Under the pieces are notes generated by a model that had not been told where the DNA came from, searched no databases, and saw only the letters and a list, made by a program, of their open reading frames with translations. DNA of 64,000 nt from Bacteroides coprosuis DSM 18011 (GTDB taxonomy: Bacteria; Bacteroidota; Bacteroidia; Bacteroidales; Bacteroidaceae), in contig CM001167.1 of assembly GCA_000212915.1 (NCBI GenBank), forward strand, positions 1,232,780 to 1,296,779, read 5' to 3'. Below, one piece after another: positions 1 to 64,000 of the stretch (position 1 is its first letter; every line of letters starts with the position of its first letter). Both the position numbers and the translations under genes were made by a program.

Positions 1-279
1 TTCATCTTCCAAAGCTTTGTTTCCATCTTTCATGGAAGCTACTTTGTTACGAATTTCTGTTGCTTCTTCCTTTTTCCCCTCCTTCATTAATTGACCGATT
101 TCTTTTGAAAGGGATTTTACTTCTGCAAGGTTATTGTCTAATTGAGTTTGAGCATCTTTTCTCTTGTTGTTAACCTCAATAACTTTCTCTAAAGCTTCTT
201 TAGGATTCTTGAAATTCTTCTTTTCAAGTCCAAGAATAACCTTTTCGGTATCTTCTGTAATCTGTTTTATTGTAAGCAT
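1..279 (-). CDS. serS: Seryl-tRNA synthetase, N-terminal part (cut by window edge)
   Basis: Charges tRNA-Ser with serine in the cytoplasm. Only the first 93 codons are in the window; the gene runs off the left edge. The protein starts MLTIKQITEDTEKVI and continues as a long charged helical stretch, which is the tRNA-binding coiled-coil arm that opens every bacterial SerRS. The catalytic class II domain lies outside the window. It follows rplU and rpmA on the same strand, the usual Bacteroides order, but a strong hairpin at 356-401 separates it from rpmA. The start is the first ATG of the frame, about 75 bases after that hairpin. Confidence 0.9.
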   Translation of the reverse strand, partial: MLTIKQITEDTEKVILGLEKKNFKNPKEALEKVIEVNNKRKDAQTQLDNNLAEVKSLSKEIGQLMKEGKKEEATEIRNKVASMKDGNKALEDE

Positions 280-355
280 ATTAATACTTTTTTATGAACA
301 TATCATTGAACTACAAAGATACAGAAAAATAGCTAATTACTATAGCTCACGATAT

Positions 356-401
356 AAAAAGAGAGGGATACGAACCCTATAAGTTGTATCCCTCTCTTTT
401 T
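356..401 (-). terminator. Intrinsic terminator after rpmA
   Basis: Perfect 16-bp inverted repeat (356-371 with 386-401), loop of 14, with an A/T run on both sides. It lies 25 bases after the rpmA stop and before serS. The arms AGAGGGATAC/GTATCCCTCT are GC-richer than the surroundings. It should end or attenuate rplU-rpmA transcription before serS. Confidence 0.85.
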
Positions 402-426
402 AAATATTTTTTACTGTGATAAAGTC

Positions 427-696
427 TTATGCTTCTACACTTTCAGTAGGAGTAATTGAAACAAATCTTCTGTTTGCTTTACCTACTTTAAAGTTTACAG
501 TACCATCTACTAAGGCGTAAAGAGTGTGGTCTTTACCAATACCCATATTTTCACCTGGGTGGAAAGCTGTACCTCTTTGACGTATGATGATATTACCAGC
601 TTTACAGGTTTCACCACCAAATATCTTAACGCCTAATCTTTTACTTTCTGATTCACGGCCGTTCTTAGAACTACCTACACCTTTTTTATGTGCCAT
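427..696 (-). CDS. rpmA: 50S ribosomal protein L27
   Basis: Large-subunit ribosomal protein whose basic N-terminal tail reaches towards the peptidyl transferase centre. The 89-residue sequence begins [16 protein letters not shown], the typical L27 start, followed by [10 protein letters not shown] and the [10 protein letters not shown]...[14 protein letters not shown] core. No N-terminal leader that would need cleavage (as in Firmicutes) is seen. It lies 27 bases downstream of rplU on the same strand and is surely co-transcribed with it. Confidence 0.98.
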
Positions 697-723
697 TTCT
701 TCTTAAGTTTTAATTGATTATGA

Positions 724-1041
724 TTAAGCTATTACTTCTTTAACTGTCAATTCAGTGAACTGTTGACGGTGACCATTTTTTACACGGTATCCTTTTCTTC
801 TCTTCTTTTTGAAAACGATTACTTTTTCGCCTTTTACTAGAGGAGATTTAACTTCACATACAACTTTAGCGCCATCAACCACTGGGGCACCTACTGTAAT
901 GTTACCATCTTTGTCTATTAAAAGAACTTTGTCAAATTCTACCGTTGCACCATTTTCTACATCTTGGATGTGGTGAACAAATAGTCTCTTGCCAGCTTCT
1001 GCTTTAAACTGCTGACCGTTAATTTCTACAATTGCGTACAT
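724..1041 (-). CDS. rplU: 50S ribosomal protein L21
   Basis: Large-subunit ribosomal protein that binds 23S rRNA. 105 residues, standard length. It starts [18 protein letters not shown] and ends with the basic [22 protein letters not shown] region characteristic of L21. First gene of rplU-rpmA. A consensus promoter at 1129-1161 gives a leader of about 80 nt with hairpin potential. Confidence 0.98.
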
Positions 1042-1128
1042 CTGTTATTATTATAAATACAGGTTTGCTCCTTCGGGTGGGTTTATACCTTAAACTCTCT
1101 TTTTTACCCGGGTAGGAATAATTGGGTG

Positions 1129-1161
1129 CAAAAATAATGATATTCGTTGAATAAATCAAGC
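1129..1161 (-). promoter_or_regulatory. rplU promoter
   Basis: On the minus strand TATTTTTG (1129-1136) matches the Bacteroides -7 consensus TAnnTTTG, with TTGA about 19 bases upstream. The start point would be near 1122. The leader contains the palindrome TACCCGGGTA at 1105-1114, and CGGGT at 1074-1078 can alternatively pair with ACCCG at 1106-1110. Confidence 0.65.
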
Positions 1162-1368
1162 TATTCTGAAAAAATCTACTTTTAGATAGTAGATAATGAG
1201 GTGTTATTTACCCAATTTCAAATTTATGAATGAGAATAAGTTATATGAATTTTAGAGATGGGGTTATTCTATCGTAATGATCTTTTAAAAAAGTTGAGTG
1301 TAGCGTTGTTTACTTAAGAGGATAATTAGTTTGTGTGCCTTTTTGGATGTAAAGTACTGAGTCTTTTT

Positions 1369-1423
1369 TAACACCGATATGGTGATGACATGTCGGTGTC
1401 ATCGTATCATCATGTCGGTGTCA
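1369..1423 (+). repeat. 55-bp tripartite intergenic repeat, copy 1
   Basis: Three 12-bp units at 1369-1380 (TAACACCGATAT), 1390-1401 and 1412-1423 (both ATGTCGGTGTCA), orientation reverse-forward-forward. Unit starts are 21 and 22 bases apart and the spacers are 9 and 10 bases. Same architecture as the copies at 16816, 25788, 46766 and 60729. It lies downstream of the TraB-like gene and upstream of rplU. Confidence 0.9.
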
Positions 1424-1579
1424 TGATGAGAACATGAAAGTCTTTTGATTTTGCAAAAGGCAGAAAACCAGCACGAAGAAAGAAGTACGGTTTATTGTAA
1501 AAAATGCCTCTGCCTATGTTTATTTATTTTAAAATAGGCGGAATGGCTGATATTCTTTATGAGAGTTGATTTGTATAGG

Positions 1580-1613
1580 GTATATACTCAATGTTTTATT
1601 ATTGAGTATATAC
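1580..1613. repeat. Perfect 13-bp inverted repeat
   Basis: GTATATACTCAAT (1580-1592) and its exact reverse complement (1601-1613), loop of 8. It is 47 bases past the stop of the TraB-like gene and could end that operon, but no T-run follows directly on the minus strand. Confidence 0.55.
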
Positions 1614-1659
1614 AAAGAACTTAAGATAGGTATATATAGGTGTTTTTTTACTCCCTTTT

Positions 1660-2625
1660 TTATTTACTTGATTGGATAGGCTCTACTGTGTAGCCTTTTT
1701 CTTTTAATAAATTAATAACACCCTTTGACCCTGGAAGATGGAGCGCACCTACTGCAATAAAGCAAGTTTGTGAGGATAGGAACTGTTCTAAAAGGGATAT
1801 CCATGTTTGGTTTCTGTTGTCAACCATCTTTTTCCAGTCTTTCTCATTGATGCTGAAGGAAGGGCAGGGGGTATCTTTACTCTGATCCTTTGATTCTACA
1901 TAAAGCTTATTTAAATTTTGCTTGATATAGTTTTGATTCATTTGACGGATTTGTTCTTCTACATAATCTCTATTTGAATCAATACATTGGATACTCTCCA
2001 TCAATTGTTTAGCAGATTCTTGTATGGAAGTCGATTTATAAAGTAAGTCTGTTTGAAATTTTAAAGTTTCAAGTCCTTTTATCTCTTTTTTATCTTGGCT
2101 AGCCCTTTGCTGAAATATAAAATCTATTCCAATTTGGGATTTATCTTCGGGGTAATCTTGTTTGATTACATCCATAGTAATTTGGGTTACTAGGAGAGTA
2201 CTTATGGTGGCAGGGTTCATTAATGAAAGCATTTCTTGTGGAATCTGAGAGTCTTTAAAGCTCTGAAGCACTTCATTCAAGTGCTTTAATTCCACTTCAT
2301 TTAATATCAGTGTTAGGGTTGAATCTTTCGGGGCAATCATAGCTTGGCTCATGTACGATACCTTTGAAGGATCTGACATTTCATTAATATCTATTTCTCC
2401 TATAATGAGGGTACTTGCTTGATAGGCTTCTTCTAACCCATGTATATCTTTAACAAGATTATTGGGTATAAGATGATGAGTACCAAATAAAAAAGAGTCG
2501 GAGTGATTCTCTTTGCTGACTTTCCATAGAAGTTGTGCATTAACTGGTCCTATAGATATAAAAGTTAGGAGAATGCTCCAAATGATGAACCTTACTTCTC
2601 TCTGTTTTTTAAATTCTTCCGCCAT
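1660..2625 (-). CDS. TraB/GumN family protein, secreted
   Basis: 321 residues. An N-terminal signal segment (about 12-30, ending PVNAQ) predicts export. The TraB/GumN pattern is clear: FLFGTHHL at 46-52, an IIGEI strand near 75-80, and the C-terminal FIAVGALHLPGSKGVINLLKEKGYTVEPI region. TraB/GumN proteins share a fold with Tiki-type metalloproteases; the conserved GTHH and GALH histidines would be the metal ligands, so proteolysis is possible but unproven. Enterococcal TraB dampens peptide pheromone signalling. It is the last gene of a four-gene run and overlaps the NlpC/P60 gene by 17 bases, suggesting translational coupling. Confidence 0.85.
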   Translation of the reverse strand: MAEEFKKQREVRFIIWSILLTFISIGPVNAQLLWKVSKENHSDSFLFGTHHLIPNNLVKDIHGLEEAYQASTLIIGEIDINEMSDPSKVSYMSQAMIAPKDSTLTLILNEVELKHLNEVLQSFKDSQIPQEMLSLMNPATISTLLVTQITMDVIKQDYPEDKSQIGIDFIFQQRASQDKKEIKGLETLKFQTDLLYKSTSIQESAKQLMESIQCIDSNRDYVEEQIRQMNQNYIKQNLNKLYVESKDQSKDTPCPSFSINEKDWKKMVDNRNQTWISLLEQFLSSQTCFIAVGALHLPGSKGVINLLKEKGYTVEPIQSSK

Positions 2626-3127
2626 GTAACCAATGTTTTTTGTAATATTTAGATTTTAAATTGCTAATAATAACTCCTCTACTGGTGCTTGCATGTATAA
2701 ATAAATCATCTTTTAAATAGATACCTACGTGTGCTACTTTCTTTTTGGATCGATTACTACTAAAAAACACTAAGTCGCCTTCTTTTAGATTGCGTTTGGA
2801 TATTTTTTTTGTTTGTCTCTTTTGTCCAGAAGTCGTTCTTTCTAGCTTCTTCTTGTACACTTTACTATACAAATTTTGAGTCAAACCAGAGCAGTCTATA
2901 CCTCCTTTGGTCTTTCCACCCCCTCGGTATGGAGTGCCTATCCAACTAGCACTCTCTACGTATAAAACAGGATTATTATCAAAGTTAATATCCATGCCCA
3001 AACGATTGGAGGCTTGAGCAATGGCTTTGTAGTCAAGTTGTGGTGAAGAGGTTTTGCAGCTACTTAAAAACCCAATAATGCAGATACATACTATCCAATA
3101 AAAGTTCTTTTTATTCATTACTATCAC
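2609..3127 (-). CDS. NlpC/P60 family cell-wall peptidase lipoprotein
   Basis: 172 residues. A hydrophobic N-terminus ends in FLSSC, a lipobox with Cys24 as lipidation site. The NlpC/P60 domain has its catalytic residues in place: Cys79 in GGIDCSGL, His133 in VAHVGIYL and His145 in LFIHAS. Such enzymes cleave peptidoglycan stem peptides at gamma-D-Glu-diamino acid bonds. An ATG three codons in (MNKKNF, 3118) is an equally good start. It overlaps the ATPase gene upstream by 17 bases and the TraB-like gene downstream by 17 bases. Being tied to an ABC transporter suggests work on an exported or imported peptide substrate, but that is inference. Confidence 0.9.
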   Translation of the reverse strand: MIVMNKKNFYWIVCICIIGFLSSCKTSSPQLDYKAIAQASNRLGMDINFDNNPVLYVESASWIGTPYRGGGKTKGGIDCSGLTQNLYSKVYKKKLERTTSGQKRQTKKISKRNLKEGDLVFFSSNRSKKKVAHVGIYLKDDLFIHASTSRGVIISNLKSKYYKKHWLHGGRI

Positions 3128-3827
3128 TTTCGTCTAAAAAATAGGACATAATTTCTTGATGGTAAATGTTTTCATCCCCTTTTATATCTTTCAGAATGAT
3201 ACCATTTTCGAGTAAGATAACTCTTGTACAGATATTTAGCAAATGCTCTAAGTTATGACTCGATACTAAAATCGTAGTATCTGAGTTACTATGTATCTTT
3301 GCAAGTAGCTTTTTGGTGTTCTGCTGTGCGCTAGGATCTAAAAAGTTGAAGGGCTCATCTAGAATAATAAGCTCTGGCTGATTAATCATAGTTGCAGTAA
3401 TACCCACTTTTTGTTGGTTACCAGATGATAAATTACGTATGTATTTGTCATTTGTTAGGTTGTCCTCTCCTAGATAAGCTCTAAATTGATCAATTCGTTC
3501 ATTTATAGTTTGTTTATCTAAATTGGATAAGCTTGCAACAAAATTTAGATATTCGATAGGTGTAAGGTAACCTAGTAGAAAAGTATTGTCTAGGTAGGAT
3601 GATGTATAGAGTTTCCATTCTTCAGACTCATTTACGGGAGTACCTTTGGTTTTTATTACACCTTGATCGGGTGCTATCAAGTCTAAAATAAGTCGAAACA
3701 AGGTTGATTTACCAGCACCATTATTCCCTACTATACCAATAAGCTCTCCTTTTTCAATTTGTAGGGAAGGTATATTCAGTACTTCTTTCTTGTTGTAAGA
3801 TTTTATAATGTTTTCTATTTGTATCAT
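3111..3827 (-). CDS. ABC transporter ATP-binding protein
   Basis: 238 residues, the usual length of a stand-alone ATPase subunit. Walker A GNNGAGKST at 34-42, signature LSSGNQQKV, Walker B LIILDEP followed by the D-loop FLDPSAQ, and a switch histidine in VSSHNLEHL. It powers the permease encoded 30 bases upstream (3858-5381). The subtype resembles exporters of the ABC-2 type. The substrate is unknown; the genes downstream suggest an envelope or peptide function. Confidence 0.95.
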   Translation of the reverse strand: MIQIENIIKSYNKKEVLNIPSLQIEKGELIGIVGNNGAGKSTLFRLILDLIAPDQGVIKTKGTPVNESEEWKLYTSSYLDNTFLLGYLTPIEYLNFVASLSNLDKQTINERIDQFRAYLGEDNLTNDKYIRNLSSGNQQKVGITATMINQPELIILDEPFNFLDPSAQQNTKKLLAKIHSNSDTTILVSSHNLEHLLNICTRVILLENGIILKDIKGDENIYHQEIMSYFLDESDSNE

Positions 3828-3857
3828 GATCTTTTGTATTATGTGTTGATTTAAGTT

Positions 3858-5381
3858 TTATCTCAGTGAGTTTCTGATTGATTCTAAATTGTTATACTTG
3901 TTTTTGTTCATTCTGTGAACTATGTTTTTAATCCATAAAGGAGATAAAGCAGCAATCATTCCATTACAACCAATTATAAGAAATGAAGCTAGAAGAGTGT
4001 TTTGAATCAATAAATAGGTCACTGAAATAATAGTAGGAACTAACACCATAGTTACTATCATAATTAGAAAAACCATAGCATTAAAATTCTTATTCATTCT
4101 TGTTTTGGTTTCAGGAAACATAGCTACCTTATTGAAGGTATAGCATTGTAAAGTAAGAAAGGAAATCAATCCTGGTGAAAAAGAATATAATGCAATTAAG
4201 GAATCAATTCCTAGGTTTGAAATAAAAACAAGTATCGCACAAATAAGAGTAAACGCAAATAGGATGATATTGCTTATAATGTATTTGCTCTTGATAACAT
4301 TGACCAATGTCTCTTTTCTTGTGAAGTAGAAATCCATATATGCAGATTCATAGGGTATATAAGTAATATACATGAATATTGAAGGATAGATAAACCAAAA
4401 ATAATTTCCTTCAATGACATTGGTTATATTCTCTTTACTATATATTCCGAGGATGAAAAAGAAGATACTAAAAGGAATGATAAGTAAGATATTCCTCATC
4501 TTTTTTGTTCGTAAGATAAAAAGTAAGTCATTTTGCACTTGCTTCCCGATTTGTCCGAAGCTCTCAAACTTCTTGCTTTTTGCAAATAAGTTAGATTTAT
4601 AACTGTCCTTATCATCTGTAATCTGGTCAATTTTAAAATTGAGAATGTGTTTGTAGTTACAAGAAGCGATGAATAGATAAAGACTTAATCCTATAAATAT
4701 AGAGAGTAATGCATATATCCATTTAGCGGGGAATAGTAAGTTTAAAAACAGAGATATAGTGTTGTTCTCTTCTAGTTGGTAATAACACCATCCACTTATG
4801 AGAAAGAATGTAGCAAAGTATCCCATTAGTCCTAATAAGGATAAAATCTTTTGTTTGCTAAAATAAGTTTTAAAAAGGATAAATACTTGTTTGTTTACAG
4901 CTAAAAGAATAATTACAAATATCGGTGCAAAGATTAACCCTAATACTCCACTATAGATATAATTTATAGCCGCATACACCGGTGTGGCTATTGCAAAGAT
5001 TGTAATAATTAAGGTATCAATAGAAGTGTATAAGCATTTGAACTGTGCTACTTGTTTCTTGGGTATAGGTAGTAGATACAGAGCGGGCAGTTCGTCATAT
5101 AGAAAGATGGGTAGGGATAGGCGAATAAAAAACTCATAAATTAGTACAGGGGCAATAATAATTCCTGCTATCGCTAGAATTGGAAAGATATCAAAATCTT
5201 CATTTTTTGATGCCATTATAAAAGTGATAGAGAGGAATATCATCAGTAGAAGTGTACCTCCCAGAAAAAGATATTGTAATACTTTCGAGAGCATTTTGAC
5301 ATCCTTCCCTGATGATCGCTTATTTCCTAATCTATTCATACGGAAAAGCTCTTTGAAGGTATTAAATGTTGATGTGTTCAT
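3858..5381 (-). CDS. ABC transporter permease, DUF5687-like
   Basis: 507 residues with about 12 hydrophobic segments and a short charged N-terminus (FRMNRLGNKRSSGKDVK). The overall pattern resembles the Bacteroidetes permease family DUF5687, encoded next to a matching ATPase as here. It is the first gene of the run permease-ATPase-NlpC/P60-TraB. Nothing in the sequence identifies the substrate. The start is the first ATG, with a consensus -7 element about 27 bases upstream (5408-5415). Confidence 0.85.
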   Translation of the reverse strand: MNTSTFNTFKELFRMNRLGNKRSSGKDVKMLSKVLQYLFLGGTLLLMIFLSITFIMASKNEDFDIFPILAIAGIIIAPVLIYEFFIRLSLPIFLYDELPALYLLPIPKKQVAQFKCLYTSIDTLIITIFAIATPVYAAINYIYSGVLGLIFAPIFVIILLAVNKQVFILFKTYFSKQKILSLLGLMGYFATFFLISGWCYYQLEENNTISLFLNLLFPAKWIYALLSIFIGLSLYLFIASCNYKHILNFKIDQITDDKDSYKSNLFAKSKKFESFGQIGKQVQNDLLFILRTKKMRNILLIIPFSIFFFILGIYSKENITNVIEGNYFWFIYPSIFMYITYIPYESAYMDFYFTRKETLVNVIKSKYIISNIILFAFTLICAILVFISNLGIDSLIALYSFSPGLISFLTLQCYTFNKVAMFPETKTRMNKNFNAMVFLIMIVTMVLVPTIISVTYLLIQNTLLASFLIIGCNGMIAALSPLWIKNIVHRMNKNKYNNLESIRNSLR

Positions 5382-5407
5382 AGGGCTTGAGTAATGTATT
5401 TTTTTAA

Positions 5408-5415
5408 CAAATATA
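5408..5415 (-). promoter_or_regulatory. -7 element for the ABC permease operon
   Basis: Minus-strand TATATTTG fits TAnnTTTG. The -33 region is weak. The predicted start point gives a leader of about 20 nt. Confidence 0.5.
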
Positions 5416-5528
5416 AAGATATCAATTAGAACTATATTAATACTCTATTATTTGTTTTTATTTTAAAGTAATCTAAAAAACTATCTAAAGGTGTGATAAA
5501 TCTCAGATCCTTTGACCTTTTTAAAATA

Positions 5529-5556
5529 AGAAAGCCTGCTGTAAAGCAGGCTTTCT
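5529..5556 (-). terminator. Intrinsic terminator after the M16 peptidase gene
   Basis: Perfect 12-bp stem (5529-5540 with 5545-5556), loop of 4, GC-rich AAGCCTGC core, followed by an A/T run in the minus direction. It lies 21 bases past the stop codon. Confidence 0.85.
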
Positions 5557-5577
5557 ATATCTATTAGATGTATTATA

Positions 5578-8409
5578 TTACTTTTCTTCTGGGCTAATCA
5601 TAACAACTTCAATTCGGTTCTTTTGTCCAAAGAAGTCTTTAGCAAAAGCCTTAATCTCATCGTTAGTTATGCTCTTTATAAGGTCTTCATAGCCTTCTAC
5701 AATATTAATACCATTTCTAAGGTATTCATCAATAGCACCGCTCCAGTATCCGTTTTCATTTAAAAGTTCGCTATATTGTTTTAGCATACTTTCTTTTACT
5801 TTGTCTAGATCTTTTTTGCTAGCACCGTTTTCGCAAACGTTATCTATCTCACGGTAAATAATTTCCATAAGTTTTGCTCTCTTATCAGGATCAGTGTCAA
5901 AGTTGATTATAAATGAACCTTCTTCAGTTGGAAGCTTACTAATACCTCCTTGAACACCTACTCCATAAGTGCCACCTTCATCTTCTCTTACTTTTTCTGT
6001 ATAAACTAATGTCATCACTTGAGAAAGTATATTCATTAGCATTTTATTCTTAAATGTATAATCAGTATTACCAGTGTAGTAAGTGAATATAGATGCTTTT
6101 GCATGATCTTGCTTCTTAATGAATTCTTTATTTTTCATGCCTTTAGCTGTGTCTATTTTTCTATCAATGAAATTTTCTTTACGATCGATAGAAGGAAGAC
6201 CACCTAAGTATTTTTCAATAAGAGGTTTGTCTTTTGCAAGGTCAATGTTTCCAACAAGAATGAAAGTGAAGTCGCTTGCATCTTTAAATCTATCCTTATA
6301 CATTTCGATGACTCTGTCATAATTGATTTTGTCAAGGTCTGCAGCATGTATACGAGTAGCACGAGGGTGATTATTATACATAGCTGAACGAATAGAATCC
6401 CCAAAAGTAATTGAAGGATTCATTTCTGCATTTGCTAATAACGCTTTTTGACGTCCAAGGAATGATTCAAATGCTTCTTGATCTTTACGAGGTGATGTGA
6501 AATTTAGATAAGTTAACTGCATCATTGTCTCGAAGTCTTTAGGTGCACTAAAACCAGAAACCGATTCAGTTAAGTATCCTACAGAGGTGTTGACACTAGC
6601 TAATTTTCCAGCTAATACTTTACTCAATTCTACATTAGAGAAAGATCCAATACCTCCAATAAGTGCTACTGAATTTATATTACTGAAGTTGATGAACTCA
6701 GAATCTTCAAATTGAGAATTTCCTCCATAGCTATAACCGCTCATAATGATTTGGTCTGCTTTATATGTCGTTGGTTTAACAATTACTTTTACTCCATTTG
6801 AGAGAGTAAGAGTAGTTGTCCCAAAAATAGTATTAGTTTCTTCTTTTACAACTTTACCACCTGTAGGTTCTTCAGAAAGTAATGGCTCATCAGATACTTG
6901 ATCTACGTATGGTTCTAATTTGCTATTAGTAGTTGCATTAAACATTTTTACTAATTCTTCATTAGTTGGCAATACTAACCCTTCTTTTTCTGGAGCAAAA
7001 AGAGAAAGTACTTTGTTGTTCTCAGTAAGAAGTCCTGGAATAAGTTGGTTAATAGCTTCTACTGGAATTTGAGGAGCAATAGCCGACATTATAGTGTATT
7101 CAAAGTCTATACCAGGAGCAGGTTCGTTATCTAGGAATAAACGTACATATTCATTGACGTATGCAGCATTTTTGGTTTTTTCTCTTTCATTATAGCTTGA
7201 TTCTAGTCCGCTTAAATAGTTGGCCCTAGCTCTAGCATACTCAGAAGCAGTGAAACCATGTTGACGCATTCTTTCAATTTCATTTAAAAGGGTTTGGATG
7301 CCTGCTTTAATGTTGTCTTCTTTACAAACTACAGCGCCAGTAAAAGCATTTTTAGTTTGTGCTACAATAAAGCTACCATCATATACTCCTGCATATACGT
7401 ACGGAGAGTTTGCTTGTTCAGCTATTTCATTTAGGCGATTATCAAGCATTGTTGTAATCATATTTACTGCGTATGTATATTGAAGGTATGATATATCCCC
7501 TTTAGCTTCTCTAGGAACCACATCATGTTTAGAATAGATATTAAACATAACATTTGTTTGTTCCTTATCTTTGTAGGATACAACAATAGGCTCTTTATTA
7601 TCATTTACAGGGAAATATACTCTTTCAGCAGCATCAGGTTGAGCTGGTATATCTGCAAAGATTGTTTTAATCTTATTCTCTATTTGGTCAACATCAATAT
7701 CCCCTACTATAATTATACCTTGTAGGTCTGGGCGATACCATTTCTCGTAATAATCTCTTAAAGTTTGATATTTAAAGTTGTTAACAACATCAATATCACC
7801 AATAGGAAGACAATCTGAGTATTTTGTATCCTTAAAGATTACGGGTAGGGTATTATCCATATAGCGTTGTCCAGCGCTCATGCGTGTTCTCCACTCTTCT
7901 GTAATAACACCTCTTTCTTTATCTATTTCCTTTGGATCAAGTATCAGGTCGTTTGACCAGTCATGAAGGATGTATAAACAAGAATCAATTGCACCTTCTA
8001 CTGTTACTGGTACATTAGAAATGTTATATACAGTTTCATCTATTGAAGTGTAAGCATTTAGGTTCTCGCCAAACTTAACACCAATACTCTCTAGATATTG
8101 AATTAATTGATTTCCTGGAAAATGAGTTGTACCATTGAAGCACATGTGTTCCAAGAAGTGTGCTAAGCCTCTTTGACTCGGTTCTTCTTGAATGGCACCT
8201 ACTTTTTGTGCAATATAAAAATCTGCACGATTAGCGGGTTGATCATTTTTTCGGATGTAATACGTAAGACCATTATCCAACTTCCCTATGCGAACTTTGG
8301 GGTCTTGAGGAATCTGCGACGATTGTGCTTGTGCAGAAAATCCCACCGATGTGAGGATAAATAAGGCTGCAAATAGGCTTGCCTTAATCCATGAATTAAT
8401 CTGTCTCAT
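5578..8409 (-). CDS. M16 family (insulinase/pitrilysin-type) zinc metallopeptidase
   Basis: 943 residues. A signal peptide at about 10-28 (ends SAQAQS) predicts a periplasmic protein. The inverted zinc motif HFLEH lies at 84-88, with the downstream glutamate expected in the EVYNIS/CLYILHDWS region. Two tandem M16 halves follow; the second, about 530-940, lacks a zinc motif, as is normal for the family. This long pitrilysin-like form is common in Bacteroides. It is the last gene of a minus-strand run, 21 bases after kdsA, and is followed by a strong terminator. Confidence 0.93.
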   Translation of the reverse strand: MRQINSWIKASLFAALFILTSVGFSAQAQSSQIPQDPKVRIGKLDNGLTYYIRKNDQPANRADFYIAQKVGAIQEEPSQRGLAHFLEHMCFNGTTHFPGNQLIQYLESIGVKFGENLNAYTSIDETVYNISNVPVTVEGAIDSCLYILHDWSNDLILDPKEIDKERGVITEEWRTRMSAGQRYMDNTLPVIFKDTKYSDCLPIGDIDVVNNFKYQTLRDYYEKWYRPDLQGIIIVGDIDVDQIENKIKTIFADIPAQPDAAERVYFPVNDNKEPIVVSYKDKEQTNVMFNIYSKHDVVPREAKGDISYLQYTYAVNMITTMLDNRLNEIAEQANSPYVYAGVYDGSFIVAQTKNAFTGAVVCKEDNIKAGIQTLLNEIERMRQHGFTASEYARARANYLSGLESSYNEREKTKNAAYVNEYVRLFLDNEPAPGIDFEYTIMSAIAPQIPVEAINQLIPGLLTENNKVLSLFAPEKEGLVLPTNEELVKMFNATTNSKLEPYVDQVSDEPLLSEEPTGGKVVKEETNTIFGTTTLTLSNGVKVIVKPTTYKADQIIMSGYSYGGNSQFEDSEFINFSNINSVALIGGIGSFSNVELSKVLAGKLASVNTSVGYLTESVSGFSAPKDFETMMQLTYLNFTSPRKDQEAFESFLGRQKALLANAEMNPSITFGDSIRSAMYNNHPRATRIHAADLDKINYDRVIEMYKDRFKDASDFTFILVGNIDLAKDKPLIEKYLGGLPSIDRKENFIDRKIDTAKGMKNKEFIKKQDHAKASIFTYYTGNTDYTFKNKMLMNILSQVMTLVYTEKVREDEGGTYGVGVQGGISKLPTEEGSFIINFDTDPDKRAKLMEIIYREIDNVCENGASKKDLDKVKESMLKQYSELLNENGYWSGAIDEYLRNGINIVEGYEDLIKSITNDEIKAFAKDFFGQKNRIEVVMISPEEK

Positions 8410-8430
8410 ATTTTTTATATTGAGGTTAGG

Positions 8431-9243
8431 TTAGAAATTATTGATAACTTTTCTTAGTTCCACTAATTTTGTTAATAAGCCTTCGAGCTGATCAAGTGGA
8501 AGCATATTTGCTCCATCACTTTTAGCCTCTTTGGGGTTATGATGTGTTTCGATAAATAAGCCGTCAATGCCTACTGCTATACCTGCTTTTGATACTGTTT
8601 CAATAAGTTGAGGAATACCTCCTGTAACACCACTTGTTTGGTTGGGTTGTTGTAGAGAGTGTGTGGCATCTAAAATAACAGGCACATTGAAAGATTGCAT
8701 TTCTGGAATGCCTCTGTAATCAATGATTAAATCGGTGTAACCAAAAGTTGTCCCTCTTTCAGTTAGCATAACATTATCATTACCTGCATCAAGTACTTTT
8801 TGTACAGCAAATTTCATTGAGCCTGGAGAAAGGAATTGACCTTTCTTGATATTTACGACTTTGCCTGTTTGGGCAGCAGCTACTAATAGATCAGTTTGTC
8901 TACTTAGAAAAGCAGGTATTTGCAATACATCTACATAAGGGGCAGCCATAATAGCATCTTCAGCAGTATGAATATCTGTTACTGTAGGAATGTTGAATTT
9001 CTCACCCACTGATTTAAGAATGTTTAGAGCCTTTTCATCTCCAATACCTGTAAAAGAATCAATGCGTGAACGATTAGCTTTGCGATAAGATCCCTTGAAA
9101 ATATAAGGTATTTTTAGCTTATCTGTTATTTTTACGATCGTTTCAGCAATGTGCATTGCCATTTCTTCTCCTTCAATAGCACATGGACCAGCCATGAGAA
9201 AGAAGTTACCCGAGTCGGTATGTTTAAGTTTTGGTATATTCAT
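8431..9243 (-). CDS. kdsA: 3-deoxy-8-phosphooctulonate synthase
   Basis: Condenses phosphoenolpyruvate with arabinose 5-phosphate to Kdo 8-phosphate, an early step of lipopolysaccharide core synthesis. 270 residues, typical length. It has AGPCAIEGEE at 18-27, PYIFKGSYRKANRSR, the LQIPAFLSRQTDL strand and DATHSLQQP. The Cys in GPCAIE suggests the metal-dependent class of the enzyme. It lies 23 bases downstream of miaA and 21 upstream of the M16 gene. Confidence 0.96.
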   Translation of the reverse strand: MNIPKLKHTDSGNFFLMAGPCAIEGEEMAMHIAETIVKITDKLKIPYIFKGSYRKANRSRIDSFTGIGDEKALNILKSVGEKFNIPTVTDIHTAEDAIMAAPYVDVLQIPAFLSRQTDLLVAAAQTGKVVNIKKGQFLSPGSMKFAVQKVLDAGNDNVMLTERGTTFGYTDLIIDYRGIPEMQSFNVPVILDATHSLQQPNQTSGVTGGIPQLIETVSKAGIAVGIDGLFIETHHNPKEAKSDGANMLPLDQLEGLLTKLVELRKVINNF

Positions 9244-9266
9244 CTTTTATGAATTCGAATTTTGCT

Positions 9267-10187
9267 TTATATTAATTTAAAAATTTGATCTACTTTTTCT
9301 TCTGTTGGAAGCTCTGCATCTATCCAATGTATATTAAATCCTTTTCTTTCCATACCTCTAAACCATGTCATTTGTCTTTTTGCAAACTGATGGATAGCTA
9401 TTTCGAGTTGATTAAACATTTCGTTGTAGTTTAATTCTCCAAGTACATAGAGAGTAAGGAATTTGTATTCTAGTCCATAGTAAATTAAATCTTCAGGTTT
9501 TACACCTTGGTCTATTAACTTTTTTACTTCATCAACCATACCTTCATCAAGTCTTTGTTTTAATCTGCTTGATATTTTAGCTCTTCTTGCTTCTCTAGCT
9601 ATATCAACACCTATGATGAGGCTGTTAAGTGTAGGGAAGGAGCGTGCTTCTTTAGGTTGGGTACTATAGTATTCTTCAATTTCTATAGCTCTAATGGCAC
9701 GTTTGCAAGTATCTATATCAGTAGTATTATGAAGTTCTTTATATCCTTTTAAAATATCTGTTAGTTCTTTTAAATTCTTATTACTTAACTGATCACGAAG
9801 AGTTTTGTTCTCAGGGACAGGAAGAAGTTTATATCCTTTTAATACAGACTCTAAGTATAGACCAGTACCACCACACAAAACAACATTTTTGTTTTTCGCT
9901 TTTATTTCCTGATAAGCTTTTATAAAGTCTTGTTGATATTCAAACACATTGTATTTATATCCAGGATCAGCAATATCTATTAGATGATAAGGTATTTCTT
10001 GTCCATCAATTGTATATTCCTCTAAATCCTTTCCAGTACCCAGATCCATACCTCTGTATATTTGTCGTGAATCGGCACTTATTATTTCACCATCCAAGGC
10101 TTTGGCTACTGCTACTCCAAGAGTTGTCTTCCCTGAAGCAGTGGGACCTAAGATAGTAATAAAATCATATTTATTATCCTTATTCAT
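9267..10187 (-). CDS. miaA: tRNA dimethylallyltransferase
   Basis: Transfers a dimethylallyl group to A37 of tRNAs that read UNN codons. 306 residues, standard length. P-loop GPTASGKT at 14-21, then the SADSRQIYRGMDLGTGK substrate motif, DIADPG, GGTGLYLESVL, and the C-terminal RQMTWFRGM region. It follows the XRE regulator gene with only a 6-base gap, so it must be read from the DUF2975/XRE promoter unless a cryptic internal promoter exists. Confidence 0.97.
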   Translation of the reverse strand: MNKDNKYDFITILGPTASGKTTLGVAVAKALDGEIISADSRQIYRGMDLGTGKDLEEYTIDGQEIPYHLIDIADPGYKYNVFEYQQDFIKAYQEIKAKNKNVVLCGGTGLYLESVLKGYKLLPVPENKTLRDQLSNKNLKELTDILKGYKELHNTTDIDTCKRAIRAIEIEEYYSTQPKEARSFPTLNSLIIGVDIAREARRAKISSRLKQRLDEGMVDEVKKLIDQGVKPEDLIYYGLEYKFLTLYVLGELNYNEMFNQLEIAIHQFAKRQMTWFRGMERKGFNIHWIDAELPTEEKVDQIFKLI

Positions 10188-10193
10188 AAATAG

Positions 10194-10424
10194 TTATAAT
10201 ATTTTTGTAGAATCTTTTTCTTCAAATTCGTAGGCTAATATGTCTCCAGGTTGGCAATCCAGAGCCTTACAAATAGCCTCTAAAGTAGTAAAGCGTATTG
10301 CCTTAGCCTTACCTGTCTTTAGAACAGATAAGTTTGCTGGCGTAATATCAATCATCTCTGCTAGTTCGTTTGATGATATTTTACGTTTAGCCATTACTAC
10401 ATCTAAATTAACAATTATCGCCAT
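10194..10424 (-). CDS. Small XRE-family transcriptional regulator (YozG-like)
   Basis: 76 residues, almost entirely one Cro/CI-type helix-turn-helix (about 10-65): MAKRKISSNELAEMIDITPANLSVLKTGKAKAI then FTTLEAICKALDCQPGDILAYE. This subtype is regularly paired with a DUF2975 membrane protein, found here 18 bases upstream. It probably binds its own promoter: a 17-bp palindrome TTATCGAATAACGATAA lies at the promoter of the pair. The small size and the membrane partner suggest membrane-controlled repression. Confidence 0.9.
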   Translation of the reverse strand: MAIIVNLDVVMAKRKISSNELAEMIDITPANLSVLKTGKAKAIRFTTLEAICKALDCQPGDILAYEFEEKDSTKIL

Positions 10425-10442
10425 TATAAAGTCTCTGTTTTA

Positions 10443-11081
10443 TTATATTGTTAGTTCTTGCTCTTCCTTCATCTCTATCCCTATCGCAAGGATTTGTCGG
10501 ACGAGCAATGCCGACAATCCTGCAATAGGTTGAATATAAGAAATTGATGATGATCCAAAGAGAATGTCATAGTCTTCAAAAGAAAAAAGACTAGTGACTG
10601 TATTATAGCTGATATAGTTAAATACTATTTCAAAGAGAAAAGTCGCTAATAAGCTAAAACCTAATATCCTTAGGTATTTCAAGTTTGTTTTTTCAAAAAG
10701 CTTGCCTTTGTTTACTGCATAAATAAACTTGAAAAAATAGATAATACTAACTATATATAAACCAAGTATGAGCAATATGCTAACAAACTGTAGTATTTCG
10801 TTTTTTATAGGGATTTTTTCAATATGTGTTTTAAAGCAATGAGGTTCTAGTTGATAGATTACAGAATCTTTCATGTTGACAAGAGGAAAGGTGGAGAGAG
10901 TTTCTTCACTCTCTTTTTTAGGAGTTATAGACAGATAAACATCATAGGAAGATGTATCATCCTTTTCTACATTATTCCAGCCTTCTATAAAATTGTAAAG
11001 GCTTAAAGCAAAGCCACCAATCAAAAAGATGTTTAGGGCTATAAAGATTATAAATCCTGTTGTTCTGAATTTTCTATTCAT
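10443..11081 (-). CDS. DUF2975 family membrane protein
   Basis: 212 residues with four hydrophobic segments (about 8-30, 95-120, 135-160 and 175-200). A soluble loop of about 60 residues follows the first segment. The pattern and the neighbouring YozG-type regulator match DUF2975. It may sense membrane or growth state and control the regulator; this is inference. First gene of the run DUF2975-XRE-miaA-kdsA-M16. Confidence 0.85.
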   Translation of the reverse strand: MNRKFRTTGFIIFIALNIFLIGGFALSLYNFIEGWNNVEKDDTSSYDVYLSITPKKESEETLSTFPLVNMKDSVIYQLEPHCFKTHIEKIPIKNEILQFVSILLILGLYIVSIIYFFKFIYAVNKGKLFEKTNLKYLRILGFSLLATFLFEIVFNYISYNTVTSLFSFEDYDILFGSSSISYIQPIAGLSALLVRQILAIGIEMKEEQELTI

Positions 11082-11119
11082 TGTATCTCATTACTTATTT
11101 ATTGTAATAGATGAATTAA

Positions 11120-11136
11120 TTATCGAATAACGATAA
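11120..11136. promoter_or_regulatory. Operator-like palindrome at the DUF2975/XRE promoter
   Basis: TTATCG-AATAA-CGATAA: perfect 6-bp arms around 5 bases, placed at the predicted transcription start, 2 bases from the -7 element. This is a good candidate site for the XRE regulator at 10194-10424. Confidence 0.65.
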
Positions 11137-11138
11137 AG

Positions 11139-11169
11139 CAAAGGTATGCTTATATTTGGATAAAGCAAA
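11139..11169 (-). promoter_or_regulatory. Promoter of the DUF2975/XRE-miaA-kdsA-M16 run
   Basis: Minus strand: TTTG (complement of 11166-11169), a 19-bp spacer, then TACCTTTG (complement of 11139-11146). Exact match to the Bacteroides consensus. Confidence 0.8.
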
Positions 11170-11196
11170 CGAAAAGCTTAATAAATAGCATAAAAA

Positions 11197-11222
11197 ATAC
11201 CGACTAGTTATCTAGCCGGTAT
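11197..11222 (-). terminator. Intrinsic terminator after clpB
   Basis: 11-bp stem with one mismatch (11197-11207 with 11212-11222), loop of 4, followed by a T-run in the minus direction. It lies 27 bases past the clpB stop and separates clpB from the next promoter. Confidence 0.8.
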
Positions 11223-11249
11223 CTCTATGTGTTTTTTGTCACCTATGAC

Positions 11250-13841
11250 TTAGTTTTTGAATACTAAATGATCATTTTCCTGATCAATGATGATGGGTTT
11301 AGCTTGATCTATTTCTTGTGCTAATATTTTTTTAGATAAATCGTTTAATAAATATCTCTGGATAGCTCTTTTTGCAGGACGAGCTCCAAATTCAGGATTA
11401 TATCCTTTTTCTGCCAAGAAACCTATCGCATTATCTGTTAACTGTAAATTCATACCATTCTCTGCTACCATTTTTTGTACTTGCTTTATTTGAAGCATAA
11501 CAATCTGTTTAATCTGATTTTCATTGAGTGGTAGGAACATAATAGTCTCGTCAATACGATTTAAAAATTCAGGACGAATGGTTTTCTTCAACATATCCAT
11601 CACTCCTTGTTTTGTTTCTTCAATCAAAGCTTCTTTATCAGAAACCTCATTGATTCTAGACATTTGTTCTTGTATATAACCACTACCCATGTTGGATGTC
11701 ATGATAATAATGGTGTTCTTAAAGTTTACCAATCTACCTTTATTATCTGTTAATCTTCCATCATCCAATACTTGTAGTAAAATATTGAAGACATCGGGAT
11801 GTGCTTTTTCTATTTCATCAAATAAAACTACTGAATAGGGTTTACGTCTAATAGCTTCAGTAAGCTGTCCGCCTTCTTCATATCCTACATATCCAGGAGG
11901 CGCTCCAACTAGTCTTGATACACTATGTTTCTCTTGATATTCACTCATGTCAATACGAGTCATCATGGTTTCATCATCAAATAAAAACTCAGCTAGAGCT
12001 TTAGCCAACTCTGTTTTACCTACCCCTGTTGTACCCAAGAATATAAATGATCCTATAGGTCTGCGTGGATCTTGCAACCCTGCTCTACTTCTACGTACGG
12101 CATCTGATACAGCTTCAATAGCTTCGTCTTGACCCACAACACGCTTGTGTAACTCTTCTTCCAAGTGGAGTAGCTTTTCTTTTTCGCTCTGTAACATTTT
12201 GTTTACAGGGATTCCTGTCCATCGAGATACGATATCTGCAATATCTTCTGCCTCTACTTCTTCACGAATCAAAGCATTACCTTTTTGTATCTTATGTAAG
12301 TTGTCTTGGGTCTCTTCTATCTCTTTGTTGAGCTGTTGAATTTTACCATATCTAATTTCAGCCACTTTTCCATAGTCACCTTCACGCTCAGCCTTGTCGG
12401 CTTCGTATTTTAAGTGTTCTATTTCAGATTTATTGTGCTGTATCTTGTTTACAAGACCTCTTTCATGTTCCCATTTGGCTTTGTAAGAACTTTCTTGTTC
12501 TTTTAGCTCGGCGATTTCTTTAGTGAGCTGTTCTAGTTTTTTAGTATCATTTTCTCTCTTGATAGCTGCTTTTTCAATTTCAAGTTGCATTAATTTACGA
12601 GAAATCTCATCTAGCTCTTCCGGTAAAGAGTTAATTTCCATACGAAGCTTTGCGGCAGCTTCATCCATTAAGTCAATGGCTTTATCGGGTAAAAAACGAT
12701 CTGTAATGTATCGGTTACTCAATTCTACGGCAGCAATAATAGCATCATCTTTAATACGAACGTGGTGATGGTTTTCATATCTTTCTTTTAATCCACGAAG
12801 AATAGAGATAGAGCTATCAATATCGGGCTCATCTACTTGTACTATTTGGAAACGACGTTCAAGAGCTTTGTCTTTTTCAAAATACTTTTGATATTCATCA
12901 AGAGTAGTTGCACCAATACTTCTCAATTCTCCTCTTGCCAAGGCTGGTTTTAAAATATTAGCCGCATCCATAGCACCATCACTCTTACCAGCACCTACTA
13001 GCGTGTGAATCTCATCAATAAAGAGGATGATATTACCCTCAGACTTTTTAACTTCGTTGACAACAGATTTTAGTCTTTCTTCAAACTCGCCTTTGTATTT
13101 AGCACCTGCAATTAAGGCTCCCATATCAAGTGAGAAAAGTTGCTTGTCTTTTAAGTTGTCGGGTACATCACCCCTTAAAATACGATTGGCTAACCCTTCC
13201 ACAATAGCTGTTTTACCAGTACCAGGTTCACCTATTAATATAGGATTATTTTTTGTTCTTCTACTTAAAATCTGAAGTACACGGCGTATCTCTTCATCAC
13301 GACCGATAACAGGGTCTAATTTACCATCTCTTGCTGCATCAATTAGGTTAATAGCATATTTATCAAGAGACAGATAGTTGTCATCGCCAGATTGTGAAGT
13401 TACTTTCGAGCCTTTTCTAAGTTCTGTAATGGCTGATCGCACTTTATCTTCTACTACACCTGCGTCTTTTAATAGAGTAGATGCACTACTTTTTACTTTT
13501 AAAATAGCTAGAAAAAGTTGTTCTATCGAAGCAAACTCATCACCCATCTCTTTGGCTAAGTCCACTGCTTTTATGAGTACCTCGTTAGCTTCATTGCTAA
13601 GGGTTGGGTTGCCACCAGTAACCTTAGGTAAACTTTTGACTTTAGATTCAGTTTGCTGAATTACAAAGTCCTTGTTAACTCCTAGTTTTTGTAGGATGAA
13701 GTTAACAACATCTTCCCCCACATTCATTACACCAAGTAGGAGGTGAAGAGGCTCAATAATCTGTTGGTTGTTCTGTTGAACCAACTGTACAGTTTCTTGA
13801 ATAGCCTCTTGTGATTTAATTGTATAACTGTTTAAATTCAT
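11250..13841 (-). CDS. clpB: ATP-dependent disaggregase chaperone ClpB
   Basis: Hexameric AAA+ chaperone that pulls apart protein aggregates together with DnaK. 863 residues, typical. Double Clp-N domain (about 1-145), first ATPase with Walker A GEPGTGKT at 204-211, a long coiled-coil middle domain (about 410-530, rich in E/K), second ATPase with GTTGVGKT and the C-terminal D2-small domain. No ClpP-binding loop is seen, as expected for ClpB. It has its own terminator and a 255-bp divergent upstream region. Heat-shock control is likely, but I see no CIRCE element. Confidence 0.97.
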
Positions 13842-14058
13842 ATATTATCTTTTATTTTTTTCTAAATTAAATTCATATATAAAGTTGCAAATCCATTGCC
13901 ATGAATGATTATGTGTATATAACTGACTATTTTACAGTGTAATAGCAAAATTAAGCGACAAAAAGTCTTAAAAGGTTTGTTTTTATGACAATATTTACAT
14001 GTAAGAGGGCTATTGTTAATAAAAGATAGAGTAGAATGGGAGGTTAATAGCTTTGTTG

Positions 14059-14066
14059 TATCTTTG
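14059..14066 (+). promoter_or_regulatory. -7 element for the 14097 gene
   Basis: TATCTTTG fits TAnnTTTG; the leader to the ATG at 14097 would be about 25 nt. No clear -33 element. Confidence 0.55.
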
Positions 14067-14096
14067 GTCGACGTATAAATAATGAAAGAATAAAGA

Positions 14097-14681
14097 ATGG
14101 AAAAAGATATAAAATTTGAAGAAACTGTTTTTTTAGTAGATACGGCTTATTTAAACTTTATGCTAGTAAACTTTAAGGGCTTTTTGGAAAATCAAGTAAA
14201 AAGAGAGTTGCCCAAAATTCAGGTAGCAGATTTATTGGCCTATTTAGCTTTAGATGCTCATATAGAAGAAGGTGAGAAAAACATTCAAGTAGTCCTTATC
14301 TCTGATGACCAAACTAAAAAACTAGAAAACGCCGAACCTTCCGATTTAAAAAAAGAACTTGATGGTGTGGCTTTTGATAGTTCATTGGGAGAGTTTCTTT
14401 TCTCTTCAGTAACTACCGAGGGGCTTGTTTCCCGTGAAGAATTGTATCTTGATATTTTAGATATTGCTCTAACATCGAAAGCAGTTAAAAATTTAATCCT
14501 TCTCTCTTTTGATGATGAATATGGAGATAAAGTATTAAATAAGATTGATAATAAAGATATTGAAAAGAGTATTACTCAGTTTAGAGTGCGAGAACCTGAA
14601 AAAGAAGTATCATTTAAATGGGATATGTTGGTTTACCCTATGATGATGGCTTTTGGTATTGATTCAGATGAAATTCAATAA
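14097..14681 (+). CDS. Conserved Bacteroidales protein of unknown function
   Basis: 194 residues, acidic, no signal peptide or membrane segment, so cytoplasmic. It opens MEKDIKFEETVFLVDTAYLN and has a hydrophobic strand VVLISDD followed later by LILLSFDDEYGDKV. The VFLVDTAYLN and LLSFDD strands hint at a Rossmann-like or PIN-like alpha/beta fold, but catalytic acids cannot be assigned. It resembles hypothetical proteins annotated in many Bacteroides genomes (possibly DUF6621). It lies 5 bases before a LysR regulator and probably shares its transcript. Confidence 0.75.
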   Translation: MEKDIKFEETVFLVDTAYLNFMLVNFKGFLENQVKRELPKIQVADLLAYLALDAHIEEGEKNIQVVLISDDQTKKLENAEPSDLKKELDGVAFDSSLGEFLFSSVTTEGLVSREELYLDILDIALTSKAVKNLILLSFDDEYGDKVLNKIDNKDIEKSITQFRVREPEKEVSFKWDMLVYPMMMAFGIDSDEIQ

Positions 14682-14686
14682 TTAAT

Positions 14687-15583
14687 ATGACAGACTTCAG
14701 GTTAAAAGTTTTTTTATCGGTAGCCAATCATCTTAGTTTTACAAAAGCTTCACAAGAACTGTTTATCAGTCAGCCCGCTATATCCAAGCATATTCAAGAG
14801 TTAGAGAGTGATTTTGAAACTCGTTTATTTGAAAGAAGAGGAAATAGTATTGCTTTAACAGCCTCTGGTGAACTTTTAATAAAGCATGCTGAGGAGCTTA
14901 TGGAGCAATATCAGCATCTTGAATATGCGATGCACTTGCTTCATGGTGACTACGTTGGTGAGCTTAAACTAGGGGCAAGTACCACTATTGCACAATACGT
15001 GTTGCCTCCTATTTTAGCCCGATTTATAGAGCTTCATCCTAAAGTGAAACTGTCTTTAATCTCAGGAAATACCAGAGAGATAGAAGAGGCTGTTGAAACT
15101 CACCGTATTGATTTAGGTCTAATAGAGGGAATATATCGAAGAACGAATTTAAAATATACCCCCTTTTTAGAAGATCAGCTAATTACTATTGCCCGCAAAG
15201 AATCTGCATTGAATATTCCCAATTCAATATCTATAAATGATTTAAATCAGTATCCTTTAATATTGAGAGAACAAGGCTCTGGCACACTAGATGTTATTCA
15301 ACGAGCTTTTACTGAAAAGGGAATTAAACTCAAAAATTTAAAAGTACCCCTGTATTTGGGGAGTACAGAGAGTATTAAGCTTTTTATTCAACACTCTGAT
15401 GCACTCGGTATTGTTTCAACAAGAGCTGTAAAGTCTGATATCACAGTAGGGCGATTTAGAGAAATTGAAATCCAAGATATTGAGATGAATAGAGAGTTTA
15501 GCTTTGTATCCCTTCAAGGAGAAATAGTGGGGTTACCTGCTGTATTTATAAGCTTTGCTTCTCAGTATAAGAAAAAGTTATAG
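14687..15583 (+). CDS. LysR-family transcriptional regulator
   Basis: 298 residues. N-terminal winged helix-turn-helix (about 1-60) with the family signature LSFTKASQELFISQPAISKHIQELE, then an effector-binding domain typical of CysB/CbbR-like members (GELKLGASTTIAQYVLPPIL, LGLIEGIY). The next gene on the same strand is a YeiH-type exporter. In enterobacteria the LysR protein YeiE is the neighbour and activator of yeiH, so the same pairing is likely here. The ATG lies 5 bases after the preceding stop. Confidence 0.93.
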   Translation: MTDFRLKVFLSVANHLSFTKASQELFISQPAISKHIQELESDFETRLFERRGNSIALTASGELLIKHAEELMEQYQHLEYAMHLLHGDYVGELKLGASTTIAQYVLPPILARFIELHPKVKLSLISGNTREIEEAVETHRIDLGLIEGIYRRTNLKYTPFLEDQLITIARKESALNIPNSISINDLNQYPLILREQGSGTLDVIQRAFTEKGIKLKNLKVPLYLGSTESIKLFIQHSDALGIVSTRAVKSDITVGRFREIEIQDIEMNREFSFVSLQGEIVGLPAVFISFASQYKKKL

Positions 15584-15600
15584 CCTATAATAAAACAGTA

Positions 15601-15632
15601 TTGGACTGGTATTGATTCTTAATTTATCTTTG
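15601..15632 (+). promoter_or_regulatory. Promoter of the YeiH-type exporter
   Basis: TTGG (15601-15604), 20-bp spacer, TATCTTTG (15625-15632). It lies inside the longest possible frame (ATG 15612), so translation should begin at the later ATG 15651. Confidence 0.7.
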
Positions 15633-15650
15633 CACCAAAATAATTCAAAA

Positions 15651-16640
15651 ATGGCAAATTCAAATCAATCACTCAGTAAGTATAGTGGTCGTATCTATCA
15701 AGTAATATTAGGTACGCTATTGGTCTTTATTTTATTAGGTTTTATTCCAGGTTTAGAGTATTTATCTTCATGGCTTACTCCTCCAGTAGCTTTATTTATA
15801 GGTTTGGCTTATGCACTTCTCTTTGGTCAACCTTATGCAAAGTTTAATTCTAAAGTTTCAAAAAAACTTCTTCACTATTCTATCATAGGATTAGGATTTG
15901 GTATGAATCTTCATGAATCTATAGCCTCTGGCAAGGATGGTATGATGTTTACTATTGTATCAGTGGCTGGAACATTGATCATTGGTATGTTGATTGGTTA
16001 TCGTTTTTTGAAAATTGATAAGAATACCTCTTATTTAATCAGCTCAGGAACTGCTATATGTGGTGGTAGTGCTATTGCAGCAGTAGGTGGAGTAATTGAT
16101 GCAAAAGATGAACAGATGTCTGTTTCATTAGGGACAGTATTTATTCTTAATGCTGTTGCTTTGTTTGCCTTCCCTGTGATAGGACATTACTTAGGCTTAG
16201 ACCAACATCAGTTTGGAACATGGGCTGCTATCGCTATTCACGATACAAGTTCTGTAGTAGGTGCTGGAGAAGCTTATGGAGAAGAAGCCCTAAAAATTGC
16301 AACTACAATTAAACTAACTCGTGCCCTATGGATAGTGCCTGTAGCAATAATCACAAGTTTTATCTTTAAGAGTAAAGGTAAAAAAGTATCAGTACCTATG
16401 TTTATTGTGCTTTTCGTTGTTGCAATGCTTATCAATACTTATTTCTTAGGAGATTTTCCTCAGATAGGTAGCACACTAAATGTAATTGCACGTAAGGCAT
16501 TAACCATTACTCTATTCTTTATTGGAGCTTCACTCTCTCGTCAAGTTTTACGTAATGTGGGTTTACGTCCTATGATTCAAGGTATCTCTTTATGGATTTT
16601 TATCAGTGTGATATCTTTGGTTTATATCTTGATGTTTTAA
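15651..16640 (+). CDS. YeiH/UPF0324-type putative sulfate/sulfite exporter
   Basis: 329 residues from the ATG at 15651 (MANSNQSLSKYSG). An in-frame ATG at 15612 would add 13 residues, but it precedes the -7 element. About ten membrane segments; conserved GTAICGGSAIAA and AAIAIHDTSSVVGAG motifs match the PSE (YeiH) family. These proteins are linked to export of sulfur oxyanions or organosulfonate products, although the substrate is rarely proven. Its neighbour is a LysR regulator of the kind that controls yeiH in other bacteria. A terminator follows. Confidence 0.88.
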   Translation: MANSNQSLSKYSGRIYQVILGTLLVFILLGFIPGLEYLSSWLTPPVALFIGLAYALLFGQPYAKFNSKVSKKLLHYSIIGLGFGMNLHESIASGKDGMMFTIVSVAGTLIIGMLIGYRFLKIDKNTSYLISSGTAICGGSAIAAVGGVIDAKDEQMSVSLGTVFILNAVALFAFPVIGHYLGLDQHQFGTWAAIAIHDTSSVVGAGEAYGEEALKIATTIKLTRALWIVPVAIITSFIFKSKGKKVSVPMFIVLFVVAMLINTYFLGDFPQIGSTLNVIARKALTITLFFIGASLSRQVLRNVGLRPMIQGISLWIFISVISLVYILMF

Positions 16641-16680
16641 TTGAAACTAAAATAGATATTTGAAAATTTAAATAAGTAGG

Positions 16681-16716
16681 GGATCTGTCTGATAAAATAT
16701 TAGATAGATCCTTTTT
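16681..16716 (+). terminator. Intrinsic terminator after the YeiH-type gene
   Basis: 10-bp stem GGATCTGTCT (16681-16690) with AGATAGATCC (16702-16711), one G-U pair, then TTTTTT. Confidence 0.85.
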
Positions 16717-16815
16717 TATGCGATTTAATTCGGGTGTGAGTATGGCATTAATACTTTTATATTTCAATGTGAATTATGATTAAAAGCTCGTTTTGGCTAA
16801 GTCATATTCTTATCA

Positions 16816-16870
16816 TGACACCGACATGATGATACGATGACACCGACATGTGATCATCATATCGGTGTCA
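16816..16870 (-). repeat. 55-bp tripartite intergenic repeat, copy 2
   Basis: Units TGACACCGACAT at 16816-16827 and 16838-16849, ATATCGGTGTCA at 16859-16870, with starts 22 and 21 bases apart. This is the reverse orientation of copy 1, and over the element the two differ at only a few positions, including a shared TCGTATCATC spacer. It lies between convergent genes. Confidence 0.9.
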
Positions 16871-16964
16871 AAGTGTTATACCCGTATAGATAGATTTCTT
16901 GTTAACCAGCTATTTAGACCTTATATCACACTATTAATGTTTGCTAGATTAGAATCAAAACGAA

Positions 16965-16994
16965 AGAGCTGAATTCACTAGTGGAAACAGCCCT
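16965..16994 (-). terminator. Probable terminator after the antiporter gene
   Basis: Minus strand AGGGCTG...CAGCTCT, a 7-bp stem with one G-U pair, followed by TTTCGTTTT. Weaker than the other terminators. Confidence 0.55.
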
Positions 16995-17050
16995 TTTTAA
17001 ATCGAAATAATCTTTTGCCAGACAGCAAGTATTTACATCATAAGTCTTCT

Positions 17051-19372
17051 TTAAAAATAAAAGTTTTCTTTTAAAATTTCATAGATGCTATTTTTACCAC
17101 CCACAATCCAGATAATATCATCTTCTTTGAAAACGGTAGATGCCAGTGGATTAATCTCGTAGCTATTGTTTCTTTCAATTCCCACAATAAAACTTTTCCC
17201 TCTTTTTCCTATTTCAGATTGCAATAAGCTTTTTTCATAGAGTCCAGATTCTTTATCAATAATAATAGAAACACATTTGATTTGTGAGTTAGGGTCTTCA
17301 CCTTGTTTCTTAGCAAATTGATGAATCGTTTGGAGTGATTTTTTATCCAGAGAGATTTGATTCTTGTCTGACGAAAGTTTTTTGATTTGCATGATATTTC
17401 CAACAACTGTAATAAACTCTCCTTCCATTAAGATGAAGTCTCCATTTGGAAAATAAGACTCTTCATCATTCTTATCTACCTCTATAATAATCAGACCATA
17501 TCTAGACCTGAAGTCGGTATCTTTTAGTTTTTTATTTTCGTATTCCGAGTTTTTGTCGATTTTAAATCTACCTACATATAGGTTTTGCTCAATCCAGCTT
17601 TCATTATTTAAGTCAAAAGAAGTTACCCCATTTTCCCTCTTAGAGAACTTTCGTTTTTCATTAATAATTCTTTCGTTGAAATTGATAACAAAGTGGTATT
17701 CCATATTCCAATATAGTTTTAAAAGGTATTTAGAACGGAATAAAAGAATCAGTAATGCTATAGCAGCAATACCTGATACCCATATTGGTATGTCCAAAAA
17801 CAGATCAAAAATAGAATAGATAAAACCAAAGGCTATAACATATCTAAGTACAATGAGCATAGAGAGAATCAATCTGTACTTTACACTTTGTTTCCAGAGT
17901 TCGAGTATTAAGAAGGGCTGTTCTCCTCCTCTATAAACTAATCCTTTGAGCATAGGAGATATCACTATTAATGTTATGAGTAAACACGCAATATTGCCCC
18001 ATAATGTCCCAATATGTTCTATTAATAGAGGTTGTAAAAAACTTGAAGATAAGAGTATGACAGCCAGTCCTAACGAAACAAAGATCACTATACTAAATAC
18101 GTAGCTCTTTAATAAAGAACCCCATAACGAGGTGGGTTTAGTTGAGGCCAGTTTTTCATCTTTGGCTATAATCTTTTCTTGCCAAGACTGCGGTATACTT
18201 TTCATCATGAAGTGATAAGCAGTAGGACTAGCAGCCATTAAATAGGGCGTAGTGAAGGTTGTAATAACAGATACGGCAATAATAATTGGGTAGATAAAAT
18301 TATCAGCCAAGCCATACATAATAGCTGTACCTGCTACAATGAAAGCAAACTCACCTACTTGTGCCATGCTAAATCCACACTGGATGGAAGTAAACATCGA
18401 TTCCCCAGATAACCTAGCTCCCCATGTAGTGAAAACAATCTTACCAAATAGAACTAAGAGAGTAATGAAGATGATGCTCTTATAGTTTTCTAAAACAATA
18501 GCAGGGTCCATTAACATACCTACAGATACAAAGAATATAGCCCCAAAGAAATCTTTTATAGGCTTTGTTACCCTTTCTATGTTTTCTAAAGCGATAGTTT
18601 CTGCTAATATCGAACCCATAATAAAAGCACCTAGGGCAGACGATAATTCAACTTTTGTAGCAAATACCACCATTCCTAAACACAAGCCTAATGATACGAT
18701 TAATAGGGTTTCATCGTTCAACCAATGTTTCATTTTCTTGAGGAAAGAAGGTACTATAAAAATACCGCCAACAACCCATACTACCATAAAGAATACTAGC
18801 TTTCCTAAACTTAAAAGTATTTCTGTTCCTTCAATTTGCTGACTACTTACTGCTATTGTCCCTAAAAACACCATAACTAGAATGGCAAATAGGTCATCAA
18901 AAATTAAAATTCCAAAGACCACTTCTGTGAAACGCTTTCCTTTGTATTGAGGCTCTTCAAAACCTTTCACTATGATTGTAGTAGAGGATAAACAGAGCAT
19001 ACAGCCCAAAATGATGCTATCCCAGTGACTCCACCCCATGAGAGTTCCTAAGAAATACCCCGATACACCTAGTCCGAGGACAATCATCATTAGCGTTATA
19101 AATCCTGTCTTACTGTTTTTAATCAGCTTTTTGAAGCTGAATTCGAGTCCCATTCCAAATAAGAGGAATATAACTCCTATTTCACCCCAGATAGTTATGC
19201 TTTCGTTATCTATTACTGTTGGGAAAAAATCTATATGAGGCCCTGTAATAAACCCTGCTATAATATAGCCCAAGACGACGGGTTGTTTTAGCCATTTGAA
19301 GATAATAGTAACGATACCTGCAACAATTAGCATAAATGCCAAGTCACTAATAATAGGTGGTAGGTGAGTCAT
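17051..19372 (-). CDS. CPA2-family monovalent cation/proton antiporter with two TrkA-C domains
   Basis: 773 residues. An N-terminal Na/H-exchanger domain with about 12 membrane segments (1-390; GYIIAGFITGPH, the FLLFGMGLEFSF and SALGAFIMGSI motifs) resembles KefB/KefC. Four more hydrophobic helices follow at about 415-565. The cytoplasmic tail shows two TrkA-C/RCK-C-like modules, about 600-670 and 700-770, each ending in a DDxIWIVG- or GEFITVVG-type strand. The nucleotide-binding TrkA-N (RCK-N) domain of classic Kef proteins is absent. Likely potassium or sodium export coupled to proton entry, gated by a ligand on the C domains. Transcribed alone. Confidence 0.9.
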   Translation of the reverse strand: MTHLPPIISDLAFMLIVAGIVTIIFKWLKQPVVLGYIIAGFITGPHIDFFPTVIDNESITIWGEIGVIFLLFGMGLEFSFKKLIKNSKTGFITLMMIVLGLGVSGYFLGTLMGWSHWDSIILGCMLCLSSTTIIVKGFEEPQYKGKRFTEVVFGILIFDDLFAILVMVFLGTIAVSSQQIEGTEILLSLGKLVFFMVVWVVGGIFIVPSFLKKMKHWLNDETLLIVSLGLCLGMVVFATKVELSSALGAFIMGSILAETIALENIERVTKPIKDFFGAIFFVSVGMLMDPAIVLENYKSIIFITLLVLFGKIVFTTWGARLSGESMFTSIQCGFSMAQVGEFAFIVAGTAIMYGLADNFIYPIIIAVSVITTFTTPYLMAASPTAYHFMMKSIPQSWQEKIIAKDEKLASTKPTSLWGSLLKSYVFSIVIFVSLGLAVILLSSSFLQPLLIEHIGTLWGNIACLLITLIVISPMLKGLVYRGGEQPFLILELWKQSVKYRLILSMLIVLRYVIAFGFIYSIFDLFLDIPIWVSGIAAIALLILLFRSKYLLKLYWNMEYHFVINFNERIINEKRKFSKRENGVTSFDLNNESWIEQNLYVGRFKIDKNSEYENKKLKDTDFRSRYGLIIIEVDKNDEESYFPNGDFILMEGEFITVVGNIMQIKKLSSDKNQISLDKKSLQTIHQFAKKQGEDPNSQIKCVSIIIDKESGLYEKSLLQSEIGKRGKSFIVGIERNNSYEINPLASTVFKEDDIIWIVGGKNSIYEILKENFYF

Positions 19373-19689
19373 ATTCTTTTAGTGTTTAAAATTCAGTTTA
19401 ATTGATCTGAAATTATTTATTAAAAGTAGTAATACTGGGTAGTGTTTTCAATTTTCAGCATCTATCAATTTCTTTTTTATGAGTTTATTTTTCTTAGTAA
19501 GCTATTTTATGTCAATAAAATTACTAAAATAAGAACTAATATTTCATGAGATGAAGTTCAATGTCATAAAGTGATGAAGAATATTCTGTTTAATCTTCTT
19601 TATATATGGATTAAATTTATTCTAATCTATGCTTTTTCTATATTTGCAGACACATTACAATAATCCTTATTATTAAAGATTAATATCCC
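19373..19689. other. Divergent intergenic region, 317 bp
   Basis: Promoter region of the antiporter (minus) and acyltransferase (plus). The only clear element is TATATTTG at 19639-19646. No repeat or small gene seen. Confidence 0.7.
19639..19646 (+). promoter_or_regulatory. -7 element for the acyltransferase gene
   Basis: TATATTTG fits TAnnTTTG, 43 bases before the ATG at 19690. The -33 element is not obvious. Confidence 0.5.
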
Positions 19690-20817
19690 ATGGCAAACAC
19701 AAAAATTTCTGCAGCTGCCTTTGCAGATACTAAACCACACTACAATATCCTTAATGGTTACCGTGGAGTAGCGGCAATAACTGTAGTCTGTTTTCACTTA
19801 TTTGAAGCTTTCGCTACAAGCCACCTAGATCAAAAGATAAATCATGGCTATTTAGCTGTTGATTTCTTCTTCCTTTTATCTGGTTTTGTAATTGGTTATG
19901 CCTATGATGACAGATGGAAAACGATGACGGTAAAAAATTTCTTAAAGCGTAGGCTTATTCGCTTACACCCTATGGTTATTATGGGTGCTCTTATTGGAGC
20001 AATACTCTTTTATACACAAGGATGTTCTGTGTGGGATGTTTCCAAAGTTCCTCTTTCGATGCTTTTGATCTCTACGGTTTTTAACTTGTTTTTAATACCT
20101 TCAACTCCAGGTTTTGAAATTAGAGGAGTAGGAGAGATGTATCCTTTAAATGGACCATCGTGGACTTTGTTTTTTGAGTACATTGGAAATATTTTATATG
20201 TATTCTTTATTCGGAAATTACCTACCATAGCTCTTTCTCTTTTGGTTGTTTTGACAGGCTTAGGCTTGGCTTCCTTTGCTATTTGGGGGCCATTAGGCGA
20301 TTTATGTGTGGGCTATGCTCTAACAGAAGAGAATATCATAGGAGGATCTTTACGTTTGTTGTTCTCTTTCTCTGCAGGATTACTTTTATCGCGCGTGTTC
20401 AAACCATTTAAAGTGCGTGGAGCGTTTTGGATAGGTAGTATCGTTATCGTTGTTTTATCATTTATACCTAGAATAGGAGGGGCAGAGCATCTTTGGATGA
20501 ATGGACTCTATGATTCATTTTGTGTCCTTATTGTATTTCCTATATTGATTTGCTTAGGAGCATCTGGCAAAACAACAGATAAAACATCTACACGTATATG
20601 TAAATTTTTAGGTGATATATCTTACCCTTTGTATATCGTACATTATCCTTTCATATACTTATATTTTGCATGGGTTAAAAATGAGAATCTTACTTTTGTG
20701 GAGTCTTTACCTGGTGCAGTAGCTTTGGTTCTAGGTTCTATATTCTTAGCTTATATCTGCTTGAAGTTTTATGATAAGCCAGTAAGAAAGGCATTGACCA
20801 AGTATTTTAAAGATTAG
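19690..20817 (+). CDS. Acyltransferase 3 family membrane protein
   Basis: 375 residues with about ten membrane segments. The family motif R-x10-H is present (Arg25, His36 in GYRGVAAITVVCFH), followed by YLAVDFFFLLSGFVIGYAYDDRW. These integral membrane enzymes O-acetylate (or otherwise O-acylate) sugars of lipopolysaccharide, exopolysaccharide or peptidoglycan on the outer face. The acceptor cannot be told here because no glycan gene cluster is adjacent. Single gene with its own promoter. Confidence 0.92.
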   Translation: MANTKISAAAFADTKPHYNILNGYRGVAAITVVCFHLFEAFATSHLDQKINHGYLAVDFFFLLSGFVIGYAYDDRWKTMTVKNFLKRRLIRLHPMVIMGALIGAILFYTQGCSVWDVSKVPLSMLLISTVFNLFLIPSTPGFEIRGVGEMYPLNGPSWTLFFEYIGNILYVFFIRKLPTIALSLLVVLTGLGLASFAIWGPLGDLCVGYALTEENIIGGSLRLLFSFSAGLLLSRVFKPFKVRGAFWIGSIVIVVLSFIPRIGGAEHLWMNGLYDSFCVLIVFPILICLGASGKTTDKTSTRICKFLGDISYPLYIVHYPFIYLYFAWVKNENLTFVESLPGAVALVLGSIFLAYICLKFYDKPVRKALTKYFKD

Positions 20818-20875
20818 AGAGATCTCTTTTAAATTAACGTTTTTTATTATTTGCTTCATTTCTCCTTTTATTGAG

Positions 20876-20883
20876 TATCTTTG
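20876..20883 (+). promoter_or_regulatory. -7 element for the FNT gene
   Basis: TATCTTTG fits TAnnTTTG, with TTG at 20851-20853 upstream (22-base spacer). The leader is about 15-20 nt. Confidence 0.6.
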
Positions 20884-20905
20884 TTTGTATTTTTTATGAA
20901 TAAAT

Positions 20906-21703
20906 ATGGAAAACTATTATCAACCTCGTGAAACAACCTTGAATTTTGGTGCTTCTGCTTTAGTAAAAGTGAATAAGCCTTTATTAAAATTCTGCATTTT
21001 TTCTATTTTAGGAGGTGCATTTATTGCTTTTGGAGGTTTGTTGTCAGTCATGGTTTCAGGAGGAATGACAGGTGTTGGTGTTGATAACCCAGGGTTGGTT
21101 AAGTTTATGGCTGGGGCATTATTCCCTATTGGTTTAATAATGGTTTCTATTTCTGGGGCCTATTTATTTACGAGTGATTGTGCTGCTTTTACCATAGCAG
21201 GGTTAAAGAAGGAAGTATCAATTCTTACCTTTTTTAAGTACCTATTACTTTCTTATTTATTCAATTTTATAGGTACACAGATTGTAGCCTATTTACTAAC
21301 CTATCAAGTGGGTTTACTCCAAGATGTACCTTGGACAACCTATTTCCATCAATATGCTGAAGGTAAGGTTTACCAAAGTTTCTCTACTGTATTTCTAAAA
21401 GGTATAGGAGCTAATTGGCTAGTTTGCCTAGGAATGTTCTTGGGGTATGCATCTAAAGATATTATAGGTAAATGTATAGGGATATGGATACCTGTAATGC
21501 TTTTTGTAACATTGGGCTATGAACACTCTATTGCCAATATGTTCTTTATTCCAACAGCTATCTATACAGGAGCAGAAATCACCTGGCTAGATTTCCTTAT
21601 TAAAAATTTAATACCTAGTACTATAGGGAATTTTATTGGAGGAGCCGTATTTGTAGGGGCAGCTTATTGGTATCTCTTTATTCATGAAAATTCAAAAAAG
21701 TGA
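20906..21703 (+). CDS. Formate/nitrite transporter (FNT) family channel
   Basis: 265 residues with six membrane segments, a pentameric channel family for small monovalent anions (formate, nitrite, hydrosulfide). Conserved NWLVCLGMFLGYASKDIIGK and GYEHSIANMFFIP motifs, with the central pore histidine at 207. In a mixed-acid fermenter formate is the most likely substrate, but no pyruvate formate-lyase gene is adjacent, so the ion is unproven. Single-gene unit closed by a terminator at 21758-21812. Confidence 0.9.
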   Translation: MENYYQPRETTLNFGASALVKVNKPLLKFCIFSILGGAFIAFGGLLSVMVSGGMTGVGVDNPGLVKFMAGALFPIGLIMVSISGAYLFTSDCAAFTIAGLKKEVSILTFFKYLLLSYLFNFIGTQIVAYLLTYQVGLLQDVPWTTYFHQYAEGKVYQSFSTVFLKGIGANWLVCLGMFLGYASKDIIGKCIGIWIPVMLFVTLGYEHSIANMFFIPTAIYTGAEITWLDFLIKNLIPSTIGNFIGGAVFVGAAYWYLFIHENSKK

Positions 21704-21757
21704 GTTGTGATTAAGCATGAGATAATACACGCTTAATTAAAAACGTAAAATAATTTT

Positions 21758-21812
21758 AATGTCACTTTCAATAGGCCTATTTTTAGTATAGACACTTGAA
21801 AGTGACATTTTT
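21758..21812 (+). terminator. Intrinsic terminator after the FNT gene
   Basis: Perfect 14-bp inverted repeat AATGTCACTTTCAA (21758-21771) with 21796-21809, followed by TTTTTA. The 24-base loop is long. Confidence 0.75.
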
Positions 21813-21955
21813 ATTTCATCTACTTTTACGAGTAAATATTCTAAAGTGATTGTATTCAGGTTTCGTGTATCATACACTTTATGTGAGGGTCACTATCCTT
21901 CTATTCAAGTTGAAATAGTATGATAATGGAATAACTCTAAATGATGTTATTTATC

Positions 21956-21988
21956 TTGATAAATTATCAAATTGTAAATATATATTTG
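21956..21988 (+). promoter_or_regulatory. Probable promoter and operator of the proline catabolism gene
   Basis: TTG at 21956-21958, 22-base spacer, TATATTTG at 21981-21988. The -33 part is embedded in the perfect palindrome TTGATAAATTATCAA (21956-21970), a plausible operator. The leader would be about 100 nt. Confidence 0.5.
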
Positions 21989-22097
21989 TGTATGGCGTTG
22001 TTTTAGTTGGATATTATAAAATTAATTGTCAAAAGAATATTTTGTATAATCGTAATATTGACTAATTTGCATGAATTAACCTAACATCTTATAATAT

Positions 22098-25000
22098 ATG
22101 AATATGGATAAAATCACTGCAAATGAGGTAGTTGAATGGGCTAAAAAGTTTTTAGTTTTGTCTGATAAAGAATTGACTAGTGAAGAAGTAAAAGAACAAA
22201 AAAAGTATGCTACTTTAATTCAAAATCCGAACAATAAAACCTTATTATCAAAAATGTTAGATGAGTCTTCTCAGATAAGAGACTCTAAAATACTTTCGCG
22301 TAGACTGAAATATTTGATAGATAAATATGGTATTCCAACTTTTTTTACTCCTTGGGAGCGTTTTCAGCTTTCTTTGTTTACTGGTTTTGGATATCTTTTT
22401 GATCCGATAGCTATTCCTATTTTTAAAAACAAGCTGCAAGCTGACACTCATAAAATAATTATTCCTGAAGAGCGACCTGCCTTAACAGAACATTTATCCA
22501 AACGTTGGAAACAGCAAATTGGACAGAATGTGAATCTTTTAGGAGAAGTTGTTCTGGGTGATGAGGAAGCTAACAATAGATTTCATCAATATATGGAGGC
22601 TTTAAAAGAGCCTGATATCAATTATATATCTGTAAAACTGTCGGGAATATATGCTCAAATTCGCCCTTTAAGTTATAAGGAATCTAAAGAAAAACTTTGC
22701 GAATTAGTTGCTTCAATATTCCGTCAGGCAATGAAATACCCTTATAAAGATCACAGCGGAAAAGAACGTTCTAAGTTTGTAAACCTTGATATGGAGGAAT
22801 ACAAAGATGCGGAGCTAACGTACGATGTCTTTAAAACTGTATTAGCTCAAGAAGAATTTTTACCTTATCGTGCAGGTATTGTTATTCAAGCTTATCTTCC
22901 TGATGCCTTGTTCTTTTATAGAGATTTATTAGCGTTTGCTAAAGAAAGATGTGCTAGAGGTGGAGTACCTATTAAATTTCGTTTAGTAAAAGGGGCTAAC
23001 TTACAAATGGAGACTATTGTATCTTCCCTTAAAGGTTGGAAGAATCCTATTTTACCCACTAAAGTAGCAGTAGATACCAATCATTTGCATTTATTAGATG
23101 AGGCTCTTCAGCCAGAAAATGTAGAATGTCTAAATATTGGGGTAGCCACTCACAACTTCTTTAGTATAGGATATGCCTATCTTTTAAGTGAAAGAAATCA
23201 AGTAACAGATCATGTTACGTTTGAGATGCTAGAGGGAATGGCCAATCATCTACCACGTGTTATGCGTGCCTTAAACAAACAGATTATTCTTTATACACCT
23301 GTAGTAAGAAAAGAGTATTTCTTGAACGCAGTATCTTATCTTGTACGTAGATTAGATGAAAATACAGGACCAGATAACTTTCTGAGTTATTCTTTTGAGC
23401 TAGAAGTAAATTCCCAGGCTTGGGACTTCTTGGAAAATCAGTTCCGTACAGCCTTTGCTAATAAAGATAGCGTGAAACCTGATATCTTTAGAAAACAAAA
23501 TAGAATGGAACCTGCAAAGCCTGTTGATGAAAAGGTGTTTGCAAATGAACCAGATACAGAGTTGGATCTACCCCAAAACAGAAAATGGGCACTCGGTATT
23601 CTTGAAAAGTGGAAAGATGTTCGTGCAGATCAATTTAAAGTACCTGTGCAGATAGGTGCTCAGTTTATGGAGTCCGATTTAAAACGCCAATATTTAGATA
23701 AGAGTAGAAATGATTCTGTATCTATGTGTGAGGCTAGCCTGAGCTCTTTAGATCATATAAAACAAATTATAAATATTGCAGAGAAAGATGAAGTTAAGTG
23801 GAGTAATACCTCTCTACAAGAGCGTAAAAAAATTCTTTATCAGGTAGCCGATAATTTAGCTAATCAGCGTGGTGAATTAATAGGCTGTATGGCAGCGATA
23901 ACGGGTAAAGCATTTATGGAAGGTGATGTTGAAGTTTCTGAGGCGATAGATTTCTGTAGATTTTATCCAACTTCACTACAAGAGTATGAGAAACTAGAAC
24001 ACATTAGTATGACTCCTAAGGGGGTAGTGCTTGTTATTTCTCCATGGAATTTCCCATTGGCAATTCCAGTGGGGGGTGTTTCTTCTGCTTTGGCCGCAGG
24101 AAATCGGGTAATACTTAAACCCGCTACGTCCGCTCTTCCTGTTGCCTGGAAGTTTGCTGAATGTTTCTGGGAAGCAGGTGTTCCGAAGGAAGCCTTGCAG
24201 ATTGTATGTCCTGCTGAATATTCTACACTTGATTATTTGACTGCACATCCTTCTATTAAACACATTACTCTGACTGGAGGAACCGATACCGCATTTAAGA
24301 TTTTGGAAAAAGCGCCTAAAACACCTCTTTCTGCCGAAACGGGTGGTAAGAACTGCATCATAGTAACTGCCAGAGGGGATCAAGATCACGCTATACAAAG
24401 TATAGTAGCATCAGCATTTGGTAATGCTGGTCAGAAATGTTCGGCTTGTTCGCTTCTTCTTCTAGATAAAGGTGCATTTAATGATCCTTTATTTAAACAA
24501 AAGTTGACTGATGCTGTGACTAGTATTCCTGTGGGAAGTGTGTGGGATTCTGAAACGGTAGTGGGTCCTATGATTACCAATAAAAATGATAAGTTATTAA
24601 AGGCTATTGATAAGCTTGAAAGTGGAGAATCTTGGTTGGTGAAACCTGAGTTCATTGATGAGAAGAAATACATGCTTAAGCCATGTGTGAAATGGAATGT
24701 CAAGCCCGATAGCTATACTTTTAAAACAGAATTATTTGCTCCACTATTATCTGTGGTTTGTATAGATTCATTAGAAGAGGCTATAACCATAGCAAATAGT
24801 TCGGAGTATGGACTGACTTCGGGGTTGCAATCGCTCGATGAACATGAAGTGGAATATTGGATGGCTAGAATAGAAGCAGGAAATCTTTACATTAATAGAG
24901 GAATTACAGGTGCTATTGTGAATAGACAGCCATTTGGAGGTATGAAACGCTCTGCCTTTGGTGGAGGAATTAAAGCAGGAGGTCCAAATTATGCTGCTAC

Positions 25001-25613
25001 TTTTACCAACATAGCAGAAAAAGGTTCTATACCAGCAACTAAGTGGCTATCCCCATTTGATGCTTATTTGCAAGAAGGAGTAGATAAAACAAAGATAAAC
25101 TTTGCTTATCAATCTTATTCAGATAGTTGGAAGGAAATATTCACACAAGCTGTAGATGTTAATAAATTGGAGGGAGAACAAAATCTATTTAGATATCTTC
25201 CTCTTAAAAATATGGGAGTTAGAGTTCAAGGTGAAGATTCATTGCTAGATATACTTTTAATCTTACAAGGTCTTCAAATTTCTAACGTAAAAGCAGTATT
25301 AAGTATAGATAAAGATGACAAAAAACTTTCTTTATTAAATGAAATACTAAAGAAGGAAAATCTAAATATCTCTTTAGTTATTGAATCTGAAAACGAATTT
25401 ATAAATCGTCTAGATCAATTTGAAAGAATCCGTATGAGTACAGCCCAGTATTCTGATGCACTTTATCATGCAGTAGCGAAGCGTGGTTTATACATTGCTC
25501 ATCACAAACCTCTAGTTGAAGGTCGTGTAGAACTGCTAAACTATGTAAAAGAGCAGAGTGTATCTTACGAATATCATCGTTATGGAAGTGTTTTAGATGA
25601 ACGTTTTAAGTGA
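22098..25613 (+). CDS. putA: Bifunctional proline dehydrogenase / glutamate-semialdehyde dehydrogenase
   Basis: Oxidises proline to glutamate in two steps. 1,171 residues. The proline dehydrogenase barrel lies at about 90-450 (YISVKLSGIYAQI, RLVKGANLQME, GVATHNFFS, EMLEGMAN and YLVRRLDENTGPDN, which binds FAD and proline). The aldehyde dehydrogenase domain spans about 530-1000, with Glu747 in SAETGGKN and catalytic Cys781 in AGQKCSA. No N-terminal ribbon-helix-helix, so unlike enterobacterial PutA it is not its own repressor. A C-terminal tail of about 150 residues follows the ALDH domain. Single-gene transcript ended by a strong hairpin at 25674. Confidence 0.94.
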   Translation: MNMDKITANEVVEWAKKFLVLSDKELTSEEVKEQKKYATLIQNPNNKTLLSKMLDESSQIRDSKILSRRLKYLIDKYGIPTFFTPWERFQLSLFTGFGYLFDPIAIPIFKNKLQADTHKIIIPEERPALTEHLSKRWKQQIGQNVNLLGEVVLGDEEANNRFHQYMEALKEPDINYISVKLSGIYAQIRPLSYKESKEKLCELVASIFRQAMKYPYKDHSGKERSKFVNLDMEEYKDAELTYDVFKTVLAQEEFLPYRAGIVIQAYLPDALFFYRDLLAFAKERCARGGVPIKFRLVKGANLQMETIVSSLKGWKNPILPTKVAVDTNHLHLLDEALQPENVECLNIGVATHNFFSIGYAYLLSERNQVTDHVTFEMLEGMANHLPRVMRALNKQIILYTPVVRKEYFLNAVSYLVRRLDENTGPDNFLSYSFELEVNSQAWDFLENQFRTAFANKDSVKPDIFRKQNRMEPAKPVDEKVFANEPDTELDLPQNRKWALGILEKWKDVRADQFKVPVQIGAQFMESDLKRQYLDKSRNDSVSMCEASLSSLDHIKQIINIAEKDEVKWSNTSLQERKKILYQVADNLANQRGELIGCMAAITGKAFMEGDVEVSEAIDFCRFYPTSLQEYEKLEHISMTPKGVVLVISPWNFPLAIPVGGVSSALAAGNRVILKPATSALPVAWKFAECFWEAGVPKEALQIVCPAEYSTLDYLTAHPSIKHITLTGGTDTAFKILEKAPKTPLSAETGGKNCIIVTARGDQDHAIQSIVASAFGNAGQKCSACSLLLLDKGAFNDPLFKQKLTDAVTSIPVGSVWDSETVVGPMITNKNDKLLKAIDKLESGESWLVKPEFIDEKKYMLKPCVKWNVKPDSYTFKTELFAPLLSVVCIDSLEEAITIANSSEYGLTSGLQSLDEHEVEYWMARIEAGNLYINRGITGAIVNRQPFGGMKRSAFGGGIKAGGPNYAATFTNIAEKGSIPATKWLSPFDAYLQEGVDKTKINFAYQSYSDSWKEIFTQAVDVNKLEGEQNLFRYLPLKNMGVRVQGEDSLLDILLILQGLQISNVKAVLSIDKDDKKLSLLNEILKKENLNISLVIESENEFINRLDQFERIRMSTAQYSDALYHAVAKRGLYIAHHKPLVEGRVELLNYVKEQSVSYEYHRYGSVLDERFK

Positions 25614-25673
25614 TATTATATTTGATAAATTGCAATGGATAAAGAGTGTGTATAACCGTACTTAATTTAAAGA

Positions 25674-25720
25674 ACAAAGGGCACAGATAAGTCTTCTAGA
25701 CTTGTTTCTGTGCCCTTTGT
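25674..25720 (+). terminator. Intrinsic terminator after the proline catabolism gene
   Basis: Perfect 14-bp outer stem ACAAAGGGCACAGA (25674-25687) with 25707-25720, plus a nested AAGTCT/AGACTT stem. Confidence 0.85.
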
Positions 25721-25787
25721 ATTTCTATGAGTTCGTTAACTTAGAATTCTATATAATTTTCATCTTCAATAAGAAATGATCGTATTA

Positions 25788-25842
25788 TGACACCGATAAG
25801 AGCGTACTTTGACACCGACAAGATGATGACATGTCGGTGTCA
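25788..25842 (-). repeat. 55-bp tripartite intergenic repeat, copy 3
   Basis: Units TGACACCGATAA (25788-25799), TGACACCGACAA (25810-25821) and ATGTCGGTGTCA (25831-25842), with starts 22 and 21 apart. The second and third units sit in a perfect 17-bp stem (25804-25820 with 25832-25848) that can extend outward to 25795/25857 with two mismatches. The flank GTACTT/AAGTAC differs from copy 5 (ATACGA/TCGTAT), yet both pair fully. Confidence 0.9.
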
Positions 25843-26029
25843 AAGTACCTTCTTATCTTATACCTCTTTATTGAAAAAATAGATGTATGGAGTCTCCTAA
25901 ATATTTAATGAAGTCTTTATTTCTTGATATAAATTAGCTCTATTTTATTAAAAAATATGTACTTTGCAAAAACATAAAGTGCAAACACTTTAAAAATCAG
26001 ACACCTATACTTAATCTACAAGATATTGA

Positions 26030-28012
26030 ATGAAAACCTACCGCAAATTACTCACTAAAGAAATTGATGCTCTTAAACAACAAGGTTGCCAATCCTCTAA
26101 CTGGGATATAATAGAAGTTCATCCTCTCTTTAATGCAAAAAATGTACATAGAGTAACCTTTATGGGGAATATTAAATTGGGTTTACTCGAAGGCACCTTT
26201 CAGTTACCTGGCGGTGTTACTCAGCAATCTATGATTAAAGATGCTACACTTCATAACTGTGAAATTGGGGATGGTGTATATATAGATCGAGTACACAATT
26301 ATATTGCAAATTATAAAATAGAAGATGGTACTTACATTCAAAATGTAAATTGTATTTATGTTGAAGGTAACTCCTCATTTGGCAATGGTACCTGTGTTGC
26401 GGTGATGAACGAACAAGGAGGTAGAGAGGTAATTATTTATGATTATCTCAATGCTCACTTCGCTTATATTCTAACCTTTTATAGACATCGTCCTCTCTTA
26501 ATCTCTAAATTGCAAGATATGGTTAAAAAATACAGTGCGTATGTATCTTCAACGATGGGGTATATAGGAAAAGGAGTGAAGATTATAAATACCGGATCCA
26601 TTAAAAATGTGAAGGTAGGAGATTATACTACTATTGAAGGAACTCAGCTTCTTGAAAATGGTAGCATTAATAGTAATGTTCATGCACCGGTCCATATAGG
26701 ATATGGCGTAGTTGCAAATAATTTTATCATATCCTCGGGAGTTAGAATGAAAGATGGAGTGATGCTTAACCGTTGCTTTGTTGGTCAGGCCTGTGAACTG
26801 GGGCATACTTATACTGCCACTGACTCCTTGTTTTTTAGTAACTGTCAAGGTGAAAATGGAGAAGCTGCTTCTATTTTTGCAGGTCCATTTACGGTTACAC
26901 ACCATAAATCTACTCTATTGATATCGGGAATGTTTTCTTTTATGAATGCAGGTTCGGGATCCAATCAGAGTAACCATATGTATAAGCTAGGAGCTATTCA
27001 TCAAGGAATAATAGAAAGAGGTGGAAAAACAACGAGTAATTCCTATATACTTTGGCCCGCTCGAATCGGAGCTTTCTCTTTGATTATGGGGCGACATACC
27101 AATAACTCGGATACTTCAAATCTACCCTTTTCTTATTTGATAGAAAATAATGACCAATCTATTTTGGTCCCTGGTGTCAACTTAAGAAGCGTAGGTACTA
27201 TTAGGGATGCAAAAAAGTTTCCTAAAAGAGATAAAAGAACAGATCCTCATCCTCTGGATTTTCTGAATTTCAACCTATTGAGTCCCTATACTATTCAAAA
27301 GATGCTTAAGGGAATTGATGTTTTAGAAAACTTGAAGATGACATGTGGAGAATCTAAAACGTATGGTTATCAAGGATGTGTTATTAATGGTCGCTCACTA
27401 CATAGAGGTATCGAACTTTATCACATGGCTATAAGAAAATTTTTGGGAAATTCACTTATTTCTCGACTTACTAAGTGTTCCTGTGAGTCTGATGAAATCA
27501 TACGAGAATGTTTAAAACCCGATTCAAGCATCGGATTAGGTGATTGGAGAGATTTAGCTGGGCTTATTGCTCCTCAATCCGAGATTGTCAAACTTCTTAA
27601 TGATGTGGAAAATGATAGAATAACCAACTCTAAGCAGATTTATGATCAATTTGAGTATTTGCACGAAAACTACTATGCTATAGAATGGACTTGGGCATGG
27701 GAAAAAATAAAATCTTATTATGGTGTAAACTTAAATTCTATCACAGCTCAAGATGTAATTTTAATTGTTGAGGAGTGGAAAAAAGCAGTTACCGGTCTTG
27801 ATAAGATGATTTATGAAGATGCTAAAAAAGAATTTTCATTATCCTCACGCATAAGCTTTGGTTTAGATGGCAATCGCTATGTTCAAAAAGTAGATTTCGA
27901 AAAGGTAAGAGGACTCTTTGAAGATAATGATTTTGTTAAAACCGTATTAAAGCACATCGAGGATAAAACGAGGTTAGGGGATGAGTTAATTCACAGATTG
28001 AAAGTGGAGTGA
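26030..28012 (+). CDS. DUF4954 family left-handed beta-helix protein
   Basis: 660 residues, no signal peptide. The central part (about 60-380) is made of hexapeptide-like turns (DATLHNCEIGDGVYID, VKVGDYTTIEG, IGYGVVANNFIISSGVRM), the signature of left-handed beta-helix acyltransferases and nucleotidyltransferases such as GlmU. The C-terminal 270 residues are mainly helical. It matches DUF4954, a conserved Bacteroidetes family whose substrate is not known. It may be a sugar-nucleotide or acyl transferase, but no donor-binding loop can be identified. Transcribed alone, closed by a strong terminator. Confidence 0.85.
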   Translation: MKTYRKLLTKEIDALKQQGCQSSNWDIIEVHPLFNAKNVHRVTFMGNIKLGLLEGTFQLPGGVTQQSMIKDATLHNCEIGDGVYIDRVHNYIANYKIEDGTYIQNVNCIYVEGNSSFGNGTCVAVMNEQGGREVIIYDYLNAHFAYILTFYRHRPLLISKLQDMVKKYSAYVSSTMGYIGKGVKIINTGSIKNVKVGDYTTIEGTQLLENGSINSNVHAPVHIGYGVVANNFIISSGVRMKDGVMLNRCFVGQACELGHTYTATDSLFFSNCQGENGEAASIFAGPFTVTHHKSTLLISGMFSFMNAGSGSNQSNHMYKLGAIHQGIIERGGKTTSNSYILWPARIGAFSLIMGRHTNNSDTSNLPFSYLIENNDQSILVPGVNLRSVGTIRDAKKFPKRDKRTDPHPLDFLNFNLLSPYTIQKMLKGIDVLENLKMTCGESKTYGYQGCVINGRSLHRGIELYHMAIRKFLGNSLISRLTKCSCESDEIIRECLKPDSSIGLGDWRDLAGLIAPQSEIVKLLNDVENDRITNSKQIYDQFEYLHENYYAIEWTWAWEKIKSYYGVNLNSITAQDVILIVEEWKKAVTGLDKMIYEDAKKEFSLSSRISFGLDGNRYVQKVDFEKVRGLFEDNDFVKTVLKHIEDKTRLGDELIHRLKVE

Positions 28013-28025
28013 AAACACACAAAAG

Positions 28026-28064
28026 AAAGAGCCTAGCTAAAACGAATTAGCTAGGCTCTTTTTT
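28026..28064. terminator. Bidirectional terminator between the DUF4954 gene and the PUL
   Basis: Perfect 14-bp stem (28026-28039 with 28048-28061), AGAGCCTAGCTA core, then TTTTTT on the plus strand. In the minus direction it also has a T-rich tail, so it can close the polysaccharide utilisation operon too. Confidence 0.85.
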
Positions 28065-28161
28065 ATAAGGCTTCAGTAAAAATAATTCTATTTTAGTATT
28101 GGGAGAATAGCTTTATAATAGAAACAGATATTAGCTTACTGAAGCTTTTAGAGAGAGAGTT

Positions 28162-29193
28162 TTATTTATTAGGTTGAGCTTTAATAACAATATGTCCATA
28201 TACAAGGACATTATTTTCTATTAAAGAGAAAATAGCTGTGATGAATTTTCCATCATTCTTTATAATTTCAAATTGATTCAGAGCCAGTGGGGTTTTCGAG
28301 GTATAGTCTTTACTTGGAAAGTTTTCATAAGTAATAGTAGCATCTTTGATTTTACCTACTTCTCTATTTCCTTTAAAGTCAATAGTCATTTTTGAATCAT
28401 ATTCTGGAGCCCACCATCCTTGACTAACTCTGCCAAAAATACCTATCTGGTTGCTGTTTTCTATTTTAGCATTAGTGTAGCTATAACCTTTTACTTCAAT
28501 TCCTTGGAAAAAGAATTCCTCTTTTTCTACAATCTGATTCTTTAAATTTTCTATATCTTCAGCTGTAAAAGCAACAGTAGTTGTTTTTATAATCACTTTA
28601 ATAGTCTTTTCTATCCCAGATTGATCTGTGATGGTTATATTCGCTTCTGATTCATCAGGTATTTGTGAGTGAGCTGTTAGTTCGATATAGGAGTCATTAA
28701 TAACTTTAGCATCTATTAAATCTTTTTTATCTAAAGAGATTTTATATCCATTATTACCATTTGTAATATGAATCTTTTTTTTATCATTATTACCTTTTCT
28801 AACTTCGAATGTAACAACATCCACATCATCTTCAATGTTGATTGTTTTTGATTTTACTACCTTGATAGGGAGTTTCTTGACATTCATTTTTTTGTCAGAA
28901 ATAATTAACTGAGTTTTACCTATTTCCTGAGCTAAAATATTAATTACATTATCATTTACATCTATATTGATTAGTGAAGGAGTTAAAGCAAAAACGTTAT
29001 AATCTCCGCAACCTTCTAGAATAGTAATGTCTTTAGGTTCACCTACGAGTACTACTAAATCTTCTGTAGTATCAAGTACTAGTTCCGATTCTATAGGCTC
29101 TTCTATTATAATATCATCATCACTGCTACAGCTGTATAACCCTAATGTAAGGCTACATAATAGTAGAGATAAAAATTGAAATTGTGTTTTCAT
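28162..29193 (-). CDS. Surface lipoprotein with Ig-like N-terminal domains, last gene of the PUL
   Basis: 343 residues. Lipobox LGLYSC with Cys22, followed by an acidic SSDDD stretch that in Bacteroidetes often marks export to the cell surface. Residues 35-110 and 120-205 look like bacterial Ig-like (Big_2-type) beta sandwiches. The last 130 residues are a beta-rich domain without recognised family. No catalytic motif. As the last gene of a glycan utilisation operon it is probably a glycan-binding or spacer lipoprotein. An intercistronic hairpin at 29217-29250 may set its expression apart from the genes upstream. Confidence 0.75.
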   Translation of the reverse strand: MKTQFQFLSLLLCSLTLGLYSCSSDDDIIIEEPIESELVLDTTEDLVVLVGEPKDITILEGCGDYNVFALTPSLINIDVNDNVINILAQEIGKTQLIISDKKMNVKKLPIKVVKSKTINIEDDVDVVTFEVRKGNNDKKKIHITNGNNGYKISLDKKDLIDAKVINDSYIELTAHSQIPDESEANITITDQSGIEKTIKVIIKTTTVAFTAEDIENLKNQIVEKEEFFFQGIEVKGYSYTNAKIENSNQIGIFGRVSQGWWAPEYDSKMTIDFKGNREVGKIKDATITYENFPSKDYTSKTPLALNQFEIIKNDGKFITAIFSLIENNVLVYGHIVIKAQPNK

Positions 29194-29216
29194 ATCTTGT
29201 TTTATTTATATAATCT

Positions 29217-29250
29217 ATTCATTGACCTCTTTTGATAGAGGTCAATGAAT
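29217..29250 (-). other. Intercistronic stem-loop in the PUL transcript
   Basis: Perfect 14-bp inverted repeat ATTCATTGACCTCT (29217-29230) with 29237-29250, loop of 6, between the GH18 gene and the last lipoprotein gene. No T-run follows, so a processing or stabilising element, or a leaky terminator, is more likely than a full stop. Confidence 0.6.
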
Positions 29251-29268
29251 AAGTTTTTATTCTTTATT

Positions 29269-30660
29269 TTACCAATCTTTTTTGTGAAATTTGTTATCAA
29301 CAACAAGTTCATCGTTATAGAAGGCTTCTGCAATTGCTTGCATAGATCTAATCTGACTATTTACGTTTGATCGATTTGGATCCATCGCAAAAATCATATG
29401 ACCTTTGTAGCCGTCATTAACAATTCTCATTAATCTGCTTGCACTAGTAATTAAGTTTCTACCTAGGTTATATTCTTGTGAATAGACAGACCATTGTTCA
29501 TTTTTAATACCAGGATAAGATCCACTTGCATATCCGCCATAATCATCTACTGCCCAATCAATATAATCTCCTGGTTGAACTCCATCTACTGGTGATAAAT
29601 ACCCAGTAGAACCATAAGCATATACCATATTTAGCTTGTCAGGCATAGCTTGTTTTGTTTCATAAACTAAACGGCTAGGACCATTTCTTTCGAAACCAGG
29701 AGTTCCATCAGGGTATTTGCTATATTCATCATCCCAGAAGATACCATCTAAGTGATAAGCATCACAAACTGCTTTTAATTCTTGAGCAAAAGCTTTTGCT
29801 GTTTCATCAGCGAGGTTAGCAACGCCAGCAACATCGTGGTTACCAAGAATCCCTAAAACTACTTTCATACCTCTGTCTTGAAGAGGTTTTAGGTATTTTT
29901 CACGATTATCCAATAAGTGTTGGACGTTAGGGTTATTGTGATTAAATACTTTGCCAGTTTCAGGATTGTAATTAATGTTACCAGAGAAAAGAATAACGAT
30001 ATCTACTAGAGGTTTACCACTTTCTTTCAGTGTGAAGTTTAAGTTGTTTAGAGGGTTTGTATCATTAACTTCCATACAGCTTATGATTTTTATACCCGAT
30101 TCTTTTGCTGCATCAGGCATAGTAGTTAAATCTCTAACAAAAATCATATAGTCAGTAGCTTTGCTAACTTTTACCTCTTTAGATGTAGTCTTAGCACTAA
30201 CTGGTATCACGTAAGTTTCTTCAGCATTTAAGTCTTTGCCTGTTTTTAGGTTAAGCTTTAGAGCTGCAGATATGTCTTTACCTGATTCAACCATCACTTT
30301 GCCTTCCTCAGAGAAAGTTAGTAGTTCTTCAGGAAAAGCAATGTATTTAGTGCCTTTTACTTCGTTGTATTTATTAAGAATAGCCTCATTATAATAAAAC
30401 TCAGCTTCTACAGGCATTACAGTTTCCTTGTTTAGTTTTAGGAATAACTCTGTTTCTACTTCATTGCGAAGTTCTATGCTAGAGTTAGTTGCTTTACCAT
30501 TAGCATTTATTGTATATGCTACAGGTAAATCTGTCGTTTCGTATTTTTCCTCATTTACAGGTGTAGCGACAATATCATCGTTGCTACATGCTCCGAAAAA
30601 GACTCCAGAGCATAGTAGAATTGATGCAAATAATTTATGTATATTTTTATATTGTATCAT
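29269..30660 (-). CDS. GH18 endo-beta-N-acetylglucosaminidase, surface lipoprotein
   Basis: 463 residues. Lipobox FFGAC with Cys25, then SNDD. Residues about 40-170 form the DUF1735 (BT_3987-type) N-terminal domain; the GH18 barrel spans about 185-455. The catalytic segment LDGIFWDDEYS has Asp305, Asp310 and the proton donor Glu312, matching DxxDxDxE except that the fourth position is Phe308. Enzymes of this type cut the chitobiose core of N-glycans (Endo H/EndoBT-like), releasing glycan from glycoprotein at the cell surface. DUF1735 recurs in the LamG lipoprotein next door. It is the likely entry enzyme of this locus. Confidence 0.92.
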   Translation of the reverse strand: MIQYKNIHKLFASILLCSGVFFGACSNDDIVATPVNEEKYETTDLPVAYTINANGKATNSSIELRNEVETELFLKLNKETVMPVEAEFYYNEAILNKYNEVKGTKYIAFPEELLTFSEEGKVMVESGKDISAALKLNLKTGKDLNAEETYVIPVSAKTTSKEVKVSKATDYMIFVRDLTTMPDAAKESGIKIISCMEVNDTNPLNNLNFTLKESGKPLVDIVILFSGNINYNPETGKVFNHNNPNVQHLLDNREKYLKPLQDRGMKVVLGILGNHDVAGVANLADETAKAFAQELKAVCDAYHLDGIFWDDEYSKYPDGTPGFERNGPSRLVYETKQAMPDKLNMVYAYGSTGYLSPVDGVQPGDYIDWAVDDYGGYASGSYPGIKNEQWSVYSQEYNLGRNLITSASRLMRIVNDGYKGHMIFAMDPNRSNVNSQIRSMQAIAEAFYNDELVVDNKFHKKDW

Positions 30661-30680
30661 AGTTTCTTAATTATAAACAA

Positions 30681-31811
30681 TTATTTTTGGGCTTCTGGTA
30701 GAGAAACAGCCTTCCATACTAAGTCATTAGCAGCTGTTAAATCGTTACCATTTTCAGTGTGATCTTTTACGATATTACCTCCATCATCATCAAATTTCCA
30801 GTATGCAACAAGGCCTTCGCTAGTTGGTTCTACTCCGTAAACACTATTAGCAATTTCTTCTTGAGTACGTACTTTATTCCAAATGCGGCATTCAGAAATA
30901 TAACCACTCAAATAACGTTCTGCGTTGTAAGAATATCCCACATAGAAGTTAGAAGATCCCCAGTTTACACTGCTTTTACCTACAGAACCTTCTGATTGAA
31001 GTTTTCCATTGACATACACATTAACAGCACCTTTGTCAAAAGTCATAGCAATATGTACCCATTCTTTTGTAGGAAGACCTTTACTCGAATCTCGATCAGG
31101 GAAGTTTCCATTACTTGTAGCTATTTGAATTTGATTTCTTTCAAAGTTCGCATCTCCAATACGGATAAGGAAGTCTCCTTCTATACCCATAATAGTGCTA
31201 ATTTCCCCATTGCTAAAATCTCTTGCATTAATTAAAGCCTCAGCAGTCATTTGAGAAAGATTATTTAGAACAGCGGAATTATTCCATTTTGGTTGTAGAT
31301 AATTTTTCTCTATATCAGCTACAACATTAATAAGTGCTGCACCTTTGAATACAAAGTAAGTTGTTTTTTGACTATGAAGTAATTCTATATCAGCACTGAT
31401 GATAGATACTGGTAACACGTAAGCAACTTCTCTGTCTAAGCCTTTGATGTCCTTAAAATTAATTATGGCACTAGAAGACTCAACCATTCCAACTTTTATT
31501 ATAGCTTCATCTATTTCAAATTCATAATGCTCTTTAGGCAACAGGATTGCTTCTTCTGAATAAATTTCATTAAAGACATTTACTAAAGATTCATCTACTG
31601 CATATTTAAAAGAGATACTTGTAGCTACTGGTTTTGCAATTTTAGCTTCAAGAGTTCTTGTTTCATTTTCTACAGAAGGTTTTATTAATAGGTTCTGTAA
31701 AATACCTGAAACATTGTATCCTTTATTATCATAACTATCGTCTGTACTACATCCTGTTATAATCAATAAAGATAGCAGAGCTAATATTAAATTTTTATTT
31801 ATGTATTTCAT
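30681..31811 (-). CDS. DUF1735 and LamG-domain surface glycan-binding lipoprotein
   Basis: 376 residues. Lipobox LLIITGC with Cys21, followed by STDDS. A DUF1735 domain (about 30-160) is followed by a concanavalin-A-like LamG/laminin-G_3 domain (about 170-365; WVHIAMTFDKGAVNVYVNGKL, LSGYISECRIWNKVRTQEEI and EGLVAYWKFDD are classic). LamG jelly rolls bind carbohydrates, so it is probably a surface glycan-binding protein that feeds the GH18 enzyme. It is 20 bases upstream of the GH18 gene and 5 bases downstream of the GH18-like pseudo-enzyme gene. Confidence 0.88.
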   Translation of the reverse strand: MKYINKNLILALLSLLIITGCSTDDSYDNKGYNVSGILQNLLIKPSVENETRTLEAKIAKPVATSISFKYAVDESLVNVFNEIYSEEAILLPKEHYEFEIDEAIIKVGMVESSSAIINFKDIKGLDREVAYVLPVSIISADIELLHSQKTTYFVFKGAALINVVADIEKNYLQPKWNNSAVLNNLSQMTAEALINARDFSNGEISTIMGIEGDFLIRIGDANFERNQIQIATSNGNFPDRDSSKGLPTKEWVHIAMTFDKGAVNVYVNGKLQSEGSVGKSSVNWGSSNFYVGYSYNAERYLSGYISECRIWNKVRTQEEIANSVYGVEPTSEGLVAYWKFDDDGGNIVKDHTENGNDLTAANDLVWKAVSLPEAQK

Positions 31812-31816
31812 GTCTA

Positions 31817-32983
31817 TTATTTAAGTGAAGGGTTCAAAGTATTGATTGCTTCTCTCGTTAGAGTATAAATACTTGGTTGTGTAAAATAATCAGTATTTAC
31901 ATCTAATATACCCATACCTGCTATAGTATAAGTGAATTTACCTGTAGCCCAAGTTGCTGTTGAAGGAATAGCCAGAGTACCATTAGCCCATTTACCTGCT
32001 TCTTCTTTATTTGGATCTAGAGAAGGAACTTGAGCAGTTACTATAAAACGATCTACTGGAATACCTTCAGCTATTGCAGTGCCTACTTCAAAAGTGATAT
32101 TGGCACTATTTGAAGCAGTATGAGTAGATATAATGATATGCTTACTAATCTGAAGAATATCCTTATTAATTAAGTTTTGAGGTTTACCTTCAAATATTAC
32201 CATCTTTTCGGGATTTCTTTCAATCCAGCTGTTGATAAGTCCAAGGAAAAGATTTTCAGTTTCCGTGTATTTTTTCTTTTCATCAGGGAACATATGAAGC
32301 GTACCTTTGCCTACATAACCTACGATAATGCCATCGTAATTATATTTGTTAGCAATTTTGATTTGGTCTTGCAATGCTTCAGTTAAGAAATCTTCAAACT
32401 CAGGAATGATAAAATCTTTTTCTATTTCTTCTAAGTTTAGGAAGTCTTCTAATTTAGCATTTTCATTACCTGCTTCTTTAGCTGCATTTAAATCTGCTTC
32501 AGCTTTCTTTGTAGCTTCTTCAATAGCTAAATCCTTAGCTTCTTCAGTCTCTTCAATTAGTGCATTGTGATCTGCTTTTATAGATTCTAAGCTGATGCTA
32601 TAAACAATCTTTGTGCCTTTATCATCTCTTAGTTCTTGCATCTCTTCAAGCTCACGACTGATTAAACTGTCTGGACTATTAAGAACTACAACATCTACAC
32701 TATCGGGTACATTGTTAATATGGTGTGATCTATGAGTAGCATCTTTTATACTATTATCAAACCACACATACATTGCTTTATGCTCACTTTCTTTATACTC
32801 TTTAAGTTTAGTAAGATATTGAGCATATAGTTCTGGATTTTGCTCTGTTATAGCTGGATATTCTACGACTTTATTGTCCACATCAGTCCACTCTGTACAT
32901 GCACTAAACGATAGTGTTGCACAAAGTCCTAATAGAGGTATAATCGATTTTTTAAAATGTCTCTTATTCATTGTGTTGTTCAT
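31817..32983 (-). CDS. GH18-like lipoprotein lacking catalytic acids, probable glycan-binding protein
   Basis: 388 residues. Lipobox LSFSAC with Cys29; an alternative ATG four codons in (32971) is possible. The barrel-like pattern aligns with the GH18 enzyme two genes away: KYNYDGIIVGYVG at 213-225 occupies the place of the catalytic DGxxxDxE, but Gly222 and Val224 replace the acids, so hydrolysis is not expected. Residues about 140-190 are a very acidic, Ala/Glu/Lys-rich helical insertion. A non-catalytic GH18 fold used for binding N-glycans is the best explanation (inference). The start is 3 bases after susD. Confidence 0.75.
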   Translation of the reverse strand: MNNTMNKRHFKKSIIPLLGLCATLSFSACTEWTDVDNKVVEYPAITEQNPELYAQYLTKLKEYKESEHKAMYVWFDNSIKDATHRSHHINNVPDSVDVVVLNSPDSLISRELEEMQELRDDKGTKIVYSISLESIKADHNALIEETEEAKDLAIEEATKKAEADLNAAKEAGNENAKLEDFLNLEEIEKDFIIPEFEDFLTEALQDQIKIANKYNYDGIIVGYVGKGTLHMFPDEKKKYTETENLFLGLINSWIERNPEKMVIFEGKPQNLINKDILQISKHIIISTHTASNSANITFEVGTAIAEGIPVDRFIVTAQVPSLDPNKEEAGKWANGTLAIPSTATWATGKFTYTIAGMGILDVNTDYFTQPSIYTLTREAINTLNPSLK

Positions 32984-32986
32984 TTA

Positions 32987-34549
32987 TTAGTTCTTTTTTG
33001 CCCACCATAAGTCAGTTCCCATATTATCAGGGCCATTAAGAAATTGACTAACAGCTTCAGTTACATTCTGTGTGTTTTCTGTATACTCACTTTGTGGATA
33101 CATTAAGCGACGAGCCATTCTTTTGCTATTTACAGTACCAGCACTTTTATTGTCCACAGCTTCCATTAATTTAGGATAACCAGTTCGACGATATTCTGCC
33201 CAAGCTTCTAAACCTAGAGGGAAGTTAGCAATCCACTTTTGAGTAATGATTCTTTCTAAATTTTCTTCGAATCCTACTTTTCCATCCCATTTAATTGTGA
33301 TTTTGCTTGGTGCACCAGTATAACTGAAATCACCTTGTGGATCTTTGTATACTTCTGGTTGACTTAGAGCATTTTTAATGTATTTATCTGCTCCACTTAC
33401 ACCATGTTGGTCAAATGAAAGAGCAATAGCTTCATTGTATAGGCTCTCTGGAGTACCTTGCATATTCCATCCTCTTAAAGCTCCTTCAGCTCTTAAAAAA
33501 GTAACTTCTGCAGCATTCATCCACATAAGTTTATCTGAAGTTTCTACTTTCATGTTAGAGTATTTTCTATATTCTCCTTTTGGTATAAGAACTCCATTGC
33601 GAAGGCCAAAGAAACCGTTTGCTGTAACATTACCATCTTTTAAATCAAAGGTAGATGTTGTAAAATATGCTTCACGGCGAGGGTCATTGTAACCATTCAT
33701 CACTGAAGTAAGATCTGCAGATATACGAGAGTCTCCTCCGTTGTATTCATACATAACAACTCTAAAAGGATTCTTTTGAGTAGTAAAAAAAGCATTATCA
33801 TCGTTGGTTTTGAATACACCTACTTCACTATTTACAGCTTCTTCTGCCTTTTTCTTAGATAATGCTTCATCGGCATTTACGATACGCATTGCCAATCTCA
33901 ATTTTAGAGAGTTAGCATATTTTGCCCATTTTTCTACATTACCACCATATACTTTGTCAGCTAGTGGGCTAAATTTATCTTCTCTATGATTAGAAAGGAC
34001 TTCGATAGCTTCATCTAACTCTACAAACATTTGTGTGTAGATATCTTTTTCTGAGTCGTATGGAGCAGTTTGTTTACCATCTTCACCAATTTTAGAATAA
34101 GGAATTGGTCCATAGATGTCTGTTACTTTAGCCATAACAGCTACTTTATTTACAGCACCTACTGCTTTTTGTACCTCGTTATCTGAAATCTGTAACTTAT
34201 TAAAGTTTTGGAAAACTTTAGGAATTAAATCATTAAAAGGTACTTGAATCCAGTGTTCTTCTGGGTTGTAAGTAGAATACTTTTGTTTAAATCCTTGATT
34301 TGAGTCTGCTAAATATCCGCCCATTGATCCTCCTAGTAGGCATTCAATGAATTGGCTCATGTTTACATCATTGGGTATGATTAAACCTTGAAGAGCAATT
34401 AGTGGGACTCTTGTGATATAGTCATCTGCCTCCATTTGTTCTTTGTAGACAGTACTAGGCTCTTTATTAATATCCATGAAGTTGGACGTACAAGCACCAA
34501 ATGTAAGTGCAGTACCAACCAATAGTGTTTTAAATATATTTTTATTCAT
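32987..34549 (-). CDS. SusD/RagB-family surface glycan-binding lipoprotein
   Basis: 520 residues. Lipobox TFGAC with Cys20. The helical TPR-rich fold of SusD is suggested by the order of motifs: FMDINKEPSTVY at the start, AVMAKVTDIYGPIPYSKIGED, KWAKYANSLKLRLAMRIV, EVTFLRAEGALRGW and the C-terminal IITQKWIANFPLGLEAWAEYRRTGYPKL. It caps the SusC pore encoded just upstream (17-base gap) and delivers N-glycan oligosaccharides to it. Confidence 0.95.
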   Translation of the reverse strand: MNKNIFKTLLVGTALTFGACTSNFMDINKEPSTVYKEQMEADDYITRVPLIALQGLIIPNDVNMSQFIECLLGGSMGGYLADSNQGFKQKYSTYNPEEHWIQVPFNDLIPKVFQNFNKLQISDNEVQKAVGAVNKVAVMAKVTDIYGPIPYSKIGEDGKQTAPYDSEKDIYTQMFVELDEAIEVLSNHREDKFSPLADKVYGGNVEKWAKYANSLKLRLAMRIVNADEALSKKKAEEAVNSEVGVFKTNDDNAFFTTQKNPFRVVMYEYNGGDSRISADLTSVMNGYNDPRREAYFTTSTFDLKDGNVTANGFFGLRNGVLIPKGEYRKYSNMKVETSDKLMWMNAAEVTFLRAEGALRGWNMQGTPESLYNEAIALSFDQHGVSGADKYIKNALSQPEVYKDPQGDFSYTGAPSKITIKWDGKVGFEENLERIITQKWIANFPLGLEAWAEYRRTGYPKLMEAVDNKSAGTVNSKRMARRLMYPQSEYTENTQNVTEAVSQFLNGPDNMGTDLWWAKKN

Positions 34550-34566
34550 TTTCTTATGCTTTTGTA

Positions 34567-37500
34567 TTAGAACTTAAGTCTTACATTGAAACCAATGTTT
34601 CTTGTACTTGGCATCATGAAGTAGTCAACACCTTGATAGTAGTTTCCTGTTGAAGCAACCGCTTCTGGATCAAATGGAGCTTTGTTATAAATCATCCATA
34701 AGTTTTTACCTACTAGCGAAACGGTTAGATCTGCTACATTCCAAAGCATTTTCTTAGGGAATGTGTAGCCGATAGAAGCTTCTTGTAATCTAACGTTGGT
34801 TGCGCTATATGTATAGTATTGAGGCATACCTGATTGAGAACCAATAGCAGTATACCATTTTTCTGCATCGACAATGTCTCCATTGTTAATCATAACACCG
34901 CCTTCATCTCTAGCAGATGCTGTTCTTTGAGATACTCCATAGTTGTCCATTGCTGCTTGTGTTGCAGAGTATACAATACCTCCAATACGTGCTGAAATCA
35001 TAAAGCTAGCATTGAAGTTTTTGTATTTAAAACTGTTTCTCCAAGCCATATTAGCTTTAGGTAGAACGCTTCCTAACTTGATGTCTCCTGATTTTTGAAC
35101 GATAACATCACCAGTTTCTGTTACTTTAATGTCTCCATTATCATCTCTGTGTAAGTCAGTAATAGAATATAGATCACCTAGAGTACCACCTTCTTTTAAA
35201 ATAAAACGAGCTTTTGCTAAACCACCAATATCTAGACGATCTTTATTGATTATTTCGCCAGCACTTGTTCTATAGTTTGTTACAAGTTCTTTAATTTTAT
35301 TTTTGTTTGCACTAAATGTATAGTTTGAAGCCCAAGAGAAGTCACCCCATGTATTATCATAACCTAGAGCAAGCTCAATACCTTGGTTTTGCACTTTACC
35401 AGTTTGAATGATGAATGATTTATATCCTGATGAGGTTGATATTTGAGGGTCAAATGTTTGATTCTTTGTAACAGTATGATAATAACTTACGTCTAAGTTA
35501 AAATGATCAAATAATTTTGCAGTTAAACCAACTTCCCATGAATCTGTTCTTTCCGGTTTTAAGTTAAATGTATCGGCATAATCTGTAGCTAAGTCCCAGA
35601 TTTTACCTTCGTTATCCCAACCATGAGTAATATTAGCTAAATAACGTCTAAATGGTGAACCTACTGAAGCGTAAGAAGCACGTAGTTTCATGTAGCTAAT
35701 TTGTTGAGGTAGGCTAAAGATCTCTGATAAAACAAATGATGTACCGATAGATGGATAAAAGAACGATTTATTTTCGGAGTTTCTACCAGCTAATTGAGAT
35801 GGCCAGTCATTACGACCTGTAAGCGTTAAGTAGTAAGCACCTTTATAACCTAGTTCTGCACTAGCAAAAATCGATTGAACTTGTTCGTGCCAACCACCAT
35901 CAATACGTTTAGTTTTGTTGTCATCAAGTTGTAAAACAGTGAATATATTAGCTAATCCATCTTCACGGATAGGACCTCTGTTTTGTAAAAAGTCTTCTCT
36001 TTTATCAGTATATGATGTACCAATATTGGCATGAATGGATAAATGATTATCAAATGTTTTATTGATATTCACTAAGAAGTCGGCATAAGTTTGTTTATTC
36101 TTAGTAGTTGTGATGCCATACAAACCATTATCAGAACCTTCAGCAATTGTTTTATTTGTAGTCGCATAGTATTTTTCAGTAAAATCATTTACTGAGTTAT
36201 CTACACGCACACGACCTGATACGTTTAACCAATCTAAGATATCGTAGCTAACACTTGCATTAAGCATATAACGATCTTTTTTGTTTTCACGTAGATTGCG
36301 GTGTGCAATCCAATATGGGTTTTGTCCAGTAAATTCGTCAATACCATAAGGCCAGTGTTGTGTGTTTATTTTACGAGTTGGATCATAACGTTCGTACATT
36401 TTTACATCTTCCCAATCACCACCACGAGGGAATAGGTAAGTGGTCACAAGAGGGTTCCCATAAACACCTTGGTTTACCATATTCATGTCTTTCTGCTTGA
36501 TGTAGCTAGCACCTAAGTCTAAGTGTAACTTATCGTTTAGAGCAGAAGTCGTGTTGCGGAATGTAAAGTTATAACGATCGTAATCATTATTGGGAACTAA
36601 GCCAATAGAGTTTACTGCACTAGCAGAAGCATAAGTTTGGTTCTTATCAGTACCTGTAGAAAAAGATAAAGACTCTGTTGATACAATACCTGTTCTAAAG
36701 AAATCATCTTTAGGGTTAAAACAGTAATTGTTATATGGAGTTAATCTATTACCCCAACTTTGGTCTAAAGATCCTCCTTTACTACCTGTTCCATAAGTGT
36801 TTTGGAATTCTGGTAGAACAAAGGGTTTTAAGAAATCTGTATTTTGAGTAAAAGTAAGACTAGTATGTCCTGCTTTACCTTTCTTTGTTGTAATAACTAT
36901 AGCTCCATTAGCCGCTTCAGAACCGTAAAGGGCAGCAGCTGCAGCACCTGTTAATACAGACATAGATTCGATATCCTCTGGGTTAATATCAGCAATAGCT
37001 TCAGATGAACCAGCCGAGTCGAATTCCGTACCACCTTCTTTACCCATATTGTACATAGGAACACCATCAATTACGTAAAGTGCGTTGCTTGATTGTGATA
37101 TACTCTTTACACCACGCATAACCACCTTACTAGCTCCACCTACACCAGATGAACTTGAGTTGATAGTTACACCAGCTACTTTACCTGAAAGTGAGTTAAT
37201 GAAGTTTGCATCCTTGTTTGTAAGAAGCTCATCGTTTTTAACTTCTTGAACATTGTAGCTAAGAGCCTTAGATTCACGTTTGATACCTAGTGCAGTAACT
37301 ACAACTTCATTTAAAAGTTGATTGTCTGGTAAAAGTTGTACTGAATAATTGTTCTTACTTGTTACTTTGTAGTTTACAGCCTTATAACCAATATAAGAAA
37401 CGATAAATGTATCGCCTTCAGATACTTCTAGAGTGAAGTTACCATCAAAATCAGTGATAGTACCAGTTCCTTTATCTTTTATTGATACGTTTACACCAAT

Positions 37501-37881
37501 AAGAGGTTCATTGTTCTCATCGATAACTGTACCTGTAATTTTTTTCGAAACAGGAGCTTGTTTTGATTCAGCAACAATCATGATGTAATTGTTGTCTATT
37601 TTATAAGTGAACCCTGTTCCTTCTAATGTTTTGGCTAAAGCTTCTTCAACTGATGCGTTTTTTAAGTTTAAATCGATCGAACGATTTTCACCTAGTTGTG
37701 AAGCATTATAACCGATAGACATATTAGATTGTTTCTCGATTTGTTCGAGAGCTTTTGTTATTGTAATCTTCCCTTTAGGAATTGTAACTCGAGCATTTGC
37801 TTGAGCATAAAGTCCTGTATGAAACAACAGAAGACCTACAAAAACAATAAGTGTTTTTGCTTTTTTTAAAATAAAATTCAT
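34567..37881 (-). CDS. SusC/RagA TonB-dependent outer-membrane transporter with STN domain
   Basis: 1,104 residues from the ATG at 37881 (MNFILKKAKTLIVFVGLLLF, a proper signal peptide). The in-frame ATG at 37941 would put 20 charged residues before it. Order: signal peptide to about 27, STN (secretin/TonB short N-terminal) domain about 35-95, CarboxypepD_reg-like domain about 110-190 (GTVIDENNEPLIGVNVSIK), plug about 200-330 with ALYVIDGVPM, then the barrel ending in an aromatic residue. The STN domain is the part that signals to a FecR anti-sigma factor, which is encoded immediately upstream. Confidence 0.95.
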   Translation of the reverse strand: MNFILKKAKTLIVFVGLLLFHTGLYAQANARVTIPKGKITITKALEQIEKQSNMSIGYNASQLGENRSIDLNLKNASVEEALAKTLEGTGFTYKIDNNYIMIVAESKQAPVSKKITGTVIDENNEPLIGVNVSIKDKGTGTITDFDGNFTLEVSEGDTFIVSYIGYKAVNYKVTSKNNYSVQLLPDNQLLNEVVVTALGIKRESKALSYNVQEVKNDELLTNKDANFINSLSGKVAGVTINSSSSGVGGASKVVMRGVKSISQSSNALYVIDGVPMYNMGKEGGTEFDSAGSSEAIADINPEDIESMSVLTGAAAAALYGSEAANGAIVITTKKGKAGHTSLTFTQNTDFLKPFVLPEFQNTYGTGSKGGSLDQSWGNRLTPYNNYCFNPKDDFFRTGIVSTESLSFSTGTDKNQTYASASAVNSIGLVPNNDYDRYNFTFRNTTSALNDKLHLDLGASYIKQKDMNMVNQGVYGNPLVTTYLFPRGGDWEDVKMYERYDPTRKINTQHWPYGIDEFTGQNPYWIAHRNLRENKKDRYMLNASVSYDILDWLNVSGRVRVDNSVNDFTEKYYATTNKTIAEGSDNGLYGITTTKNKQTYADFLVNINKTFDNHLSIHANIGTSYTDKREDFLQNRGPIREDGLANIFTVLQLDDNKTKRIDGGWHEQVQSIFASAELGYKGAYYLTLTGRNDWPSQLAGRNSENKSFFYPSIGTSFVLSEIFSLPQQISYMKLRASYASVGSPFRRYLANITHGWDNEGKIWDLATDYADTFNLKPERTDSWEVGLTAKLFDHFNLDVSYYHTVTKNQTFDPQISTSSGYKSFIIQTGKVQNQGIELALGYDNTWGDFSWASNYTFSANKNKIKELVTNYRTSAGEIINKDRLDIGGLAKARFILKEGGTLGDLYSITDLHRDDNGDIKVTETGDVIVQKSGDIKLGSVLPKANMAWRNSFKYKNFNASFMISARIGGIVYSATQAAMDNYGVSQRTASARDEGGVMINNGDIVDAEKWYTAIGSQSGMPQYYTYSATNVRLQEASIGYTFPKKMLWNVADLTVSLVGKNLWMIYNKAPFDPEAVASTGNYYQGVDYFMMPSTRNIGFNVRLKF

Positions 37882-38050
37882 AAAACTTTTTTTGTGTTGT
37901 TTAGTACTAGTTGATTGACTCTCTTTTGTGATATATAGCACTAGTCACACTATACATTATGGAGTCTTTACTAATTGTTAAATGATTTTTGGTTTTACAT
38001 ATATTGATTTGACTTTAATATTTCTATGATTTAAGGTTTTAGGTTAAATG

Positions 38051-39016
38051 TTAATTAAGGTAACAGACTTCATTATCTATTGTAAAGCTAACGCCAGATA
38101 CAACTTGAATAACACTCATTACTTCTTCTAGTGATGCGTCTCTACGGAATCTGAAGTTAAATTTATCTTCTTTGTGTATTACACTATGCGGATATTGAAA
38201 CTTGACAGGGAATCTTCTTTCCAATACTCTAATAATTTCAGCTATACTTTTATTTTGGATGGAAATTTCTCCCCTTTGCCAAGCAGTAATAATTTCTTTA
38301 TCGATGCGATCTTTTTTTGATACAGCAGATTTTCTGTTGAAAGTTATTTGTTCCTCAGGAGTTAGAATTACTTGTGTTTGATCTATTAAATTATCTACAG
38401 CTATACTGCCAGAAAGTAATGTTGCGGTTATTGTAGGTTCTTCCGGATATGCTTCAACATTGAATTCTGTACCAAGAGCTGTAATGTTTAAGTTGGAAGT
38501 TTTAACGATAAAAGGTTGAGCAGGATTCTTTTTCACATTAAATGTTGCTTCACCAATAAGATATACACTACGAGTTTTACCAGTAAACTCATTAGGGTAT
38601 AAGAGGGTGGTTTTGGAATTTAAGTATACCAATGTACCATCTGGTAGATAGATAGAATCTACTTGAGCTATTGGTGTGAATTCTTCTATCAAATCAGTGT
38701 TAACGGAGTGTTTTCCTTCTAGCATCATAAATAATAAAAATCCAGATGTAAGAATGAATAGAGCTGCTATAGATTGCCATATATAAATAGTTTTTCTTTT
38801 CTTCTTACTAAATAGTTTTTCTTTAAATCGATATAAGGATAGCCAAGTAGTTTCAGAAGGTGCAGCAGGAGTATTCTTCCATAAATGTTGGAGTTCCTGA
38901 TCTTTCTCTTCTTTGTGTTCCTCGTCTATCAACCAAGTATAGAAATCATTTCTTATTTCTTCACTTTGGTCGTTTGAAGTGTATTCTTCAATAATATTTT
39001 TTATAGGTTTTTTCAC
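38051..39016 (-). CDS. FecR-family anti-sigma factor
   Basis: 321 residues. A cytoplasmic N-terminal part (1-75) that should hold the sigma factor, one membrane helix at about 80-101 (YIWQSIAALFILTSGFLLFMML), a periplasmic FecR domain (about 115-215: DSIYLPDGTLVYLNSKTTLLYP) and a C-terminal DUF4974 region (about 255-320). It passes the signal from the STN domain of the neighbouring SusC protein to the ECF sigma factor encoded 50 bases upstream. Confidence 0.94.
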   Translation of the reverse strand: MKKPIKNIIEEYTSNDQSEEIRNDFYTWLIDEEHKEEKDQELQHLWKNTPAAPSETTWLSLYRFKEKLFSKKKRKTIYIWQSIAALFILTSGFLLFMMLEGKHSVNTDLIEEFTPIAQVDSIYLPDGTLVYLNSKTTLLYPNEFTGKTRSVYLIGEATFNVKKNPAQPFIVKTSNLNITALGTEFNVEAYPEEPTITATLLSGSIAVDNLIDQTQVILTPEEQITFNRKSAVSKKDRIDKEIITAWQRGEISIQNKSIAEIIRVLERRFPVKFQYPHSVIHKEDKFNFRFRRDASLEEVMSVIQVVSGVSFTIDNEVCYLN

Positions 39017-39066
39017 TTTTTTCTCGGTTCTATTAGTGTAACAATCATATTTGGGCTACTACTCAA

Positions 39067-39603
39067 TCAAAAGAGTAGAAAAATTAAAATAAATGGAATT
39101 TGCTTTAGATCATTTAAAGCAAGATAAATATGTCTTTCCACTGTACGTATTGATAAATTCAGTAATTCAGCTATCTCTTGATTCGATTTTCCACTAAATC
39201 TACTTAGCTTAAAGATGCGTCTTCGCTGTTCTGGCATTTGATCAATTTTCATTTTGTACATTAATTTTAGCTCTTTGCTGTACAAATCTTTTTCGAAGTT
39301 GGGGGTAAAGTCAGGCGTGTCTTTCACATACATAGCATGTTCTTGATACTTCTGCTCAAGTTGTCTTCGCTTAAGCAAATTGAAGATGTGGTTTTTAGTC
39401 ATTGTATAAATATAGCTGGAACTATATTGATCTGATGACCAAATTTCTGGCTGATTCCATATTTTTATAAATATGTCTTGAGCCACATCCTCTGCATCTT
39501 CTTCGTTTTTCAGAATTTTAATTGCAAAACCCTTTACCCTAGGATAGTTTTGCAAAAAATACTTTTCGAAGATTTTTACATTTTTGGGATTAGTGTAAAT
39601 CAT
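39067..39603 (-). CDS. ECF RNA polymerase sigma factor of the PUL
   Basis: 178 residues from the ATG at 39603 (MIYTNPKNVKIFEKYFLQ). The earlier in-frame ATG at 39651 overlaps the -7 element (39649-39656) and is therefore unlikely. Region 2 is seen at about 10-75 (KNEEDAEDVAQDIFIKIW) and region 4 near 120-170 (RRRIFKLSRFSGKSNQEIAELLNLSIRTVERHI). It should direct transcription of the downstream susC operon once FecR releases it. The membrane-anchored partner is encoded next. Confidence 0.94.
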   Translation of the reverse strand: MIYTNPKNVKIFEKYFLQNYPRVKGFAIKILKNEEDAEDVAQDIFIKIWNQPEIWSSDQYSSSYIYTMTKNHIFNLLKRRQLEQKYQEHAMYVKDTPDFTPNFEKDLYSKELKLMYKMKIDQMPEQRRRIFKLSRFSGKSNQEIAELLNLSIRTVERHIYLALNDLKQIPFILIFLLF

Positions 39604-39648
39604 AGATATGTTTAAAAAAAGTTTTATGAATTTGTCTGCAAATTTGAG

Positions 39649-39656
39649 CAAAAATA
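39649..39656 (-). promoter_or_regulatory. -7 element for the ECF sigma gene
   Basis: Minus strand TATTTTTG fits TAnnTTTG. It gives a leader of about 40 nt to the ATG at 39603 and rules out the ATG at 39651. Confidence 0.6.
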
Positions 39657-39921
39657 GATAAAGAATTGTCTATATAAAGGTACTTTTTATTTTTTACTGT
39701 TATTATATCTTAAATATGTGGATTCTTGTTTAGTAGGGTATATTTGTATTTTTGTGGGAATGAGGAAGTTGTTCAGATAAGGCATAGAGAAGTTGATTTT
39801 TGGATTTTATCAGTTCTAAAAGATTAAATTGAATCATAGAATATGAGAAAAGAATGATATCTGTTTATCTTGGTCGGTTAGACTCATTTAATCTTTACAC
39901 TTTCTTTATTCTTAAGCATAA

Positions 39922-39947
39922 AAAAAGCGAAGATATCTTCGCTTTTT
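39922..39947 (-). terminator. Intrinsic terminator after the VOC gene
   Basis: Perfect 26-bp palindrome with 13-bp arms (AAAAAGCGAAGAT and its complement); T-run in either direction. It lies 20 bases past the stop. Confidence 0.85.
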
Positions 39948-39967
39948 AAAATTATGGTGTTGGTTGA

Positions 39968-40348
39968 TTACCACTTTTCTGGTAGTATCTCAATCCAATA
40001 TCCGTCTGGATCAATAATAAAGTAGAGTCCCATTTCTTGGTTTTCAAAGCATACACAATCTAATTGTTTATGGTATTTGCGAACCTCATCATAATCTCCA
40101 GGAACTCTAAAGCATAAATGGCTTTCATTTTCTCCTAACTCGTAGGCTTCCTTATGGTCTCTAAGCCAAGTAAGCTCTAATAAAAAACCAGTCTTATTGT
40201 CCGTTAAGTATACAAGTTCGAAAGAACCATCCTTTGATTGTTTACGATGATGTTCTTTTAATCCTAGAGCTTTACCATAAAACTCTATACTTCTGTTTAA
40301 ATCTGTTACATTGATATTGAAATGATCAAATCTAGCTTGTACATTCAT
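39968..40348 (-). CDS. VOC-superfamily (glyoxalase-like) protein
   Basis: 126 residues, a single glyoxalase I/bleomycin-resistance fold: RFDHFNINVTDLNRSIEFYGKALGL at 6-30, then ESHLCFRV near 77-84 and the C-terminal GLYFIIDPDGYWIEILPEKW. His9, Glu/His in the middle strands and Glu in EILPE match metal ligands of glyoxalase I, so a lactoylglutathione-lyase-like activity is possible. Bacteroidales do not generally make glutathione, so the thiol or substrate is uncertain. Last gene of the minus-strand run that begins with pdxH. Confidence 0.85.
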   Translation of the reverse strand: MNVQARFDHFNINVTDLNRSIEFYGKALGLKEHHRKQSKDGSFELVYLTDNKTGFLLELTWLRDHKEAYELGENESHLCFRVPGDYDEVRKYHKQLDCVCFENQEMGLYFIIDPDGYWIEILPEKW

Positions 40349-40369
40349 GATATTTTAATATTAAAAGTA

Positions 40370-41479
40370 TTACTTACTCCATACATCTATAATCTCACCT
40401 ATATAGAATTTTTGGAGGGCCTTAGCTCCAAGTTCTTTTCTTAAACTTTGATCTACAATAGATTCAGGAGTGATAGATTGAGATAGAATTTTTTTGCATA
40501 CTACTTTAAGGTTAGCCTTGTCTTTACTTGCATTATCTTTGCTATATAGGCTGATACTAAATGTATTGCTGTTTTCAAGAGCATCATATAGTTCCGATCC
40601 AAAAGGAACAAATACACTTGCTATAGGTTTGCCAAATGCGTATCCAAATTCTATTGCATCAATAGGTATATTGTAATATTCCCCATCTTTGGTAATGGTG
40701 ATGACTAGGTTACTATTTCCTATTTGCTCATAAACATTTTTAGGTAAATTTATATCTGTGGAATTAATTGTAGCTGTAGTACCTGCAAATGTTGCCGCAG
40801 GAATAACTTTTTCTGCTGAACCAATATTTGTTGATGGCTTGTTTATTTCTACAGTTGTAGGTTTCATCTCTCTTTGACTAACAGCTGGATGAGGTGCTAA
40901 TCCTATATTTTCTCTTGGAGCAATTTCGTAAAGAGCATTTGTCACATCTTCAAAAAGTTCGTCAAAGTAATCGATAGTTTTAACTCTCCACTTTGATAGA
41001 CCTCTTACTAACTTAGTTTGCGATTTATTTAAGGCTTGTTTATCAGATATCATTTCCTCGGCTGTAAAGCGTTCGTTTTGACCATAGGTATATGATATTT
41101 TATCTACTTTGAGATTGCATTCTCCATCTTTCACTTGAGCAATAAACTGGTAGGTGACTGCTGTTTGATCTAATGATAGAAAAGCCGATTTAAAGACGAT
41201 TGTGTCATTACCTAGTGCAACCAGAGTCCCTTCATCCATGTCTTTATAAACAACACGGCTCATTTGCGTGTTAAAACGTTTTTCCATCCACTTTTCTGCT
41301 TGATTAAAAATCTGTTCTTTCTTTGTGTTTGGAATATGTACGTTTTCTGTGAAAATAACTTTCCCGTCAATTTCAGGAACTGCTCCTGCTAAGTATTTCT
41401 CTTGTTCTCTTTGAGCGAAACTAGGAACTGCAACTCCTAGGAGTAAAATAAATGTGAGTAAATAATTCAAAGGTTTCAT
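40370..41479 (-). CDS. Secreted DUF4468-domain protein
   Basis: 369 residues. Signal peptide 1-22 (LLLGVAVPSFAQ). Residues about 30-135 match the DUF4468 pattern (VPEIDGKVIFTENVHIPNTKKEQIFNQAEKWM ... YQFIAQVKDGECNLKVDKISYTYG), a TBP-like fold of unknown function common in Bacteroidetes. The C-terminal 170 residues are a separate, unrecognised domain. It lies 12 bases downstream of the MBL gene, in the same transcript. Confidence 0.82.
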   Translation of the reverse strand: MKPLNYLLTFILLLGVAVPSFAQREQEKYLAGAVPEIDGKVIFTENVHIPNTKKEQIFNQAEKWMEKRFNTQMSRVVYKDMDEGTLVALGNDTIVFKSAFLSLDQTAVTYQFIAQVKDGECNLKVDKISYTYGQNERFTAEEMISDKQALNKSQTKLVRGLSKWRVKTIDYFDELFEDVTNALYEIAPRENIGLAPHPAVSQREMKPTTVEINKPSTNIGSAEKVIPAATFAGTTATINSTDINLPKNVYEQIGNSNLVITITKDGEYYNIPIDAIEFGYAFGKPIASVFVPFGSELYDALENSNTFSISLYSKDNASKDKANLKVVCKKILSQSITPESIVDQSLRKELGAKALQKFYIGEIIDVWSK

Positions 41480-41491
41480 ATTCTATTTTTA

Positions 41492-42223
41492 TTATAAGTC
41501 CAATTCAAAAGTTTGTCCCTTTTCTTTTATTTCAAGAAATTTAGCTCCGTTTTTTTTGGCTATAGCCTTGAATGCAGATGCTTCTTTATACTCATAGTCA
41601 AAATGCATAGGAGTAAAATACTTTGTACTTATTTTTTCTATAAATTGCTCTGCTCCTAAATAATAATCTTTTTGCATTCTAGGGTCTACAGGGAAAATAA
41701 CTAAATCCATGACTTTATACTTTCTGTAAATCTCTGTTAGCTCTGCTAAGTAAAATTGTTCTGCTTCTAGGCTTTCCTCTTCAGATGCATCACCTTTCCA
41801 ATGCCAGTTATTAAGATCTCCAGCATGGAATATTAATGATTTATTGATGTGGATAAGCATAGATATACCTTGATCGGTAGAGCCAAAAGCTTCAATACTT
41901 AATGTGTCATCTTCATAAGAATCTCCTTTATCTATAAATTCAGCATCTGTTTTCTTGCATAATCTATGATCTAAGATATCCTTAGAAAAAACGTATTGTA
42001 TTTTGGGGTTCTTGTTTCTCCATTCTAAGATAAAGGGATTAAAGTGATCGGGGTGTGCATGAGTACTCAGTACATATATTTTTTTACCAGACTGTAAGAG
42101 TTTGTCATTTACAATACCTGTGTTTATTTTTTGATCACTAGAATCTTGAAAATAGTCTATAATCACAACCGTGTCATCTGTTTCAATAGCAAATCCGCTG
42201 TGAAATATATAATGAAGTTTCAT
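41492..42223 (-). CDS. MBL-fold metal-dependent hydrolase
   Basis: 243 residues, cytoplasmic. The metal motif THAHPDHF has His55, His57, Asp59 and His60; more ligands are expected at HAGDLNNWHW and at the C-terminal MHFDYEY. It resembles UlaG-like/UPF0173 members of the metallo-beta-lactamase superfamily that act as small phosphodiesterases or lactonases. The substrate is unknown. It lies 65 bases downstream of pdxH. Confidence 0.88.
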   Translation of the reverse strand: MKLHYIFHSGFAIETDDTVVIIDYFQDSSDQKINTGIVNDKLLQSGKKIYVLSTHAHPDHFNPFILEWRNKNPKIQYVFSKDILDHRLCKKTDAEFIDKGDSYEDDTLSIEAFGSTDQGISMLIHINKSLIFHAGDLNNWHWKGDASEEESLEAEQFYLAELTEIYRKYKVMDLVIFPVDPRMQKDYYLGAEQFIEKISTKYFTPMHFDYEYKEASAFKAIAKKNGAKFLEIKEKGQTFELDL

Positions 42224-42288
42224 AATTTAGTTTCTTTTGTATGTTGATACTATAAAGATAGAACAACTTTCCAACTTCTTAAGTTTAC

Positions 42289-42933
42289 TTATGGAGCAAG
42301 TCTATTTACTCCCCAGTTACCATTGGCTTGTTCTTCGTACAAAAAGCGATCATGAAGTCGGTTGGGCCTACCTTGCCAAAACTCTACTCGAGTTGGTCTT
42401 ACGGCATAACCACCCCAATTACTTGGTCGCTCAATTTGTCTTCCGATCCACTTTGAAGATTCCATAACAAACTCTTTCATTAGTTTAAATCGGCTAGGAA
42501 TAGGTTGACTTTGCGGTGAGATTCTTGCACCTATTTGACTTTTATAAGGACGAGAATGGAAGTACTCATCGGATATTTCAGGAGCTATTTTTTCGGCAAA
42601 GCCTTCTATATGCACTTGACGTTCTAGTTCATGCCATACAAAGCTTAAGGAAATAGCTGGATTGTTTTGGAGATGTCGCCCTTTTCTACTATTGTAATTG
42701 GTATAGAATACGAATTTCTCGTTTCTTAATTCTTTAAGTAAGACTGTGCGAGTAGCAGGGTGCCCTTCTGGAGAAACTGTGCCAACAAGCATTGCTGTAG
42801 GTTCATTTACATCTTGTTCCATAGCTTCTTGTAGCCACTGCTCAAATAATAAAAAAGGATTATCCGGGATGTTTTTCCCAGACAATCCTTTTTTTGTATA
42901 CTCTTGCCTTACAGATCTTAAATTTAAATCCAT
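42289..42933 (-). CDS. pdxH: Pyridoxamine 5'-phosphate oxidase
   Basis: FMN enzyme that oxidises pyridoxamine or pyridoxine 5'-phosphate to pyridoxal 5'-phosphate. 214 residues, standard. Conserved ATRTVLLKEL...FYTNYNSRKGRHL for FMN, SRPYKSQIGARISPQSQ, and the C-terminal VEFWQGRPNRLHDRF...W.VNRLAP. Codons 14-28 encode a sequence that forms an 18-bp terminator-like hairpin (42851-42894). The upstream dehydrogenase gene ends 60 bases before the ATG. Confidence 0.97.
   Translation of the reverse strand: MDLNLRSVRQEYTKKGLSGKNIPDNPFLLFEQWLQEAMEQDVNEPTAMLVGTVSPEGHPATRTVLLKELRNEKFVFYTNYNSRKGRHLQNNPAISLSFVWHELERQVHIEGFAEKIAPEISDEYFHSRPYKSQIGARISPQSQPIPSRFKLMKEFVMESSKWIGRQIERPSNWGGYAVRPTRVEFWQGRPNRLHDRFLYEEQANGNWGVNRLAP
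42851..42894 (-). terminator. Terminator-like hairpin inside the pdxH coding region
   Basis: Arms 42851-42868 and 42877-42894. On the minus-strand transcript all 18 positions pair with only two G-U pairs, the loop is 8 bases, and the stem ends in six A-U pairs with the U side downstream. It could end the dehydrogenase transcript from upstream or attenuate pdxH. In the plus direction it also has a run of seven T. Confidence 0.6.
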
Positions 42934-42993
42934 AATTGACTTTATTTAAAAGTTAGTGCTATACCTTGTTATTTAGGATAGCATATCAGAGTA

Positions 42994-43995
42994 TTATAGG
43001 GTAACTTCATTCACTAGCTCTTTTCCTTCTGAGAAATCTTTTATGTTTTGTAAAGTTGTATGTGATATGTTACTCAAAGCTTCTTTGGTAAAGAATGCTT
43101 GATGTGAGGTAACAATCACATTATTGAATGATAATAAACGAGCTAAAACGTCGTCATCAATAATACGATCTGATTTATCTTGGTAGAAATATTCTCCTTC
43201 TTCTTCATAAACATCAAGTCCTGCCCAACCCACTTTTTTGCTTTTTAAACCAGCAATTAGTGCATTTGTATTAATAAGTTGACCACGTCCTGTATTTATA
43301 ATCATAACACCTTCCTTCATTTTACCTATTGAATAGTTATTAATCAGGTATTTAGTGTCATCTGTCAACGGACAGTGAAGAGATATAATATCTGCTTTTT
43401 GATATAATTCATCTAATGTAACATATTTAATGTCTTCTTGTTCAGCCCACTTAGTATCTGGGTACAAATCATAGGCTAATATATTTAGACCAAATCCTTT
43501 TAATATGTTAATTAGGATCTTTGCAATTTTGCCAGTTCCAATAATACCTGCAGTTTTGCCATGCATATCGAAACCCAATAGACCATTTAGAGAAAAGTTT
43601 CCATCTCTCGTTCTCCATGTAGCTCTTGGTATACGGCGATTAAGAGCTAGCATTAAAGCTACAGTATGTTCTGCTACAGCATAAGGAGAATAAGCAGGTA
43701 CACGTACTACTTTAATACCAAATTTATCTGCAGCCTCTAGGTCTACATTGTTAAATCCTGCACAGCGTAGTGCAAGTAGTTTTACTCCGTTCTTTGCTAA
43801 TTGCTCAATTACATTAGCATTAGCATTATCATTTACAAAAATACACACTACGTCACACCCTTGTGTCAATAGAATGTTGTTAATACTTAGGTTACCTTGA
43901 TAAAAACGTAAGTCGTAGCCGTAGTCTTCATTGGCTTCTTTGAAAGATGTTTTATCGTATGGCTGAGAGCCAAAAAATGCGATTTTAATACCCAT
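42994..43995 (-). CDS. D-lactate dehydrogenase-like 2-hydroxyacid dehydrogenase
   Basis: NAD-dependent reduction of a 2-keto acid, most likely pyruvate to D-lactate in fermentation. 333 residues. The catalytic Arg is in LLALRCAGFNNVD (about 77), GIIGTGKIAKILI binds NAD, the Glu is in GLDVYEEEGEYF and the His in VTSHQAFFTKEA. This pattern is that of fermentative LdhA. A consensus -7 at 44040-44047 is 45 bases upstream. No separate terminator lies between it and pdxH, except the hairpin inside pdxH. Confidence 0.92.
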   Translation of the reverse strand: MGIKIAFFGSQPYDKTSFKEANEDYGYDLRFYQGNLSINNILLTQGCDVVCIFVNDNANANVIEQLAKNGVKLLALRCAGFNNVDLEAADKFGIKVVRVPAYSPYAVAEHTVALMLALNRRIPRATWRTRDGNFSLNGLLGFDMHGKTAGIIGTGKIAKILINILKGFGLNILAYDLYPDTKWAEQEDIKYVTLDELYQKADIISLHCPLTDDTKYLINNYSIGKMKEGVMIINTGRGQLINTNALIAGLKSKKVGWAGLDVYEEEGEYFYQDKSDRIIDDDVLARLLSFNNVIVTSHQAFFTKEALSNISHTTLQNIKDFSEGKELVNEVTL

Positions 43996-44039
43996 TTTAC
44001 AATCTATAATTTTTTTACCTTAAAATATAATAAACGTCG

Positions 44040-44047
44040 CAAAGATA
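44040..44047 (-). promoter_or_regulatory. -7 element for the dehydrogenase gene
   Basis: Minus strand TATCTTTG, an exact TAnnTTTG. No clear -33 element. Confidence 0.55.
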
Positions 44048-44150
44048 AGAATGTTTTACTTATATATAATATGAAAAGTGAATATTTATAAAATTGGTTA
44101 ACTGTAAAATGGTTGTAAATGAAATAGATTTGTAGTATTGTAGTTAAATT

Positions 44151-44193
44151 ATGCACAAAATAATTGGTATTGTGCATTTTTCTTCTACCTTTG
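44151..44193 (+). promoter_or_regulatory. Promoter and operator-like repeat of the FadL-like gene
   Basis: TACCTTTG (44186-44193) with TTGG at 44164-44167. The -33 lies in the spacer of the inverted repeat ATGCACAA (44151-44158) / TTGTGCAT (44170-44177), arms of 8 bp separated by 11 bases, a good shape for a dimeric repressor site. Confidence 0.6.
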
Positions 44194-44220
44194 CCGGCTG
44201 TTAATCAATAAAAAGATTTT

Positions 44221-45678
44221 ATGGTAAAGAAATTACTTCTGTTTAGTGCCTTGATTGTTGTTTCGTTTGCAACATTCGCAGGTGGTTTATTAACCAATAC
44301 GAATCAGCATATCACTTATTTAAGATATTTGGCACGTCAATCATCTACAGAAATTGATGCTATTTATTATAATCCTGCTGGTACAGGCTTTTTAAAAGAA
44401 GGATGGAGTTTTTCGCTAAATGGTCAGAGTGCTTTTCAAACTCGTACTATACATTCTACTTTTGGAAATGAAAAATTTCCTGGGTTTGCAGGAAGTGTAG
44501 ATAATAAAGGTAACTACACCAAAAAATTTAAAGGAGATGCTTCTGCTCCTATTATTCCAAGTCTCTTTGGCGCCTATAAAAATGGACATTGGACTTTCTC
44601 AGGAAGTTTCTCTGTAACAGGAGGTGGTGGAAAAGCTACTTTCGATGATGGCTTAGCTTCATTTGAATCCAATGTAGCACTTTTACCAAATCTATTATCA
44701 AAAGATTTTCCTGGTACTAGTAAGTATCGTTTAGATTCATATATGGAGGGATCTCAAATTATTTACGGACTTCAAATGGGTGCTGCTTACCAAATTAATG
44801 AAAACTGGTCTGTGTATGGTGGTGTGCGTATGAACTATGTAAGTAATGAGTATTATGGCTATGTACGTGATATTTCTGCTAATATTGGTGGGAAAGAAAT
44901 GGTAGAAGTAGCTCCCTATATGAACTCTTTAGCTAAAGAAATGCTTTATACAGCAGGGTTTCTTCAAGCTCAAGGTAAGCTCGAAGAAGCAGAGCAATAC
45001 AGACAGCTTTCTGCTAAAATAGAAAAGACAGCGGAAAGAGCTGGTGATCAAGAATTAGACTGTACTCAGTCTGGTTGGGGGGTAACTCCGATTATAGGTC
45101 TTCATTTTAGAAGTGGTAAATGGGATGCAGGTATTAAGTATGAAATGAATACTAAGTTGAATGTAGAAAATAAGACAAAACACGATACAACTGGAAAATT
45201 TAAGCATGGTGTGAATACCCCCAATGATATTCCTAGTGTCTTGACAGTAGGTGCAACTTATAGAATACTTCCTACATTAAGAGCTTCTGTGGGTTATAAC
45301 CATTTCTTTGATACACATGCAAAAATGGCTGATAATAAACAAGATCATATTAAGCAAGGTACTAATGAGTATTTAGGTGGTGTAGAATGGGATATTTGTC
45401 GCTGGGCTCAAGTGAGTGGTGGTCTTCAACGTACTAAATATGGTGTAACTGATAATTATCAGTCTGATATGAGTTTTGCTGTTAGTTCAATGTCTTATGG
45501 CTTTGGTGCTGGCTTTATGTTAGCTGAAAATGTAAAACTAAACGTAGCCTATTTCTGGACTGATTATGGCAAACACACCAAAAATACAGACAATTATAAT
45601 GGAACTAATCTTCCTGGAATGGATGTATTCTCAAGAACAAATAAAGTGTTTGGTGTCGGTTTAGACTTTTCGTTTTAG
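44221..45678 (+). CDS. OmpP1/FadL-family outer-membrane transport protein
   Basis: 485 residues. Signal peptide 1-21 (LIVVSFATFAGG). The mature start GGLLTNTNQHITYLRYLARQSSTEIDAIYYNPAGTGFL is the hatch-domain opening of the family (compare the NPA motif of FadL). The rest alternates short beta strands (GVRMNYVS, LRASVGYNHFFD) and ends with the aromatic GVGLDFSF outer-membrane signal. FadL proteins let hydrophobic molecules such as long-chain fatty acids cross the outer membrane; the substrate here is unknown. Single gene. Confidence 0.9.
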   Translation: MVKKLLLFSALIVVSFATFAGGLLTNTNQHITYLRYLARQSSTEIDAIYYNPAGTGFLKEGWSFSLNGQSAFQTRTIHSTFGNEKFPGFAGSVDNKGNYTKKFKGDASAPIIPSLFGAYKNGHWTFSGSFSVTGGGGKATFDDGLASFESNVALLPNLLSKDFPGTSKYRLDSYMEGSQIIYGLQMGAAYQINENWSVYGGVRMNYVSNEYYGYVRDISANIGGKEMVEVAPYMNSLAKEMLYTAGFLQAQGKLEEAEQYRQLSAKIEKTAERAGDQELDCTQSGWGVTPIIGLHFRSGKWDAGIKYEMNTKLNVENKTKHDTTGKFKHGVNTPNDIPSVLTVGATYRILPTLRASVGYNHFFDTHAKMADNKQDHIKQGTNEYLGGVEWDICRWAQVSGGLQRTKYGVTDNYQSDMSFAVSSMSYGFGAGFMLAENVKLNVAYFWTDYGKHTKNTDNYNGTNLPGMDVFSRTNKVFGVGLDFSF

Positions 45679-45782
45679 TATTAAATAATAGGTTTTTAGT
45701 TGAGGAAGATGAAGTTATATAAGTGATTTACTGCAATAAATCTCAAATAGCCCATCCGATTTTATTTTAAACCAGATAGCTT

Positions 45783-45820
45783 AAGGCTCTATTTACAGAA
45801 ATGTGAGTAGAGCCTTTTTA
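45783..45820 (+). terminator. Intrinsic terminator after the FadL-like gene
   Basis: 9-bp stem AAGGCTCTA (45783-45791) with TAGAGCCTT (45808-45816), then a run of T. Confidence 0.8.
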
Positions 45821-45865
45821 TAAAAAACTCTTAGAATCATTTATGGTGAAGTCATTATAAATATG

Positions 45866-45873
45866 TACTTTTG
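45866..45873 (+). promoter_or_regulatory. -7 element for the queuosine precursor transporter
   Basis: TACTTTTG fits TAnnTTTG. Start near 45880 gives a leader of about 100 nt that holds the preQ1-like aptamer. Confidence 0.6.
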
Positions 45874-45941
45874 CAGTCCAATTTATAATAGTACGATGAT
45901 TTTACTCCTTATTCTCACCTTACTATATAGGTAGTAAATAT

Positions 45942-45973
45942 CCGTGTGCTTGGTAAACCACGTAAAAAACAAG
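45942..45973 (+). ncRNA. preQ1-I-like riboswitch aptamer
   Basis: H-type pseudoknot layout: P1 CGTG (45943-45946) with CACG (45959-45962); loop TGCTTGGTAAAC of 12 nt, the same length and pattern as the Bacillus queC aptamer loop (U.CU.G.UA.AC), ending in the C that would bind preQ1; then an A-rich tail TAAAAAACAAG whose CAAG (45970-45973) pairs with CTTG (45949-45952) to form P2. It ends 5 bases before the ATG of a queuosine precursor transporter, so ligand binding would block translation start. P1 has only 4 pairs. Confidence 0.7.
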
Positions 45974-45978
45974 ATGTA

Positions 45979-46659
45979 ATGAAGAAAAATGTATCCGTTT
46001 TATTCATGCTGCTCGGCATGATTTTTGTTGTGAGTTTAATTGCTTCCAACTTGTTAGAAACTAAAGTTATTGATCTTTTTGGTTTGAAAATAACTGGAGG
46101 GCTTCTTTTATTTCCTATATCTTATATCATAAATGACTGTATAGCTGAAGTTTGGGGATTTAAAAAAGCAAGACTTATTATTTGGTCTGGTTTTTTCTTA
46201 AACTTTTTTGTTGTGGCCATTGGTTATCTTACCACCATGTTGCCTGCTGCTGCAGAGTGGGATGGGGGTCCGCACTTTAATTTTATTTTTGGTTTAGCTC
46301 CTCGTATTGCATTAGCAAGTTTCCTTGCTTTTTTAGTAGGTTCTTTCTTGAATGCGTATGTCATGAGTAAGATGAAAATAGCTAGTGGAGGGAAAAACTT
46401 CTCTGCTCGTGCTATTTGGTCTACCATAGTGGGTGAAACTGCAGATTCATTGATTTTCTTTCCTATTGCATTTGGTGGACAGATGGGATGGTCATTGATT
46501 TTTAAATTGATGATCATTCAGATTTTCTTGAAATCATTCTATGAAGTATTAGTATTGCCGATTACTATTCGAGTAGTAAAATATATAAAGAAAGTAGAAG
46601 GTGTTGATGCTTATGATAGAGATATTTCTTTCAATGTATTTAAAATAAAAGATATCTAA
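45979..46659 (+). CDS. Queuosine precursor transporter (YhhQ-type)
   Basis: 226 residues from the ATG at 45979 (MKKNVSVLFMLLGM). An in-frame GTG at 45946 lies inside the riboswitch-like aptamer and is rejected. Six membrane segments. The family motifs ISYIINDCIAEVWGFKKAR and GETADSLIFFPIAF are clear. YhhQ/QPTR proteins import preQ0/preQ1 or queuine for tRNA queuosine. The neighbouring aptamer agrees with that role. A strong bidirectional terminator follows. Confidence 0.92.
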   Translation: MKKNVSVLFMLLGMIFVVSLIASNLLETKVIDLFGLKITGGLLLFPISYIINDCIAEVWGFKKARLIIWSGFFLNFFVVAIGYLTTMLPAAAEWDGGPHFNFIFGLAPRIALASFLAFLVGSFLNAYVMSKMKIASGGKNFSARAIWSTIVGETADSLIFFPIAFGGQMGWSLIFKLMIIQIFLKSFYEVLVLPITIRVVKYIKKVEGVDAYDRDISFNVFKIKDI

Positions 46660-46690
46660 TTCATCAATCATCTATAAATTCATCAGAGTA

Positions 46691-46740
46691 ACTAATAATG
46701 GGGTTGTATTTGTGCATAAATACAACCCTATTATTAGTTT
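46691..46740. terminator. Bidirectional terminator between the queuosine transporter and rlmH
   Basis: 21-bp stem (46691-46711 with 46718-46738) with one G-U pair, loop of 6. It follows the queuosine transporter stop by 31 bases. Confidence 0.85.
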
Positions 46741-46765
46741 ATAGGTCCCTGACATGATATCATCT

Positions 46766-46820
46766 TAACACCGACATGATATCATCATGACACCGACATG
46801 TTAGTTTCATATCGGTAATA
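46766..46820 (-). repeat. 55-bp tripartite intergenic repeat, copy 4
   Basis: Units TAACACCGACAT (46766-46777), TGACACCGACAT (46788-46799) and the degenerate ATATCGGTAATA (46809-46820), with starts 22 and 21 apart. The spacers differ from the other copies, but the pitch and order are kept. It lies between convergent genes, 20 bases from the rlmH stop. Confidence 0.85.
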
Positions 46821-46839
46821 CAAATTGCTCATATCCTCT

Positions 46840-47313
46840 TTATTCATGGTGGTACGGACCACCTTTTAATATATTTAAAGCTCGGTATAATTGTTCAATA
46901 AAAATAAGACGTATCATCTGATGTGAAAACGTCATTTTGGAGAGTGACATCTTTTCGTTGGCTAGTTTATAAACCTCTTGTGAAAACCCATACGGACCAC
47001 CAATAATGAAGACGAGTCTTTTGTTTACGGTCATCATCTTTTTTTCTATCCATTCGGCAAACTCTATTGATCTCATTTCTTTGCCGTGTTCATCGAGCAA
47101 AACAATGTAATCACTAGGAGACAGAGCTTTGCATATCATTTCTCCTTCTTTGGCTTTTTGTTGTTCGAAGGTGATATTCTTGGTGTTTTTTAGCTCTGGT
47201 ATAACTTGCATATCAAAAGAGATATAGCGTTGTGTGCGTTGAGTGTAATCTTTGATTGCCTTTATAAAATGAGATTCAACTGTGCGACCTACTACTAATA
47301 AGGTAACTTTCAT
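46840..47313 (-). CDS. rlmH: 23S rRNA (pseudouridine-1915-N3)-methyltransferase
   Basis: SPOUT methyltransferase that methylates pseudouridine 1915 of 23S rRNA in assembled ribosomes. 157 residues from the ATG at 47313 (MKVTLLVVGRT), the normal RlmH length. A longer frame opening at 47352 overlaps the -7 element at 47350-47357 and is rejected. Motifs: DYIVLLDEHGKEMRSIEFA, FIIGGPYGFS and the C-terminal LSLSKMTFSHQMIRLIFIEQLYRA...GGPYHHE. Divergent from DUF4783-nadC, a usual Bacteroides arrangement. Confidence 0.96.
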   Translation of the reverse strand: MKVTLLVVGRTVESHFIKAIKDYTQRTQRYISFDMQVIPELKNTKNITFEQQKAKEGEMICKALSPSDYIVLLDEHGKEMRSIEFAEWIEKKMMTVNKRLVFIIGGPYGFSQEVYKLANEKMSLSKMTFSHQMIRLIFIEQLYRALNILKGGPYHHE

Positions 47314-47349
47314 CTTTGATTGTTTTGGATTGAAAAACGAATTGATTTC

Positions 47350-47357
47350 CAAAATTA
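47350..47357 (-). promoter_or_regulatory. -7 element for rlmH
   Basis: Minus strand TAATTTTG fits TAnnTTTG, 37 bases before the ATG at 47313. Confidence 0.6.
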
Positions 47358-47389
47358 GGGCTTTTTTATTGTTTATTACAAGTTTTCCT

Positions 47390-47397
47390 TAACTTTG
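47390..47397 (+). promoter_or_regulatory. -7 element for DUF4783-nadC
   Basis: TAACTTTG fits TAnnTTTG, with TTG at 47369-47371 as -33 (18-base spacer). Divergent from the rlmH promoter. Confidence 0.65.
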
Positions 47398-47420
47398 CCA
47401 TATTACAAACCTATATAACT

Positions 47421-47810
47421 ATGAAATTAAAAGTCTTTCTGTGGTTAATAATTTGTAGTCTTTCTACACATCTTGTGGCTCAAAACGTGAATGATGATAT
47501 TGTAAAAGCTTTTGAGCAAGGGCAAGCATCCTTGCTAACTAACCACTTGAGTGAGGAGGTTTCTACTTGTATTCTTAATCAGCAATCTAGAGTAAAGAAA
47601 CAGGAAGCTGTCGAAAAAATTGCCGATTTTTTTAAGACTATTCAAATTCAATCTTTTAAAATAAAGCATACTAGTGTGCGTGATGAATCAGGCTATATCA
47701 TTGGTTCATTACAATCTACTAAAGATAAATATCGTGTAAACTGTTTCTTCAAAAAAGAAAACAATAACTTTTTTATTCATCAAATAAGAATAGATAAAGC
47801 AAATGAGTAA
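47421..47810 (+). CDS. Secreted DUF4783 family protein
   Basis: 129 residues. Signal peptide 1-21 (LSTHLVAQN). The mature part looks like a small NTF2-like alpha+beta domain (DIVKAFEQGQASLLTNHLSEEV, KQEAVEKIADFFKT, GSLQSTKDKYRVNCFFKKENN). It matches DUF4783, found in Bacteroidetes next to nadC. Function unknown. Its end overlaps nadC by 8 bases. Confidence 0.85.
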   Translation: MKLKVFLWLIICSLSTHLVAQNVNDDIVKAFEQGQASLLTNHLSEEVSTCILNQQSRVKKQEAVEKIADFFKTIQIQSFKIKHTSVRDESGYIIGSLQSTKDKYRVNCFFKKENNNFFIHQIRIDKANE

Positions 47811-48660
47811 GATATTAGAAAAACAAGAATTGATCGATAGATTAATTGACCTTGCTTTCGCTGAAGATATAGGCGATGGAGACCATACTACATTGTCTAG
47901 TATTCCTGAAACTGCAATGGGCAAATCGAAACTTCTAATCAAAGAAGAAGGAGTACTTGCAGGAATTGAAATGGCTAAAGAGATATTTAATCGTTTCGAC
48001 TCATCCTTAAAAGTTGAAGTCTTTATACAAGATGGTTCTCATGTAAAACCAGGTGATGTAGCTATGCTTGTAGAAGGGAAAATTCAGTCTTTACTACAAA
48101 CAGAACGTTTGATGTTGAATGTTATGCAACGAATGAGTGGTATAGCTACAATGACAAATAAGTATGTTCAAGCATTAAAAGGAACCAAGACAAGAGTCCT
48201 TGATACTCGTAAAACTACTCCAGGGCTTCGTATGATTGAAAAAGAAGCCGTTAAAATTGGAGGTGGCGTAAACCATCGCATAGGCTTATTTGATATGATT
48301 TTATTAAAAGACAATCATGTTGACTTTGCAGGAGGTATTGACAAGGCTATTCTTGGAGCCAAAAAATACTGTAAAGAGAATAATAAGGATTTAAAGATCG
48401 AAATTGAAGTGAGAAACTTTGATGAATTAAACCAAGTGTTAGAGCTTGGTGGAGTAGATCGAATTATGCTCGATAATTTTACTCCTGCAGACACTAAAAA
48501 AGCAGTTGACATAATTGCTGGTCGTGTGGAAACAGAATCTTCGGGTGGTATTACTTTTGAAACATTAAGAGATTATGCCGAGTGTGGTGTGGATTTTATA
48601 TCGGTAGGAGCTTTAACACACTCAGTGAAAGGTCTAGATATGAGCTTTAAAGCTTGCTAA
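47803..48660 (+). CDS. nadC: Nicotinate-nucleotide pyrophosphorylase (carboxylating)
   Basis: Quinolinate phosphoribosyltransferase, makes nicotinate mononucleotide from quinolinate and PRPP in de novo NAD synthesis. 285 residues. Characteristic EDIGDGDHTT at 20-29, LNVMQRMSGIAT, VLDTRKTTPGLRMIEKEAVKIGGGVNHR, DNHV, EIEVRNFDEL, MLDNF and ESSGGI. Overlaps the DUF4783 gene by 8 bases, so the two are translationally coupled. A long terminator follows. Confidence 0.97.
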   Translation: MSKILEKQELIDRLIDLAFAEDIGDGDHTTLSSIPETAMGKSKLLIKEEGVLAGIEMAKEIFNRFDSSLKVEVFIQDGSHVKPGDVAMLVEGKIQSLLQTERLMLNVMQRMSGIATMTNKYVQALKGTKTRVLDTRKTTPGLRMIEKEAVKIGGGVNHRIGLFDMILLKDNHVDFAGGIDKAILGAKKYCKENNKDLKIEIEVRNFDELNQVLELGGVDRIMLDNFTPADTKKAVDIIAGRVETESSGGITFETLRDYAECGVDFISVGALTHSVKGLDMSFKAC

Positions 48661-48683
48661 TTTAGAAAAAGAATAAATAGATT

Positions 48684-48733
48684 ACTCTTCCTCGTTATTT
48701 TATTTGTTAAAATAGCAAGGAAGAGTTTTTTTT
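48684..48733 (+). terminator. Intrinsic terminator after nadC
   Basis: 19-bp stem (48684-48702 with 48708-48726), two G-U pairs, followed by eight T. Confidence 0.9.
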
Positions 48734-48737
48734 AACT

Positions 48738-48745
48738 TATATTTG
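48738..48745 (+). promoter_or_regulatory. -7 element for the lipoprotein gene at 48831
   Basis: TATATTTG fits TAnnTTTG, 86 bases before the ATG. It starts 5 bases after the nadC terminator. Confidence 0.45.
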
Positions 48746-48830
48746 TATTCAGTTGAATAATAAGGGTAAAACTTAGATAAAAAAGGTGTTTTAGTTATAA
48801 AATGCTATTTATAAAGGGCATATTGAGACA

Positions 48831-49361
48831 ATGAGCAAATTGGTAAGAATGGTATTATTCATGGTGCTTCTATGTACTTTGGGTAGTTGTGGAAGTAATA
48901 ATACACTGGATTTCGATAATCCAGATGTCGACCTATTTGTTAAACAATTGAAAGCGGGTACTTATCAAACACAGAGCCCAGAAGGCTTTGTAGAGGTGCC
49001 CAATTTTAAGTCGGAAGATATCCCTAAATTATTATCTTATTCTACTGATCTTACTCTTATTCAATCTTTTCCGTTGCCTCCTATATCTCCTTATGTAGGT
49101 GGTGAAATTCGCTTAGGCGAATGTATGTTGTGGATCGTAGAATCTATCCGTATAGGTGATTATGCTTCCTTAGGCTGTCACTTAATCAGAGTCAATGCAG
49201 ATAATTATGAAGCTCAATATTTCTTAACTGATGAAGAAGTAATTGATGCCTCTGTTCATTATAAACGATGGTGGGAGAACAGATCTTACCCTAAGACTCG
49301 GTGGTCTATTGATCCATGCTTTGATGACCCTCTCTGTGGAACAGGTTACCAGTGGTGGTAA
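48831..49361 (+). CDS. Conserved lipoprotein of unknown function
   Basis: 176 residues. Lipobox TLGSC with Cys20. The mature part has no catalytic motif that I recognise: FDNPDVDLFVKQLKAGTY, EVPNFKSEDIPKLLSYSTDLTLIQSFPLPPISPY, and a Trp-rich, Cys-containing end (RWWENRSYPKTRWSIDPCFDDPLCGTGYQWW). The two C-terminal cysteines could form a disulfide. Possibly DUF4943-related; this assignment is weak. It is followed after about 55-65 bases by an FMN enzyme gene. Confidence 0.7.
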   Translation: MSKLVRMVLFMVLLCTLGSCGSNNTLDFDNPDVDLFVKQLKAGTYQTQSPEGFVEVPNFKSEDIPKLLSYSTDLTLIQSFPLPPISPYVGGEIRLGECMLWIVESIRIGDYASLGCHLIRVNADNYEAQYFLTDEEVIDASVHYKRWWENRSYPKTRWSIDPCFDDPLCGTGYQWW

Positions 49362-49425
49362 AAGCAGGTTCTAAGCGAACTAAATGTTCTTAGGTGTTGT
49401 TCTTTTCATAGCTAAAATGAATGAC

Positions 49426-50364
49426 ATGAATAAAATTACATCTCTTTTTGGAATTGAATACCCTATAATACAAGCGGGTATGGTATGGTGTAGCGGATGG
49501 CGTTTGGCCTCTGCTGTAAGTAATGCTGGTGGGTTAGGATTATTGGGCGCTGGCTCAATGTATCCTGATGTACTACGAGAACACATTCGTAAATGCAAAG
49601 AAGCAACTTCAAAACCTTTTGGTGTTAACGTGCCTTTAATGTATCCTCAATTGGAGGAAATAATGAATATTATTGCTGAAGAAAAAGTTCCAATCGTTTT
49701 CACTTCAGCAGGAAACCCGAAACTATGGACTTCATGGTTGAAAGAGCGAGGAATAAAAGTAGTTCATGTAGTATCTTCTTCTAAATTTGCAAAGAAAAGT
49801 GAAGAAGCAGGAGTTGATGCTATAGTGGCTGAAGGCTTTGAAGCAGGCGGACACAATGGGCGTGAGGAAACTACTACACTTTGCCTTATTCCACAAGTAA
49901 GAGCTGTAACCGAATTGCCGTTAATAGCTGCAGGTGGTATTGCCACAGGAGAAGCCATTTTAGCGATGCAAACCTTAGGTGCTGATGGAGTACAAATAGG
50001 TACACGTTTTGCCCTAACTCAAGAAAGCTCTGCTCATGATAAGTTTAAAGAGATGTGTGTGAATCTTAAAGAAGGAGATACCAAACTCCATCTTAAGCAA
50101 ATTGCACCAACTCGTTTGGCTAAAAATGATTTTCGTGATCGAGTGGAAGAACTTGAAAACCAAGGAGCATCTGTAGAAGAACTAAGAGAACTCTTGGGAA
50201 GAGGAAGAGCCAAAAAAGGTATTTTTGAAGGTGAACTCGATGAAGGAGAAATTGAAATTGGTCAAATTGCTTCTTTATGTGGAGAATCAAAAAGTGTAGA
50301 AGAAGTGATGAAAGATCTGATCTCTTCTCATACAGCAGCTTTAAAGAAAAATTACGCTTGGTAA
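49426..50364 (+). CDS. FMN-dependent nitronate monooxygenase / FabK-like enoyl-ACP reductase
   Basis: 312 residues from the ATG at 49426 (MNKITSLFGIEYPIIQAGM). In-frame ATGs at 49384 and 49417 would add residues without family match. TIM barrel of the NPD/NMO family: IIQAGMVWCSGWRLASAVSNAGGLGLLG, FGVNVPL, AEGFEAGGHNG, PLIAAGGIATGEAILAM and GADGVQIGTRFALTQES bind FMN. The AGGHNG and GTRF segments fit both FabK and nitronate monooxygenases. FabK-type enoyl-ACP reduction in fatty-acid synthesis is possible; the sequence alone does not decide. Confidence 0.85.
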   Translation: MNKITSLFGIEYPIIQAGMVWCSGWRLASAVSNAGGLGLLGAGSMYPDVLREHIRKCKEATSKPFGVNVPLMYPQLEEIMNIIAEEKVPIVFTSAGNPKLWTSWLKERGIKVVHVVSSSKFAKKSEEAGVDAIVAEGFEAGGHNGREETTTLCLIPQVRAVTELPLIAAGGIATGEAILAMQTLGADGVQIGTRFALTQESSAHDKFKEMCVNLKEGDTKLHLKQIAPTRLAKNDFRDRVEELENQGASVEELRELLGRGRAKKGIFEGELDEGEIEIGQIASLCGESKSVEEVMKDLISSHTAALKKNYAW

Positions 50365-50448
50365 TTTAAGAATAAAACTATTGCTATAAAATAGCATTAC
50401 TTACTGGGATTAGCGAGTATTAGATTTTACATTTCAATCGGAATAATC

Positions 50449-50456
50449 TATTTTTG
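50449..50456 (+). promoter_or_regulatory. -7 element for the M23 peptidase gene
   Basis: TATTTTTG fits TAnnTTTG, 25 bases before the ATG at 50481. Confidence 0.6.
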
Positions 50457-50480
50457 TAGCTATCGTAAAAATAAGATGAA

Positions 50481-52142
50481 ATGCTGAAAAAATACATTAT
50501 AGCTTTATTCCTTTTACTATCTATAAATAGTATAGCTCAAGATATAAATCGAAAGGGGTTTGGTACTCCTTTCGATTTTCCTTTATATTTAAGTGGTAAT
50601 TTTGGAGAATTGAGAAGTAACCACTTTCATGGAGGGTTAGATTTTAAAACACAACATCAATCGGGAAAAAAACTATTAGCTTTAGCGGATGGGTATATTT
50701 CTAGAGTGAGAGTAACACACGGTTCTGGTTATGTACTTCATACCGTATATGAGAATGGGTTTTCTACTATAAGTCGCCACTTAATGGGCTTTGTTTCTCC
50801 TATAGCAGAGCTTGTGGATTCTATTCAATATGCTAACCAGAGCTGGGAAATGGACTTAAACTTTAATCCTGGCGAACATCCCATCAAAAAAGGAGAACAA
50901 GTAGCTTGGAGTGGAAATATGGGTTATTCCTTTGCTCCACACCTGCATCTGGATGTGTTTGAAAATGCATCAGGAGATCAAATTGATCCCTTACCTTTTT
51001 TCTCAACTCGATTAAAAGATACCACAGCTCCTAAAGCCAAAGGTTTTATGTTGTTTCCTCAATTGGGAAAGGGAGTAATCAATCATTCCACTCAAATATC
51101 CACCATAGCTATACAAGACAATCAAACTATTCCTGCCTGGGGACTAGTAGGTGTTGGTATTAAAGCCTTCGATTACATGGATGGGGTAAGCAATAATTAT
51201 GGTGTAAAGCATTTACAACTCTATGTTGATGGTGAACTTACCTTTGAAAGTAATGTGGATCGGTTTGCAGACGATGAGAGTCGTTACATTAACTCTTGGA
51301 CTTATAAGAATTATATGAAAACCTTTATTGAGCCAGGGAATAAGTTGCGTATGCTGAAAGCACATAATGAAACAAGGGGCTTATTAAACATTGATGAAGA
51401 GCGTATTTATCAGTTGCGATTTGTATTAACTGATTATTACGGCAATAAATCGACCTACTTCTTAGCTCTTCGTGGAGAAAAGCAGACCATCTATCAGCCT
51501 CAACTAAAGGCTATTGATTATTTAGCTTGGAATAAGGCGAATATCATTAGCCGACCAGGAATGAATCTTTTTATCCCTGCTGAATATTTGTATGATTCCG
51601 TTTATCTTGATTTCAAGATTTTAGCTCAAACTCCCTCTTCTGCTTCATTTACGTACCAACTTTGTGATTTAGATACTTATATTCCACTGCACCGTTCGGC
51701 AGATTTAATTTTGCGAGTTATACCTCGTGAGGGGTTGAATGTAGATCAATTGTATGTTGGACGACTTCGTAAAAATAACAAATGGAGTAGTGTAGGGGGC
51801 AAATATAAAGAAGGATTTATGCATGCGAAGATAAGTGAACTAGGAACCTATGCTGTATTAATAGATTCTATCCCGCCTATAGTTACTGCTCAAGCAAAGG
51901 AGAGATGGGCTAAAAATGGAGAAGTAGTTTTTTCTGCTAAAGATAAAGAATCGGGAATCGCTTCCTATCGAGGCACTATTGATGGAGAATATGCCCTCTT
52001 TTACTTAGATATTATGCCCGATAAAATTCGTTATAAACTAGATTCTAAGAGATTGCAAAAAGGAAAGAGACATAAAGTTCAATTAGAGGTGGTAGATAAC
52101 AGTAAAAATCGTACATTTATTGAAGAAGAATTTTTCTGGTAA
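50481..52142 (+). CDS. Secreted M23-family (LytM-type) peptidase
   Basis: 553 residues. Signal peptide 1-20 (LLLSINSIAQ). The M23 domain is near the N-terminus: HFHGGLDF at 48-55 (His50, Asp54 ligands), then GSGYVLHTVYENGFSTISRHL and PHLHLDVF with His154 and His156. All four zinc-site residues are present, so activity on peptidoglycan cross-bridges is expected. The long C-terminal part (about 190-553) is beta-rich without a family that I recognise. The C69 peptidase gene follows after 24 bases. Confidence 0.9.
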   Translation: MLKKYIIALFLLLSINSIAQDINRKGFGTPFDFPLYLSGNFGELRSNHFHGGLDFKTQHQSGKKLLALADGYISRVRVTHGSGYVLHTVYENGFSTISRHLMGFVSPIAELVDSIQYANQSWEMDLNFNPGEHPIKKGEQVAWSGNMGYSFAPHLHLDVFENASGDQIDPLPFFSTRLKDTTAPKAKGFMLFPQLGKGVINHSTQISTIAIQDNQTIPAWGLVGVGIKAFDYMDGVSNNYGVKHLQLYVDGELTFESNVDRFADDESRYINSWTYKNYMKTFIEPGNKLRMLKAHNETRGLLNIDEERIYQLRFVLTDYYGNKSTYFLALRGEKQTIYQPQLKAIDYLAWNKANIISRPGMNLFIPAEYLYDSVYLDFKILAQTPSSASFTYQLCDLDTYIPLHRSADLILRVIPREGLNVDQLYVGRLRKNNKWSSVGGKYKEGFMHAKISELGTYAVLIDSIPPIVTAQAKERWAKNGEVVFSAKDKESGIASYRGTIDGEYALFYLDIMPDKIRYKLDSKRLQKGKRHKVQLEVVDNSKNRTFIEEEFFW

Positions 52143-52166
52143 TTATTTTGAAAAAACACTATTAAT

Positions 52167-53801
52167 ATGAAAAAGTTTTATTTGACGACAGCGGTCCTAT
52201 TTGCTGTGATTATTAGTTCGCTGGCTTGCACTAACCTTATCGTTGGTAAAAAAGCCTCTGCTGATGGTTCTACAATTGTATCTTATTCAGCAGACTCTTA
52301 TGGCATGTTTGGTGACTTATATCATTCTCCTGCAGCAAAGTATGAGAAAGGTGCTAAACTAGACATTTACAATTGGGAAGATAATAGATTTATGGGAACC
52401 ATTGATCAAGCCCGTGAAACCTACAATGTAATAGGTAATATCAACGAATACCAGGTTACTATTGCTGAAACTACATTTGGTGGTCGCCCAGAACTTGAAG
52501 ATACTACAGGAATCATTGATTATGGTAGCTTAATCCGTTTGGGTTTACAGCGATCAAAATCTGCAAAAGAAGCTATCAAAGTGATGACTAGCTTAGTTCA
52601 AGAGTATGGTTATGCTAGTGGAGGGGAGTCTTTTACTATTGCCGATCCAAATGAGATATGGATTATGGAAATGATGGGTAAAGGTCCCGGTATCAAAGGT
52701 GCTGTTTGGGTAGCTGTACGTGTACCAGATGATTGCATCTCAGCTCATGCTAATCAATCTCGTATCCACTCTTTTGATATGAATGATAAGAACAATTGTA
52801 TGTACTCTCCTGATGTTATATCTTTTGCTCGTGAAAAAGGTTACTTTGATGGAGTAAACAAGGATTTTAGCTTCTCAAAGGCATACAATCCTCTAGATTT
52901 TGGTGGTCGTCGCTTCTGTGAAGCTCGTGTATGGAGCTATTTCAACATGTTCACTGATCAAGGCGAGAACTTCTTACCTTATATCTTGGGTGATACAGAT
53001 GAGCCGATGCCTCTTTTTATCAAACCTAATAAAAAAGTATCTGTACAAGATGTTAGAGATGCTATGAGAGATCATTATGAAGGTACTCAGCTAGATATTA
53101 GCCAAGATTTTGGTGCTGGAGCCTATAATACTCCTTATCGTCTGTCTCCACTAACCTTTAAATATGAAGGAGAAGAGTATTTCAATGAACGTCCAATTTC
53201 TACTCAACAGAGTGCATGGGTATTTGTTTCTCAGATGCGTTCAACTTTACCTAATGCTATTGGCGGTGTTTTCTGGTTCGGATTAGATGATGCAAATATG
53301 ACTGTCTTTACTCCAGTTTATTGCTCAGCAACAGAAGTTCCTGATAGCTATGCTGCTAATGGTGCAGATTATGTTACATTCTCTTGGGATAGTGCTTTCT
53401 GGATTTACCAATGGGTATCTAATATGGTTTACCCTCGCTATGGTTTAATGATTAATGATCTTCGTAAAGTTCAAAACGAATTAGAAACTTATTATGAACA
53501 GAATCAAGCTGGTGTTGAGAAAGTCGCATCAGATCTTTATGCTAAAAACCCAGAAGAAGCTGTAAAATTCTTGACATCTTATACCAAGATAGCAGGTCAA
53601 CAAGCTTTTGAATCTTGGAAAAAATTAGGTGAATACTTAATCGTAAAATACAACGATGGAGTAGTAACTAAAACAAATAAAGACGGTTCTTTTGAAAGAA
53701 ATAAAATAGGAGAACCTACAGGCGTTGTGCGCCCAGGATACACAGAAAAGTTCTTGAAAGACTATATTGAACAAACAGGAGAACGCTATAAAGTTAAATA
53801 A
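52167..53801 (+). CDS. C69-family dipeptidase
   Basis: Ntn-hydrolase dipeptidase (PepD family). 544 residues. The N-terminus is a signal/propeptide (1-20) followed directly by the catalytic Cys21 in ACTNLIVGKKASADGSTIVSYSADS, which must become the free N-terminus. Later motifs: ISAHANQSRIHSF and YCSATEVPDSYA. Bacteroides carry several such secreted enzymes that trim peptides in the periplasm or outside. It lies 24 bases after the M23 gene and probably shares its transcript. Confidence 0.93.
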   Translation: MKKFYLTTAVLFAVIISSLACTNLIVGKKASADGSTIVSYSADSYGMFGDLYHSPAAKYEKGAKLDIYNWEDNRFMGTIDQARETYNVIGNINEYQVTIAETTFGGRPELEDTTGIIDYGSLIRLGLQRSKSAKEAIKVMTSLVQEYGYASGGESFTIADPNEIWIMEMMGKGPGIKGAVWVAVRVPDDCISAHANQSRIHSFDMNDKNNCMYSPDVISFAREKGYFDGVNKDFSFSKAYNPLDFGGRRFCEARVWSYFNMFTDQGENFLPYILGDTDEPMPLFIKPNKKVSVQDVRDAMRDHYEGTQLDISQDFGAGAYNTPYRLSPLTFKYEGEEYFNERPISTQQSAWVFVSQMRSTLPNAIGGVFWFGLDDANMTVFTPVYCSATEVPDSYAANGADYVTFSWDSAFWIYQWVSNMVYPRYGLMINDLRKVQNELETYYEQNQAGVEKVASDLYAKNPEEAVKFLTSYTKIAGQQAFESWKKLGEYLIVKYNDGVVTKTNKDGSFERNKIGEPTGVVRPGYTEKFLKDYIEQTGERYKVK

Positions 53802-53857
53802 ACGTTATTCTGTGAGCATATTTACATCCTATTTGTTATTGAATAGGGTGTATATGC

Positions 53858-53906
53858 ATAAACTATTCTTTTTTATAGGTGTCGTGGTAAGAATAGTTTA
53901 TATTTG
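53858..53906 (+). promoter_or_regulatory. Promoter with flanking 13-bp inverted repeat upstream of the phosphohexomutase gene
   Basis: TATATTTG (53899-53906) as -7. A perfect 13-bp inverted repeat ATAAACTATTCTT (53858-53870) / AAGAATAGTTTAT (53889-53901) spans the -33 to -7 region, with the right arm overlapping the -7 element. Confidence 0.55.
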
Positions 53907-53955
53907 TACTCCTCAATATTATTGAGTTTATTAACAACTAAAGATACTAATTAGA

Positions 53956-55701
53956 ATGAAAAACGAAGAACTTTTAAAATCTGTAGTTGAAAAAGCTAAT
54001 CAATGGCTTACTCCTGCATATAATGAAGAAACTCAAGCAGAAATTCGTAGAATGCTTGATAGTGAAGATAAAACAGAACTAATTGAATCTTTCTACAAAG
54101 ATTTAGAGTTCGGTACTGGTGGTCTTCGTGGTATAATGGGTGCTGGTAGCAACCGAATGAATATCTATACCGTGGGTGGTGCAACCCAAGGTTTATCGAA
54201 TTACTTAAATAAGCAGTTTAAAGATTTGAAGCAAATAGCAGTTGTCGTAGGTCATGATTGCCGTAACAATAGCCGTAAGTTTGCTGAGATTTCTGCAAAT
54301 ATCTTTTCTGCAAATGGAATAAAAGTCTATCTATTTGAAGACTTACGTCCAACTCCAGAAACATCTTTTACCATTCGTCACTTAGGTTGTCAAAGTGGTA
54401 TTATGATTACTGCTTCTCACAACCCAAAAGAATACAATGGTTATAAAGCATATTGGGAAGATGGAGCGCAAGTTCTTTCTCCAAATGATCATGGTATTAT
54501 TGCTGAGGTAGAAAAAGTAAAAGCAGAGGATATCAAGTTTGAAGGTAAACCAGAGTTAATCCAAATTATTGGTAAAGATATTGATAAGGTATTTTTAGAT
54601 GCTGTTCAGACTGTATCTTTAAACCCGGATGTTATTGCTCGTCATAGAGATATGAAGATTGTTTATACTCCAATCCACGGTACTGGTATTACTCTTATAC
54701 CACAAGCTCTTAAGATGTGGGGTTTCAATAATATCATTGATGTTCCTGAACAAAATGTAATTAGTGGTAATTTCCCTACTGTGGTTTCTCCAAACCCAGA
54801 AGAACCAGCTGCTCTTACAATGGCTGTAGAAAAAGCGAAAGCAACGAATGCCGACCTAGTGATGGCTAGTGATCCTGATGCAGACCGTATTGGTATAGCT
54901 GTTAAAAATGATAAGGGAGAATGGATTTTGGTGAATGGTAACCAGATCTGCATGATCTTCTTATATTATATTTTGACTCAGTATAAGGCTCTAGGCAAAT
55001 TGAAAGGGAATGAGTTTGTAGTTAAAACAATTGTTACTACTGAGCTTATCAAAAGAATTGCCGATTCTGTGAACGTAGAATTAATTGATTGTTACACAGG
55101 ATTCAAATGGGTAGCTCGTGAAATACGTGAGCTAGAAGGAAAGAAAAAATATATTGGTGGTGGTGAAGAAAGCTTTGGTTTCTTAGCTGCTGACTTTATT
55201 CGTGATAAAGACTCTGTTTCTGCTTGCTGCTTGATGAGCGAAATTGCTGCTTGGGCAAAAGATAATGGTAAGTCTCTATATGAAATGCTTCAAGATATAT
55301 ATCTAGAATATGGTTTCTCTAAAGAAAGAGTAATCAGTGTAGTTCGTAAGGGTAAAACTGGTGCTGAAGAAATTAAGGCAATGATGACTAATTACAGAAA
55401 CAACCCTCCTAAAACATTGGCTGGTTCAGAAGTAGTTCGTATCAAAGACTTTCAATCATTAGAAGAAAAGGACATTAAGACAGGCAAGGTTACTAAATTA
55501 GATATGCCTGACACTTCAAATGTGCTTCAGTTCTTTACAGCAGATGGTTCAAAAGCGTCTGTTCGTCCTTCAGGTACAGAACCTAAGATTAAGTTCTACA
55601 TTGAAGTAATGGGAGATATGAAGTCTAGAGCAGATTATGATGAAGTTAATAAATTAGCAGATGCTAAAGTTGACTTTGTTTGCAAAGATTTAGGTATCTA
55701 A
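53956..55701 (+). CDS. Phosphoglucomutase / phosphomannomutase family enzyme
   Basis: Alpha-D-phosphohexomutase superfamily, interconverts hexose 1- and 6-phosphates. 581 residues, the long form that resembles eukaryote-like PGM2 and bacterial PgcA. The phosphoserine loop TASHNP has catalytic Ser154; the metal loop is DPDADRIGIAV; the sugar-binding loop GGGEESFGF; and the C-terminal phosphate-binding loop RPSGTEPKIKFYI. It should supply glucose 1-phosphate for glycogen and surface polysaccharides or enter mannose 6-phosphate metabolism. Single gene with its own terminator. Confidence 0.95.
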   Translation: MKNEELLKSVVEKANQWLTPAYNEETQAEIRRMLDSEDKTELIESFYKDLEFGTGGLRGIMGAGSNRMNIYTVGGATQGLSNYLNKQFKDLKQIAVVVGHDCRNNSRKFAEISANIFSANGIKVYLFEDLRPTPETSFTIRHLGCQSGIMITASHNPKEYNGYKAYWEDGAQVLSPNDHGIIAEVEKVKAEDIKFEGKPELIQIIGKDIDKVFLDAVQTVSLNPDVIARHRDMKIVYTPIHGTGITLIPQALKMWGFNNIIDVPEQNVISGNFPTVVSPNPEEPAALTMAVEKAKATNADLVMASDPDADRIGIAVKNDKGEWILVNGNQICMIFLYYILTQYKALGKLKGNEFVVKTIVTTELIKRIADSVNVELIDCYTGFKWVAREIRELEGKKKYIGGGEESFGFLAADFIRDKDSVSACCLMSEIAAWAKDNGKSLYEMLQDIYLEYGFSKERVISVVRKGKTGAEEIKAMMTNYRNNPPKTLAGSEVVRIKDFQSLEEKDIKTGKVTKLDMPDTSNVLQFFTADGSKASVRPSGTEPKIKFYIEVMGDMKSRADYDEVNKLADAKVDFVCKDLGI

Positions 55702-55722
55702 TCTTCTGCTATAACATATTAT

Positions 55723-55757
55723 AAAAAAAGACTCAGCTTAGTTGAGTCTTTTTTTTG
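55723..55757. terminator. Bidirectional terminator between phosphohexomutase and HdeD-like genes
   Basis: 15-bp stem (55723-55737 with 55741-55755) with one G-U pair, A-run and T-run on each side. It lies between convergent genes. Confidence 0.85.
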
Positions 55758-55780
55758 TCTATATATTTGATTTAAGTTGT

Positions 55781-56356
55781 CTAATTATTGGAAATATTTA
55801 CCTGAACTCTATTTACCTGAATAGCATAATAAAAATGCGGCATAGCATATATAATAAATAGTGATGAAACTATAAACTTACTAGATGCTATTATAGGATT
55901 TACAATAAGTGTAGTAGAAAGAGCTAATCCTGCTATTGCGCAGACTAGTATGATTATCCAATTGACAAACTTTCTATTCTTGATAACTGATATAATGGTA
56001 AGCATAATAAAGAATTGGACAAAACCCCATATTGCCAGGTAGAAACTTAAAATATTCCACTGTGTACACTCCTTCGATGTCATAACCAATCCGATGATAA
56101 CTCCAAATATAGCAGCAGCTATACCCCAGCTCCATTCGTAAACATCAGTTCTTGTTACACGCATATATACATAATGAAGTACTCCGATCAGAATAATGCT
56201 CAGTATAAAGAATAAATGGCCAGATGTTAGTGCTGCTGTTGGTGCAAATAAAGCCCATAACCCAGTTAGTAGTGAAACACCTCCTAGGGCAAATAATGCC
56301 CACGAGTGTGCTACAGAGTTTTTAAACTCTCTTTGTTTAATTCTAGTGGTTCTCAT
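55781..56356 (-). CDS. HdeD-like (DUF308) membrane protein
   Basis: 191 residues with six hydrophobic segments in two-by-two GG-rich helices (FALGGVSLLTGLWALFAP, GIAAAIFGVIIGLVM, IWGFVQFFIMLTI). This repeat pattern is typical of HdeD/DUF308 proteins, linked to acid resistance in E. coli. Function here is unknown. Single gene, convergent with the phosphohexomutase gene. Confidence 0.8.
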   Translation of the reverse strand: MRTTRIKQREFKNSVAHSWALFALGGVSLLTGLWALFAPTAALTSGHLFFILSIILIGVLHYVYMRVTRTDVYEWSWGIAAAIFGVIIGLVMTSKECTQWNILSFYLAIWGFVQFFIMLTIISVIKNRKFVNWIIILVCAIAGLALSTTLIVNPIIASSKFIVSSLFIIYAMPHFYYAIQVNRVQVNISNN

Positions 56357-56684
56357 AATTAAGGCATTTTATTAAAGTTAATACCTCAATAAACAAAGAA
56401 TTTCTGATATAAATCTCATTCAAAATGAATTATCTTAGTCATAAGATGTTGATACATAATAAAATATCCCAACATGGGTTGTCGGGATATTTTTACTGAT
56501 TATTATTGAGTTAGCTTATTTAAAGCTGAAGATTTCATGTCTTTCTCTTTTCTTCTTTAACCAATCTTACACTCATATTTGGGTAGTGTTTACTCCGTTC
56601 TTATTAGTTCCATTAATAGAGATTTAATAATGGAGTATTCTAGTAGCTTAAAAAGGTATGGATAAGATTATTTCATGATTGAAA
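56357..56684. other. Intergenic region, 328 bp
   Basis: Contains a terminator-like hairpin (56461-56494). The upstream region of the HdeD-like gene lies on the left. No other structure or small gene seen. Confidence 0.65.
56461..56494. terminator. Hairpin, probable terminator of the GNAT gene
   Basis: 13-bp stem with one mismatch (56461-56473 with 56481-56493), AAAATATCCC arm, T-run in either direction. It lies 190 bases beyond the GNAT stop. Confidence 0.6.
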
Positions 56685-57152
56685 CTAGTGGATACACTGC
56701 TTCAACATAATCATATCCTTAAGTTGATGCCCATTTTCTATGATAGGAGCTTTATAGTTGTCTATATAAAAGTCAGCTCTAACGCCATAAGGTTTAAATC
56801 CTATACGGCTATAAAAAGCAAAGGCATCCATACTATAATCGCCTGTACCAACAATGAGTTTTTTATACCCCTTTTCTTTGCCAAGAGTAAAGGCATAATC
56901 AATTAATTGCTTTCCTATACCTTGTTTTTGAAAAGGTGTATCTATAGCTAAATTCTTTATTTCTAAGAGGTTTTTACTTATCTCATAAAGAGCCATAACA
57001 CCTATAGGATGGTTACTTTCACTAGAGCGTATTACCACTATTGTACATTGGTGAATATACTTTTCTATGGCTTCCATAGTTTCATCTGCAAGTAATAGCA
57101 AATTGTATGGAATTGTGTCTGAGTTTGAAAGAATTTCTATTTCGTACTTCAT
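56685..57152 (-). CDS. GNAT-family N-acetyltransferase
   Basis: 155 residues, a single GNAT domain. Acetyl-CoA loop in NLAIDTPFQKQGIGKQLIDYAFTLGKEKGYKKL (Q/RxxGxG-type pyrophosphate loop), then AFAFYSRIGFKPYG. Acceptor unknown; the related family includes small-molecule and protein N-acetyltransferases. Single gene, divergent from the ABC-F gene. Confidence 0.85.
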   Translation of the reverse strand: MKYEIEILSNSDTIPYNLLLLADETMEAIEKYIHQCTIVVIRSSESNHPIGVMALYEISKNLLEIKNLAIDTPFQKQGIGKQLIDYAFTLGKEKGYKKLIVGTGDYSMDAFAFYSRIGFKPYGVRADFYIDNYKAPIIENGHQLKDMIMLKQCIH

Positions 57153-57272
57153 AGCTTGAGAAATTGAAAAACTTTAAACTTAATGATTTAAATGAGAATA
57201 GGCAATTATTTTATGTCTTTTATTGCTGAAAATATATTTCTTAGATAATTAAGAATTAGAAAAAAGAAGTAT

Positions 57273-57280
57273 TACCTTTG
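57273..57280 (+). promoter_or_regulatory. -7 element for the ABC-F gene
   Basis: TACCTTTG fits TAnnTTTG. Transcription from here gives a leader of about 260 nt. Confidence 0.55.
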
Positions 57281-57300
57281 CAATCAGTATTAACGAATAA

Positions 57301-57346
57301 ATGCTTCAATGAGAATATAAGAAACCCTCCATACTTCATGGGTTTT
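57301..57346 (+). promoter_or_regulatory. Possible attenuator upstream of the ABC-F gene
   Basis: ATG CTT CAA TGA (57301-57312) overlaps ATG AGA ATA TAA (57309-57320), directly followed by a hairpin GAAACCC (57321-57327) with GGGTTTT (57340-57346) and a T-rich tail. An alternative stem CCAT (57329-57332)/ATGG (57338-57341) competes with it. Leader peptide plus hairpin is the layout of drug-induced attenuation, but the stem is short. Confidence 0.4.
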
Positions 57347-57546
57347 ATTTCAATCTAAATTGAGATAGGTAGGCCAATAAATCCACATTGGTTCTGCTCT
57401 TTCATTCTAGCAAATTCTCTTTATTTATAATTTTCGGATTTCTATTTTAAGCAATTAGTCTATTCTAGTTGTTGATGTATAGGTTGAATCTATGGAATAA
57501 AGCCCGTTTATAATCATATTATTAATCGTTTTAAATTGGCTTGTTT

Positions 57547-59139
57547 ATGAGTATAATTCTTCAAAATATAAGTTTCCAACACCCTGACGGGGATATTTTA
57601 TTTACTGATTTATCTTTTTCTATTGAAGAAGGCGATAAAGTTGCTTTGATAGGAGATAATGGAACAGGAAAATCAACTCTCTTAAAATTAATTAGTGGTA
57701 AAATACCTATTCAAAGTGGCTCTGTTTATAGAGAGGTTGATGCCTATGTAGTACCCCAAAATATAGATGAATTCAGTTCGTTGACAGTAGCAGAAGCCTT
57801 GAAGGTTGATGCTAAAATTATTGCGTTACACCAAATCCTAGCGGGGAATGTAGAGCCTGCATACATGGAACTTTTGGGTGATGATTGGGATATTGAAGAG
57901 CAGGTAATTAAAGCTTTGCATCAGTGGGGATTAGACTCTATTCGGTTAGAGCAAACCCTTTCTACTTTAAGCGGGGGAGAACGTGTGAAAGTATTCCTCT
58001 CTGGTTTGACACTCCATCAACCTCAACTTGTGTTGATGGATGAACCTACTAATCATCTTGACTATGTTTCTAAAGACTTATTATATAGCTGGATAGAAAA
58101 GACCAGTGCAATAGTCTTAATAGTTAGCCACGATAGGGAACTACTTGATCTCCTATCCGGTATCTATGAATTGTCTAGCCTGGGTATAAAGTATTATTCT
58201 GGAAATTACACAGAATATAAAGAACAAAAAGAGATTGAGTTGAATGCTATTGAAAATGCATTGAAAGGCAAAGAGGTAGAAAGAAAAGTTGCTCTAAAGA
58301 AGCAGCAGAAAGTTACTGAACGCCGACAAAAGTTGGATAATCGAGGTAAAGATTTGAGTATAAAAAAAGGAATTGGGAAAATGGGACTTGATACCCGTCA
58401 AGATCGTGCTGAAAAAACGAGTGCACGTTATAAATCCACTCAGGGAGATAGAGTTAATGCTTTGTCGGGTGATATTCAGTCTATCAAAGATAAGATAGCC
58501 CAGCATTCTGTTTTGAAGCTTCATATAGAATCCTCCGACTTGCATGATAATAAAATTCTAGTTGAGGCCAAAGGGTTGAATTTTGAATATGTGAAAGATA
58601 AACCTTTGTGGAAAGAGACTTTGAACTTCCTAATACGTAGTGGTGAGCGAGTATTATTGAGGGGCATTAATGGTTCTGGTAAGACAACTTTGCTCAATTT
58701 AATAACTGGATCTGTGAAGCCTACCATCGGGAAGCTTGATGTTGCTCCTCTAAATTGGATGTACTTAGACCAAGATTATTTATTACTCAATCCGAGTTGG
58801 ACTGTTTACGAACAGGCACAAAACTTTAATCCTAAAATGCCCGAGCATGAAGTAAAATGTATGTTGCATCGATCTCAATTATCAGAGAGTTTTTGGGACA
58901 AGCCTTGTTCTAGTTTGAGTGGTGGTGAGAAGATGAAATTGAGTTTATGTAGTTTGTTAATATCATCAGTTGCTCCAGATCTTTTAATATTGGATGAACC
59001 AACTAATAATATAGATATACATAGTATTGAAATTTTAACTGAAACTGTGCGTAATTATGCAGGTTCCATTTTACTAGTATCGCACGATGATGTTTTTATC
59101 CAAGAAGTTGGAATTGATTATGAATTGGAATTAAAGTAA
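57547..59139 (+). CDS. ABC-F family ATPase (ribosome-associated, possible resistance type)
   Basis: 530 residues from the ATG at 57547 (MSIILQNISFQHPDG). An in-frame TTG two codons upstream is not needed. Two ATPase domains in one chain, no membrane part: Walker A1 GDNGTGKST, signature LSGGERVKV, Walker B VLMDEPTNHLD; charged linker (about 235-285); Walker A2 GINGSGKTT, LSGGEKMKL, LILDEPTNNID. ABC-F proteins act on the ribosome; some (Vga, Lsa, Msr) remove bound antibiotics. The long leader with attenuator-like parts hints at this type, but housekeeping ABC-F cannot be excluded. Confidence 0.88.
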   Translation: MSIILQNISFQHPDGDILFTDLSFSIEEGDKVALIGDNGTGKSTLLKLISGKIPIQSGSVYREVDAYVVPQNIDEFSSLTVAEALKVDAKIIALHQILAGNVEPAYMELLGDDWDIEEQVIKALHQWGLDSIRLEQTLSTLSGGERVKVFLSGLTLHQPQLVLMDEPTNHLDYVSKDLLYSWIEKTSAIVLIVSHDRELLDLLSGIYELSSLGIKYYSGNYTEYKEQKEIELNAIENALKGKEVERKVALKKQQKVTERRQKLDNRGKDLSIKKGIGKMGLDTRQDRAEKTSARYKSTQGDRVNALSGDIQSIKDKIAQHSVLKLHIESSDLHDNKILVEAKGLNFEYVKDKPLWKETLNFLIRSGERVLLRGINGSGKTTLLNLITGSVKPTIGKLDVAPLNWMYLDQDYLLLNPSWTVYEQAQNFNPKMPEHEVKCMLHRSQLSESFWDKPCSSLSGGEKMKLSLCSLLISSVAPDLLILDEPTNNIDIHSIEILTETVRNYAGSILLVSHDDVFIQEVGIDYELELK

Positions 59140-59316
59140 GAACTTATTGAGTGTCAGTTATTTTGTATGTATAGGTGGTTAATCTTATTGACAAAAAATA
59201 TATTTTGGCACAAAAGGGTAATATTTATCTATTAAAGTAAATAAATATACAGTAAAGATGTATTAATCCATAATAAATTGCTTTATTAGCATATTCAAAT
59301 GACAGGATATGAGTTT

Positions 59317-59324
59317 TACTTTTG
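59317..59324 (+). promoter_or_regulatory. -7 element of a possible small transcript
   Basis: TACTTTTG fits TAnnTTTG; the -33 element is not convincing. Confidence 0.4.
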
Positions 59325-59467
59325 TAAAGATATAAGAAGAACTCTGTATTCGATACTTAGGCTCAAATACGAATTGCATAATACTAATAATAATCTGTTT
59401 ACTAGTTTAATAGGGATTTTTACAAGAAAGGTAAATATATTTAGGACAAAGGAGTAATATCTACTTC

Positions 59468-59521
59468 ATGATGAAGAAAGATAGATATCAAGCAGTGAAA
59501 ACTCCAAAACGGATAGGGTGA
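59468..59521 (+). CDS. Possible 17-residue basic peptide
   Basis: MMKKDRYQAVKTPKRIG, preceded by AAAGGAG 13 bases upstream of the ATG. Its last codons form the left arm of the terminator. Lysine- and arginine-rich. The Shine-Dalgarno-like sequence is the main support; spacing is long and chance is possible. Confidence 0.3.
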   Translation: MMKKDRYQAVKTPKRIG

Positions 59522-59548
59522 GGTTGGAAACAGCTTCACCCTTTTTTT
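59515..59548 (+). terminator. Intrinsic terminator
   Basis: 12-bp stem AGGGTGAGGTTG (59515-59526) with CAGCTTCACCCT (59531-59542), two G-U pairs on the plus-strand RNA, GAAA loop, then TTTTTTT. The plus orientation is favoured by the G-U pairs and the T-run. Confidence 0.8.
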
Positions 59549-59777
59549 ATTTCATGTAAAAATAAAAAAGAAGATAGAGAAGAGTAATAACAAGAGTCAG
59601 TTTTATATCCCAAGAATTAAGTTCTTTAATTCTTGCATAGATGAAGAGGATAAAAGAAACCATAAGTGCAAATAGTCCTACTTTACTTACAAGAATCTGT
59701 GTGGCTGTCAAGGATAAAATACCTATTGTAAGGATAGCTACTCCCTGAATGATCATAATCGTTTTCCAATCTTTCAT
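59547..59777 (-). CDS. Small membrane protein of unknown function
   Basis: 76 residues with two to three hydrophobic segments (about 6-24, 30-46, 55-74): MKDWKTIMIIQGVAILTIGILSLTATQ. No family recognised. It starts 27 bases downstream of the CatA-like gene on the same strand and is probably co-transcribed with it. Confidence 0.65.
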   Translation of the reverse strand: MKDWKTIMIIQGVAILTIGILSLTATQILVSKVGLFALMVSFILFIYARIKELNSWDIKLTLVITLLYLLFYFYMK

Positions 59778-59804
59778 TTTCTTAGTATTTTTAGATATCT
59801 CTAT

Positions 59805-60464
59805 TTATTTACCCCACTGTTGAGCTTTATTAACAAATTTTTGCACATCGTTTATTAATTTGCTTGTATGGTAGCCATCGGCAACAGCATGGTTTACAAA
59901 GACAGCGAAGGGTATGAAGGATCTATCGTCTTTTTTATAGTATTTGCCAAAGCGAATAAGAGGGAAAAGGAAATCGGATTCTTCGTAGGTATCTTGAGCA
60001 AAAGATGAAAAGCTAAGCCAAGGAATGGAAGATACGGAACAAAAGTTTTTAGGTTGATTGGGCTTTGCTTTAATCCCTTTCACATCTTTATAGGTATTTA
60101 AATCATTGACTACGTTGGAATAGAATGTGTTAAAATCCTCATTGTAATCACTCCAAACATCCGAAAAAGTTTTATCATCTTCGTGAAATAGGGTATAAGC
60201 TGGCACAACAAAGTTCCAATAACCTAATTGTTTATCTTGATTGTATGCCATACGAAATTCTTTATTTTCATTTACTGCACGCATAATGGCGTATAAAAAT
60301 GTAGGAAATAACTTTAAGGATTTCTGCTCTTTCAGAGTGATAATAGGGGTTATATCTAGCTGGGCAGTGAGTGTGTATTTGCATTTTATTTTATTGATAT
60401 AATAATAAAAATACTCACTCCTTTCCCAAGTTTCAAAGTCTATTTGATTGAATTTTGCTACCAT
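59805..60464 (-). CDS. Chloramphenicol acetyltransferase-like protein (CatA type)
   Basis: 219 residues, the length of trimeric type A CAT. The family pattern runs end to end: FNQIDFETWERSEYFYYY at the start, PIITLKEQKSLKLFPTFLYAIMRAVN, FCSVSSIPWLSFSSF and the catalytic VNHAVADGYH at 190-199. The catalytic base His192 and Asp196 are present; the preceding residue is Asn191 instead of the usual first His of HHxxxDG. It transfers acetyl from acetyl-CoA to an alcohol, chloramphenicol in true CATs. Whether this one confers resistance is open. Leader about 110 nt with a 10-bp palindrome (60533-60558). Confidence 0.88.
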   Translation of the reverse strand: MVAKFNQIDFETWERSEYFYYYINKIKCKYTLTAQLDITPIITLKEQKSLKLFPTFLYAIMRAVNENKEFRMAYNQDKQLGYWNFVVPAYTLFHEDDKTFSDVWSDYNEDFNTFYSNVVNDLNTYKDVKGIKAKPNQPKNFCSVSSIPWLSFSSFAQDTYEESDFLFPLIRFGKYYKKDDRSFIPFAVFVNHAVADGYHTSKLINDVQKFVNKAQQWGK

Positions 60465-60532
60465 TGCTTTGCTCTATTTTAAAAATCTACGTTCGTTTTG
60501 GCATAGATACTAAAACTAAGATAGAAAAGATT

Positions 60533-60558
60533 GATAAAGAATTAAAATGAATTCTTTA
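60533..60558. repeat. Perfect 10-bp inverted repeat in the CatA-like leader
   Basis: ATAAAGAATT (60533-60542) and AATTCTTTAT (60549-60558), loop of 6, followed by a T/A run. AT-only except for one G-C pair in each arm, so a weak RNA hairpin; could be an operator. Confidence 0.4.
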
Positions 60559-60580
60559 TTTTTTAATCTACTTTAGTTGT

Positions 60581-60588
60581 CAAAACTA
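60581..60588 (-). promoter_or_regulatory. -7 element for the CatA-like gene
   Basis: Minus strand TAGTTTTG fits TAnnTTTG; leader of about 110 nt. Confidence 0.45.
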
Positions 60589-60728
60589 CAAAAAGAGTCT
60601 TTTATGGATTAGCCTTAATCTGCAATTGAGGTATTCAAAAGAACTATCCAGATGTCAATTTACGGAGTAAATAAGAATTTGTTTATCTATATCAGTATAA
60701 GATAGATACCTCTATCCTAATAATACGA

Positions 60729-60783
60729 TGACACCGACATGATGATGACATGTCGGTGTCATCGTATCTTCATATCGGTGTCA
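60729..60783 (+). repeat. 55-bp tripartite intergenic repeat, copy 5
   Basis: Units TGACACCGACAT (60729-60740), ATGTCGGTGTCA (60750-60761) and ATATCGGTGTCA (60772-60783), with starts 21 and 22 apart. The first two lie in a perfect 18-bp stem (60723-60740 with 60750-60767), loop GATGATGAC. Confidence 0.92.
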
Positions 60784-61181
60784 AAATATTAATCTATTTC
60801 TTTAAGTGCACTACTCAAAATGATAATTAGTATAAAAGAATATAGAATAGCTAAAGTGAAAGGATATTTACGCTAAGGAATTGGATAATAAGAATAATTA
60901 GCTATTAGTTTAAAGAAAAAAGGTAAGAAATGTATTCTAGATTAGTTTCGGCGATAGCCATAAGAAGAAAGTCACAAAAGATATAAGATCGTTTATTCCT
61001 GGATGTTGAGTGTTTTTTACTTAAATAGACATAAGGTATTAACAGAACTTTTGATATCTAATAAAAATAATGTTACTTTGTCAATAGCTTTATAATACTG
61101 TGTATATACGCTTTTGTGCGTGGGAGATAGTCTAGTAAGAAACATAGAAAAACATAAATCATTTAAAAAGAATAGAGTTAT

Positions 61182-63464
61182 ATGAAGATGGTAAGAAAGA
61201 TAATGCACGTTGGTGTATTAGCGGGCTTGCTTTTGGGTGGATTGACAGCCTGTAATCAGTCTACTCCTGTAGCAGAAGTGCCCAATTTAACACAGTATGT
61301 AGATCCTTATATTGGGTCAGGTGACCACGGGCACGTTTTTGTAGGAGCAAATGTTCCTTACGGAATGGTTCAACTCGGACCAACCAATATTCACACAGGT
61401 TGGGATTGGGTTTCGGGATATCACTATTCAGATTCAACTATTTTCGGTTTTTCACACCTTCACTTAAGCGGTACAGGTATTGGCGATTTGCTAGATATCT
61501 TAGTTATGCCTACTACAGGTAGCCCTAAGTTAGCTAAGGGTGATGATTCTGGTTATGATTCAGGAATGTACTCTTTATTTAATAGAAAGAATGAAGTAGT
61601 AAAAGCTGGTTATTATGGTGTAAAACTAGATCGTTATAATATTGGTGTAGAATTAGCAGCCACAGAAAGAGTAGGTTTCCATAAATATACTTTCCCTAAA
61701 GCTGATGATGCTGCTGTTGTAATCAACTTGGCAGATGCCCTAAACTGGGACGAATCATTAGAAGGTTATTTGGTTCAAGAAGATGAAACTACAGTTTCTG
61801 GCTATAGATACTCAAAAGGTTGGGCAGCCGATCAAAAAGTATTCTTCACTGCTAAATTCTCTAAACCACTTAAGGGCTTCGAACTTTATGAAGGAGAAAC
61901 TTTAGCAGAAGGAAAGAAAGATCTTACTGCAAAACTAGTATATGGTAGAGCTTTATTTGAGACAGAAGAAAATGAAGATATTTATCTTAAACTAGCTGTA
62001 TCTCCTGTAAGCATTGAAAATGCAAAATTGAATATGGAAGAAGAACTTCCAGAATGGGATTTTAATGCTACAGTAACGGATGCCGATGTGAAATGGAATA
62101 ATGAGCTACAGAAAGCAATAATCGAATCTACAGATCAATCTGTTCTTCGTAATTTCTACACAGCACACTATCATACTATGATTGCTCCATCTTTATTCTG
62201 TGATGTAAACAACGATTATAGAGGTGCAGATGGCAAAAATTACAATAATGAAATCTTTAAGGCTCATACTACATTCTCTTTATGGGATACTTATAGAGCA
62301 GCACATCCTTTGATGACTATTATTCACCCAGAGCAAGTGCCTGATATGATTAATAGTATGTTGTATATCTTCAAGGAACAAGGAAAACTTCCTGTATGGC
62401 ATTTAGTAGGCAATGAAACCGATTGTATGGTTGGTAATCCTGGTATTCCAGTAGTTGCAGATGCTTACTTAAAAGGTTTCGAAGGCTTTGATAGAGATTT
62501 GGCTTATCAAGCACTTAAAGAATCAGCATTGCAAGATGATAGAGGTTTAGATCAATATAAAGTATTCGGATATATCCCTTATGATAAAGCAAGTGAGTCT
62601 GTAGCTTCAGGTCTAGAGTATGCATTAGCCGATTGGGCTGTTGCTCAAGTAGCAAAAGAAAGAGGCGAAACAGAAGATTATGAGTATTTCTTAAATAGAA
62701 GTAATTCTTTTAAATCCTATTTCGATAAGAGTATTGGTTTTATGAGAGGGATTGATTCTAAAGGAAACTTCAGACCAGGTGAGTTAGATCCATATCACTC
62801 TAAACATAGAGAAGATGACTATACAGAAGGAAATGCATGGCACTACAGATGGCTTGTTCCTCAAAATGTAAATGGTCTAGTAGATCTTATGGGTGGAGAA
62901 GATGTGTTTATTCAAAATCTAGATACTTTGTTTTTATTAAGTACAGAATTGAGTGGTGATGCATCTCCAGATATCTCAGGTTTAATTGGACAATATGTTC
63001 AAGGTAACGAACCAAGCCACCATATCCTTTATATGTATCCATACGTAGGTCAACAATGGAAAACAGCTCAAAGAGTAAGAGAAGTATTAACCACTCTTTA
63101 TTTTGATGCTCCTGCAGGTTTATCAGGAAACGAAGACTGTGGTCAAATGTCAGCTTGGTATATGCTTTCAGCTCTAGGTTTCTATCAAGTTGAGCCTGCT
63201 GGTGGAAGATACATCTTTGGTAGCCCTATCGTTGATAAAGCTACATTGAATGTAGGTAATGGTAATGTATTTACTATCCTTGCAAATAATAACAGTAAAG
63301 AAAATATCTATATTCAAAGTGTAACCTTGAATGGTCAGCCTTATACGAAATCGTTTATTGAATTTGATGATATCGCTGCGGGTGGAGAATTAGTCTTTGA
63401 AATGGGTAATACACCATCACAATTTGGTGTGAATCTAGAAGACAGACCCGTATCTGTACAATAA
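61182..63464 (+). CDS. GH92 family alpha-mannosidase, lipoprotein
   Basis: Calcium-dependent exo-alpha-mannosidase family acting on N-glycan mannose (usually alpha-1,2 linkages). 760 residues. Lipobox LTAC with Cys24. GH92 signatures: YVDPYIGSGDHGHVFVGANVPYGMVQLGP at the N-terminus, GWDWVSGYHYSD, TFSLWDTYRAAHPLMTI and GLSGNEDCGQMSAWYMLSALGFY with catalytic acids. A second ATG at codon 3 is possible. It fits as partner of the GH18 locus at 28-39 kb but is not in its operon. A terminator follows. Confidence 0.95.
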   Translation: MKMVRKIMHVGVLAGLLLGGLTACNQSTPVAEVPNLTQYVDPYIGSGDHGHVFVGANVPYGMVQLGPTNIHTGWDWVSGYHYSDSTIFGFSHLHLSGTGIGDLLDILVMPTTGSPKLAKGDDSGYDSGMYSLFNRKNEVVKAGYYGVKLDRYNIGVELAATERVGFHKYTFPKADDAAVVINLADALNWDESLEGYLVQEDETTVSGYRYSKGWAADQKVFFTAKFSKPLKGFELYEGETLAEGKKDLTAKLVYGRALFETEENEDIYLKLAVSPVSIENAKLNMEEELPEWDFNATVTDADVKWNNELQKAIIESTDQSVLRNFYTAHYHTMIAPSLFCDVNNDYRGADGKNYNNEIFKAHTTFSLWDTYRAAHPLMTIIHPEQVPDMINSMLYIFKEQGKLPVWHLVGNETDCMVGNPGIPVVADAYLKGFEGFDRDLAYQALKESALQDDRGLDQYKVFGYIPYDKASESVASGLEYALADWAVAQVAKERGETEDYEYFLNRSNSFKSYFDKSIGFMRGIDSKGNFRPGELDPYHSKHREDDYTEGNAWHYRWLVPQNVNGLVDLMGGEDVFIQNLDTLFLLSTELSGDASPDISGLIGQYVQGNEPSHHILYMYPYVGQQWKTAQRVREVLTTLYFDAPAGLSGNEDCGQMSAWYMLSALGFYQVEPAGGRYIFGSPIVDKATLNVGNGNVFTILANNNSKENIYIQSVTLNGQPYTKSFIEFDDIAAGGELVFEMGNTPSQFGVNLEDRPVSVQ

Positions 63465-63487
63465 AGTTCAAAATTGTAATATAAATG

Positions 63488-63523
63488 AAGTGGGTGATAG
63501 TTTTCTATCATCCACTTTTTTTA
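63488..63523 (+). terminator. Intrinsic terminator after the GH92 gene
   Basis: 13-bp stem AAGTGGGTGATAG (63488-63500) with CTATCATCCACTT (63505-63517), one G-U pair, then T-run. Confidence 0.85.
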
Positions 63524-63598
63524 TGTATTGATTGCCTTTCTATGATAGATTATTTTAAGAATAAATTATCTTTAGCAGTCAACTTAATATTAGATAAT

Positions 63599-64000
63599 AT
63601 GGATATACAACCTCGTTGGGTTCTTAAATCTTTCGCTGAATTAACTACTGAAGAATTATACCAAATACTTCAAAAAAGGCAAGATGTCTTTATCTTAGAA
63701 CAAAATTGTCACTATCCCGATTTAGATGATAAAGACAGACAAACCCTGCATCTACTAGGGTATGTAGAGAATAAATTAATAGCCTATGCTCGTCTCTTTC
63801 CCAGTGGAATGCTGTTTGAGAATCAAGCTTCTTTTGGAAGAGTATTGGTCGTTAAAGATTCACGAAGATTAAAACTTGGAAAGAAGTTAGTTCAAGAAAT
63901 TATTCGTGTTTTAGAACACGATTTAAAGGAGAAAGAAATTAAAATTGAAGCTCAGCTTTATCTCCAAAGGTTTTATGAAGAATTCGGCTTTATAGCAGAA
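63599..64000 (+). CDS. ElaA-like GNAT acetyltransferase (cut by window edge)
   Basis: The first 134 codons are visible. It opens MDIQPRWVLKSFAELTTEELYQILQKRQDVFILEQNC, which is the ElaA subgroup start (..LRxxVFVVEQ..), then YAR LFP and GRVLVVKDSRRLKLGKKLV, the acetyl-CoA pyrophosphate loop region. ElaA-type proteins are GNAT acetyltransferases of unknown substrate. A near-consensus -7 (TATCTTTA, 63568-63575) lies upstream. The C-terminus is outside the window. Confidence 0.88.
   Translation, partial: MDIQPRWVLKSFAELTTEELYQILQKRQDVFILEQNCHYPDLDDKDRQTLHLLGYVENKLIAYARLFPSGMLFENQASFGRVLVVKDSRRLKLGKKLVQEIIRVLEHDLKEKEIKIEAQLYLQRFYEEFGFIAE

Follow-up and report, generated by a model that had tools for sequence, protein, structure and literature searches.

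Introduction

The preQ1-I riboswitches form one of the smallest riboswitch classes. In class I, the ligand is read by the cytosine that immediately precedes the 3′ strand of helix P1, and a U in the loop together with an adenine in L3 completes recognition; in the aptamer of Thermoanaerobacter tengcongensis (Tte) the ceiling of the pocket is closed by a G11-C30 pair (PMC11625349; PMC10622847). Type I always carries UC before the P1 3′ strand and binds two preQ1 molecules (PMC8752633; PMC11625349). Type II, the form included in Rfam family RF00522, is represented by the Bacillus subtilis (Bsu) queC leader and by Tte, whose aptamer sequences have been published (PMC10639078; PMC8494917). Type III, known from the Escherichia coli yhhQ leader, has a pyrimidine-rich loop, UU atop the P1 5′ strand and an AAGG Shine-Dalgarno sequence within P2 (PMC10622847). 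According to a review of the class, all known types bind preQ1 although their consensus sequences differ. The review lists Bacteroidota among the phyla with type I and gives a similar distribution for type II, so that finding the class in this phylum is in itself no novelty; in a 2013 survey, whose genomes included 11 of Bacteroidaceae, preQ1 riboswitches were described as mostly limited to Firmicutes. Full-text literature searches turned up no publication about a preQ1 riboswitch in Bacteroides, and an earlier listing of some of the sequences is possible (McCown 2014). Here we confirm a pseudoknot before yhhQ, show that gut-type Bacteroidales conserve it and that it stands before queC as well, and conclude that it is very probably a preQ1-sensing riboswitch in a variant form missed by Rfam.

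Organisation of the yhhQ leader

Within the window (the whole 64-kb stretch of DNA analysed), the element occupied the leader of a yhhQ copy whose product scored 108.1 bits for TIGR00697 (cut-off 50.95), in line with the YhhQ-type transporter named in the original prediction (Table 1). That prediction had placed the element at 45942–45973; the pseudoknot stood, but the start given for it was one base early, as P1 begins at 45943. Reading of the sequence bore out P1 (CGTG/CACG), the 12-nt loop, the A-rich tail and P2 (CTTG/CAAG), as well as the five bases between the end of P2 and the yhhQ ATG at 45979.

Table 1. Features of the yhhQ leader and their positions in the window.
Feature	Position	Strand	Basis or remark
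TACTTTTG, Bacteroidetes-type -7 box (TAnnTTTG), inferred yhhQ promoter	45866–45873	+	sequence
P0 accessory hairpin, UUACUAU-AUAG-GUAGUAA, 7 bp, 5 nt 5′ of P1	45920–45937	+	MFE fold of 45915–45980
preQ1-I-like pseudoknot, 31 bases	45943–45973	+	direct sequence reading
P1 5′ strand, CGUG	45943–45946	+	covaries among homologues
Loop, UGCUUGGUAAAC (DNA letters TGCTTGGTAAAC), 12 nt	45947–45958	+	sequence
L1 U	45947	+	invariant in alignments A2 and A3
P2 5′ strand, CUUG, inside the loop	45949–45952	+	pairs with CAAG 45970–45973
Putative ligand-specificity C, A just before it	45958	+	terminal AC invariant in A2 and A3
P1 3′ strand, CACG	45959–45962	+	covaries among homologues
A-rich L3, UAAAAAA	45963–45969	+	A-run invariant in A2 and A3
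P2 3′ strand, CAAG	45970–45973	+	covaries with the loop; ribosome-binding-site position, 5 nt before AUG
yhhQ, queuosine precursor transporter, 226 aa, stand-alone copy, putative regulated gene	45979–46659	+	TIGR00697

A strict descriptor (four Watson-Crick pairs in P1, a loop of the form U...AC, AAAA before P2 and four Watson-Crick pairs in P2) matched a single site on both strands of the window, that at 45943–45973, and had no match in 60 simulated 64-kb sequences (first-order Markov), of which one strand each was scanned. The minimum free energy of the leader was unremarkable (z of 0.51 and −0.59 in two runs), as is expected of a 4-bp pseudoknot, so the evidence for the element is comparative rather than thermodynamic. 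TAnnTTTG is the −7 consensus of Bacteroides promoters. Many homologous leaders also had such a box 5′ of the element, in several of them only 13–16 nt before P1 (e.g., L071, L131, L134, and L148), and no sigma-70-type promoter was found in the window leader.

The search with RF00522 that the original prediction had proposed was negative at every threshold tried: in the window there was no match at gathering or permissive thresholds, nor in a 47-base search at E up to 10, and the homologues gave none either, whether at the gathering score or with E values up to 1. Class-wide matches were weak and all below the gathering threshold of 39 bits, which is a criterion of detection and not of structure; this genome had two of them, both at places other than the yhhQ site. 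The negative result fits a divergent subtype rather than an ordinary member, and the suggestion of a divergent Bacteroidetes form is thus supported by the silence of RF00522 together with the conserved, covarying pseudoknot described below.

Conservation and covariation

A protein search of GTDB genomes yielded 80 close relatives of yhhQ from Bacteroides, Phocaeicola, Mediterranea, Porphyromonas, Prevotellaceae, and Paludibacteraceae, and all 80 carried the motif directly 5′ of the start codon. Two forms were present: a short one, UGCUUG...CAAGA, as in the window, and a longer one, UAUUCUAG or UAUUCCAG...CAGGA, typical of most Bacteroides. In a motif-independent sample, drawn from 247 Bacteroidales genomes by searching for yhhQ homologues at the protein level only, the element was clear in 34 of 45 leaders and degenerate or expanded in two more (L160 and L164). 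The nine leaders without it (L151, L165–L167, and L169–L173) belonged, L151 excepted, to distant proteins with 35–43% identity. Descriptor matches in L151, L166, L167, and L173 were rejected as chance, since the loose score of 9 was reached by 185 of 960 shuffled leaders. The second yhhQ of the window's own genome (66% identical; L174, G000:C1:2148893-2150693) bore the same element in its leader and headed a yhhQ-queC-queF run, QueF being read from similarity to the L212 protein; the yhhQ of the window is an unlinked paralogue. A third near-match in this genome (L113) fell inside an apparent tuf coding sequence and was dismissed as chance.

Both helices covaried. Variants of P1 comprised CGUG/CACG, CGAG/CUCG, UGAG/CUCG, AGUG/CACU, AGAG/CUCU, GGGUG/CACCC, and GGGAG/CUCCC; those of P2 were CUUG/CAAG, CUAG/CUAG, and AUUG/CAAU in the short form, and UCUAG/CAGGA, CUCAG/CAGAG, and CUUAG/CAAAG, with a constant A.A mismatch, in the long form. 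Across 38 diverse leaders, 152 of 152 P1 cells were paired (mean 133 and maximum 144 in 10,000 shuffles) and 144 of 152 P2 cells, a value that no shuffle reached, counts that are biased somewhat towards pairing because the collecting descriptor demanded at least three of four pairs per helix. P1 was CGUG/CACG in 105 of 114 leaders, so that its covariation rests on nine leaders, and nearly all members had a P1 of just 4 bp. Pairing exceptions were an A.C in P1 (L022) and a C.A in P2 (L077 and L146).

A MAFFT alignment of all forms (A1) misaligned P1, and the short-P2 (A2) and long-P2 (A3) leaders were therefore aligned apart. In A2, pairs 1 and 3 of P1 changed on both sides while remaining 100% paired, and controls with slid partners collapsed. 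In A3, five pairs had changes in both strands; three of these belong to P2 (U-A/C-G, C-G/U-A, and C-G/U-A/U.G) and adjoin the A.A step; the covariation score of the whole structure was 0.297 vs. 0.156 when shuffled (reached in 0 of 500), with slid partners at 0.110 or less. P2 is hence supported independently of the inverted repeat of P1. The L1 U, the loop G, the terminal AC, and the A-run of L3 were invariant in both alignments, including the C before the P1 3′ strand to which the original prediction had assigned the ligand position; AC preceded that strand everywhere but in L161 and L163, which have CC. Conservation of the pseudoknot upstream of orthologous genes, the lack of which that prediction had named as a refutation, was thus found together with covariation of P1 and P2.

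Many leaders contained a further hairpin, P0, which to our knowledge lies outside any known preQ1-I consensus. A hairpin ending 0–1 nt from P1 was present in 19 of 50 thinned leaders at p ≤ 0.05, compared with 1–5 of 50 for control anchors placed 15–90 nt upstream, and its sequence was unrelated among leaders (examples are L130, L138, L139, L143, L154, L159, and L207–L213). By eye, P0 was seen in seven of seven queC leaders inspected. In the window P0 does not directly abut P1, and its relevance here is accordingly moderate. Where present, P0 would probably stack under P1, either stabilising it or serving as an mRNA 5′-end element. Leaders lacking P0 often had the TAnnTTTG box 13–25 nt before P1, so that the aptamer would start near the 5′ end of the mRNA.

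Linkage to queC and the queuosine pathway

A covariance model (R1) built from 23 cores of yhhQ leaders alone was run on 247 Bacteroidales genomes. Its strong matches beyond yhhQ lay in queC leaders (L207–L212), an association that the original prediction had not included, with a weak score at L213; the element preceded queC-queD-queE at L210 and queC-queF at L212, the queC identity of representatives being established by TIGR00364. A search by queC protein confirmed these sites and added L225 and L240, in which changes in P2 were compensated (CUUAG...CAGAG and CUCAG...CAGAG). In many other genomes queC came after a motif-bearing yhhQ. Nine listed queC genes had no visible element; the queC of L228 lies behind a motif-bearing yhhQ, past the stretch examined. 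A degenerate pattern matched 17 distinct places, spread over 14 of 119 genomes. Each of them was a yhhQ or queC site, and the reversed-control pattern had no match in the 119 genomes. Run on 296 Bacteroidota genomes, R1 returned nothing outside Bacteroidales under strict filters that let a known Bacteroides site (G004) go undetected; the element may thus be absent beyond the order.

In L207, L208, and L211 the element lay approximately 86–169 nt 5′ of queC and not at the start codon. The expression platform there may be of another kind, for instance pausing, an upstream ORF, or long-range pairing. A pattern scan for intrinsic terminators came up empty in the window leader and in the queC leaders of L208 and L211; L207 had several weak terminator-like sites, which were not convincing.

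Comparison with known preQ1-I types

Like the members of class I, the Bacteroidales element forms an H-type pseudoknot from P1 and P2 and has an A-rich L3, and it occurred in leaders of genes for queuosine synthesis and transport (yhhQ, queC, queC-queF, and queC-queD-queE). The L1 U, the specificity C, the L3 adenine, and the G-C pair above the pocket were all kept. The closest resemblance was to type II, with which it shares a similar size, the L1 U, AC before the P1 3′ strand, a loop G pairing with a C after the A-run, and the putative regulation of queuosine genes including queC. The Tte loop UCGCAGUAAC and the L162 loop UGCUUGCAAC, one of the shortest in Bacteroidales, are of equal length, with U at position 1, G at position 6 and an AC end, and GGGAG-UACUAGAAAAC-CUCCC...CUAG of L135 closely parallels AGAGG-UUCUAGCUACAC-CCUCU...CUAA of Bsu. 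The A.A step in the long form of P2 resembles A10/A32 of Tte. In contrast to type II, P1 of the Bacteroidales element is usually 4 bp and near-fixed as CGUG/CACG, the long P2 is UCUAG/CAGGA, P0 is frequent, and occurrence in the genomes sampled with R1 was limited to Bacteroidales; moreover, position 7 is a purine, whereas C7 of Tte forms part of the pocket ceiling.

With type III the element has in common the putative control of yhhQ, probably translational, a very small aptamer, the AC motif, and a P2 overlapping the ribosome-binding region. However, its loops read UGCUUG, UACUUG or UAUUCUAG, the second loop base being nearly always A or G, UU followed the P1 5′ strand in L161 and L163 only, and P2 would sequester CAAGA or CAGGA. 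The overall fold and the pathway are those of type I as well, and the phyla reported for that type include Bacteroidota (PMC8752633; PMC11625349), but with AC instead of UC before the P1 3′ strand, binding of two ligands is not to be expected. The AC dinucleotide and the lack of a pyrimidine-rich loop place the element with type II rather than with type I or III.

Whether this form deserves the rank of a fourth preQ1-I subtype, with its usual 4-bp P1, a P2 of its own (long, with a fixed A.A), a frequent P0 under P1 and a block of 30S loading, and acting as the main queuosine regulator in many Bacteroidales, is a proposal that we put at slightly below even odds. Should the element be a preQ1 riboswitch, queuosine uptake and synthesis in many Bacteroidales, human-gut Bacteroides included, would be controlled directly by RNA, in a form to which the current Rfam model is blind. 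It would offer a natural test of translational repression by a pseudoknot where Shine-Dalgarno pairing is rare, and would better the covariance model of the class.

Proposed mechanism and alternative explanations

The reading that we favour, with a probability of roughly 0.87, is that the element is a Bacteroidales preQ1-I variant through which ample preQ1 represses the translation of yhhQ and queC. It builds on a conserved, covarying pseudoknot with invariant pocket nucleotides that adjoins the start codon and is linked exclusively to queuosine genes; the ligand and the direction of control we infer from the regulated genes and the conservation of the pocket. The yhhQ mRNA leader would fold into an H-type pseudoknot in which P1 (4–5 bp) and P2 stack and the A-rich L3 follows the minor groove of P1. 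Between P1 and P2 there would be a place for the ligand, most likely preQ1: the invariant C that precedes the P1 3′ strand would pair with it, and the first U of the loop and an adenine of L3 would make contact. Binding would lock P2 with the bases at approximately −6 to −10 before the AUG and prevent 30S loading, so that plentiful preQ1 would lower both uptake (yhhQ) and synthesis (queC, queC-queF, and queC-queDE).

Translational repression is the simplest reading given that no terminator was found and that the element ends 5 nt from the AUG. Bacteroidota ribosomes seldom use Shine-Dalgarno pairing. This makes the classical route of switching off less obvious, and a pseudoknot that blocks 30S loading likelier than competition with an anti-Shine-Dalgarno sequence. 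For type I, the review remarks that the pseudoknot itself appears more important than burial of the Shine-Dalgarno sequence.

The same pseudoknot could instead sense another ligand of the queuosine pathway, such as preQ0, queuine, or a guanine-like compound. The regulated genes, a TIGR00697 queuosine-precursor transporter and queC, the preQ0-making enzyme, would suit such a ligand too, position 7 and P2 are unlike those of Tte, and close riboswitch variants can change ligand according to the review. We nevertheless consider this improbable: the nucleotides that contact preQ1 in the structures of types I, II, and III (L1 U, specificity C, and L3 A) are all kept, and every known preQ1-I type has stayed with preQ1 despite differences in consensus.

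Less probable still is that a repressor or translational regulator protein binds CGTG-N12-CACG as a DNA operator or RNA site, with no ligand-binding RNA involved. The near-invariance of P1 within the order is operator-like, and P1 is an inverted repeat in DNA; yet P2 joins the loop to the tail and covaries independently of that repeat, the element always lay on the coding strand in the leader, mostly approximately 5–10 nt from the AUG, and the A-rich linker and the terminal loop AC would be without a role in an inverted-repeat operator. As for a chance lookalike or a conserved N-terminal coding sequence, an open frame from an in-frame GTG at 45946 would lengthen the ORF, but the comparative data already contradict this explanation, which we regard as scarcely credible. 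Loop lengths of 10–16 nt, not differing by multiples of three, and the varying tails of the homologues break the frame and thus argue against coding conservation, as do the covariation and the occurrence before queC, and the strict descriptor found no match in the 60 random sequences.

Additional observations

A preQ1-I-like arrangement of another kind, AAAGG-UAUCGGAAAAC-CCUUU-AAAAAA-CCGA, was noticed in L172, approximately 120–75 nt before the match start of a distant YhhQ (35% identity). It pairs AAAGG with CCUUU and UCGG with CCGA, overlaps a possible N-terminal coding frame, and could be a further variant or chance. In the window, a start-stop pair, AUGUAAUG, at 45974–45981 overlaps the yhhQ start codon by one base; it is absent from most homologues and is probably due to chance. 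Direct repeats of 22 bases (GACATGATATCATCATAACACC and similar) occurred at 1388–1436, 25781–25823, and 46751–46800, the last of these directly past yhhQ.
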